Source: Apostichopus japonicus (taxonomy: Eukaryota; Echinodermata; Holothuroidea; Aspidochirotida; Stichopodidae). Taken from it: DNA of 64,000 nt. Positions 1-64,000 of this stretch are shown here, piece by piece (within the stretch, counting starts at the first letter, position 1; each line of letters begins with the position of its first letter). The DNA lies in NCBI RefSeq assembly GCF_037975245.1, contig NC_092567.1, positions 19,474,876-19,538,875 of the forward strand. Direction: 5' to 3'. The notes under the pieces were generated by a model that did no database searches, was not told the DNA's origin, and was given only the letters and a program-made list of their open reading frames with translations. The translations under genes and the position numbers were made by a program.

Positions 1-117
1 AGCATTTGCTCCTGAACTAAAGCAACTATGCCCATAGTATAACCATCACTTTCTTGTGTATACCTTAGAAGAAATTTCTAATCTGAGTAGTGTTTCAAAG
101 ATCTGTTTAGAAGAGAT

Positions 118-735
118 ACAAACCCAACCCTTTATTTATGTGATAGAGATCGGACATGAACACCCCTCCACAAACACTATTGATTTATGTGATAGAGATA
201 ACTGTCGTAAACAACACCCCCACCCCTTTCCACTACCACAGACAGGAGACACAAACCCAACCATCATTATTGATCTTTGTGATAGAAATAACCGTCATAA
301 ACTACCCCCCCCCCTCCCTCCACAGACGGTAGACACAAACCCAACCATCTTATTGATCTGTGATAGAGATAACCGTCATAAACTACCCCCCCCCCCCTCC
401 CTCCACAGACAGGAGACACAAGCCCAACCATAATTATTGATCTATTTGATATAGATAACCGTTATAAACTACCCCCCACCCCTCCCCCTCCAAAGACAGG
501 AGACACAAACCGAACTATCATTAATGATCTATGTGATAGAGATAACCATCATAAACTACCCCCCACCCCTTCCCCCTCCATAGACAGGAGACACAAGCCC
601 AACCATAATTATTGATCTACTTGATATAGATAACCGTTATAAACTACCCCCCTCCCCCCTCCCTCCACAGATGGGAGACACAAACCCAACCATCATTAAT
701 GATCTGTGATAGAGATAACGGTCATCAACAATGAC
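118..735. repeat. Minisatellite, unit roughly 80-90 bp
   Basis: About seven imperfect head-to-tail copies are seen. Each carries a block like ACACAAACCCAACCATC, then GATCTxTGTGATAGAGATAACCG, then a C-rich run followed by CCTCCACAGACAGGAGACAC. The unit length varies mainly through the C run. Short frames stay open through the repeat, but their composition simply follows the repeat and I do not regard them as coding. Confidence 0.85.
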
Positions 736-3700
736 ATCATTGAGCCAGAAATGGTTTTGCAATATCAGAATCTAAAATGTTAACATTTTTTAGCTGATCT
801 AATGATGGCAGTAGCTTCCAGGTCAACACTGTTAACATTTTGCCTTGAAATGATGGGAAATTCATAAAAGTTTCAGGGCCTAGTGGCTCTATGACATCAC
901 AAATGGCAGTACCGAGACATGATTTTTAATTTAGTATATATCGCAATAATTTGGAGAATAATTTTCTGCAGCTGTTTTGTGCAGTCTGCAGTTTCGTTAT
1001 ATAAGTCAAAGATAATTGGTTGGGTTTGTCCCCTTTAGAACCAATACCACACTCCATCTTGAATTGAGGAAGTTAACAAGCACCTAACTGTAAATTCCTT
1101 TTCCATTTGGTATTCGTTTGACATCCCAAGGGAGTCACACTAAAGGTTTAGTCTCCGGGTATGAAGTTGGAGCTTTGATGAAGATGTCAAGAGTGCCCAG
1201 TGCAAGCATGTTACCAATTGTTGTAAGCTAGTTAGAGAGGAGTTCACATGTTAAGGAGACAGATGTAAATTCATTAATGACAACAGCACTTCTTGTGGAT
1301 TAATTTCATTCTTTTTTGGTGGGGGGGGGGGGGGTTGGGGTGCTTGATTCTAACTACTCTTATGTCTAATGATTAACTGTGGTTTACAGATCTCTGATTG
1401 TTTTCTGGCGACACTTCAGCCACCTTACAATGTAATGTCATAATAATTCTTTTGTACACAATGATCAGTTTAAACCCAAGTAAGTCAACTTATCACTGAT
1501 ATCTAACATCTTTCCTTATCCTTATATTTTCCTTATCATTCCTCATCAACAACAGAGAGAATTTTACGACTCTTGGAGCAAGTTACCCTCTCTGTGGTCC
1601 TCCGGAATAATTTAAAGGTTTGAAAACTTCACAAAGGTACTTTTTACATCTTTCCGTAAAGTTTTATTAGACCGACATGTTTCGGCACAAACTCAACTGC
1701 ATAATGAACAGTTAACTGTGAAAAAGGTTTATTATGTTGTGTATTTGTTCAGATTTATCCTACTTTTCTTAGTAAACCAGAGAAAAAGACAAATATAAAA
1801 TGAAACTAAATTGTGTTTATTTTCTTTATTTCTTTTTCTCTCTGTATTTACATAAAAAATATTGCTATTATGAACAAGAAGAAGACTTTTACTGAGAGGC
1901 AGCCTGAAGGAACTGAAGAAAGAAGAAGTGCAGAGAGATGGTGAATAGAAAAGAAAAATTAATCTGATGCAGCACTGTATAGTTATGTTAGTTTACCCTG
2001 TTACAAAAAAACAAAAAACATTATCTACAGTATTGAATATGGTACGCTAAAGATATCAGTGCAATGCAGACCACAAGTTACTTTTACTGATTATATCTGG
2101 TGAAGGCAATTGTCATGAGGCAACATAAACCAATACAAATAATTAAAACACCATAATCCAAGTCTTTAACATCATTCACATAAATGGGAACGAAGTGGTG
2201 GGGGGGGGGAGGACTTAATTTTAAGGCCTGTCCAAGATCACCCAACCAGGTCCACTGACGTTCAATGTTACCAGTTTAACAGGGAATAACATATATGATA
2301 CACTGAGGCAAAACGCCAAAGTTGCTAATATGTGCAACCGTTTTATTTTTAGACAGACATCCAAATCACTTTAAGTATTTACAACACCTTTTGAATATGT
2401 AAAAACTCAAAAAATGTTGAATTGTCAAAGTACTGTGACAAACAATGCTAACCTGAGTGTTGTACAAAGGACGACCTTCAAAATACCTCAGAACTCAGAT
2501 TTTACAATATATACAACACTTAAATAGACCAGCACAACCCTGGCTTTAAGATTTAAAACTTAGTAAAATAAATACTAAATTTCACTAATTGAAATTTCCA
2601 TACTTTGGATTTAACTGTAATCCTTCTATGAACTTTTATCATCATCTTTTAACCCTCAAGAACAATGAACATTTCCAAAACAAATCTTTGCAGTTCACTA
2701 TCTCTTTTCTCTTCTTTTAAGGTAAAGACTCAATTTCCCACAATAAACATTGTTTTGTGACCAAAAAACTGAACAATGCTCTTTAGGAAGGACACGACAC
2801 ACAGTCCTTCCCGGAAGAGGATCCAATTTGTTTTGCTTCAGTAATTTTTTTTATTATACAAGAGTTCAAAATTTTACCTAATAATTCATCATAATAAACA
2901 TTTCAATTCAGACAAATGCATGTCTGTATTTCCCCTTTGTTATATTTTCCAACAACAAAGCAACACCCGGCAGCAATATCATACACAGCCAGGTGATGTA
3001 GAACAACTTGGCAAGCAAAATGGAAATGATGTAATTAGCTTCAGCCATTGCTAACGAAAATTGAACAAGCCGTTACATTACTAGCTCTAATGTTAAGAGG
3101 TCTTTGGTTGACTTTGATGTAATAGAAGTATGACAAATGTTTTTGCATTGCAAGTGAAAAAGTGAAAGCCCCCCCCCCCAAAAAAAATGAAAAAACCTGA
3201 TTGTGTACACTTTTGAATCAAATTAAATTTAACTACATTTTTTCATGCACCTCCACAGATGTTTACCACTCACCATGCAACCAACATCCTCCCTCCCTTC
3301 CTCCCAAACACATGTCCTCATTTTTCCCTTTGAAGTGAATCTTTGAATAAGAGGCAAGTCTATTATGCTGCAGGTCCTAAAACGTCAACACTGCAAAGGA
3401 ACGCCTCATTTTAACCAAAAGTATCTTGCATGAAAACTTGTCCACTAGATTAAAAATGTGCAACATTTTGGTGAAAACTTTTTGAATCCTATGGGCAAAT
3501 AGCAAACGATCACACTTGGAAAATAAGAGGCCATTGGTGGCGTTTCAATATAGCTGTTGTACAGTACATCTTACGTTATCACCTATTGTGTTATATATTC
3601 CATTACAGCCATTTTCAATCAGCCAGAAATAATAATGTAATAATGTGTAGCATGATAATGAAAAGGTATTTATCTGCTTCGTGACAAGTAACGATCCGTC

Positions 3701-5328
3701 AGCATTTCCAAGGGAACCTTTCATTTGTAGGCAGTCGACACTCACACCCAAAACGAGCGATTCTCTATGCCGCAAAACGGTAACTTTCAGATGTCTTCAA
3801 GAGGATGCATTTTGCTTTCGCTGGTGAACACTCAAAGATCTTTCGCTATAAATCTCTCAATAATTCAGGTAAAAACTCCATTGCAAATTGAAATCCGACT
3901 TTTTCTTCTTTCGACAGGGAGAACCAAACTCGGGAGCAAATTCCATCACAGAAGCAGTGACCGTTGGCATCATGATGGCATGGACGAAAGAAGAATGGAG
4001 TAGCACTACAATTGTTGCATGATTCTGTGATTTCACAATTTTCCCCTCACGTAAAATATATGATGAAATGAATCAACAGAGATTTAAAAGAAAAAAAGCT
4101 TTTGCATTCTTTGAGAGAAACTGGAAGGATGAGAAAGCCCGACACCTGTTAAGTGCCAGCACATGAACATTGATTTCCCACGACAACAGGACAATGTCCA
4201 TATGCCAGTACTAACATGTAGCGAGTACTTGAATAAAGCAAGAAGGATGAGTGGGTTGGCTTATGCAGTGTCCCAAGTGCCCAAGGTCCGCGAACAACGG
4301 TAGATACAAAAGGAGAGGTTAATCGAACCAAGCTTGTTAGTATTTCCATCTCCTTGAGCAAAGAAAACGTTAACAGCCGACTAGCCAAAGTAACCTGTGG
4401 TACATGAATAGAAACCTTAAAATAAGAACTGCAAACAGCTCAATTTGAATGTTACATCCACTCAAACCTATCAGAGCAACTTGATAACAAAAAATCTACA
4501 TGCATGATGCTTCTATTTTTTAAATCAAACTCAACTAGTTTGCCCTCATAGTTTTTCCAGTTTGGTGGAGTTATCCTTTATAAAACAAAAGTATGCCCCA
4601 TTGACGATATACCATCACCCACACCTCTGTAACTACAGCAACACCCCCCCCCCCCTGTAATTACTCACACACCCCATTAACTTCTTCCACAAATGCTGTT
4701 CCTTTTTGAAACACCAGCGTGATTTTGCAGCACTTTGGTAAATGGGTCAGACCTTTGAACGAAGACTGCAGCAATTCACGTTCGAAAGCTATCAACTTAA
4801 AAAGAGTCAAACAGTTTAGCTCCCCCCCATTTTTACCATCGCGAAATACATACTCAGGCAGTATGAATGATAATGAGGGCAGAAATATGCAGGCATATTA
4901 ATGAGAAAGTGACCTACAGTTTTATGACTAAATGCTAATTTAGCTAATTTTTTTCTTGTCATACAAGAAGTTTCCAATGAAATGACAATGTTCCAAAAGA
5001 TAATTTGCCGTGAAACATTGCAATACCCACCTGACTCAATGAGAGAGAAAAAAAAAACAGAAAAATAAATGTCATAATATTTTAAGCAAGCTAGTAGCAT
5101 ATGCATTGCTGCTTCCTATAAAAAACCTTTTAAGATATACAGGTGATATTGAAGAGAGAAAATTATTAACTTCGTACAATGAGCAACTCGCAAACTTGTA
5201 AAACATTCAACAGCTCTCATTGATTTGATGTTTCCCCCTAAATTATTGACAGATCTATGTAACTTGTTTCGATACTAAAATTTCCAACGACTAAACTTAA
5301 TAACACATCATTGTTACCACAGTGACAT

Positions 5329-5330
<2 letters not shown>

Positions 5331-5364
<34 letters not shown>
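5331..5364. repeat. (TA)n microsatellite
   Basis: Uninterrupted TA dinucleotides, about 17 units. Confidence 0.95.
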
Positions 5365-5365
<1 letters not shown>

Positions 5366-5666
5366 TACTAACCTACAGTCAAACTTGACCATACTTAATA
5401 CAAATACAGTCAAAAAGTTGCAATAATTGATACCTTGAAGTTCAAAGACAGCTGTGTTTCATAAAAAATTAAATAAAACTTAAACTTTTTTTCAAGATCA
5501 GAGTTCAAAATTTAAAAAAAAAAATACGGGGAATAAATTATCCGGCGTCACAACGAAATGCTACGCAAAATGACCAAATTGCTGTATACAAGTTGAAATA
5601 TGTATGCCACTTTTCATACACAGGAAATAAAGTACTTTTATACGATACAAAATTCAGTGCACAAAA

Positions 5667-5755
5667 ACTGCTAATTAATCTTTGCACTTGTATAGCAGCT
5701 TGTCAATTTTGCACTCCATTTTGCGATGCGATACTGGATAAATTTTTCCCTATAA
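5667..5755. repeat. Dispersed repeat, copy A
   Basis: The segment with CACTTGTATAGCAGCTTG, CATTTTGCGATGCGATACTGG and TTTTTCCCT aligns by eye to 24537-24630, which has the same blocks in the same order and strand. The two copies flank the DNAI7/ETFRF1 head-to-head region. Family unknown. Confidence 0.6.
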
Positions 5756-6348
5756 AATGAACTGCTAGATTAAGATACTTTCTTTTTTAACTTTCGGAAT
5801 GTAGTTTTGTCCAATACTATAGTAGACCTACATAGATTCAAGTTAGTTCTAATACCCTCATGACACTGCCTCCACCAGTCTTACGTAGCATAATGTGAGT
5901 TGCACTTATTGTTATCCCGTACGAATATTGTGATTATTCACGAATGGAAAAGTGGTCTTCATCTTTCGAGCAATGATATTTTTTCTAAAGTGATACGAAA
6001 CACAAGTAGCTTCTACTTCCACATTGCATTGATATCTTTTGTGCATTAATATTCAAACAGTTCCTGACAAGTACCAGAAATTTGCAATTAAATCTTCAGT
6101 GCAAAAGTTTCTTTCTTTCACTAATTTTTTCTTCTTCTGTAGGCTGCCTCTTAGAATAAAAGTTCTTATTACAAGCCACATCAGTACGTCCAACATAATT
6201 GTCAAAAGTCCCATTCTGATCTTAAACTAGTGAAACTAGGTGAGAAAAGTGAAAAATAGTTAGGTCATTTCAGAAATGAAATGGAATCAGCAGCTTTAAA
6301 ATGGAAGAGGAGGTCAGAGGTAAAGAAGAGGAAGACAGAGTTTGATAC

Positions 6349-9300
6349 CTTCAATAATTCAAATGTTGCTGCATCTTGTTTGGCATGGAGGAGATCTTCC
6401 AGTTCCACGATGGTCTCTTCGTATCTCAGGACTTCGCCATCGGTAAGGTCGATGTTATCAGCCGCTTCCAAGTACTGCTGCAACTCGTTTATTAACTGTT
6501 GTGTAAATAGAAAACACACTCTGACATGAATGATTATTCTTCACTGATGCCCTTCATACAGTCGTAAGCCTTGTTTAAAATAAGGCCAAGGTTGAAAAAG
6601 GAAAGAATGTGTTAAAGTAAGTGGGCCTGACGTTTCGATCCTAGCAGGATTTCGATCCTAGCAGGATCTTCTTCAGACACTGAATGACAAGTTAATCTCT
6701 TACACAGGCACTTTACTGGATTAGCAATTTGCTACATTTTTTTTTCTTGAAAAAAGAAGAAGAAGAAGAAGAAGAAAAATATCTTAAAATGAAAGCAAAT
6801 GTAAAACAAACTAAGCTTTTGTTGTCTGACAAGCAAGTTTATCTGTCTCGTACCAGTGGAAGACATTGAGAAAGTTAGCTCTGCCGTGTGTGTATAGAGG
6901 CAGTTGTCCTTACATTAAATGAGACTGCAGGTAGGTGTAAGACACACACATATCCTTTATTGTACTACAATAATAATTTTCTTAAGAACTCCAGCTTCAC
7001 ATGTCTACGGTGATTCACTGTTGTATCTTCTAACCCATTGAGCCCAAAAGAAATGATTTCCCATTTTCTTCCAGTCTCCTTTCAAAAATAGTCTTGCAAG
7101 TTGACATTATAATTTTCATAAAAAGGTACTCCTCTGTTCCAACCAATTTGTATTCTTTCAATAAACAATTATAAAAATTTACTCCTGCTTTATTATTAAC
7201 TTTTCTTTCGTCCTTTATGACGACGATCTTTTTTAACGTTTTCCTCAAAATATATATGATCGGACAATGACAGCACTAGTTTGCACTTACATCCAGTGTC
7301 TGGTTACTTTCCTTCAAGACAGCATCGAGATCATTCCTGCTCTCGTCTTCCTTCCAAAGATTTATGTAAGTATTAATCTCTGCATTTACAGTTGGGTCAG
7401 GACTCCCATCGCACTTCATGAAGCGAAGCCACTGAGGACAAAAGATACACACAATAGGAAAAGTAGTTATTGAATTCTCCCATACTTCTTACCTCCACAC
7501 CACACCCCATCCCTTCCCACCCAGCCCAGTAGAAAATTGTGGAAGGAATTAACCTGCTGCCCTATTAAACATGCTGCTGATCTTGTGAGTCTCTGAGTAA
7601 GATGATTCCCTTGATAATGATTACTATCTTGTTTGCATAAAATTCTGGAAGTTTACATCTCAGTCAATAGAAGAATGCACCCCCCCCCCATTCCATCCTC
7701 TTTGGTTATTTCAACGCACCAATGCTTGCTAAAAGGCTTGGTGTCATTTATTTCTGATGTACACAAACTTATGTGAATACCAGAACAATAGAGAACAACG
7801 GATGGAAGTGGGAACAACTGTTTAAATCCAAAATGAGCAAACCCTACAGTACCACTCATGTCATCAGGACGCACGGCTGAGCAACATTTTAAATGACATT
7901 ATCCGATAGCAAAGCAACGTGCAAAGACATCCGAATACAACTTCTGAGCTAACCTCCTAATCATTATTCCGTGAGAACATAGCAATCTCCTTAAATTAAA
8001 GTGATTAACCCGACTGCTACCGTAATGAGAGACATCCTTAAGATGGGAGAATGGCGAGGAAGTGGTAATGAAAAATCATGATTCAAAAACGTTATGACTT
8101 GTTGGCACCAAAGAAGAGACTTATATTGTTAGTGTATCTGCACAGTTATATTTTAACTGCATTATTGAACTTGTAGAGGAAAACATATTAATGAGCAATT
8201 TCCTTTTGTCGAACTTGGCAAAAAGCAATGTCTGGTACGTGAATGGAAAAGTAAAAAAGAAAAAAAAAAGATTTTGCTCTGGCTACACAGCTGTACAGGT
8301 AATAACTTATATGGTATCACACAAAATAATCACCAAAACTAACTGGTGTGCAAAGTGTTATCAAGGGTACATACTGTAGGTTTAAAACACACAGTTTGTA
8401 CACAGAACTACATATTTTATATATAGCTTTTCATGAAAAACCCAATCGATAAATACCTCAAATCTTTTGCACAGATTACAAAAAAACTAAGTTTTTCCCC
8501 ACAGTAACTTCCACAGACATGTTTACATGCACTTTGTATATTTCATATAGGCACAAACTTATTTAAAAAAAATAAAAATAAAAAAAGGAAATGAAGGTTG
8601 CTATGGTAACAGCTACAAATTAAACATGTCCATTTTTTACCTGTGCTTTTTGTTTTCTATCTTCTAAGAGAGTTACTAAAGCATTCCTGTTGCCTTCCAA
8701 CAGGGATAACAAATCTTGACTCTCTGCAGTATAACGCTGACTTTCCTGTTAAAGAATCAAAGATGGAAAAAATCAAACAAAAGTTACGGTACTGATCTCA
8801 GCTTTCAACTGAAATATGACCAATAGTGCAACATCATGGTAGAAAATACACAGCAAAGGCAATTTTTGATTAATTGCTGATAAAGCTAAATATAATATCT
8901 AACATTATTACATCATCTGCCATGTCACCAGAACCAACAACTCTCTAAATCCGCTAAAAATCAGTACATTTCAACTTTCAACTAAATATGACCTCTAGTG
9001 CAACATCATGGTAGAGAATACACAGCAAAGGCAACGTTTGACTAACGGCTGAAAGAGCTAATTTATATAATATCTAATATTATTACATCATCCGCAATGT
9101 CACCATAACTCTCTAAATCCACTTCAAATCATGAGTTGCCAATGGATCTTGGGTGAATAAATACCCAAAGCCACTCCATTGTTCTATAACAGAAATGTTG
9201 TACTGTAGTTAAAAGACTTAATGCTCTGTATGCATTAATATGCACATGGCACACTGAAAGCTATAGCATCATATCAAACAACAGTACTGCTGTAGAGGAA

Positions 9301-12300
9301 ACACGACACATTCACAGGTTATATATCTTGTGATATGGCCAAATTTTTTGGGGAGATAATGCTGATTGTATACAGAAATTTGCTTACTCACTTCCTACTG
9401 TAGTGTACAGAAATATTTGTATATCGTTTTACTTTTCTACCACAGGGTGGGCTGTGACCAATTGAGCAATATAGTACAAGAAATTAATAAGTGACAATTC
9501 ACCAAATGAAATCTATAAACCATACAACTTATTTCAAGGAGCTGGCCACTTTTTTTGCAATGTAATGCCTCCCAACGAGAATGCAATTGTTAGCTTGTAT
9601 ATGGGCCATCGACGTAACATTGGGTGATGTGAAGAGAGGGTCTTGACACCCTTCATTAGAAATGTGACCACTAACAGTACCCTTGTCACCCTTCATAAGA
9701 AATGTGAACAATTACAGAAGCCTTAGCCAGGGATTCTCAAGAAGCAGCCCCTGAAAGATTTAAATCCTCTCTCAGCTGAAAACAATAATCTTTCCACAAT
9801 CTTGCATTCATAAGTTATACATGCTCATACCGTCTTCAGCACCTCACAAACTTTACACTACACATTGTTTCAATCTAGGCGTGGTTAAGAAATTAAAATT
9901 GGTTTCTCTCTCTGTTCAGTTGCTCCACCCGATGTTTCCTGCTGGCAAACATCCGGCTGGCCCTCGTACTATTATTCTGTCCTAGACATTTAATACTCTT
10001 ACAGCCAATGCACATGCACCCACCCAGTAAGCATTTGCCATCAACTGGTACTAAAGCTTACAACAACCTTTCACAGATGAGCATTACTTCAAACCATTCA
10101 AGAGTATCAAGACTATTATCTGACCTTTAATCGTTTTGACAAATTAAACTCAGTTGATTGTGCCAGAATTGGTATACAACCTGCAATTAATGACTGCAAG
10201 GTTACCGAAACTTACTTGAATAACTTCACTTATTCATGTATATTTCTACCATTACAATGCTAAGTGATAAACCCTGAACAGATGAAGCATCTAAATAACC
10301 AGTAAACATTCCTGAGGAAGATTGTCTTAACTTTCAGTGTACATATCCTATTGTAGGATCTGTAATGTTAAACAAGTGCAATATCAACAGTATCAACAAT
10401 CTAAATCAGTTAAAAGAATTTCAGATCTGTCGCAGCATGAAGGAAGAAAAATTGCAGTTTTAAAACTTACAGCAGCTTCTATCCGTTCACGTTCCTCTCT
10501 TTCCAACCTTTCTCTCTCCAACCTGTCCTTCTCCTCCTGCTCTGCTTTTAATCTAGCATCCTCTGAGGGGAAAAAAGACAAAAAAAAATCCAAAGCTATT
10601 CTAAGAAATGTGCACTGACATAAAAGTAAAATTTAATAACACAAAGTTGACCATTTCTAAGAAGACGGAACTGGTTTAGTATGAATTTGCCATTTCACTT
10701 CATTACAAAGGAAAAGTATTTTGGAAACTGTACAGAAAACAATAACATGTATCAACTTCGGGAGAACTTATTTTTTCTTTGATATGAAAATGAAAGGACT
10801 TAGTATTGCTGAGAATCCTCATAATCGCAACAAACAACTTTGAGTTAACTGACATTGTTCAAACACGAATGATTTCGAGTGACGACTTACTTAGTTAAGT
10901 CAGTGTTCCTACAGTTTAAATCTTCATACACTGGACAGTGTGCATTTCCATTAACATAGGTATAGAGTGTTAGTTTTCATATTGAAACGAGATAACTGCA
11001 TGCTGTTTATACCTGCATTAAAGCCATATAAATATACAGTATGCCACTCAACAATACTAACAGTACTAGTAACCATCTATTGCTCTACCATACATGGTTA
11101 CAACTTCTAACAAAGGAAACCACTACGAGCCAACACAAGGCTATTTACACTGATTAGACAGACTTGTGGTTGGCTTACACCCCCCTGAGTTACTGGACAT
11201 GTGTTCTCATTTTCCTTTGTCCACATTGAAATACCCTATACTGCCAGTGATAAGCAAACATCCAAGATGGAGTAACAATACATACAAAATAAATTAATAC
11301 CTACTGTAATGGACAACAAAGGATTACATGTGCCTGTACAGAATAATATTTATCTGCCATGTAAAGCATCTTTGGCAAAATGCTATACAAACTTGCTACA
11401 CAAAATACAAAGATTCACCCAGCAATATTGTTGGAATTAAAGTAGAGTCAATCTTTGTATTTTTTGGAATTTTGTGTTAAAACTAACCGATGGCACTCAT
11501 GTTATGCAGAATGTGTAAGCGATAAACTAAGTCCCTGCTAAAGAGCATCAAAACATTTATCAAAATCAATGCAAACCCTGATCATGCATCAACATCTGCA
11601 AGTAATACAGAATTCACTGACAAGACTCAAAAAGTCGTTTAGAATTATTTAAAACAGACAAAAATAAAAGAAATGAGAGCAGATAAATAAAAACACTTAC
11701 CTACAACATATATATATTGCCAGCAGTCTAATGTATTAACTCCACAAAGTTAACAAACTGTTTGAGGCTTGTTAAATCTACACAGTAAGTAAAGTGCTAA
11801 CGTGTACACGCTACTTTAGTATCACCAGCAGTTCTACAGAAAACTAACGATGAGGATGTTCAGCTACCATTAGCAATCCCGTGAATGAGCTGCCCTACTA
11901 ACTCCAAGTGGCCTTTTATGCAAACACAACAGGAAAAGAACCATTTAAATTACAAACCTATAAGGCCATTCCATACAGGGTTTTACTGTTTCACAGCTCC
12001 ACATGTATAGGAGGAGCAAGGGACTTTTTGAGGTGCATAAGAATGGAAATGACATGCTTCCTGTGTACAGGAAATTAAGTTTGTTAGCTAACGAAAGTGT
12101 CTCCTCACTACTCCAAACATCGAAACAACCGAGAGGAAATTAGATAATGTGTAGTGTCCAGGAAGGACCACATTTTCCATGATGGAAAAGACAAATGCTG
12201 CAGAGCAGTGTTAACAAAGAGCAGTCAAATCTTGAAAGTAAATCCGAATTTGAAACAAAAAGCTCGTCAGAGGAACCGTTTGGCGATGTGCATTTAAACG

Positions 12301-15300
12301 GCAAAGTTTTCGTTCGTTTAAACGTGACCTTTTGACCTCGACTTCTGTAAGAATCGAGCAACATGAAATATAAGGTTAACAATCCAAATTTACCCAGATT
12401 GAGTAGAAAATGCACTAAGGAAAGTATATTTACTGCTTCAAATCATGCGGTAATTTCCCCCCTCATTTGAAGCTATGTATTACTTCCGACCGTAATACAT
12501 ACCCCCCCCCCCCCCTCAGGGTTCACATTAGCCGTGGGATTGTGCGATTCCCTTTATTTGATTTCAAATCCTGAATGTTAAAAGTTGCCAAGACAGGATT
12601 TCCCGCAACAAATTTCAACGCTCAAGTTGAAAAATTTGTGCAGTGTAGTGAATAAGGGGTAAACAATTGCATGTGGAATAAACATTTAGGGAAAAGCCAC
12701 TTGCAATTATTCTTTTCTTAGTTATCCTGTCTATAAACCATCTTAACATCCCATAAATTTCCTTCTATGAAATAATCAAAGGAAAAAATAATACTTGTGC
12801 GAATGCTTTCAATATTTACATTTGGATCACCAACATGTACATTAGCTATATCGAGAGCAAAGCATATGCTATGGACTAGCAGAGCTAGCTGCTTGATGAC
12901 AACAAAGACACATGAATTCGACACACTATGTTAGCCTAAAATCCCCACAGATCTCCGACCATAGTAGCCTTACATCAAATAAGTCAACATTGCAATCTAG
13001 CCTAACCATTTGTTTACTTGCTCAAATTGTGCCGAAGAACTTTAGCTGGCACTAAAAATATTCAGAGAATACATTCGTTACTGCTATCTTCGACCACATA
13101 ATAGCCTAACACCACACTAAGTCAATGGGAAAATCTAGCCTAACCATCTGTTCATTCGCTGAAATTGTCACGCAGTTAGCTGGAACTAAAATATCCGTGG
13201 GATACTTTCATTACTGAGGCTATCTTCGACTAACTTCACTCAGTTATGCCCCCCCAGTGTACACAAAGAAGTAATACCAAATGAAGAGAATCACTGTTCA
13301 CAAATATGGTTGCATGAAGAACAGATGCTTCAAATTGCAAGGGAAAGGGAGGGGTGAAGTCAGCAGGAAATAATTCAGGTTGAGTACAGCCCCTGCTGCA
13401 ATACCAAATATTACTCATCCCACAACAGAAGGGAACGAGTTGCACACATAAAACTATTAACTACTACTCTATAAGCAAAAGAGCAAAGGAATTTTCTTTG
13501 TTTCTTTTCCATTGTCTAACATTTTCCCAGTCACTTTTCCATTTACTTATTGAACTACTCTACATGTAAGAATAACCACCAGGGAATAATTACTGGCCTT
13601 CCAACTCAGTGTGAAATCTGTCCTTTCTTAACATTTTTTGTACAGTTTTGACCTTTGCTAACCTCATCCAAGTAAAAGACGCTTCTTATACACATTACGA
13701 AATATGGACATCTGCAAGTTCTCTTTTCCCATTCAATGGTTAAAAGATTTCAGACAGTTGATCTGCTGACCACAAAATGCAGTTTGACCTACAATAGAAA
13801 ATCATACACTATTCTTGCAGATAGTCATACACAAGAAAATGTGTACAATCTTCCATGGTTTGAGACACCATGCTAGGCATCATAAATACATGCAAATGTC
13901 AACATGAAAGACCAAAAATATTAAATGGATATAAGTTGAACAAAAGTTACTCATTAAGAGTTTCTGTGGGATCAAAAAAGTTAAACACATAAACTTCCTT
14001 TTTCAAAAGATGGAACTCTGTTAAGTTGCTTATCCGACCAAACATGAAAAATGAGGTTTCATCAAGTTAATTTTGCCAAAAACGTTTTATTAATTAAGAA
14101 ATTAACAATCGAAAGTATCAAAATATTTATCCGCTGAAGACAGATTTTATCCATGTATTCTGTTACGCTGTGCCTCTTGATTTAAACAAGCCAATGAGAT
14201 AATGAATTGCAATGCAATATTTAGTACCAAAGAAGCTCCTTTGCACGAAGAACAGCTGGTCGTCGAAGCGACTAGCAGATTAGTGTGAACAGTAATATGT
14301 GTGCAAATTTGCAAAACCTAGCCTATGGTCATGCATAATACATCTTAGCACAATGTCTCTCTGACTCTTCATCAGAACTAGGTCTCTGACTAGGCTACTG
14401 ATATTATACTGTACTAAGACCTACTGTAGGCTTCTACCTCTGGTACTAGCACACCTGCTAACAGTAACAGTTAGCTCAAGTTCTAACTGACGTTCAATGA
14501 AGCTGATCGAAGGAAAGCTGACTATAATTCAGCACAAATCTCATTTCTAAAGTCCTATGATAAGACAACAGTTGTCCAGTGATAAAACCTAATGCAGAGG
14601 AAGAATTAAGTCACGACAGAAAACAGCCTACAACTATCTTATAGGATTAGCGTGTACTATAAATGCAGTATGCATACCTTACCAGTATGGAATACTGCTG
14701 ATGGAGTTTAACAAATATAAACTGGCCATGAGGCAGTTATTTTTAAGACCACGAATGTGGGAGAAGCCGGCAAGGGCCTTATGGATTACATCATCATGTG
14801 GGGTGGCTTCACATTCAACATTTTAATTCAAGTTTGGAATCTAAAAGTAGACCTAAAACTTGAATATGATGCAGGTACTGTATTACACTGCGGTGACACC
14901 ATCACTGTTTAGGTTTGTATATTCATTACTAAACTCACTTCTAGGCTTTGTCTAGCATTTATAATGAGAATCATTTCTACACCAATGCTGTCAATGTTAC
15001 CATTTTTACGACATCTCCGTTAGTCTACTATCACTGTCATTTTCAGTCATTTAAATGACCTAATTCATCCATGAACAACACTGACCCAGTGTTGGAAAAC
15101 CTTGTTCAATTTCCTGCGAACACACTTCCGATTTCCCGCCGGTGTTTGTGCAGCGAACACGCCAAGCACGCAAAGCGTGCGAGCATAAAGGCGTGGGGTC
15201 CAGGGGCCCGCCTTAGGGCCCTGTTGGGGTCAAGGGGTGGAAACCCTTGTGGGGGTCCAGGGGGCAAAGGCCCCGGAAAATTTTGGTATTTTTGCGTGTC

Positions 15301-18300
15301 TGGCGATAAAAAATTCACAGTTGAGGATGCAAAATACTGACAACTTTTTGAATTTAAATTGTCACGAAGCTGATGAAAATTTTAAAATGACAAGTTAGAA
15401 TAGCTATATCATGTTATAAAATGAAAAGAGATTTAATCTGTCTTACAATCTTTAAAAAGTTTAACTTACAGAACTCCCGATATTATGAAACAAACAACGT
15501 TCGGCAAAGCCCCGTTTATAGACTGCCTAACAATGAATAGCGCACACTTTACGTACATCAGTTTACAACTGCAATACGGTTTAACCCTACTTCAATATTA
15601 CGTTAGGATAATACACATGTACTGCGAATTTCCCGGGTACCTTTCCAAACAACTGCGCGCTCATCCCGTCTAACACCTGTTTGTTAACATTTCTGGCACG
15701 TTTCCAAGAAACGTTTCATGGAGAATTCCCCATGATACACGAGGCACAATCCATACCATACACGCAGCACATCAAGGCCCCACTAGCTATGGCCATCTTT
15801 ATGAAAGTAAACCTTGTAATAAAATATGTTTTAAGCCACTTGGCATGAATAACTAAATGCTTAATATTATTTCCATGTTCTTGTAGAAAACATCAAGTTC
15901 GCAAAATACAATTAGTTGTGTTTTTGTAGTTACGTGAGATCTGTAACGACGAGGTGGTTAGGCTATTTGCTATGCACTTAACTATGGTAGGATATTATTT
16001 TTTCCGTATTTTTGGAAATTCTAGAAAATAATCTTTCCCTCCCCGCTAAAAACCAGATGTGGTCTTACGGTTTATTCATAAATGGGTGTACTAGAGCCTT
16101 GTTTACATGACATTAGTTGCATTTAGCACGATATGCCAGTTTCGCGTGAATTTTCGAAAGTGTTTTGCTGGATCTTTCGTAAAATTTGAAATGTGTACCA
16201 ACTTACTTTTCGTACACAATTGGTAATCTCTCTACTGATTTTCAGATTTTTTTTACAGTCAAGTGAATACGTTGTGCATTGAGTATAAACTTATCGCGAA
16301 TGCAAGAACGATGCGGGGATTTCCAGCAGACAAATGTTTTCTTTGCGGGATCACTGAGTCAGTTGAAGGGAATCCCACACATTAAAGGGAACACTGAATT
16401 GAAGTCAAATTCATACGAAAGAAAACGTTTACTAACATATAATATAAGTATAAAAAAAATGTGGAATGGCAATATTGTTCAAAACATTTCCCGCGAGGCT
16501 GATTTATTACAGCAACCTTCCCGCGCTGGGCCATGTGTGTCCGTGTGACATTGCCCTTGTGAGTGGTTTGGGGACACATCATTACTCGTTATAGGCTATT
16601 GTGACTAAAATTGCGAGCACCGTCTCTGGACATTTTTGTTTTGTTTCTGAAACGTTTCTTTTGAAATTGTCCTTATTGTTTTTACAGATGTACTTTTTTG
16701 CTTCTTCGTATTTTTTTTAAAGTTTCGTCCCGCTTTTTTTTTTTCGTTTTTTTTTCCTCAATTTTTTTTTTCCAGCCAGTCTGGATTTCCCGCGAGCATT
16801 GCGGATTTCCCGCGAACCTGGTTCGGAAGGTTCGTAAGGTTTTCCAGCCCTGCACTGACTCATCAAGTTGATCTAGATAGAGAATAATCTAGTGAAGATT
16901 CACATTTTGTGTTGGATGCGTTGAATTTCATTTCTCGTAAAATACTGAAAACAAGTATGCACCTGAATCCAAAAACTGCTTAACATATTTTTTTGGTGTA
17001 GCAACTTTCCTATCTTTCATAGCATTTTGTGATGATTATTGCATAGCTGTATAGAAGGTTTTTTAGAAGGAAGAATAGCACTTGTGGTATGTCATGAGAA
17101 ATCAACTTCAAAAGTCCCATAAATGCTGTGTCACGCTATACTATGTTGTGCCTGCAAGGAGAGGAAGACAACACCAACATTGCTTACCTTCTTCTTTTTC
17201 CTTTCTTTCAAGTTCTTCTTTTTTCAAACGTTCTTTCTCTGCTTTACTTAATTTTCCTTTCTTCCCCTTAGCAGGTGACTTTGGTTTAGGCGGCTTTACC
17301 AATATGAATAAAAAGGAAGACAATTATTGAGTCTAAACTCTAATACGTGCACAGAAAAATGCTGTCAACACTCCTACTAATTTATACTTTATATGTTACA
17401 AAGAAAAGGTAAATGACCACAGGTTTCCAAATGAGACTAACCTCAGGCAAATTTAGAAAAAATAATAAAATGACTTTTGTAGGACGACTTAAAGGAGAAT
17501 TTTAATCTTGAAGACTTGATATGTCTTAGTTCAAGAAGAAAGAGAGCATGTCTCCTTTGTACCCAGCCATCATATTCCACTATCAAGACTTAAGATGGGA
17601 AAGCTTGTAACTGCTGTGTATGTTTGTGTAGAATTACACATGACCTGGTGGCCTAGCCTAAAGTTAGGTGATGTATTGTAAACTTTACTAGGCCTAGTTC
17701 ACCCAATGAGACTTGTGGAAACAGCATATTCTTTGTAGCCTAGGTGTGAAAGTAGGTTAGAATATGAGGCTAAGTATCACAGTCATCAAGTACTACTGCT
17801 AGTTACTACTGTGCACTAGCCTATAGGGTGCTGCGAAATTAAGCCATTCCTTGGGCCTAGACTAGTCTAGAGCGCCTGCCTGAGCAACATTCCAAACCTT
17901 GCATGTCGATTGTCGGAATGCAAGAGCCTAACTTACTTAATCTGCATAAATAATAAGCTGAAATTTGTTGGTGGCAAATAGTTAAAATTGTTACAAAATT
18001 ATTTGTTTTCTGTGGTACCATTATTTGCCTTGTCATAAGAATACTTAAATCATTGGAAGAGGCGCAAACAATACTATAATTGTCTCGAAATATGCACCTT
18101 TTAACTTTTATTTATAACGCTAAATGAGGCTTGGCAACGAGCTTACTAACGCTAACAGTGAGTTTACACAATTAACTCTGCATATAGATACCACTGTCAA
18201 TGTACAGTAGGCTAGCGCAATGGATATCATGCATACACAACGATAAGGTATTGTATGTTAGTTGTTACAATGACCGGCTTCCAAACATTTAGCTTAAGAA

Positions 18301-18449
18301 ACTGCAACTTGTAGTTGCTACGTTTACGCAGAAAATATAATAATTTGACAACAAGCATAACATTTTTAATTGGATCTATACTCAAGATAGCTTACGTAAA
18401 AGAAACAGCTATATTGATCAAGAAAAAACACAGAAATTTCACTTACCAT
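6349..18449 (-). CDS. DNAI7: Dynein axonemal intermediate chain 7 (CASC1/IC97 family), N-terminal six coding exons; 3' end outside window
   Basis: Coding exons (minus strand, 5' to 3'): 18449-18447, 17293-17188, 10562-10471, 8745-8641, 7431-7291, 6495-6349. All junctions are GT/AG with compatible phases, giving 198 codons. The protein opens with a Pro/Lys-rich stretch, then KLSKAEKERLKKEELERK and a charged coiled coil (RLERERLEREERERIEAA), the typical CASC1 N-terminus. Exon 5 carries KCDGSPDP...INTYINLWKE and exon 6 LINELQQYLE...YEETIVELEDLLHAKQDA, both closely matching the recalled CASC1 sequence. The family is an axonemal inner-arm dynein (I1/f) associated intermediate chain acting in motile cilia and flagella. 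The first coding exon contains only the ATG, followed at once by a GTAAGT donor. Intron 2 is 6.6 kb and carries a hAT element. The rest of the protein (in human about 700 residues) is not seen, so either the last intron exceeds 6 kb or the gene is truncated. Identification is confident; the first exon is a little less so. Confidence 0.88.
6633..6666. repeat. Perfect 17-bp tandem duplication
   Basis: TTTCGATCCTAGCAGGA occurs twice with no gap, in DNAI7 intron 5 and followed by TCTTCTTCAGAC. The wider phrase looks like part of a dispersed repeat. Confidence 0.85.
8800..9105. repeat. Diverged tandem duplication, period about 172 bp (DNAI7 intron 3)
   Basis: Blocks TTTCAACT, AATATGACC, GTGCAACATCATGGTAGA, ATACACAGCAAAGGCAA, and TTATTACATCATC followed by CAATGTCACCA-like sequence recur in the same order about 172 bp apart. 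Copies differ by scattered substitutions and small indels. No coding content. Confidence 0.8.
12950..13235. repeat. Diverged tandem duplication, period about 138 bp (DNAI7 intron 2)
   Basis: Blocks CCGACCATAGTAGCC / CGACCACATAATAGCC, AATCTAGCCTAACCAT, AGCTGGxACTAAAA and TTACTG...GCTATCTTCGAC occur twice in the same order. Non-coding. Confidence 0.7.
15079..16860. mobile_element. hAT-type DNA transposon remnant, about 1.77 kb, in DNAI7 intron 2
   Basis: The element runs 15087-16852. It begins CAGTGTTGGAAAACC and ends GGTTTTCCAGCCCTG, imperfect inverted repeats. The flanks are CACTGACC (15079-15086) and CACTGACT (16853-16860), an 8-bp target-site duplication with one mismatch, which is the hAT signature. 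The left end has a GC-rich block of repeated GGGGTC/AGGGGC motifs; the right end has T-rich tracts and repeated GATTTCCCGCG. I see no transposase reading frame, so it is non-autonomous or decayed. Confidence 0.75.
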
Positions 18450-18600
18450 TGTTTTGGGATGGTTGTCAATTTAAGGATGGCAACGCTCTACTGGATTTTT
18501 TCCAATGTCAACGCGCAAGCGCAATATAATTTTTGGCGGGCCTTTTCACTACTTCATTTGCATAGCATGCAGAGAACAAAGTCGTATTAAGCTTTTGTCC
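18441..18600. promoter_or_regulatory. Promoter-like motif cluster at the DNAI7 5' end
   Basis: Within about 120 bp upstream of the DNAI7 start codon lie a CCAAT box (TCCAATG, 18501-18507), an E2F-like TTTTGGCGGG (18531-18540), an octamer ATTTGCAT (18556-18563) and GTTGCC-type half sites resembling one arm of an RFX X-box (near 18478-18484, minus strand). An RFX site would fit a ciliary gene. ETFRF1 is transcribed in the opposite direction from the next locus, so this may be one edge of a shared promoter. Motif matches only. Confidence 0.4.
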
Positions 18601-19033
18601 ATTATCATTAAGAAAACTATTATGTATTTACATGAATAAACTTAAAAATCATCAGAGGAACTGTGTGTTATATTGTCGGAAGTTCTGCCCTTTCATCGTG
18701 AATAGTCCTGACAGATATAAAGTGTCAGATATAAAGTGTGCTAATTTCAAATATATTTCCGAATAGTATAGGCGATACCATTTTTGTCTTACATTTTGGT
18801 AGATTATAGGGTTTTGTTGCCGTAAATATTTCACGTTTTGAAATTTAAAATAAAGTTATTGCAATAATATTTAAATGTAGATATTGTATTTATCATTTAA
18901 ATTTATTAAATTGTAAGTAATGTTGCATAGAATGTTCCACTATCTGATAGGGAGTCTGAATTTTATCATAGTGCTTGGGCTCATGCAGGTAGATACAGTG
19001 GATAGTGTAGGGGCATATGACTTTACGTACGTA

Positions 19034-20165
19034 TATGGTAGGCCATAGTGGACATAATTCGCGATAAAATATGGACATTAATTCCATTTAATTTCGGCAT
19101 TAAATATTAGCAGTGGCGGCGCCAGGAATTTTTAGTTGGGGAGGCTAAGGGGGGGGGGCTGAGCCAATTTTTTGGGTGGCTTACAAGATTGAGTGATCGC
19201 CGTCCTGGGGGAGGGGTATAAGGGGAGGGAGTGCCCCCTCCCCTTTGAAATTTTTCCCAATCCTGGAAAGGCCTACATGCAAAATGGTGGCATTTAGCGA
19301 GGCTTTTGTCACCTGAAAGTTTCTCCAAAAATATGCATTTTTTGTGAGTAACTTTAGTCAAATTAGAATGGAAGATACCAATTCACAGTTTTCGTATCAC
19401 TAAAATATTACCTGCTGTGAAAGATCCAATTCCTTTGCTCAATTATTATATCGTGCAATTATTATATCATGCAAAATTATTATAAAAATTCATCAAAATT
19501 TCCATTGGCCATTGTAGCACTGCGTTATGGCTGACAAAATTTGGGTAGGCTATATTGTTTCAATGAGGTTTATTTTTTTTGTGCCTATTTCAGTTGGGGG
19601 GGCTAATGGGGGGCTGACTACTTCAGTGGGGGGGTGGGGCTAAATCCCCCTCAAGCCCCCCTTGGCGCCGCCACTGAATATTAGCCAATAAGGCTGCATT
19701 TTTATTTGTCTGCATTCATACTGTTTAATGCGGACATTTAATCAAATATATGTGGACACTTATTCGAATTAAAACGAATTAATATCGACATTGATTACAT
19801 TTGATGTTTACATTAAATATTTAATATGTTTTATACTTCAGCATCAATTCTATTAACGTGGACATTAAATCGAATATATGTTGACATATATTCGAATATA
19901 TTTATGATTTGTTGTCGGGAGTGAATGTTTTGTGTGGGGAGTGAATTAATATTCACATATAAACCTCTACAGTGATTGGTTGATGAATATCCACGTATAT
20001 TCGATTCAAAGTTCTCATTAATAGAATTAATGCTGACATATAAAACTGCTCACTGATTGGATAGTATTAATGTCTACATTAAAATCAAATTAATGTTCAC
20101 ATTAAATCGATTTGACGTGGACATACAATCGGATTAACGAATTATGTCCACTGTGGCCTACCATA
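19034..20165. mobile_element. TIR DNA element with internal iterated motif, split by a nested hAT MITE
   Basis: The ends 19034-19061 and 20138-20165 are inverted repeats of 28 bp with one difference; each carries GGTAGGCCA and AGTGGACATAATTCG. GTA flanks both ends, possibly a 3-bp target duplication. The interior repeatedly uses a GGACATTAAxTCGAATATA-like phrase in both orientations, the same phrase found in the termini, so the element seems built from iterations of its own end. No coding frame. A separate MITE occupies 19111-19676. Superfamily not assigned. Confidence 0.7.
19103..19684. mobile_element. hAT MITE (CAGTGGCGGCGCCA family), nested
   Basis: The element 19111-19676 starts CAGTGGCGGCGCCA and ends in its near-exact inverse TGGCGCCGCCACTG. 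The 8-bp target duplication AATATTAG is perfect (19103-19110 and 19677-19684). The interior has G-rich runs and GGTATAAGGGGAGGGAGTG, shared with the copies at 34093 and 50390. No transposase. Confidence 0.88.
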
Positions 20166-20168
20166 GTA

Positions 20169-21180
20169 TGTACCGTATAAGTAGGGAGCTGCTAGAGTAG
20201 CAGCTCCCTGATCACATGGTTCACAGTACTACATGTTAGTAGCCATGCCGCAACTAAATGTCACTTATTGTTAGCATACCGCCCCCCCCCCCCCCAATAA
20301 AAAACACACACACCCAGAAAAAGAATTGATCTGAAAGGTGGTTCAAAAAATGCAAAATATACATGCACTACTCCGAACAAAATGGTCACTAAAGTTGCGC
20401 CTCTGATGGTATAGTAGCCTGGAGTTCACAGTAATGTACAGCTTTTCATTTCTCAAAAGTTAAAAGTGTTAAGGAAATACAACCTGCACTAATAGCTGTA
20501 TTTTGAAACGGTCTCAAACATTTTGTAATTGAAGTCACCTTTCATCTGACGCAAAATCATGTAAGGAACAGGCATTCCATGTTATATGTACTGGGATTCA
20601 GCCTGTTGCCTGAATTAATATGAACATTTCTTGTTACCTCTGAGAACGAGCAGAACATCCAAACAAATAATGGAACGTATCAACCACATTATCTCCTACT
20701 GCTTACATACGAAAAATCTGTCCAGATATTTTACCTAAAGTTGGGATGCAACATTGGAATAAACGTCAGTATCCAACCAAGTTTTGCCCCAAAGCAAGGA
20801 AAATTACCACGGTTCATACATTTTCTTGCAGAAGGTGATGAATTGACCAAAGTTTTCTGCTTTCTACTTGTTTGGAGCAAAACATTTTTCGTGACAAATG
20901 TTCCCCTCTCCCTCCTCGTCCTTCCTCTCCTCTCCTCTCCTCCTTGTCCTTCGATCCCCTCCCCTTGTCCTTGCCTTCCCCAAGTCTTCCCCTTGTCATT
21001 TCTTTATGCACCCTCCTCCCAAATATACCGTGATACGTTCCAATTCGTTGTCAAGGCACTTGCATACTTGGCCGATATTTTAGCGATATCGTTTTGTAAT
21101 AATCTGGTAACGTACTTCGTAAAGAGCAGTTTGTTGTTGAATTTTTGGACAAGGGGTTTACTGTATGTTTTTTAACTAAA
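20169..21180. other. Gap between TIR element and LTR region
   Basis: No gene recognised. It contains a C run near 20282 followed by an AC-rich patch, and a long pyrimidine-rich tract at about 20902-21005 with CTCCTCTCCTCTCC iterations. Open frames over the tract read as Pro/Ser/Leu strings on one strand and Arg/Gly/Glu strings on the other, a composition effect. Confidence 0.5.
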
Positions 21181-21659
21181 AAGACAGACACCTGGAAGAA
21201 CTAGAGAACACCGAGGGTATAAACCAATAAATAATACATCAAGTTGCAAGTTTTGGACTAGGTACGCACATTATGATTGAAATATTACGTTACAAAATAT
21301 AAGTTTTTATCTTTTGTAAATGGGGCAATGACGACGTTCATGCTCGATGTAGTTCTACTACTAGTCTTTCCTTTAATAGACCTAACACTGTAACACTATA
21401 GCTATACTAATACCTCAGCAGTCAGAGGCCAGACCTAGCCTACATCATAACTTGCTGAAGTCTGTAGTGTTGATCGATTACATCGATAGCTATGTTCTAC
21501 GTGAGAATTCTAGGCGCCTGGCCTGTTACAAGTTTTAGGCCAGGCTTAGGCCTCATACGAGATACTGTGATACTGTAATTTAATGATGCTTGTGGCTATT
21601 GCCAGATAAGCTAGTGTCTATGCTATGCTATGCATTTATGTTATGTAAATAGCTAGACA

Positions 21660-21810
21660 AGCAGTCTAATTAGTAAGACTGAATAAAGAAGTAAGGCAGA
21701 GCCTCCCAGACCCTCAGAGTGTGCACATGTATTTTCTTGTTTCTGTGTTTTGTGTTCAAAGTCTGTCCATTGTCAAGCCCTCGGACTCTACAATGGCGTA
21801 GTCGGCAGGG
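21660..21810 (+). mobile_element. 3' part of an LTR plus primer-binding site, Ty3/Gypsy-type retrotransposon
   Basis: An AATAAA signal at 21682-21687 lies about 110 bp before a CTCTACA end at 21792. One base later TGGCGTAGTCGGCAGGG (21794-21810) has the position and TGG start of a tRNA primer-binding site. This is the usual R-U5-PBS order. The left LTR boundary was not found. Integrase-coding sequence follows almost directly, so gag, protease, reverse transcriptase and RNase H have been deleted from this copy. Confidence 0.55.
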
Positions 21811-22720
21811 TAATGTTGAAGATGTTGGCATGCATGGTTATGTAATGGAGGAAGACCTACTAAAGTACAAGATCGGGCCAGCCGGGCAAAGAGTTGTAGT
21901 CCCGGATCAGTTAGTGAATGAAGTTATCAATCAATACCATTGTTCACCTACGTGCCCCCACTTAGGTGTAAGAAAGACAATTTCTAAAATAAGGGAGAAA
22001 TTTTGGTGGAAGAGTATGAAATCTGTTGAAAAGTTCATCAAACAATGTAGGATTTGCCAGTTGACTAAACCAGTGTATCGAAAATCATCAGGGTATATGC
22101 AGTCTACTGTGAGCAGGTGTCCATGGGATATTCTGGCTATGGATCTTTTGGGCCCCTTCCCAGAAAGTAAAGAGGGCAAATTATATATACTGGTAAAATT
22201 TTAGCAGCCGTAATTAGACAATTATTTTGTACTTGGGGGGCTTGTAATACTCTAGTCTCTGACAATGGACCACAAATGATTTCACAGAAGGTGGCCCAAG
22301 TATGTGTTCTCTGGGGTGTAAAGAGGTCATTTACAAGCCCCTATCATCCTCAGGCCAATTGGGTTGAGAGGGTTAATAGAAACTTAGTTTCTATGTTGTG
22401 TTGTTTTATGAAGGGTGATCATACAGAGTGGGATGACTTGGTACCAGAGTTTATGTTTGCCCTTAATTCCTATGTACATGATTCCACTGGATTCTCACCA
22501 GCAGAGTTATTTCTTAACCGTACCCTGAGAGGACCTGGAGAATGGGTGGGGAGTGATAGCAAGGTAGTAAGGGATAAGGAAGCCATGTGGGCAGTTGCAA
22601 AACAGAACATGGAACGCCAGACAAAGGTCAATAAAGGGCAGTATGATAGAAAGAGGGAAGAGTCTATAGTCAGAGTGGGTGATGTGGTGGCACTCCGATC
22701 ACATGCTTTATCAAAAACCA
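21811..22720 (+). pseudogene. Broken Ty3/Gypsy integrase
   Basis: First open part to 22204: an H2C2 zinc-binding region (YHCSPTCPHLGV..., then CRICQ) followed by the start of the catalytic core with AMDLLGP (first Asp). A stop at 22202 and a frame change follow, with the stretch that normally links to the second Asp mostly missing. The core resumes in another frame with VSDNGPQ (second Asp) and VERVNRNL (catalytic Glu), then a C-terminal tail with YDRKR. Lesions: an internal deletion of roughly 25 codons, at least one frame break, loss of all upstream domains, and an abrupt 3' junction at about 22.70-22.75 kb to sequence of opposite orientation. It cannot make an active enzyme. Confidence 0.85.
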
Positions 22721-23801
22721 GAGCAAAGGCCCTTAACAAGTCTCTCCCCAAAAGTACCTGACAAGGAATGTCAGCCACATAAAGCTCAACTTCTTCAGTC
22801 TCCCCTGCAATAGTCATGGAGGTAGACACCTTACCTGTGACAACCAGAGGTGTGTCATCCAAAAGCTTAAACCACAGGGGTTCATTCAAAGGCATAACCT
22901 CACAATTTTCAACCATTAAGGTACTGATGAGTGACCTTTCTGCTCCACTATCAGCATAAGCAAGAACTTTCCCACCAAATAACATTGCCTCAAAATACGC
23001 CCCATCCAACTTGCATACATTTGTCACCTCAGAGCTATGCTCCAATGAGACCCTAACTCTGAACAACCTTTCCTCCACCTCCTTGTTAGAAATTCTCACC
23101 AAATTAATGCCAACATTAGCATTTTGATCACGTGACACATTTGAACAGTTATATACCGTATAACTGAAATGTCCCCATTCACCACAGGTATAACATCTGA
23201 TGTTATTAAGATCTGTAGCTGGTCGGCGAATTCTACTCCCTTGGCTAGAAGCTGGCCTCTGTGACTGCCCTGTTGTTTCACCGGCAGTTTGGAAATATGG
23301 TCGTGTAGTAGCTGACATCGATCTGGAACCTTGACTCTGTCGATTCCTGCTAGTGACCCTGGCAACCAAGATGTTATCAGCAAAATCCGAAATTTCCACA
23401 AGGGAAGTCCACTTCTGCTCCAGTAACTGTAAACGCAAAGATTCGTCTCTTAATGAGGAGATCATTTGATCAACAGCAATCAAATCCATTATTCTAGTAA
23501 ACTCGGGTGAAGATGCCAATCTATCTGTGGGAGCTGTCCAACGTCTCAAATACAAACTAAGCCGACTACCGTACTGTCTGAAAGTTTCTGATGGGCCCTT
23601 TACAGCGGAACGAAACTTCTCCCTGTACGTATCTGGAGTAAGCTGAAATGCTGCCAACAATGCATCCTTAACTACAACATAACTTTGTTTCTGACTTTCA
23701 CTTAAAATGTGGAAAGCTTTCTGTGCCTTGCCAGTCAAGTATGGTTCCAATAGAATAACTTGATAAGGATGTTCAAGTGATGCATAGATCAACTCTACCA
23801 A
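22720..23801 (-). pseudogene. Ty3/Gypsy gag-protease fragment
   Basis: One open frame of about 360 codons. It encodes a gag capsid-like region (PYLTGKAQKAFHIL, SETFRQYGSRLSLYLRRW), then a CCHC-like knuckle starting CYTCGEWGH but with too long a spacer before the last Cys. A retropepsin domain follows, with active-site triad DSGA in AYADSGAERSLIS and the LLGRDLLR flap-end motif. Reverse transcriptase should follow but the frame instead runs into antisense of the neighbouring integrase, so the fragment ends near 22720. The unusual knuckle spacing may be a small insertion. Domain order and motifs are characteristic; activity is unlikely without the rest. Confidence 0.82.
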
Positions 23802-23992
23802 TTAACGTCTTATTAGGCCTTGTCTGTACCAAAATCACGCTGCTACTGTACTTTAATGCTCAACATACATTAAGCCGTGATTGCAAATTCTGGTAAATAA
23901 AACGGGACAAATATATGAATATTCTGGTATTTCAGGTTTGGAGAGAAAAAGTGTTGCAGTCTTCCGTGTTCCACCTGCATCTGTGTACCATT
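23802..23992. other. ETFRF1 upstream sequence
   Basis: Short stretch between the retroelement fragment and the first ETFRF1 ATG. A frame stays open upstream of the chosen start back to about 23915 but shows no family similarity; it may be 5' UTR. Confidence 0.35.
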
Positions 23993-25107
23993 ATGACGCA
24001 ACTTCAGCAATTAGCGTCGGTCAACATGAAATTTGCTGTCAAAACTTTGTACAAAAATGTAAGTATTCCTTTTAGACTGTCAGTCTGCCGCAAAGGTGTA
24101 TTTGAAAAGAAATCATTAGTGACTATAAGGGTGGGCCATTTGAGCTTTACTAAAACAGCCAGTGTACAGAAACAGTTACTAAGAAATAAATTGTAACAGG
24201 CAATTGAAAGTATGTGATTATATAGATTTATTCACCATCCCCCGCTTATCTTGTCTTCTCCCACCCCTCCCCCCCCCAAAAAAAAAAAATTGGTTTAGCC
24301 TCCTGGGAGAAGCTGCATTGTAAAGACTGCTGTGCTATTGTAGATGTTCATCCTAGATTTAAAGATAAGAGTAAAAGTTTTTAGATCTCAGGAGAATTAC
24401 TAGTGAACATCTGTTTCATTTAAACTTTTTATCGCAGGATTTAAAGAAGCCAGGAATTTATTCATGTTAAAATTATGTCTAACAGTTTTGAACACTGATT
24501 TTGTTTTTATCATTGAAAAACTCTAGTTCCTATGTAGAAAACTGCTATACATCTTTACACTTGTATAGCAACTTGACAATTTGGCATAGCATTTTGTGAT
24601 GCAATACTGGATTAACTATTCCCTGTATTTTGCAAACCATTTTGTGATTGTGAATTTGTGATACCAGATAAATAGTTCCCTGGTAGCTCCTTAATTTCAA
24701 GCAATTTTAAAAATACATAAGGATGTGATAAGTGAGGAATTGTTGGTAGGGTTTTGCTTAGTCCTTTTGAAAAGTAGTAAAGTTCAATTCACTATTATTA
24801 GTAAACTATTTTATAATTTTGTTTTATAACAGTTTGAACAGTTTGAATTTTGGCTTGACTGGTGTGTGTCTCTCTTTTTTTTTCCACCTTCTGATTCAAG
24901 CTTATATTTCTTGGAAGAGAGTACCCCAAGGGCGAGAAATATTTCAGGGATAGATGTCACCAAGCATTTATGAAAAACAAAGACATGACAGATCCAGAAA
25001 AGATTAAGGAGCTCATCGGACGAGGAGAATATGTCATGAAAGAATTAGAAGCCCTATACATGTTGAGAAAGTACAGAGCTTTGAAGAAACGATACTACGC
25101 AGAATGA
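23993..25107 (+). CDS. ETFRF1: Electron transfer flavoprotein regulatory factor 1 (LYRM5), LYR-motif protein
   Basis: Two coding exons, 23993-24058 and 24901-25107, joined in phase 0 by a GT/AG intron of 842 bp. The predicted protein has 90 residues from the first ATG, or 79 if translation starts at 24026 ([11 protein letters not shown]), where family similarity begins; human ETFRF1 is of similar size. [38 protein letters not shown] and [19 protein letters not shown] match the family along its length, including the LYR-type basic helix. The family works in the mitochondrial matrix, where ETFRF1 binds ETF and displaces its FAD, and LYR proteins bind acyl carrier protein. It is divergent from DNAI7. 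AATAAA signals at 25234 and 25398 fit the 3' end. Confidence 0.93.
24537..24630. repeat. Dispersed repeat, copy B (ETFRF1 intron)
   Basis: Counterpart of 5667-5755: CACTTGTATAGCAACTTG, CATTTTGTGATGCAATACTGG and TATTCCCT in the same order. A further partial echo (TTTTGTGATTGTGAATTTGTGATACCAG) follows at once. Confidence 0.6.
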
Positions 25108-25233
25108 AGAAGATGAAGATATCAAAGTGTCGGGAAAATGGTGCGGTAAAAATGTCGTGAATGGACCCTCCATGTCTTTTGGAGTTCTGTGGGATCTGTG
25201 GTAGGTTCTATCACTGCGTTTGAAGTTATGCAC

Positions 25234-25403
25234 AATAAAGGTTTGGTTAAACGAAGGATACTTTAAAAGGTTTGCAGTGTGTGAAACTGTTAACACACCA
25301 TCAGCATAGTTACTTCAAGTCTACTGTATAAGCTTAATTGCGAGTATCAAAATGAAGTCAATAATCAGTTATTGTGAATCAAAGTCTAGTAATCTGGAAT
25401 AAA
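25234..25403 (+). terminator. ETFRF1 polyadenylation signals
   Basis: Two AATAAA hexamers, 25234-25239 and 25398-25403, lie 127 and 291 bp beyond the ETFRF1 stop. Which one is used cannot be told from sequence. Confidence 0.55.
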
Positions 25404-28400
25404 ATTCTATACAGTAACAATTAGCACCATGTCCTAGCCATATTGCCATTTTGTATCAGAATAAAAATGTTTATAATTTTTGTGATGTATTCAACATCAT
25501 TAACAAAAGGGTGCACACCGTTGAAAAGATGGCCCAATGTTACAATCCTAGCAGAATCTTCTAAGGATTAATATGGATATCTTGTTAGGATTAAAATAAT
25601 GTCAGACTTAAATACTGTTGACTGTATGTATTATTTTATATATTTTTTATTCCTTGCCGGAGGCAAAAGGAATCTATGCGATTGTGATGGAATGTGTGTG
25701 TGTGCGTGTATGTATGTATGTGACACTTGCTTGTAAACATGGTAAATCAAAAAGTTAATGGTGGATTAAATTCATAGTTTGATAGTTGGATCCGTCTTGA
25801 GTACAAAAAGCCTATTGTTTTCTGTGAAAGTTCACTATCCATTTGGGGTCAACATTTAAACGAAAGTCTGAAAATCTTGTAAGCTAGATAACGCAACAGG
25901 TATACCTTTCTAGAACTTAAAAACTTGTAGATCCAGCTTGGTGAGTGCAAGAATCCTATTGAAATTTGTAGAGGTTAAAGGTCACAAGAGGCCAACAGGC
26001 ATAAAAGTTTGAAAACCTTTTTAACATGATAACTCTGAAGTTAAAGCTACAATTATTTGTTAATTCTCCAATGCTATGATTTTCTTTTGGTGGACATAGT
26101 TTGGTCAAATTTACTTCAGTTCTGTTAGGGGGCTCTATAGGTCTTCAACGAAACATACCTGGCATTTAGCAGGTAATGAAATCTGCTTCAGAGTTCATAC
26201 TCTTGCTTTAAACATTCACTTAATCCTCCTATCAGTTTTTAGCCTCTGAGTCTCAAGGGGTCAACGGGTTATCTCAAATGGGCACAAACTGGCTCAATAG
26301 TCAATAGGTTAAATCTCAAATGGTGGAGAAATTGGCCAAATTTCTCAAAACTATATCACAGTGTTAAAACAATGTCAGGTAACTCTCAACAAGTATGACA
26401 TAAAGGAGACCTAAATCAAGCCAAATAATCTTTAAAAAATAAGTCTTTGATGATGGCTGTAAAATCCTTGTCCATATTCAAGCGTGAGAGACCACCATCT
26501 TTCTCTCTACCATATTCAGGGATAAAAAAAAGAAAAAGAAAAAGAGAGTACTTATATTACTGTACATCCTTGGATCATTAGTAAATCTATTTTAACATTG
26601 ACGAAACAAACTGTATCTAGATGACCTCTGATACTGGATTTGCCTATATTTCAGTGATGAGCTAGGTTGATATCTTCAGGAGGGAATAATTCAGTTTTAG
26701 AATTTATCATTTCCTCCTCTGTGAAGTGTTCATTTCCTGCTGCAACAGTTGGCCAGCTGGGTAGCAGAAACAAAAAGATGGCGCTATTGATAAATAGAGA
26801 GTAATGTGTATGTGAATTGTATAAGGGTGCATACTCCATATCATTTCCCAATTGAACTACACACTAAACTGTCATAGTAATTTTGTCTCTAAGTCCTTGT
26901 AGAAGTTCTCACTGAGCGAAACCCTACCCATCATTGGATAGCTAATATGCCACCTTCAAGTTTCTGTCCAGGAGGACTTTTATTGCCATGAGAGCCTGAA
27001 GTTTTTGTCACTTGTAAACAAACCTATTTACTCATCAGTCAACAAGTTTTGTACGCAGCTATGAGAAGGTCAAAATTGGTCAGCAATTGCCTCCACTGAC
27101 CCAGTTTTGTCTACCACATTTGTGTAACTCTAACATCCAAGCCACAAAAGGAACAGATCTTGTTTGAAAACGTATCGAAAAAATGTTCCCCTGTTGCTTC
27201 TTCGGTACATTTCCTGAGGGAGACCACTCCAGCAGATTGATATGTCTGCTGTATATGGAGTGTGCCACCATACATACTAGTCTTCCTGGTAGCACTTGCA
27301 CCCCCCCCCCCTGTCTGTGCAAAGATGGCAGGCCAAAGTGCAGTGTATGCATGCATAGGGTGGCAGCATTACACAATTGTAGCTGAACAGCATGTTAGTA
27401 TGTAACTACAGTCATCAGAAGCCTCACATGCTCTACAGGCCACTCCAACCACAACTTGTATAATAATCATTCTTCAAACTTTGGTTTGGGATAAAAACTT
27501 TTTACTCACTTAAGTGGAAACTTTCAAACACAATTAAAAAGTCAGCAAATATTCTATTTTTGAATGCTTTAAATTTAAAATTGAGGTGATTCCTTCGGAA
27601 CACAGGGAGAGTACATGTCTTCGTAAAAACCATAACTGGTTCATAACTTTTTATTTATTTATCTTTCTTTTGAGTGGAAGAATGAGCATCTGGAATCAGT
27701 GAGGATGCATAGATATATTTTTTTCTTGTCTCTCAGATGAAATTCTTTGCAAATCTAGTTTTACGTCTGGTGCCATTAATATTATACCGACAATTTTGAG
27801 TTTGCTTGGACTTGCAGAGGAAACAAATGAGGAAAGAATCAAAAGTACAGTATGAAATGGTGCCCCAAATGTAATGAGGGCGGTATTGAATAACTTAGCA
27901 TGCATAGATCCCGGATGTGTGACCTGCTTAATTCACTTTGGCTTCGGCTTTGAGTACAAAGTTTCTGTTTGCTGCGGTATTGGTAGAATCACACCGTTAC
28001 AGACATTGTGATCCGTGTTATAGTGCTTGTAGACAAGAATACAGAAGACCTTTTCTTCTCAATGAATGTCAGTCATAGAAAGGTTAACCATTTCTACATC
28101 CTTCGTTTTGCTATTAAATTTGTTGAAAGTGTAAAAGTATGACGTTACTTTCGTGTACACTGTTGTGAACTCATTATAAAGCATAAACTGTTGATGGGGG
28201 TGGGGGGGGTGAGGGGTATTTAGCTAAACAAGTCATCCCCAATTTCATTGCGGTAGAACTTGCAGTTCTCGGTGGTACTGGCGTTTATAATACAAATATA
28301 TTTATTCAGTGTAGAGATAATTATATGGAGAATACAGAAGTTCAATCTTGATATGTCATATAGTCCAATATAACAGGAAAACTTAACTATGTTTCTGCAT

Positions 28401-28801
28401 CTGTTCAAGATTTTGAGATATTCCTCGTTAAATATATATAGGATGGTACGTAGGATAGTTTAAACAAAGATGTGTTCACATGGGAAGCCACTCCCACCAG
28501 CTAAAGCGCAAATCTTCTTTTAAAATTTTGGTCTGCCATTTCAACTTTCATATCTTTCATTTTCTTGATGCGAGTCATCACTACGAGTTAATTTGTGCAG
28601 TAAATATTTTCACTTGAAATGGTATTTACTAATGAATATTCATTTTTGTATAGTAGGGTTCACTAAAGATAAAGTTAAAAGCTTGAAAAGAACACGTGTA
28701 TGAAGTGTATTGTTTCATATAAGAAAAAAGAGTGAGAGCTAATAAACTGTTTTCCTTTCAGAGAGATATTACGTAACAGTTTTGTTGTTAACTACTTTTC
28801 T
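25404..28801. other. Intergenic stretch between ETFRF1 and the NT5E side
   Basis: No gene recognised. A TG/TATG-rich microsatellite is at about 25694-25723, next to CCTTGCCGGAGGCAAAAGG, which looks like part of a dispersed repeat. A purine tract AAAAAAAAGAAAAAGAAAAA is at 26524. G runs occur near 28195. Short frames on both strands around 27.1-27.4 kb lack similarity and splice logic. Confidence 0.45.
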
Positions 28802-29209
28802 TTTTAGCGCAGGGTTGTCCAACGTACGGCCCGCGGGCCACAGTTCATGCATCCAGCTCGCCAGAGATGCTCTATGGTGCGAAATTTTAATGAGCAGATT
28901 TATTGATAACAATTTGAAGCTATATAATCAATCATTCGAACCTTCTGGGTCCAAAAAACTGCATACAGGTCAGTTTGTGTGACACTCTCTCAGCGGAGGG
29001 GGGGGGGTGGGGCGGCTGGACTTTATTCATCTGTTTTATCAGGATGGAAAATAAATCAGTGTACTCCGCGCGCAATGCTCACGTTTTGTTGCCTTGGGCT
29101 TCGGGCAAAAAATCGAAAAATCGAGCGTAGGGTTCATGCGGCCCCTCCTTCATCTCAATCATTCCATGTGGCCCTCCTCTGCAAAAGGTTGGACAACCCT
29201 GTTTTAGCG
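28802..29209. mobile_element. hAT MITE (CAGGGTTGTCCAAC family)
   Basis: The element 28810-29201 begins CAGGGTTGTCCAACGTACGG and ends TTGGACAACCCTG, imperfect inverted repeats. A perfect 8-bp target duplication TTTTAGCG sits at 28802-28809 and 29202-29209. Ends of the GGCCCGCGGGCC type are common in animal hAT elements. It is 392 bp without transposase. Confidence 0.9.
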
Positions 29210-31235
29210 TATCATGACGACCATTCCAGTTGTGCCTGTAGCTGTCAAGGGTTGGAATAGTATAAATTCTTTTGTTTGTTAGTATGCCTCATTTAAATTT
29301 GATTTGGTTCAGTATGGTTTGTAGGTTCCCGATCACCGAGGTGGGGTGGGTGGGGGAGGGGAGGAGGGGACTTGAACACGAGATTCTCAGCAAAGGTTTT
29401 TTCCCGCGTACTGCTACCATATGTGTCAGTCACTATCACTGGACATAGATCTACCACCTCCAACCCTACCCCCCCCCCCCCAATCTGAAACCTGTGCAGA
29501 TCCCTCTGGTTTCAATTGATCGAAAAAATGGTTGGATGGAGGGGAGTAGTCACATGAAAACCATATTAAAAATATGATAATCCTAACAGAACCTAGAATC
29601 CTACCATAGTGGTTAAACTAGCATCGACATATCTATCATTCTCAAAATATTGTGAGTATTCGACAGCACAAACGTCTCGGACGAGCCATTCCATTCAACA
29701 CCTACTCACCCACCCCACCCCCTCCCTCCCATCATAAAACATACTTGTCACAGAATGTAGGCATATAAAAGTATTTAACGTTTCGGGGAATCCCCTCCTA
29801 GAACACCCCCTACAAGGGAATTTGGCTTCAATGACCTCAGGACCAAACTCCTGCTTGCTCAACTCCTGAATCCACCCACTTTTTTTAACTGGCTGGATAT
29901 AGTCGGAAAGTTTATGATCGTTGGCACGCGAGTAACTGCTCTTATTTTGGTCTTGTGGGAAGGCAAGGGCGAGGTAGGCGTGGAGAGGGGGTCGTTGAGA
30001 GAGGGGCGTGGAGAGATGGATCTTGCACTGTAAATATCGGTGACCTTGCGGGTACCAAAAGCTCTGTAGCAACCATAGAGCAGAATATAAGAACTGTTGT
30101 ATGGTAGCAACTTAATTGCGTCGCAGAGCAGTCTACCATTATTATACTACAGTATGAGTAGTAAAAATAACCTTTTTGATTTATTCACCTTGTTCCCTTT
30201 GAAGTGTACATCAAGGGCCTGCCAAATTCAGTTAATCCATTTCATACCACGGTTCGTGTGTAAACATGGTCAAATCGCAAGGAATTTGGTTTTACGAGAG
30301 AAACGAGCCTGTATCACTAGGGACATATTAACATAGAACAGCCCTTACAATGTATGCAATTGGGGGGGGGGGGGGGGTAACATGCCTATACATGCGCGTA
30401 GATTACGTCATATACACACATGTATAGGCATGTAAGCCCCCTCCCCCTTCTATTCTAATCTTCAAAAATTCACAATGGGAGTATTGTGGCTACCATTAAC
30501 GGAGTGATTGTATGTGTTATACGAGTAAAAAAGAAGGTGATGAGATTTTGTTACTTTGTGTGAACATGGATTCATTTCGGTTTTTATTGTACATCAGTCA
30601 CCACCAATTAGTGTGTAAAATGTGTTTACCATAACAGCCTCAATGACACAGTTTTGACGTGATAACTTGAAAGGGCTGTAAACTCATTGAAATGAATCGT
30701 CACTTTTTATTAGAACATTTATACAGACATTATTACAATATTCGTCTGCTTTCTAGTTGCCAAGCGATGGGAACGGCGCTTTCAGATTGCACGTGATTTT
30801 AACTTGGAAAGCGAAAAACAATAAAAAAAGTGTAATCAGGCTCTGTCGAACAGACTAAATAATACTGGTAGTAGATTATAGTGGTCCGACTTGTATATAA
30901 ATATATTTATACGTGTATGCGAAAAGCACACATCACCACTGAAAAAAACGGTATACGCATTTCTGCTTCAACGATATCGATATGCGGATTAAAACTTAGC
31001 AGATATTTGACTCAAGGGCACAGACGAAATTCTAGCTCTTTATATTGGATCTGTTGTGAATTTCCTGCAGTCTACCTATAGTGTAATAGGAGCATCACAC
31101 TCACGTGAAATAAGTTGAGGCCTAGCCACCGATATATGATGATGTAGTAGAAAGCTATATCTCTGCCACTCATGTAAGGGAAGTTTCGAGCATCAAAGCA
31201 TTTCAATAAATTGTGCGTAGGAATTTTCATCTTTC
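29210..31235. other. Intergenic stretch upstream of NT5E
   Basis: No gene recognised. It holds several G and C runs (29341-29372, 29467-29482, 30362-30377) and a hairpin at 30378-30434. Minus-strand frames at 29.7-30.1 kb are Pro/Ser/Arg-rich and resemble nothing I know. The NT5E promoter should lie in the last few hundred bases; I found no convincing core element. Confidence 0.4.
30362..30448. repeat. Inverted repeat / hairpin
   Basis: TAACATGCCTATACATG (30378-30394) is followed 24 bp later by its near inverse ending CATGTATAGGCATGTA (30419-30434). The arms extend outward as a G run on the left and a C-rich run on the right. Probably a miniature element. Confidence 0.65.
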
Positions 31236-39103
<7,868 letters not shown>

Positions 39104-39574
39104 ATTGCGGTGACGTCATTATATTCTCTGCCTGACGGATTTAGCACAGCATGATTACGTAGTTCAGTTTTTGGTGATCAGTGGTGTCATTAAGTTTGCG
39201 TAGGGTAGTGGTGGGTGAGGTGAGGGGGGGGGGTGGGTGGCAGGGGAGATTAACAAATAGTTTTAGTAGGTCACTATTTGTGCAAATGAAAAGGGGTGGA
39301 TGGAAGAATTTTGTAAGACAATGTAATGACTAAAAATGATTGCAATGTGTTATGTTTATTAAAAGATACCTTGCTAAACCTGCCAAAACTTTACAATGAA
39401 AAATAATGATAATATTAATCATGTAATAACATCTCGTCTTTCTCATCAGCAGTGTTAATACTCATAAGTTACAAACAACATGGTGGTACTGTACAGAGAA
39501 AAATGTCTATTATGCCTACCCAAAGGAAGAAAAAATATGCATTAGGAGAGTTAAACTTGTAAAAGCAGAACATA

Positions 39575-39580
39575 AATAAA
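39575..39580 (+). terminator. Candidate NT5E polyadenylation signal
   Basis: AATAAA 472 bp after the stop codon, in AT-rich sequence. Another AATAAA lies near 39898. Confidence 0.4.
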
Positions 39581-40569
39581 TTTAAGAAAAAAATCATTCG
39601 AAGTCTTTTGTCTAGGCCAGATTTAGAAGTATTCCGACAGTGTCAAAGACAATCCTTAAATACTAATATCGAGGCCTATCTACAAGCTTTTCAGTGTATT
39701 TGTTATCTGTGATAAACATCACAGCCTGCTACAAAAATGATTGTATTCATTTCTTTATCTACGTTTCAGATCAGATGGGTTATTAATTAATTGCAAAATA
39801 TTACACAACAGAAACCGATATTTTTTACATTTTTTTTAATGTTAAAGTTCTTTATGTTATACTTTACAATCAAAGGATTTTTTTAATGTTAAGATGCAAT
39901 AAAATAAAACGGTACCAAAAACCTTCGAGATATGTTATAGTATTCATTTCTATGTGTGACTTGTCTTATTGATTTCTATACCTGAAAGCAGAGGAATTTA
40001 TTGTTCACGGCGTGTTTGGTGCAAAAATACATCAAAGTAGTAGAGGTCAAAAGTAATTTGAGGTCATCAGAGGTCAAAGTCTGAAACACAATGCGTAAAT
40101 AGAATGTACAGTTTGACGTTTAAAGATGATTTCTTTTTTCGGGGTACATATATATATATATATATCATTTAAAGCCATACTTCGTTTCGTAATGTATAAC
40201 AGGTCTACCAGAATTTTGTATAGTGTTAATTTTAATATATACGATTACTGATTATTTTGTGATTTGTGTGATATTGTCAAGCACTGGTTCTTTCTTTTTT
40301 CCCCTTTCTTATTAAAGTTGTACATTACTGAAATCAACGTTATCTGTATGATTCAAATTTCACACAGATATTGTCCTTACGTAAAATACATTACTGGTAT
40401 CAGTTTAACTGGTTATTTCTTCTTATTGTTAACGCGTTCAACCGGTTGTTTGCTTTTTTGCTCCCTCCAACGTTCATAGTTCAATATCACCGGAATCGAG
40501 TTCCCCGCCCCCCGCCCGCCCCACCCAAAGGAGGAAAAGGAGACTGAGACGAGACAAGAGGAGGAGGAG

Positions 40570-40921
40570 CAGTGGCGGCACCAGCCAAGGCAATCGGGAA
40601 GTGCGGGGGGGGGGTGCAACTAGGGGGCAAGGGATATTGTTTGGGATGGGGACAAAAATATAACATTGATACGGGGAGGGATCTAAGAGGAGGGAGTTCT
40701 TCTTCCCTGTGGGAATGTTTCTACGAGTAAAGTGACTTAGACGCAAAATGGTGCTATCATTTGATATTTGTTCATATATTAATACATTGCATTGGAAGCT
40801 GCAGTTTCTGATACAAACGATTAGTCTAGTTCTATATATTTGGATAAGAAGCATATCTCAACCTGGGCAGAGGGAATGTTGGGGGGGGGGGGGCAATTTC
40901 CCCACCCAACATTGCGCCGCT
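40570..40921. mobile_element. Decayed CAGTGGCGG-type hAT MITE
   Basis: The left end CAGTGGCGGCACCAG matches the termini at 19111. The interior has G runs, GGGAGGGATCTAAGAGGAGGG and AGACGCAAAATGGTG, parallel to the other copies. The right end (ATTGCGCCGCTA) is eroded and no target duplication is visible. Confidence 0.6.
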
Positions 40922-42036
40922 AAATATATAACTTGGAAGAATTTCACAAAATATCATATTTTGAAGACAGACTTGAAGAATATTGAATGAATGAACTTAC
41001 ACTGAGACAGCGCTTTACGCAAATTCGTAATTAAAAATTACATCAAGATTTCACTACCAAGAAATTTTAATCAACTGCATAAACTATAAGGAATAAAAAA
41101 AGGATATCTGTAGATCTTTCTGACGAATCCGTGAACATTAAAATAATATTCACTAATTGATTGCACGAAAACATGTTCTAGCATGATCAATGACAGTCTC
41201 TTCTAGCGATATCAAATGTCGTTTATATTTAGCGCCATCTATTCGTAGCCGGGCAGTGAGTGGTTTTGAATTGATTAAAATGACTCATCTTGCGTTCGCC
41301 GCCCCTTTTCGATCCCACAGTCCCTCTACAACATTCTTTCGACGCCCCTTTGCAATATCTCAATCCCTCGACCACATTCTTATCGGGAATAAACTCCATT
41401 AAATGGATAAACTGGCATTTCATGACACTGTATAATGTTCGGCAAGGGGAACCTGTTAAACCTTTTACACATTTTGCGAAATGAATCGGAACCTGTTCTC
41501 TCAAATCGGACTGTCAACGTTTTCCATCCTCAGTATGGTTTACCCGAAACGTAAAAATCGTCTTACTTAATCGTCCCAAAACTTTTACTTATCTCTAGTC
41601 TTTAGGATTAGGTTATTCCAAAGGTATGTATCTCACGCACAGCATTCAGTAACTTTTAAACTTAGCAGACACAGTGGAGTTGGTCTCGAATCTGTATGTT
41701 ACGTTCCATAAGAACACTTTCATAGCAGCAATTCAATTTATAAACAGGGATGCTTCATGACGTCACTTAATCTTACTGGCACTCTTCCCCATATGATTGT
41801 ATCTGTCAGCGATTAGGATTTCGCATAGGTTTTTATTTCTTTTGAAACTTGAATTAACAAAACAATTCTAGGAATCCCATCGTCATCCCCCTATGAATTT
41901 GTTTAACAATACTATCACTCGTCGAATTTTCGAAACAATTCAAGTTCCACCTTCCGAATTATCTTAAGTTGGTTACGATCGTGTGAAGGCATCTGTTCTG
42001 TTCAGACACACTATACATTGAATACCTGCCTAAGTG

Positions 42037-42200
42037 ATCGCTTCTCGGCATTTTGGTTAAGATCATGGGTAATATCTATTCCCTTTCTAAGGGACTCGTG
42101 ATACACATTGAGTAGTTTAGCTTTCTTGGGTGACTTTTCTTAAGAGTCACGGATATTTATATATTCCCTTTCTAATCGACTCTTGATGCTCACGTGACTT
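42037..42200 (+). pseudogene. U2 snRNA-like sequence, degenerate, with a second diverged copy
   Basis: ATCGCTTCTCGGCATTTTGG followed by TTAAGATCATGGGTAATATCT closely resembles the conserved 5' end of U2 snRNA (stem I and the branch-site region). The branch-recognition GTAGTA is altered to GTAATA, and the match fades after about 45-50 bases, so it is not a working U2 gene. About 85 bp further on, a weaker parallel copy appears (CTTTCTTGGG...TTAAGAGTCACGG...TTCCCTTTCTAA...CTCTTGATG). It may be a pseudogene, or the head of a U2-derived short element. Confidence 0.6.
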
Positions 42201-44463
42201 AACGTCATGATTATACGGTTAAAGTCTTGATGTTAGTGGATTGGGCTTGAGAGTGGATCACGTTTTTCGTGCGAGGCTCCATCTTGTGTGACATTTGACT
42301 TTGGTAGGCGTGGGGACAGGGACCGTTATGGCAGGGCCAGAGATAGAGCCAGGTTTGATAAAAGGGACCTTGTGGCCCTGGGGTCGTTGAAGCCTACTCC
42401 TACGAATAGAATAAAATGAACATGTATGTCAAATGGTGAATTCCTGGGCATATTAAGACTATTAATTCGGTCAAAACACAAAGAGTGGTCTAATACCCCC
42501 CCCCCCCTTCATCTAAAACCCACAGACGTGGTGGGCGTGAGATGGGAATGATCCTCTATTGTATACACTAGAACTTAGTACAGGCAGGTTCTTTCGTACC
42601 TTGGTAAGGAAACGCAAAATGCACAATTTGCAAATGTATGTCAAATAGACATCAATCACAATATATTAAAATATTAAACCACAGAAAAAAAGGACAAGAA
42701 AAGAATAACAAAAGGATTGAACAAAAGGATCATGTGCTAGGTTCTATCTTATTTCAGGTTAGAAACTATTTCAGCTGACAGTTTAACTTTTTTACAAGAA
42801 CATGAAGAATTTCTTATTTTTATTTAGTTTGCCTTTATTCAATTACAGTTTCCAAACGCAAGGCATTAATAAATTAACATGACAAGAAAAAACCCCAGAA
42901 GTGATACACTGATTTTAAAAACGTTATTCAAAAAGATATATAATATAAACATTTCTGGATTATTAAAAAACCAGCTGACAATACCAATGTTGTGACTTAC
43001 TTTGTGTAAACATTTTGCAAATTACATACTGGTTACACCATTTTGGTCAAGAAGATAATTCTCATGACAAAGGCATATTCAACTCTTTTAAAGTAAGTAA
43101 CTGAATAATACCAAACAAATGAAATAAAAAAACTAATTATGAAGGCACTTAAGTTGGTTTATTGAGTAATGTATACAGGGGAAGATTAACTTGGAGATAA
43201 TAAACACATGTTTATGACAAATGGCTTGTTACTCCAGAAGATATTCTGGATTAAAAATTATATGAAGAGGTACGAAAGCTAATTCCTAGTGGAGCTGCAA
43301 GATAAAGATTAACTTACTTCACAAAGGATAAATACTGAAAGAAAAAAAACTACTTCAAGAAAAAAAAAAACAATCAATAATGATATAAAAGCGAAAAATA
43401 CAGTACCGAAACACAAAATCCAAAAGCGTTTCACTATACACAACTGTAAATTGACTTCAAGATTTCAATTTGAATGGACAATTAAGCAATTAAATACTAT
43501 ATTGTTGTTTTCTGTTACCTATACAGCCAAGTTAACGCACCAGTTTAGTATGTCACTTGCAAATGTGAATGTAAATTTAAAGGAGAAGTTGGCTGAATGT
43601 GTAAATGGTGTCGGGAATTTGCCTCAATGTGCACGGTAGAGTGTAGAAGTATATCTTACGTCGTACAGAACGAAAGATACAAACTAGCTACTGGCCAAAT
43701 TCCAATCATCCAAACTCTTATGTAACCGTGTAGATTTTGGAATACAATGTTGCAAAAGTGAGTCTTATTTTGAAAACAATTCGAATGACTTTATTCCAGA
43801 TATGATGGAACGAGATAAACTTGTATGGTTTCATAATTTCTGACAATTTGGGAAATGAAACCAGGGTCACTACTGAAAAATTACCTAAAGGGCTATTGTG
43901 CCGAACATCTTTTCGTTATATAGAGAGATAGTGACCAATCTCCCATCTCGTTGTGGGATTAACGACCAAATGTTACATTCCAACATATTTTTGTCTTTAA
44001 ATAATTAGATGGCAATTGAAGACGATGGTAAGAACTGTCTAGGCAAAGTTTGTTTGATTCCTACTGTGCATGTATCACCTGGACCACAGTAGATTTAGTG
44101 CTCATTGAAATTTCACAATTGCGAAAATGATGCCACACACCTTCCAAAGAATTTGTTGACTATCTTCACATGTATAGAAATTCCATTGCATAAAGTTAGT
44201 GGGAACTCGTACGAGGGATTGAGAAGGGCAAGGCATTATCTTCCCCGAATTGAATTATGTATATTGTTATTGTAAACTGTACATGTAGTGACAGTAGAAT
44301 TAATATTGACACAAAGGCTATTTTCACTATACCGCTATATAAAATTCTAGTTGAAGTGCTTTTCATTGTACATCTCCATTGACTTCTTCAAACCTTCAGT
44401 GCCATGAATTATGGTCATTTCCTCACCGATTCTTGCAATCTGTTTTCTAACCGTTTCGATCGT

Positions 44464-47400
44464 CTAACTGCTTTCATCTGCTTCGTTCGTTTCAAACCAC
44501 TTTACCTCACCATGCTTCATTGTGAAAAATGTTTCGTCACATTCTTCCCTTTTAGCCTTCTTTAAATCTTCAATGGGTTCATTTATTTTCTACACAAGAC
44601 AATACAAGGGGAAGAAATATGTATTAAGTCCTTTTTAACAATTACCAGTAAAACAAGAAAATTCGTTGCAAAATGAGTCTGAGCATATATTTTTAAAGAC
44701 ATCAAGTAATATAAACAGTGGATGAAGATCCAATTTAGGCTACTTCTTAACCGGCTACTATGTAAATGTTAGGCTACAGTGCTTACTGTACATGACAGAC
44801 TATTGTAGTGGATACAAACCTAGATAATGAAGTTCTTCTTTGAACGAAAGTTACGATAGACCAATATTCCAAACTTGGAATTTTATTCCCGGACTTTTCC
44901 TTAAGCTGGTAAAAAGTCTTGAAGCCAAGATATTGTTGCAAAAATTTAATTGATTAAACATACAAAGTTACTTTATTAAACAAATAAAACTTGACGGTAG
45001 GTTTTATATTTAAACTTTCCAGCTGCGGGGTTATAGTGTTATGAAAATGTGCAATAAAAATAGTGATATGCATTAACAGACTGTTTTTGTATCGGATCGG
45101 ATTCACAGTGATTTAGTTGGGCTATGTTGTTAAACAAAAGAGGTTAGAACAAACTCATCCATGAAATTTTGTCCAAGATGAAAATTCCAATGTCAAACCC
45201 TAAGGTCACTGGAAACATTAGTATTCATCACGTTTCACAACATGATGCTTTTCATGTGAATTACAGGCTATATGAGATTATCCAAAGATATGGGTTGCCT
45301 TTATCGGTGAGGCATAAATGCAGTTAACATGAGTCATTAATATCTTATGTTTCATGACTCATAAATTAAAACTATACCTCATTGCTCAATGCAAACATTC
45401 CCCAGTGAATTGCAATTGAGTTCTTCGCATCTAGCTCCCTGTGGACAATCAGTGCTTCTTCAGGGTTAATATGTTGTGCCTGCATGACTGGTCTAAAAGG
45501 TTAAAACAAATGCATATATATATTTATATATTTTGTTATAGAAGCAGCTATTTCAATTTGGTGGACAATTTTTAAGACTGAATCTACCAAGTACTGCTTA
45601 AAACTAGAGATATGGAAATTGATGAAATTATGATGAAATGAGATAATAAACTGAAACATACAGTACCACCCAATATCTGCATGCAAGCTCAATCTGTATT
45701 CAACCTTCACTGATTAAAAGCTTACAGTAGTTGTTATAAATACATGACTTAAAGTACTCACCTTGGCTTGCATGCACCAATCGGGATAGCTGCAAGGTCT
45801 GGTGACCCATACTTATTCTTAATTGAGGGGTAGAGTCCTTGAGCATACCCAGTATCCCCTGCAAAGAAGAACTTTGAGCCTCTAGGGCCTACAATGTACC
45901 ACGAACACCAGAGGTGTCTGCAGTAATAATAACGCAGATTTCTCCCACACCAGTGTTTCGCTGGTGTGCATGCAACGGTTAGGTTTCCTGTTGTCGTCCT
46001 CTCTTCCCACCAGCCTAACTCGGTCACATTGGTACAGTTCCTGTCTTTAAACCATTGAGACATATTCTTTGGTACATACCATTGGATGTCCGCTTTGTAA
46101 GCAACTAACTCTGAGACGCTTTGCTCATCCAGGTGATCAAAGTGATCATGGCTTATCACAACTGCATGAATCTGTATGTTTTCGTCTTTCAAGTCTTTCA
46201 CAGTTACAGCGGGTGGTCGGAACCTCTTGTAGTTGAAGATACGAAACCCACAGATCCTCGGACCACAGTCATAAAAGACCGGATCCGTGAGGATATTGAT
46301 ACCATCAATTCGAACCAATAGTGACGCATGTCCAATCCATAGTACCCGAATCCCCTTTTCAGGAGGATTCCGCAACCATTCCAACGATTCCCTGGCTGAC
46401 TCTGGTAAGTGTTCCTTCAACTCCTGAAAACAAGGAACACCAATAGATCAAATAACTATATGGAAGAAAGGTTTTATGCTTCCAGTCATTATCTCAAATG
46501 ACAGTTACTTTCCCGAAAATGGTAATTAAAGGAGTGTCCATAGGTTGCATCTCTTGCTTTCAAGGTTTCCCAGACTTTGACCACTAGTGACATCTGAATT
46601 CACACTTGATCTCTATAAATAAGTACAGGGTTTTATAGTCACTGAGTTAGTCTTAAATGTCAATTAAAATTTTTCTACAAACTGTGCTTTTGGAATTAAT
46701 TATCATACTTACAAGATTGTCATACTTTTCATTTAACTTCATCACACCGTTGACCTCTACAATTTTCACTTTTTGTACTAGAGTGGACCAATATATTAAG
46801 AAAAAGTTCATCCTTGTTTGTTGTTATTTTATAACACTGTTTTCAGACTTTTTTCTGTGTTGGCCTCCTTTGACCCTACAAAGGTCCAAAAATATGGATT
46901 AATATACCATATACTAAATTATCTCAAATGATATCTGGTAGCCATGAAAACTTTTAAATATCTTTACTAAATAAGTCGGACATACTGTGAGAATTTCATT
47001 GAAGCTTGAATTTTGGTGTTACCCAATATTCGCTAAATTGTTGTACTTGAAGGTATAGTTATCTCACATAACCTTTGACCGTTACAAACATACCAAGCCT
47101 CACTTTTGTAGTTATTGTTTTAAAAATGTTTTCAGGCTGACCTCAAACAACCGATTTTCACACTCACTAAGATGGATCTATAAAAGTACAAAGCTACTGT
47201 ATAAGTGCGTCTTTACAAGGTTTTATCAAGTTTTAATATTTTGATCTTAAATAAGAAATTTAATTTATTAACTTTAAGTAACATTAACGCATGTGCAAAG
47301 TTATGTTAATTTTTTTATGTTTTTTATTTGTAATCTACCGTCAGTAATTAACTCGTAAAAAGAAAAATTGTACTATATTGCCTGGTTCACTTTACAGAAT

Positions 47401-47859
47401 AGCCTTAAGACTTTGTAAGTGTATACAGCAGAACGCTAGGTAAGATGCAGTTTCTTTTCGCAATATTTTTTTACACAGTACGATTTCACACCCTGATTCA
47501 GCCTCATTGCAGATAATTTGTAGCAGATGCTGCCCTTTTACCCCAAACTTTGCCAAATGGTGTTCAACCACAGATTAATCAACTAGAAAACAATATAAAC
47601 TGTGGAATGGACACAAAACATTGGGGTCTAGGTAATATGTTACGTTGATGACAAGTTGACTTACCTCTGAATTTGGCTCGCTTGCTTTGTGGAATAAGAA
47701 GTATTTCAAGTAGGGGTAGATATTTGTGCAAATATGAAAAACGTTGAACAGAGAGAACTTCCATTTTTCAGGATTCTTGTAGCAAAGCCAACCAGTTCTG
47801 AACTGCACCAAGTTCTGATCTTGCATCAGAGATGTGTTCTCATCATCTTCAGAACTCAT
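44464..47859 (-). CDS. NAPEPLD: N-acyl-phosphatidylethanolamine-hydrolysing phospholipase D (NAPE-PLD), complete coding region
   Basis: Coding exons (minus strand order): 47859-47665, 46423-45762, 45492-45378, 44589-44464; GT/AG, phases 0, 2, 0; 365 residues (human 393). It is a metallo-beta-lactamase-fold zinc hydrolase that releases N-acylethanolamines (anandamide and relatives) from membrane NAPE. Seen in the sequence: WIGHASLLVRIDG, LTDPVF, the metal motif HDHFDHLD (H157, H159, D161, H162), LGWWEE, TPAKHWCGR, FAGDTGY, LAAIPIGA, QHINPEEAL and IHWGMF; the ending is MKHGEVKWFETNEADESS. All family zinc ligands are present. The N-terminal 65 residues are divergent; the ATG at 47859 follows an acceptor (CTACAG) by four bases, so a non-coding first exon is expected upstream. 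Convergent with NT5E. Confidence 0.94.
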
Positions 47860-48406
47860 CTTTCTGTAGATTAGAAACAAAAAAGGGTTCTTCAATTATA
47901 TTTTATTAGATGGGAATCCATGTCAACAGTTTTGAATACAAAAATCATGCAGAATCTATGCACTGAATGATTTGATTAAGTGAGTTCATAACCCATTCAC
48001 AATGTGTCTTATTTGAAAATGTTCACACAGAACTATCATCTTTGCTTTTATGATAACTCTTGCGGTGAATTAAACTTCCCCAATTATATATTGAAAATAT
48101 TGCCATCTCAGGGAGATATCACCAGGTTTAACAGTCATGTGAGGGGGGTTGGGCATTTTTTCCATATTCTGTTCAATTATGGTGAGTGAAACTTATGCTA
48201 CTACCGGATCATGTTGGTTAGGACCTCTGTGCATTGAATATCATTTGCATAACAAATTCTATATCACAGTATATATTGTAATAGGAAGGAATAAGTAACA
48301 TAAATATATACAAATTATATAATATATACATACCGAAAATATTACAAAATGGAAATATATATTACAGCATGTGGCTTAATGACGTCATATCTATGGACTT
48401 TCCTTC

Positions 48407-48621
48407 TTAAAGGAGGGTAATGTGTTGCCAAAAACACTTAACAAAAAACAATGGAAATATGTATCATAGACTCTTCCTTTGGCCTCAAATATGAATAGGT
48501 TTTGTATTAGGTTGTTTGATAGGATTTATCATTGGATGTTTAATATACCTTGAAGGTATGTGATCAACTTTGAATAAAACTTCAGTAATTCGTTTTACAC
48601 AACAAACTACCCTCCTTTTAA
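48407..48621. mobile_element. MITE with TTAA target duplication
   Basis: TTAA occurs at 48407-48410 and 48618-48621. Between them, AGGAGGGTAATGTGTTG at the left pairs with CAACAAACTACCCTCCTT at the right. A 207-bp body and TTAA target suggest a piggyBac- or Kolobok-type non-autonomous element. No coding frame. Confidence 0.72.
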
Positions 48622-48981
48622 CGTTGACTATATAGATATAGAAACATGTAAATGGTGTTCAGTTAACTGTGCCGTACGGTTTGAAGACCATTACTAAATG
48701 AAAGTAGGCCTACAGCACAGTTACAGTAGCACTACAGCTGGTATATGACTATATAGTTATCTGAAACCCTCGACCTCATGCACTCATTTGATTGCAATGA
48801 AACACATCAAATATCGACAATAGGTGCACTTTCAACCTACCAACCCTTTTTAAGTCCTGTTAACCGTATTTGCCCTTCTTGAATTGACGCTGGCAGATCA
48901 CCACAATAACCAGGTGTGGAACAATCATTTTTGCCCGGGAGCTAAAAGTTTATTTTGTCGAGGGATGGGTGGCCTTCTACC

Positions 48982-49957
48982 CATAGGCGTAGGAGGCGGG
49001 GGGGGGGGGCTGGCTGCAGCACCCAACCATTTTTGTTGTTGAAAATTAAGGCAATATGCTGAGAGTTTTTCGGGCACCTACTGATTTGCATTGTTTTTTA
49101 ATAGTTAAACTGATATGATTATATTAATTATTATTGTAACGACTTCCCCAATAAATGTAACCAATAGGGAAGGGTAATAACACGCATAGGTGTACAAGGC
49201 GGGGTGGGGGGGGGGCAGGGGAGAATGTTTTGTGTTATTTGTCTTGTGATATTAATATGGGCCTCATGATTTTCTTTATTTAGCATCATGATGCCCGAAT
49301 ATTTCCGTGTAAAACCACCGATTATCGACATCTTTGGCCACAGAAACTTTTTTTCTAACTAGTCAATTGTATACCTGGACATCCCCGACATGAGTGTTTA
49401 TAAGAAACATTTTCTTTTTCATGGATAGTTGCGGGTGGGGGGAGGGGGGTGGGTGGGGGAGTGCCTACAAGCCTAGAAGTACAGGTTTACCATATTCTTT
49501 GTTATCTTTTATATTTTTTTTGTGAGACAAATTGCAGTCTCACCCGACACAGCGACATTATCCCGCCTACGTGTCGTTGAACAATGTATGTTTTTCTGGA
49601 GGTAGCTGAGTACTGTGTTAAAATAATAAATACTTAAACTAAATAGGAGCTTAAAAAATATACTGTCCTATTGTTTCCCCTTCAAAGTGATGTTACCATT
49701 TTTTCTTCTTCTAATTTACCAAATTTTTGGGGAAGTGTTAATTTCTAAAACGTGAGATTAAAACATAGAGAATGTTTAGATGCAACTTGCAAGGCCTCAA
49801 AAGTGCCATTTCCGGCAATCTGAGAGGCACTTTTTGCCAAAAAAATTCTTGTACGCTACGCGCCAACTGATGGTGGCGCTCCGCTTAGATAGTGTCACGG
49901 GAACTTTCGGGCACAAAAGTTTCTGGCCCAAAACTGAAATGGTCCCGTACGCCTATG
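48982..49957. mobile_element. Eroded composite repeat with CATAGGCGTA / TACGCCTATG ends
   Basis: The 10-bp ends are exact inverses, but no target duplication is visible and a similar GCATAGGTGTACAAGGC motif lies inside at 49184. The right part (49790-49875) matches the repeat at 34490-34565. Several G-rich runs occur. Limits uncertain. Confidence 0.4.
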
Positions 49958-50381
49958 AAAACACGGCAAATGATTGTATGTTATTGGCATGCGGTGCAAT
50001 ACCCGATGCATGCCAATATGATATGAAAATAAATTGTTGTTATATTTTTCGGGCATGTCGTTACAGACCACAAATCAAATTGGGCTCCTATGCCTATGCT
50101 TCTACCATTTGAGATCTTTGGGTAAATGGAGAGTGCAAAAATAGAACATTGGGGTCTATATTGTAACTTTCTGAAACACTACTGAAGAATCTTTTTATAT
50201 AGTTTTATCTTCTATATAATGTTATATCATTTTTATTGTAATATTCTATGCGCTAGTGGGTAAGTGGGAGAAGGGGGAATGGGAAGGGGGCTGTGCCCAT
50301 CATGAATTTGGAAAATAGAGGGTGATTGAAGACCAGTGGGCGCTGTGTGTCTTTGACCTATGCTTACAGCTTGCTCATGTG

Positions 50382-50769
50382 CATGGGATCAGTGGCGTGG
50401 GAAGGTACTTTTGCGTGGGGGGGGGGCTGAAGACTGATGGCCGGCCTGGGGGAGGGGTATAAGGGGAGGGAGTGTCCCTCTCCCCTTTGGATTTTTTTTT
50501 TGCATTTCCAGGTGGCCTCAGATGCAATTTGGTGCAATATAGCACACTTCAACCCACCCACTCCATTTTGTATATAATTTTGCATTTTCCCCTGGCCTTA
50601 GATGCAATTTGGTGCTCCAAATGAGACTTTTTTTCCATTTGGAAATGAAAAAGGGGTTTTCTGACTTGCGAAGCGGGGGGGGGCGGAATGATACTTCCGC
50701 CCCTCCATATTTTTCACTGGAGGGGGGGCTGGCGCCCCCAGCCCCGGTTCCTACGCCCTTGCGTGGGAT
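50382..50769. mobile_element. hAT MITE (CAGTGGCGTAGGAA family), copy 2
   Basis: The element 50390-50761 starts CAGTGGCGTGGGAA and ends TTCCTACGCCCTTG. Flanks CATGGGAT and CGTGGGAT form an 8-bp duplication with one mismatch. Its interior closely matches 34093-34471 in order and strand. Confidence 0.9.
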
Positions 50770-51485
50770 CCACATGAGCTGTGTCTCTCTGACCTATTTT
50801 TACAGGTATTCATGACTTGGAACTTTCTTGACAGTGAGCATAAAAATACTTAAAATCTATACGTGCTTGCAATGGTGAAACGCTTCACTTGTATGCTAAA
50901 TATGCCCCAGAACGCACCATTTGATATCTTATTAATTCCTGAGTGGATGGCCCCTTTGCCCTTTCCTCCTAATTGGCCAATCGGTCTCGACCATCCCAAC
51001 TCCACTCCCTCTCCTATACAAAATCTTGGATCCACCCCTGATCAGCAGATTAATAAATTATTATTAATCTCTCTAAAACCTGGATCAGACTTGGCCCCGT
51101 CGTTCAACAGAAGCATGTAAGCTGTGTGAAGGATAATGGTAGCTTACAAACTTCAAAGTGGACGTACGCCCCTACAAGGAAGAACAAATTGCACTCACAT
51201 ATGTTTCTTCTGTATGTGGCAAGGCAAGTTATAGATAGAGGCATTACATATTATATATATAAAGGTTTACGTTGCCTACACACGTTTCTGTTCTTGTTAA
51301 AAAGAAAGAAAAAAAGAACAAACACACACGATTTACTATCATTATCAAAATTGGTCGTTATTAGAATTAAGTATCGACTAAACATTGTAAATTGCACAAA
51401 CAAACAAACAAAACAAAAGCCAATGCAGTGAACTAAATCTTTTGATTTTGGACAAACGAGAATAGAAATAGATTTAAAGGAACTT

Positions 51486-51620
51486 CAAACTTACCTTTCA
51501 CAACACGTATTCATGTGGTAATACTCAGATATTTCACGCTATTTGTCCGTTAATTTATCGATCCGCTGTTGTCATATATTCTGCTCAAATTTTACTAGTC
51601 TGCCGACAGTGCCAGTTCGT
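51486..51620 (-). promoter_or_regulatory. Candidate non-coding first exon and promoter side of NAPEPLD
   Basis: On the minus strand GTTGTGAAAG is followed by a good donor GTAAGTTTG (exon end at 51491). Joined to the acceptor near 47864 it would place eight bases, AAAGAAAG, before the NAPEPLD ATG. Transcript evidence would be needed; the exon start is not defined. Confidence 0.35.
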
Positions 51621-51967
51621 TTTTATAAAGGCGCAACTTACTCTACTGTGTACAACTCCCACTGGAGGCCTCCATATAGCCTCTATACTATGCAGTAATG
51701 TGCTGTAGTGAAAGGATAACCTTTGCCGATATACACTCACACATACAATTTATTTCCGTTTGCCAGTATACATAATATACATATATATATAAGCCTATAG
51801 ATATTAGTACATGTTTCAACGAGCGTGCCGATTGTCACTGTACTAGTTAGTCCCAACGAGCGAGTGAATGAGCTCATTTTTCTTGTAGCCCCGCCCCCAA
51901 ATTTGGTCAGACCTATGAAATTTCGCGTAACTGCTTGAGACCTACCCCTAGTTTAAAAGCTTGAATA

Positions 51968-52002
51968 ATGCAGAAGAAGGCGTCGCTAGCCACCATGACG
52001 CG
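51968..52002 (+). CDS. Possible first coding exon of an unidentified plus-strand gene
   Basis: An ATG at 51968 and another with a strong Kozak context (GCCACCATGACG, ATG at 51995) are followed by the donor CG|GTAAGTTG. The frame reads MQKKASLATMTR and ends in phase 2. It sits about 480 bp from the candidate NAPEPLD first exon on the other strand, as in a bidirectional promoter. A candidate second exon starts at 53702, in an acceptable phase, and runs to a stop at 53809, but its translation matches nothing I know. A bare ATG exon like this can occur by chance. Confidence 0.25.
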
Positions 52003-52519
52003 GTAAGTTGAATCTCATAACATTGATTTTTTGTAATAAAATAGTTAAAATTTCTATTTTTGTCGGTCTTTCTGATAAATCTCCTTCATGATTAAAAGAA
52101 AGTGCCGTTAAATTTACCGTGAACTTGACTTTGTTACAGGAGAAAAATTGTACATTTTTGGTAAAATTGGCTAGACTACAATCTTTTCATTGATTTTAAA
52201 TTCGCGATTGGAAATGCACTAGTCTTCTCAATAATTAACGTATTAACATACGGCAAAACACAGTGTAATGTAATATAGATGTTAGGAATTTGTGTTGGCT
52301 CTGCGTGTACATGAAATGATGTACATTGCTTTAGTCCTTGGAAAACGTCCATGCCAAACTATAATGTACACACCTCATACAGCATAGTCATTATACTATA
52401 GCCCTGATATTGGAGCAGAAAATGCTCATCTCCTTGCAACTCATTATGCAAGCTCAGAAGATGAAGTGTAGCCTTGGAAAAATTAACTCGCACTAACAAC
52501 GGCAAAATAGCACCCTTTC

Positions 52520-53135
52520 TCCATGGTAAACTGTGGTATAATACCACAATTTGACTGGGGTATTTTGGTCATATGGATGCGGTTTACCATAGTTTTACCA
52601 TGGTACCATACCACAATTTTACCATGGTTTTTCATCATGGTTTTATCTCAAATTCACCCTATGTGTACTATGGCATTACTATAATTGTACCATAATTAAC
52701 CACAATTTTACCCTACAGCTCTTCCAAAGTTTTACCCTAATAGTTTTACCCTAATTGCACCACTGGCAGTTTTTTCCTACTTGTCCTAATCAGTACACCA
52801 CAAATTACATTCAATTTCACCATTGGTGTATTGTATCATAATTGGGCTAGTTGAAACATACAACAAAGCATCTCATACTGTATGTCATAATGTCGTATGT
52901 ATATTAGGGCATACTATTTTATATTGACCAGATTTGGGTAAATATGCGACAGTCAAATAATGCATGACAACAATATAAAGGTTACATAGTTTTACAGTAT
53001 ATGGTATGTATAGTTTTTGTCAAGTGAAATAAGGATGTGCCATAATTTTATTCTATAAGGCTACTGTGGCAAACTTACCTGTGTTACCCCAATTTAACCA
53101 TAGTTTACTGTTGTAAAACTATGGTACATTTTTGG
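52520..53135. repeat. AT-rich region with iterated TTTTACCATGGT-like motifs
   Basis: ACCATGGT, ACCATAGT, ACCACAATTTTACC and relatives recur more than ten times on both strands. CCATGGTAAACTGTGGTAT at the left (52522) is mirrored by ACCATAGTTTACTG and AAAACTATGGTAC at the right (53097-53124). It looks like a decayed inverted-repeat element built from a short palindromic unit. Confidence 0.55.
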
Positions 53136-53663
53136 CTGGGAGCATATATATAATATTTCTTATATCTTATATAGGGTGATATAATATTGTATTCATGTAC
53201 TTTCTACCTGTTGGACCAAACTTTCTTGCCATTCATGGACTTGCCTCTCATTTAAACATTCCGTCCTACTGCTTTACCTCAAGTCTTTTCATAGTGTTTA
53301 AAAGCTATGTTTTGTTGTCTTGTTACTATTTTGTAACAGTTTCACGTCTCAAAGTTTTATGTAATATAAACGAGAAATAAAGAGACCAACAAAAAGACAT
53401 TTTGTTGTCATTCTTAAAAAACGAAAGTTCTCCAGACTGATCAAAAGTCCCTCAAAGCTGACCTCATCGTGGTGTCAGAGTGGCAACTACTGTCTTTTCA
53501 GTGGGTGAAGTATATAGAGCTTCTTCTGGCTATTTTTAAGCCAAAATGCCCTCTCGGGTTTCAAATTTCATTGCCTGTTGTATAACCTGAATGTTTCCTA
53601 AAAACTAGTTATGCTTGAAAATAAACTTAATAAAAAGGCCCATGTCTCGATAACATCAGGGCT

Positions 53664-53795
53664 CTATAGGCTGATTACTAACAACCCCATGTACAATTTC
53701 AGGAGGGTGAATTTGAAGGGGCACTGGCAGGGCTTGGACACTTTGCAGTGGCAGGGCTTGCACTTGGAAGAGCACCAGCATGGGTCCATCTTCAT
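53664..53795 (-). CDS. Cys-rich 43-residue open frame, doubtful gene
   Basis: The minus-strand frame begins MKMDPCWCSSKCKPCHCK and continues VSKPCQCPF. Cys-X-Cys and Cys-X2-Cys spacing resembles a metallothionein N-terminal domain, but it has only seven Cys and then a hydrophobic tail with no Cys. The plus strand of the same bases has a good acceptor at 53701 and AATAAA just past a stop, so the region may instead be a plus-strand terminal exon. An internal repeat (TGGCAGGGCTTG twice) could produce either frame by chance. Confidence 0.2.
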   Translation of the reverse strand: MKMDPCWCSSKCKPCHCKVSKPCQCPFKFTLLKLYMGLLVISL

Positions 53796-54030
53796 GAGAG
53801 TCTCTAAATAAAATTATAGAAGGTGATAAATGTAAGCCATTGTTGAATGTCTGACTTCAGCTAGTAGTGTTTAAAGTACCGATTGTAACGATATGGTATT
53901 GCTTGCATGTATTGTTATGTGTGGATACCGGATATAGCAAATCGATGTATTGGCAGTGAATATTTCATGATCTCTAGGGGTCCTTATGCCCCTATCCACA
54001 CAGAAAAGTCATTTCACTGACATGAAAAAG

Positions 54031-54093
54031 TCCTCTTATCATTCGATATATGCATGGGGTTCCTCTTATCATTCGATATATGCATGGGGTTCC
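54031..54093. repeat. Perfect 30-bp tandem duplication
   Basis: 54031-54060 is repeated exactly at 54061-54090; the unit begins TCCTCTTATCATTCGATATA. The lack of any difference suggests a recent event or an assembly artefact. Confidence 0.9.
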
Positions 54094-56146
54094 ATGATGT
54101 AAGCAATTCAATTCCGCTAGTTTTATCACGCTTAGTTATGGCATTTCGCGCAATACGTACCAACGTGTAACGAGACAGTCACCACTTTACTCGCAACCTG
54201 TATTCGTAACCTGTATTCGTGTGTGTATATAGTTGTCGTGAACTTGATTTTCGTTACAAGATGATTTGAAGAGAAATGCATATTAATTTGTGGTAAAGGA
54301 GTTTTTTTCAGCGAATATACCAGTTTTCAAAATTTGAAATGATGATAATCATGCCTCATGCCAAAGAAAGCATTTTTCTAAACAGTTCGAAAATGGTTAA
54401 TTTGCGTTCAGAAATTACGGCCGAAACTCCGTTTCCACTCCTTATTTGTGTCTTTTGTCCGTAATGATTGAATTAAACACCTTTCCTCCATCAAATTCAA
54501 CAATTACCTAACATATTATTGCTTAATGACTGAGAAATTGACCTTCGAATATGATAATTATTACCTAATTAAATATTAATGAGGAGTGACATCAGGAAAC
54601 CCCGTGCATATTCTACAAGAAAAGAAAGCACTTTTCGCACCGCTGGAGCCTGACTGTACCGTCCGGAAAACCCCTCGTTTGCGAAATTGTATGAATATGG
54701 TTTTGTTTCCTTCAATACACCCCAAACCAGGTGTTATTTATGAAAGTATTACAAGATAGAGTCTGGGAACAAGAAAATCACGTACTTGTGACATCCACAG
54801 TTTTGGAATATCGATGTAGTGTACATGTACGTAGAAAGAGTCAAATAATTTTACTTACCTACCGTGGCTCACAGCGGCCATCCAGGTTTTGCCTACACGT
54901 TGTAAAAGGCTCCATAGCACAGCTCCATGATATTGTCTATATAAGTCTAGCTATCTTAGATTTTGGTAACAGCTTGCCTGATGTGTTTTCAACGTGCTTT
55001 CATTGGAAAAGGGTCTCTTCTTTTACATTTTGAAAGTAAAAAAGTCCGTTGATCCTTGGAATGGCTATAAACAGTGTGTATGCTGGGAATGGGAGGGGGA
55101 AGGGGTCGGGGAGGGGAGTCACGGTTGTACGATTTATATTAAATTAAGAAAGCATCAGCATGTATGTAGTGATATCAAATTTGGCTAGCATGCCTGCCAG
55201 CTGTTTTCTCAAAATTGATACGCACATTTTATTCCGTCCCTCCGTCCAGGTGCTGACACATAGCGAAAACTACAGACCATTTTTGCGTTGGTAAATGGTG
55301 GAAATCGAGGTAATTCGTCCGTTTACACACCTTCCAATCGAGGTATCACCGACAATCGAGGAATACCTCGATTAGAAAAGTACTGGCGTGGCGCTATTTG
55401 TGATCCTTTAAATGCTAGGAAAGTGATTTTGGTTCAATTTGAAGTAGTACCTCGTTTGGCATCATGCCACCTTGTTTATATACATCTTTGTGTATACATG
55501 ACTACGGCGCGATTTCACACAAAAATGTCAGTACCTCGATTACACGATGGACTGACGGCTGCGAGTCACTACATCGAATGGCGGGATCCCGCATGATTTC
55601 CTCGGTTTTGCGGTGGAAAACTGTCCCGTCGCAATACGGTGGTAAATATAAAATCACTTTTTTATTTAGTCAAAAATGTAATATGATCCTAATGTACCCG
55701 CTTGAATTCACTAATCGAAAAGCCATAGGGCCTAAGACTAGAGTTATGATTCGTGTTGACCATAGTCTAGGACTAAATGCCTAGGCCTATATATGTTGCT
55801 AGGCTATATATTTTAACAGCCATAACATAAGGTTAGGCTCTGCAATAACATGCAGTAGATGCAGTTTTGATAAGAGATAACAAGTGATCTCATCTGTGGT
55901 AGCCTATGAACTAATGCATGTGGGCCTAAGTTTGTATGGTCCTTAAAACCTATGTTGAAATAATTTAGCCCTTTCATTTTTTTTTTGCGCCTACGAGACT
56001 ATTGTTAGTTTTTTATTTATGCATTTACTTAACTTGCATTTAGGGGAATGCATTCAGCCAAATTTATTTCTTTCTTTTAATATGATAACTTAACTTAATC
56101 GTTAATTGTTAACATTGTCTCTGTGACATTGTTTTGTTCTTGATAG

Positions 56147-59100
56147 ATGGGGCGCAGAAAAAAACCTGATTATGCTGTAGCAGCTAGAGAATGGATAAAT
56201 TCACATAATGAAGACCCACCTGGCTTTTACATTAAAGAAGTGTCACCCACGATTGGTGAGCATTACATGCGTACATTTGTTAACCACAATGACATTAATT
56301 TAAGAGAATATGTATCTAGTTTGTAATATTTATTGTCCTTAAACTGCCTACTGTCTAAACGTTTCTTTTTTATAAGTGTTTGTAGAAAAGTACACTGGGT
56401 CTACAATTGTATTACCTAGATAAAAGAAGAACTATATGGACATAGGTGGAAGATGCATGTTGTATATTTACTTGTTCTACTTACTACAGGTAAAGGGCTG
56501 TTTGCAGACAAAAGCTTCTCAACAGGCGAATTTTTGGTGGAATACAAGGGGAAGTTGGAAGCAGCATCTAACTATGAAAATGTTGATGACCTGACATATG
56601 TTTACTATTTTGTTGATGGGAGGAAGGAGTTGTGGTAAGTAGGTCAAATGTCTTGTAATACCTCTACTCATTCCACAGCAGCTTCTACTTGAATTGGATA
56701 TGGTGTGTACTAAGCAGCATAAAAATGTGTTATAGTATCAGGACCAAAGTAAATTTCCTTTCATATTATTAAATAAATGTTGTAGTTCTTTGAATAAACT
56801 CAATTTGTGTAGCATTCCCTTCCTCATACCACATCATCTTATCACCCAGTGCTGTAGGAATCAAGTCCTTTTGTTGTGGACTAGGACTCAGACCTGGGAT
56901 GTCTTGCAGTCAGACTTGTCTCGGACTTCAGATCCCCTGGACTAGGTCTCAAGTCTGAGTCGAGATGTATTCCACATTCTGTATGTCAGTATAGTAGGAG
57001 TTAACACATATGGCCACACAGTGGACCTTCACTAATTGATTGTATTATTGTAAGTGAAGAACTATGTAAACGATTGTGGTGCCAACTGAAGTTGTAGGTT
57101 TCATCAGTAGATGATTGCAAACAAATAATTTGACTTATTATTACCAGTGCATTCACAACATTTACTTTCTTTCAGTGTTGATGCAACTTTGAACCATTGC
57201 TTAGGGAGATATGCAAATGATGCATGGAAGAGTCCCAATGCCAAAGTATTAAAGATTCTCATAGATGGCACTGCACACCTTGTTTTGGTAGCAAGGTGTG
57301 ATATCCTTCCTGGTGATGAAATTCGATATGATTATGGTAGAAAAGATGCACCATGGAGACAAGTTAGACAACAGGTATGTAACTTGACATGCTACAATGA
57401 CTAACACTGTATACTTAAACATCCTTTTTATTTACTTTTGTACATTACTCATTCTTTTCAAACATGTAGGAATGTTTCTTGAGGAGACTTTTCAAACAAC
57501 AACAAAATTCCAAGTTTCCTGTTGAGTAGGATACTTCAGGTAAAAATGTTACAATTCATGTTCATTGTAGCATATTGCACATATATTGTGTGGCATGTAC
57601 TTCATTTTGCAGATCATAGCCACAAAATGGATGGTTTTTTGTGCATGTCTTTGTGATATTCTTTAGTTTTATGTCTTTTTCAATTTCATGGAATTTCTTA
57701 GCTTCTTAATTTAACTATATTCACTTTTTCTCCTACAGAGTTTAGGAGTTAATGAAACTGACAAACCTAGTTCATTAGGTTCTAATGGGGAACATACTGA
57801 GGAAAGTGATAGCACTGATAAAAATACTATTAGAAAACAAACTGCTACAGCAAGCAATTACCAAAAAGAAATACCTAGTACAACAGAAACATGTGAAAAT
57901 GAGAGTGTAAGTTTCAAAAGAGATACTGAAGAAGTGGTCAATGAATTGTTACTTTCTCTTGACAACACTTTATTTGGTAAAGCTGCTAAGGAGGCAACCT
58001 CAGATACATCTAGTGCAACACATACTAACGGGGAAGCAAGTGAGAATGGAGCTCAGACAGATAAAGCTAACAAGGTGGTGCATTCAAACACATCTAGTTC
58101 CAGTAAGAATGAAGCTCAGACTGAAAACAACAAGCTGGCTTACTCAGACACATCTAGTACACCACATGTTCTTAAAGAAGCTAGTATGACTGAAGCTCAG
58201 ACACACTCAGACATGCCCAGCTCAGCAGTTGCATCTAATAAGAAATCTAGTATAAATCAACCTGAGAGTGATAATGCTAGCAGGCAGACACAACGAGACA
58301 CAGGCAGTTCAACAATCACTTCTCATAGGGAATCAATTCCTAATGAAGCTCAGAACGATAAAGCTAAAAGTCAGACACAATCAGATACATATGTTTCGAC
58401 AATAACAAGTAGTTGTGAAGCTATTATGAGTGAAGTTCAAACACAAAAAGCTAATACCCAGACACAATCAGAAACTTCTAGTTTAGCAATTACTACCAAT
58501 AGCGAAGCTAGTATAAATGAAATCCAGACTGATAATGCTAGTAGGCAGACACAGCCAGACGCAGACAGTTCAACAATTGCTACAAATAGTAAAGCTACAA
58601 TGAGTGAAGTTCAGAAGGATAATGCTAAAAGGCAGACACAATTAGATGTATGTAGTTCCACAATTACAACTAGTTGTGAAGCAGGTATCAATGAAGTTCA
58701 GACACAATCAGAAACGTCCAGTTTAGCAATTAGTACTGATAGCAAAGCTAGTGTAAACGAAATCCAGACTGATAAAGCTACCAGGCAGACACTTCATACT
58801 TCCTTTGCAGAAAGCAATGCTCAAGATAAAATTGTTGTAAAAGATATTTTCAGGTTTGAGTTTATTCCGGAGAGTCCTGTAAGGCAGGCTGCATCATCGG
58901 TAATAGATATCAGTAACATTTCATCAACGTCCCGTGACTCAATTGACATTTCAAACAGCTCTCGATGGCTTCGTACCAAAACAAAGACTTGTACTTATGT
59001 TGAAACATCTAGTAGTGAAGACAGTGGCAGTGAATACAATGAATCAGACGATAGATACGAATCTGAGAGTGATTCCTCTGATACCTCTTATGTGATACCT

Positions 59101-62100
59101 GTCCAGAACAAAATTTCATCTTCTAAGCCTGTAAGTCCATCACCACAGGTCTTTTCTAACATTGTCTCATCAACTTCTAATTCAGGCAGTGAAGTCAATG
59201 AAGAAGGTAGTAAAGAGGAGCAAAATGTCTTTGTGAGGACAACTAATAATGAAGGTAGTAGGACGTGGGACAAAGTAGACTACTGCATCTTTTGTGAGGA
59301 GAGCAAGTCAAAACTATCCCAACATATTCAAACACAACACAAAAATGAATCTGAAGTCATTGATTGGATACAGACAAAAGACAACAAACTTAGGATACAA
59401 AAGTTGAAGAAAATGCGGAATATTGGGAATCATAGGCACAACTGTAAAGTTTTAAGAGAGGGCAAGGGGGAACTTATTGTAACATACAGGCCATCCCCAT
59501 CAGGTTATCCTGCAAAGCCAAGTGACTATGGCCCATGTCCTAACTGCTATGCTTACCTAGTCAAAAGAGAAATGTGGAAACACAGATGCCCTGAAAAAGT
59601 ACCACAAACTCAGAGGAGGAAAGTTATCCAGAGTAGTAATTTATTGCTACCTGCTACTGTGTCAACAGACATGTCACAGCATCTACAGCGGGTACTATCA
59701 TCTATGAAATCAGATTCAGTTGCTAGATGTATTAAAAGTGATGCCCTTATTGTTGAAGTTGCAAGCAAAGAATGTTTTAAGCTTGGACATAATTCTGAAC
59801 AAGATAGTTACATTAGAGAGAAACTTAGAGAACTGGGGAGACTAGTTTTACAGCTGAGAGAGACTTTTGGTGATGAAAATGCATCTTTGTTGGATTTTAT
59901 AAACCCTGAAAAATTTCAACAAGTCCTCAAGTCAGTTAGGACTATGTGCGGATTTAGTGACAGCTCTCACACATACATCAATCCAAGTCTGGCCCTGAAA
60001 GTAGGTCATACTTTGAAAAAAGTTTCCACTGTCGTGAAAGGCCAGGCATTAGAAAGAGGTGATGACATATTGTTTCAAAGAGCCAGTGGTTTTCTTGATC
60101 TGTGTGGGATTCGTTGGACTGAAGAAATATCAAGCCATGCTCTTCGTACACTTTATCAAAGGAAACGGAATAGTCCACAGCTTCTTCCGCTTACTTCTGA
60201 TATTGTCTGTTTAGCCAACTATACCAAAAGTGTGGCAGCTAAACAATTGTCAATTTTGCAAAACAAAGGCTTGTGTAAACAAGATTTGCATTCAGCATGG
60301 GTCAAACTAGCTGAAGCAACCCTGACAAGGGTTATCACTTTTAACAGACGTAGACAGGGTGAGGCATCAAAACTGAAATTAGTTGACTACAAAAGCTGCT
60401 CAATAGGTGCCAAAGAAACAGCATTAGAAGAAACATTAACAACATTTGAGAAAACTCTATGCAAGTCTTTGAGCCGTGTGGAAATTGTAGGTAAAAGAGG
60501 CAACACAGTTCCTGTCATTCTTACAAGTGATATGAGAACACAGATTGACATGCTTGTAGCAACAAGAGATCAAGCAGGCATAAGTGCTGACAATCCCTAT
60601 GTCTTTGCCAGAACATGTTATGGGTCACTGAGCTTCATTCGGGGGGCTGATTGCCTGAGAAAACTTTCTGAGACATCTGGAGCAGATAAGCCAGAAACAT
60701 TAAGATCTACACGTTTACGCAAACACATTGCTACAGTTTCTCAAATTCTACATCTTGATGAGAATGAATTAGAAGTACTTGCAAAATTCATGGGTCATGA
60801 TATCCGAACACATAGAGCCTACTATCGGTTGCCAGATGAAACAATGCAATTAGCCAAGATGACTAAGTTTCTGCTGAATCTAGAGAAGCCAGGTTCATTA
60901 ACAGAAATGAAAGGAAAATCTTGGAAGGACATGCAAGTCAGTGCAAATGAAGGTAAGTTTTTTTTTTTTTTAAATAATATATTGACAAAAGTTTCAATGT
61001 AAATTGCTTGAATATAGTTTATGTCTATTTAGGATGAGATATTAAATAAATGCAATCATAAATGTGATCAAACCATCTTGGTAGCTATTTTGCCTTAATG
61101 TTCATTGCCAGAAGGTTTCAGACAGAAGGTTTCAGACCTGTAAATCCAAACAGGATAAAGCTAGCACTAACAAAAAATTTAGTGGTATGCGAAACATGTA
61201 TGCAATTTGTTGGATTAAGAATATTTTTTATCATGAAGCGATTATGTGTGGCATTGCGAGATCAGGTCTGATATCACTAATCAGTTGGTCATGTACTGAT
61301 GCCAATGCATATTTCTATTCAGTTTGAACGTTTGGTAAAATCTAATTTGATGAAGCTGTATAGAATTGTATTTACAGTGACCAATCTCATAATGACTATG
61401 TGTTTTGTGATTTTATAGAAGTTGTAGAGGACCCTGGTGATGCTGATAGTAATGATGAATGTTCAGATGCAGATGTTGAGGATAATGCTGCAGCACAGGA
61501 ACTACAGGAACCAGAAGCAATGCTAGAAGAAACTGGTGAGTGTTTCTATTTTATACAACACCTAATTATATTCCGGCCATTTGATTGGTCAATTGCTCGT
61601 CGATTGCATGCAAAATCCGCTCTATTGCACTCTATGAAATAGAACCATGGGTTATACTTTTTTGATAGCACTTTTTTTCAATGGTAAGAGAGCAGAGAAA
61701 CCTGTCTTTCCAAAACAATCTGTTGCATGAGTGCATTTTACATCCAATTATATCCAAATTTGAAGGTGTTGTATAAAACAAATAATGCATGGTTTCCATT
61801 CGTGCAATAGTGCAAATATTTCAACTCATGAAATATTTGCACTATTGCACTCATAACCATTCATTATTTGTATAACAATGAATGCAAGTAAAGTCAATCT
61901 CATAACAAAGCAATATTCACATATGTAGTGTAGTGGGAATATGTAGTGGGAATGAAATGTTGTTAAAAGCAAGGTGATTACTTCCCCTTGTTTCCAATTA
62001 ATCAAATCATTTACACTTCTGATGGTTAGTATGTTAAAAATATTAATTTTAGAGATATGTTTGTGATTACAGATGATAATGCATTCAAGGTTCGCAGTAC

Positions 62101-62335
62101 TACAAGCTCTTCAAATGTGCCACAAAAGACTACAAAGAGGAAAGCCTGGAGCACGGATGAAAGGGACGCCATAATGAAGCATTTTTCAGGGCTGATCTTA
62201 CGGAACAAGCTTCCTGGCAAAACTGAGATTGAGAGTGTAATGGTAAAAGAGAAATCTCTTCATTCTAGGTCATGGAGGAACATTAAGGATTTCTGCAGAA
62301 ATTGTATTGTCTCAAAATCAAGGAAGCTGCATTGA
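56147..62335 (+). CDS. SET domain / zinc finger / tyrosine-recombinase-like / Myb-like fusion protein
   Basis: Exons: 56147-56255, 56490-56634, 57176-57374, 57739-60952, 61419-61535, 62073-62335; GT/AG, phases 1, 2, 0, 1, 1; 1348 residues. Residues 36-145 form a KMT5A/SET8-like SET domain: KGLFADKSFSTGEFLVEYKG, YVYYF, CVDAT, LGRYAND, HLVLVARCDILPGDE, YDYG. The usual NHS motif reads NDA. About 258-505: Ser/Thr/Gln repeats; about 560-620: acidic Ser-rich. At 667-768: Cys/His zinc-binding motifs (CIFC...HIQTQH; CPNC...HRC). About 960-1190: tyrosine-recombinase-like core with Arg box I (NRRRQGEASKL, R1023), a Lys turn (GKRGNTVPVIL), RLRKH (R1145; the preceding His of HxxR is Thr), GHD (H1171) and HRAYYR (Tyr 1179/1180). 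The C-terminus has an acidic linker then a Trp-containing Myb/SANT-like module (RKAWSTDERDA...PGKTE...SRSWRNIKDF). Recombinases of this type occur in animal mobile elements; fusion to SET suggests cargo capture or domestication. Retention of intron 3 would give a SET-only form stopping at 57404. Confidence 0.82.
58050..58800 (+). repeat. Coding tandem repeat, unit about 33 codons, in exon 4 of the SET/recombinase gene
   Basis: Imperfect units carry SSTIT, SEAxxNE, VQTD or IQTD, and ASRQTQxD-type blocks; about seven to eight copies. The frame stays open throughout. The region is low complexity, likely disordered, and links the SET domain to the zinc-binding part. Confidence 0.8.
61549..61778. 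mobile_element. MITE in intron 5 of the SET/recombinase gene
   Basis: TTTTATACAACACCT (61549-61563) and its exact inverse AGGTGTTGTATAAAA (61764-61778) bound a 230-bp body with TTGATTGGTCAATTG. Superfamily not assigned. Confidence 0.75.
61770..61882. repeat. Long near-perfect hairpin in intron 5
   Basis: Positions 61802-61823 and 61829-61850 are perfect 22-bp inverse arms around the 5-bp loop ACTCA. Pairing continues outward with a few mismatches (ATGCATGGTT against AACCATTCAT; ACAAATAAT against ATTATTTGT), so the stem approaches 50 bp. It overlaps the right end of the neighbouring MITE. Confidence 0.88.
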
Positions 62336-62404
62336 GAGTGGAATATTGTTTTCTGACATGCAGTAGTGCAGCAACACATCGATGTCTTAAATGCAAATTG
62401 ATGC

Positions 62405-62410
62405 AATAAA
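62405..62410 (+). terminator. Polyadenylation signal of the SET/recombinase gene
   Basis: AATAAA 70 bp after the stop codon, in a good position for a short 3' UTR. Confidence 0.7.
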
Positions 62411-64000
62411 AGAGAAAAAACACAACATTCAGCAAATACTTTCTATCCTGGAACTATGTTTATTTTCCCTCACAGTGTTCTTTGAGTTTGGATTCTTTTT
62501 ACCTCTCATTGTTTAAGAAGTACCATTTGTTGTATAAGAAGCATTTTTTTAAAGTCACTTTTGGATTATTATGTTGTAGGGCAGTGACTTTGAAACTTTT
62601 AACAAATCCAATCTCTATGTGTACTGTACTCATAGTCTTGTCATGTGCATGAGCTCAACTCTTTACTGTGAGTACACCCTGTTTAATTCTTTCCAAAGTT
62701 ACTTCAACATGGTTTTAACTTGAGATCAGAACATTGCTACCAATTTAAAAAAAAAAAAATCCTCAAAGTAATTTTCAATTGGCGTTAAAAATGATTTATA
62801 TTCTTTGAATCTTTGTAGTAACAGTTGAATATTTTGAACAAAATGTTCTGGTCTATTGATAATAGTTTATCACACCTGATGTTGTGTTCTTGCAGAACCT
62901 CAATCATTGTGTAGCGTATAGCATATGTTTGTCAGTTTCAAGGACTTAAACTTCTTTCTAGACCTATTTTGTGCATTATTCATGCAGGGTCAGTTATAAC
63001 AGTGTTCATTCCTATTTACTTCACATGTTGTCATTTGTTACATAAGTGGTGTATTTTAGCCTTCAAAAAAGAAGTATGTTTTTGTATAGATTGTAAAAGT
63101 ATTAAGGAAGGTATATTTGATTTTGAGAAAACGTACAAGATTATCAGTAAGTATAAAGGGGCTTCTCAGTGACCAAGACCTGCCCTCCCATGAAATATGT
63201 ACTTTACTTGTCTGATAAAACAGATTCTTTTTAGTCACCATGTTCTACAAAGTTTGATATAAAGGGCTCCTTTTTCATCACCAAAAAATAGCTAAAACTG
63301 GCAAGAAGGTATGGAACAGACTTGAAGAAGAAATGTTAGTGTTTATTCTAACCTACCTCTCATCACTTAATCTACTCTTTAATTAGTCTCCTTTTTATAT
63401 TTTAACACGTTATACCACTTGTTTTATTGTTCATTTTAGAGAAAACATGTTTGTGTTTGAGTCACCTTTATGTTCGATCTTCTTTCTTTTCTATCGTAGT
63501 AAACACTAAAGCAAACTTCAAGGTTCAGTGGAGTACAACCAATACTTATCTGTCCCTCCTAAACATAATATATGGCAATACAATTTTTCATGGTATAAGA
63601 AATGCACTGATTCCTCGATTTGATGTTATGATAGGCTCGATAGCTAGTCAAGTGTATATGCTATTCAATAGTCAGTACTTCCTTGGATGGTATATGGACT
63701 TCTGAAGTTTCATCAATGAAAAATATTCCATGTTTCGGTTGTATTAGGAGTACATTGATTACTATATTCATGAACCCAAATGAAGAGTTTTTCTCGATTG
63801 TCGGGTGAATTTCTCAAGTTTACACACTGTTTAAATTATGACAGATACATATAGGTTAGCCGAAATAGTGTAAGCATTGAGTCGCATGTATATGGGTATA
63901 TCTATTATATCATCCATTCGTGTATGCTCCTCTGAATACAAACTGCTGTCCGACAAATTAGCCCCATGTCCGTTGACATAAGAAATACCTAGACTCCTCG
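62411..64000. other. Downstream stretch with nothing recognised
   Basis: AT-rich sequence. Plus-strand frames at 62969-63172 and 63427-63705 are open for 67-92 codons but show no domain, no family resemblance and no convincing splice partners. Confidence 0.45.

What the first reader, a model, noticed from the sequence alone, without database searches (positions are those of the whole stretch)
56147..62335. Histone-methyltransferase-type SET domain fused to a tyrosine-recombinase-like protein
Six exons join in phase into one 1348-residue reading frame: KMT5A-like SET, repeats, zinc-binding motifs, a recombinase-like core with Arg, Lys, Arg, His and Tyr in the expected order, and a Myb-like tail. 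A 3.2-kb exon with no stop in AT-rich sequence implies selection or a recent origin. A mobile element carrying a lysine methyltransferase module could mark its own integration sites or silence itself; a domesticated gene could use the recombinase fold for targeting a methyltransferase to DNA. I do not know a described system with this exact architecture, though I cannot search.
Basis: partly seen in the sequence, partly recalled or inferred. Interest (0 to 1): 0.95.

Follow-up and report, generated by a model that had tools for sequence, protein, structure and literature searches.

The report
Histone-methyltransferase joined to recombinase-like protein
An animal gene joins an enzyme part that normally marks histones to a long part that looks like, but is not proven to be, a DNA-cutting recombinase, which suggests that a jumping gene may carry its own chromatin-marking enzyme.

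Summary
The six-exon gene is real. All five junctions are GT-AG and in phase, giving 1348 residues. Its 1095-codon open frame dwarfs the longest in 100 simulated windows, 210. A codon model trained on the recombinase-like part favours the predicted frame in all eight other coding blocks scored. Exon 4 is coding from its start but has no ATG for 149 codons, so it is very likely spliced to exon 3, which fits in phase. The N-terminal domain is a KMT5A-type SET (Pfam 2.7e-12, KMT5A 9.7e-16), with NHS changed to NDA. The recombinase claim is plausible but unproven: Arg, Lys, Arg, His, Tyr stand in order, but two of three gaps lie outside the range of 13 known enzymes, and no family library, solved structure or fold search confirmed it. 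The closest published match is an expanded family of mostly N-terminal-SET 'KMT5A-like' genes in Hydractinia (up to 65) and sea urchin (61) with a shared, unexplained C-terminus. I think this gene belongs there and derives from a recombinase-type mobile element. Copy number, mobility, transcription and family identity were not testable: own-genome and protein-database searches gave no answer.

The parts
56147..56255 (+). coding exon 1 (start codon; acceptor-like sequence ends at 56146)
56490..56634 (+). coding exon 2, first half of the SET domain
57176..57374 (+). coding exon 3, second half of the SET domain (VDAT, GRYANDA in place of GR..NHS, YDYG, APW)
57470..57539 (+). possible cassette with acceptor and donor that would end the protein after the SET domain at an in-frame TAG; codon score below zero in all frames, so perhaps not used
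57739..60952 (+). coding exon 4 (3214 nt): acidic/Ser-rich region, repeats, zinc motifs, recombinase-like core
58198..58792 (+). 29-residue repeats (87-nt spacing between the first five, 153 nt to the sixth)
59284..59340 (+). C2H2 motif CxxC...HxxxxH
   Evidence: sequence; only sub-threshold zinc-finger matches in Pfam
59536..59589 (+). second Cys/His motif CxxC...HxxC
   Evidence: sequence
60352..60354 (+). putative catalytic Arg I (R of NRRRQGE); also chosen by the unaided block scan
60493..60495 (+). putative catalytic Lys in a hairpin-like stretch (VEIVGKRGNTVPVIL); not chosen by the unaided block scan
   Evidence: strands on both sides drawn in one low-confidence model, absent in the other
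60718..60720 (+). putative catalytic Arg II (TRLRKHIAT; Thr where HxxR has His); the unaided block scan chose an Arg five residues earlier
60796..60798 (+). putative His of the GH box (FMGHD); also chosen by the unaided block scan
60823..60825 (+). putative nucleophile Tyr, 9 residues after the His
61419..61535 (+). coding exon 5 (acidic linker)
62073..62335 (+). coding exon 6, Trp-spaced Myb/SANT-like tail and stop codon
   Evidence: no Pfam match
62405..62410 (+). AATAAA, possible polyadenylation signal 70 nt after the stop
   Evidence: 137 such hexamers in the window against 122 expected, so weak

Best explanation
One intact, multi-exon protein gene of an animal genome. It belongs to the mostly N-terminal-SET 'KMT5A-like' family reported in hydrozoans and sea urchin, and it encodes a divergent tyrosine-recombinase-type protein that captured a KMT5A SET domain. 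Shown: gene structure, fusion in one reading frame, SET domain of KMT5A type, five residues in recombinase order. Inferred: the zinc motifs, the recombinase fold and the C-terminal Myb-like tail bind DNA; the recombinase core cuts and rejoins DNA, or did in the ancestor, through a 3'-phosphotyrosine with an R-K-R-H-Y set like that of type IB topoisomerases (recalled); the SET domain, if active despite NHS to NDA, methylates a lysine (H4K20 is the KMT5A precedent) near the bound DNA, altering chromatin at the element's own ends or new sites. Keeping catalytic-type residues and an intact frame fits a recently mobile lineage better than an old domesticated one.
For: In-phase six-exon model; open frame far beyond chance; coding signal in the predicted frame in every exon and at the ATG-less 5' end of exon 4. 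SET 47.5 bits and KMT5A as best structure. R-K-R-H-Y order with gaps 47, 75, 26 and 9; the Lys-Arg gap lies within the 63-91 of 13 known recombinases and 9 is the Cre distance from W315 to Y324. An unaided scan picks the same first Arg and the same His. The strict box II-GH-Y motif occurs in 3 of 200,000 shuffles, and among 131 reading frames of 100 aa or more only in XerC, XerD and this gene (motif shaped after seeing the gene, and it finds only 2 of 13 known recombinases). The only plasmid hit (E limit 1) in 72,556 records lies on this box, and in 3 of 4 fetched relatives of that plasmid gene the next gene is annotated as an integrase. Published family: up to 65 genes in Hydractinia, 24 in Hydra, 1 in Nematostella, 61 in urchin; the 13 early-activated Hydractinia genes are not adjacent and are highly divergent. 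Such a patchy distribution is what a mobile element gives.
Against: No recombinase match of the core in profile or solved-structure libraries. Two of its three anchor gaps (47, 26) lie outside the ranges of the 13 knowns (23-28, 20-23). A four-block profile of those 13 scores the core only 1.4 sd above shuffles (266 of 3000 as good) and places Lys and second Arg elsewhere; the 13 themselves score 33 to 97 when left out in turn, the core 2.0. A recombinase HMM ranked at least 15 of 500 shuffles above it. Fold models had pLDDT 35-36, with no recombinase among the 50 listed of 172 fold matches. The plasmid lead has E 0.07, and a phage structural protein that is surely unrelated gives a pairwise score not far below it (35.4 against 43.5 bits). 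No terminal repeats or second copy were seen in the window; copies elsewhere could not be searched. Thr replaces the HxxR His. Membership of the published family was not tested by sequence. Annelids mostly show no such expansion (three kmt5a genes only in Capitella).
Confidence: 0.45

Rival explanations
1. A domesticated host gene, SETMAR-like: a recombinase-derived DNA-binding half steers a KMT5A-type methyltransferase to chosen sites and no longer recombines.
For: Intact multi-exon gene with introns and linkers; SETMAR shows that a SET-transposase fusion can be steered to transposon ends (abstract of PMC6326780); Crypton-derived genes are often transcription regulators; 24 of the published urchin relatives are expressed in early embryogenesis, in stage-dependent patterns.
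Against: The domesticated vertebrate DUF3504 genes all lost the catalytic Tyr and second Arg (PMC3212892), while candidates for both are present here. Large, patchy copy numbers are unusual for one domesticated gene.
Confidence: 0.27
2. The C-terminal half is not a recombinase but an unnamed animal zinc-finger/helical protein family; the five residues match by chance and by choice after the fact.
For: Profile, structure-sequence and fold searches gave no recombinase; block score z 1.4; two of three anchor gaps outside the known range; the motif was shaped after seeing the gene, and looser versions occur in 31 to 468 of 50,000 shuffles while finding 3 to 7 of 13 known recombinases.
Against: Full residue order; Lys-Arg and His-Tyr spacings fit; the unaided scan picks the same first Arg and His; against the plasmid family's profile the core ranks 3 of 1001, with the match on the same box.
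Confidence: 0.23
3. Two neighbouring genes: a SET-only gene ending in the cassette at 57470-57539 and a separate recombinase-like gene in exons 4-6.
For: The cassette has both splice sites and an in-frame stop in phase with exon 3.
Against: The cassette has a negative codon score, and exon 4 is coding from its first codon with no ATG for 149 codons, in phase with exon 3. At most it is an alternative SET-only isoform.
Confidence: 0.05

Closest known systems
Expanded N-terminal-SET KMT5A-like genes of Hydractinia and Strongylocentrotus (PMC10368294)
   Same: SETD8-type SET at the N-terminus of a long protein with a long C-terminal part; animals; many divergent genes reported there.
   Different: The main text uses neither 'recombinase' nor 'integrase', and the section on them treats the genes as H4K20 methyltransferases. 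Sequence identity with the window gene could not be tested.
SETMAR / Metnase (SET fused to a mariner transposase)
   Same: A lysine methyltransferase domain fused in front of a DNA-mobilising enzyme.
   Different: Mariner is a DDE-type transposase (recalled), not a tyrosine recombinase; the SET here is of KMT5A type; SETMAR is described as anthropoid-primate-specific.
HarbingerS and MuDR transposons of Phytophthora that carry SET histone methyltransferase genes (cited in PMC12730594)
   Same: Mobile elements carrying a SET histone methyltransferase (passage).
   Different: Harbinger and MuDR use DDE-type transposases (recalled) and these come from oomycetes; here the partner is recombinase-like, in an animal.
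Crypton transposons (CryptonA) and DUF3504 genes (PMC3212892)
   Same: Animal tyrosine-recombinase DNA elements in which no terminal repeats were found, and host genes derived from them.
   Different: Animal Cryptons are described with no C-terminal domain and the recombinase as the only recognisable domain; no DUF3504-type Pfam match was found here; the present protein has a SET domain, zinc motifs and a Myb-like tail.

Membership tests
KMT5A/SETD8-type SET methyltransferase | SET domain closest to KMT5A | tested here: met
   Pfam SET 2.7e-12; the first 14 of 36 solved sequences are KMT5A/SETD8, 61 to 56 bits; the next is another SET protein (4ldg) at 42.5 and the best KMT2A has 39.6
KMT5A/SETD8-type SET methyltransferase | conserved catalytic and cofactor motifs (GR..NHS, YDYG) | tested here: inconclusive
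   GR, N and YDYG kept; NHS reads NDA in the alignment; effect on activity unknown
KMT5A/SETD8-type SET methyltransferase | SET at the C-terminus of a short protein | tested here: not met
   SET at residues 37-139 of 1348; the usual architecture is as stated in PMC10368294
Tyrosine recombinase / type IB topoisomerase superfamily | catalytic Arg, Lys, (His/Lys)xxArg, His/Trp, Tyr in order | tested here: inconclusive
   R, K, R, H and Y in order, Thr at the HxxR first position; an unaided block scan agrees on the first Arg and the His but not on Lys and second Arg
Tyrosine recombinase / type IB topoisomerase superfamily | statistically supported profile or fold match | tested here: not met
   the fold search used a model of pLDDT 35, so it has little power
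Tyrosine recombinase / type IB topoisomerase superfamily | strand exchange through phosphotyrosine | not testable with these tools
   needs biochemistry
Crypton transposon | DUF3504-like recombinase | tested here: not met
   no such Pfam match; animal Crypton sequences were not on hand to compare directly
Crypton transposon | multiple copies in the genome | not tested
   all 11 genome-search requests did not complete; only the window was searched
N-terminal-SET KMT5A-like family of Hydractinia/urchin | SETD8-type SET at the N-terminus plus long C-terminal part | tested here: met
   against the description
N-terminal-SET KMT5A-like family of Hydractinia/urchin | sequence similarity in the C-terminal part | not tested
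   no animal protein collection answered

The most novel reading that the evidence does not exclude
A class of animal tyrosine-recombinase DNA transposons carries its own KMT5A-type histone methyltransferase, fused to the recombinase. The unexplained expansions of 'H4K20 methyltransferases' in hydrozoans and sea urchin (in Hydractinia switched on early, alongside transposon-related sequences) are copies of this element rather than duplicated host regulators.
Probability: 0.33. Interest if true: 0.87.

Novelty: new variant of a known kind. Interest (0 to 1): 0.65.

Why it matters
SET-transposase pairings are known, but the ones met here are SETMAR and the SET-bearing Harbinger and MuDR elements. 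A tyrosine-recombinase-like partner joined to a KMT5A SET would be a new pairing and would suggest that histone-marking enzymes are captured by mobile DNA repeatedly. It also offers a directly testable explanation for the published surplus of KMT5A-like genes in hydrozoans and sea urchin.

Tried and rejected
Rejected: (1) a viral-contig relative (L001). The match covers query residues 328-427, which include the putative first Arg and Lys, but it hangs on one shared peptide, and the protein is a phage structural protein beside a major head protein (PHROGs 7e-22 and 3.8e-54). Chance; it also shows how far chance can reach, so the plasmid lead is held loosely. (2) Relatives of the SET, tail and zinc-motif pieces in viral contigs: none; a degenerate box II-GH pattern matched the window once and no viral contig. 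(3) Relatives of the recombinase-like part in prokaryote genome contigs: none among 12 pattern matches; in phage records: none at E 1. (4) Recombinase HMM, four-block profile and hhalign (0.14 and 0.09 percent): not significant. (5) Fold prediction of 59263-60951 (563 residues) and 60190-60900 (237) without relatives: pLDDT 35.2 and 35.9, useless; the PDB fold search on the first gave nothing with E up to 0.001. (6) Terminal repeats: none convincing in 53500-64000; the inverted pairs are poly-T runs, one palindrome, or short. (7) NCBIfam match to a bacterial effector's SET (AnkI/LegAS4, 21 bits against a cutoff of 550): reflects only the shared SET fold. (8) Selection: among six repeat units, 13 of 15 pairs had dN/dS below 1 and 2 above; units of 29 codons are too short to lean on.

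Literature: 10 of 10 paper searches used. No listed title or abstract described a SET-tyrosine-recombinase fusion, but several lists were cut (20 of 82, 15 of 16, 20 of 63, 15 of 1,481, 15 of 87); (KMT5A + tyrosine recombinase + transposon) returned 0 papers. Only open-licence papers are held. Read: PMC3212892 (abstract, sections 5, 8, 10, 16), PMC10368294 (passages, section 9), PMC12730594, PMC2200798 and PMC12153100 (passages), PMC6326780 (abstract and outline). From memory only, not tested: that fish, coral and mollusc genomes hold many predicted proteins with a similar zinc-motif / GH..Y / Trp-spaced-tail layout, and the residue roles in KMT5A, Cre and type IB topoisomerases.

Full report
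What is there. The window holds a complete six-exon protein-coding gene model on the + strand at 56147-62335. The exons are 56147-56255, 56490-56634, 57176-57374, 57739-60952, 61419-61535 and 62073-62335; every intron begins GT and ends AG, and the joined sequence reads 1348 codons with one terminal stop. The big exon lies in a 1095-codon frame without a stop. In 100 simulated 64-kb windows with the same dinucleotide content the longest frame averaged 147 and never exceeded 210.

Is it one gene? I trained a codon model on 59263-60951 against background from 54000-56100 and 62501-64000 and scored the rest. Exons 1, 2, 3, 5 and 6 and the three other parts of exon 4 all score best in the predicted frame. 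All five introns score negative in every frame; so does the stretch 55000-56100, but it is part of the background. The first 149 codons of exon 4 score as strongly as the trained part (0.25 against 0.21) yet contain no ATG until 58186, so exon 4 very likely does not begin the protein, and exon 3 is the in-phase partner. The margins are small for exon 1 (0.033 against -0.018 and -0.019) and exon 6 (0.097 against 0.039). A 70-nt cassette at 57470-57539 has both splice sites and would end the protein after the SET domain; its codon score is negative, so it is an optional isoform at best.

The SET half. Pfam SET matches residues 37-139 with 47.5 bits. Of 36 distinct solved sequences matched, the first 14 are KMT5A/SETD8, best 9.7e-16 and 61 bits; the next is another SET protein at 42.5 bits and the best KMT2A entry has 39.6. 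In the alignment the GR, the Asn and the YDYG motif are kept, but NHS reads NDA. From established knowledge of SET enzymes (recalled), the His of that motif helps hold the cofactor, so activity must be measured, not assumed.

The recombinase-like half. The residues Arg (60352), Lys (60493), Arg (60718), His (60796) and Tyr (60823) stand in recombinase order with gaps 47, 75, 26 and 9. In 13 known recombinases fetched here the first three gaps, by alignment column, are 23-28, 63-91 and 20-23 (in XerC and XerD the Lys column holds Gly), so the first and third gaps here are wider than in any of them. The first His of HxxR is Thr; type IB topoisomerases also lack it and use R-K-R-H-Y (recalled). 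Tests against this reading: Pfam, PHROGs, NCBIfam and PDB sequences give no recombinase; a recombinase HMM puts at least 15 of 500 shuffles above the core; a four-block profile gives z 1.4, with 266 of 3000 shuffles as good, agrees on the first Arg and the His, and places Lys and the second Arg elsewhere; hhalign gives about 0.1 percent probability. Tests for it: the strict box II-GH-Y motif is found in 3 of 200,000 shuffles and, among 131 frames of at least 100 residues, only in XerC, XerD and this gene, but the motif was shaped after seeing this gene and finds 2 of the 13 known recombinases; looser forms find 3 to 7 of 13 and 31 to 468 of 50,000 shuffles. The single hit in 72,556 plasmid records (E 0.07, 34 percent over 79 residues) lies on this box. 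In 3 of the 4 relatives of that plasmid gene that I fetched, the next gene is annotated as an integrase (in the fourth, no neighbour is annotated in the stretch). Against a profile of that family the core ranks third of 1001, two shuffles scoring higher. A caution: a phage structural protein that cannot be related gives 35.4 bits in a pairwise comparison, against 43.5 for the plasmid gene.

Other parts. Exon 4 holds 29-residue repeats at 58198-58792 and two Cys/His motifs at 59284-59340 and 59536-59589. Exon 6 ends in a Trp-spaced Myb/SANT-like tail without a Pfam match.

What is known. PMC10368294 (section 9 and passages read) reports as many as 65 annotated genes similar to KMT5A in Hydractinia, 24 in Hydra, one in Nematostella and 61 in Strongylocentrotus. 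Most of the Hydractinia genes, and of the urchin genes expressed early, carry the SET domain at the N-terminus, and the longer Hydractinia and urchin genes share their C-terminal ends (E below 3e-43). [quoted passage not shown] The words recombinase and integrase do not occur in its main text. An annelid survey reports three kmt5a genes in Capitella only (PMC12153100, passages). The window gene has the N-terminal-SET architecture. Patchy, divergent copies are what a mobile element leaves, but I could not compare sequences, so membership is a hypothesis. SETMAR (abstract) and SET-bearing Harbinger and MuDR elements (PMC12730594, passage) are precedents for the pairing. In the Crypton paper, the domesticated vertebrate DUF3504 genes lost the catalytic Tyr and second Arg, whereas candidates for both are present here, which leans towards a still or recently mobile lineage.

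Verdict. The gene model and its fusion are solid short of RNA. The SET identity is solid, its activity open. The recombinase identity is plausible and unproven. I put 0.45 on a recombinase-type mobile-element origin, 0.27 on a domesticated regulator, 0.23 on a non-recombinase C-terminus and 0.05 on two genes.

Limits. The own-genome search did not complete 11 times and the protein database was switched off, so copy number, orthologues, selection across species and the host's identity are untested. That the host is an animal is inferred from the spliced genes and recalled gene names in the window.

Noticed in passing
window 21695-22758 (+) and 22473-23801 (-): Frames with retrotransposon integrase domains on + (Integrase_H2C2 66.8 bits; rve 31.2, just under its cutoff of 32.6) and a gag/aspartyl-protease-like frame on - overlapping them (matches under their cutoffs): probably two degraded Gypsy-like elements (the Gypsy label is recalled).
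   Followed up: partly
window 31221-31643 (+): Exon-like frame with a calcineurin-like phosphoesterase domain (24.6 bits, cutoff 21.5), resembling the start of a 5'-nucleotidase (name recalled).
   Followed up: partly
window 45761-46447 (-): Frame with a strong metallo-beta-lactamase-fold match (Lactamase_B_2, 84 bits), resembling NAPE-PLD (name recalled).
   Followed up: partly
window 61778-61871 (+), intron 5: Palindrome with 22-nt perfect arms 5 nt apart (61802-61850) and 82% self-complementarity over 97 aligned columns, like a small foldback element.
   Followed up: no
window 54031-54093 (+): 30-nt unit repeated exactly in tandem, 2.1 copies.
   Followed up: no
L003:1477-5936 and L016, L018, L019: Paired large plasmid genes: a 'hypothetical protein' directly followed by an annotated integrase in three of the four relatives fetched; the L003 member had no Pfam match above chance and may be an unnamed recombinase-cassette subunit.
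   Followed up: partly
window 57470-57539 (+): Possible stop-containing cassette that would give a SET-only isoform.
   Followed up: partly
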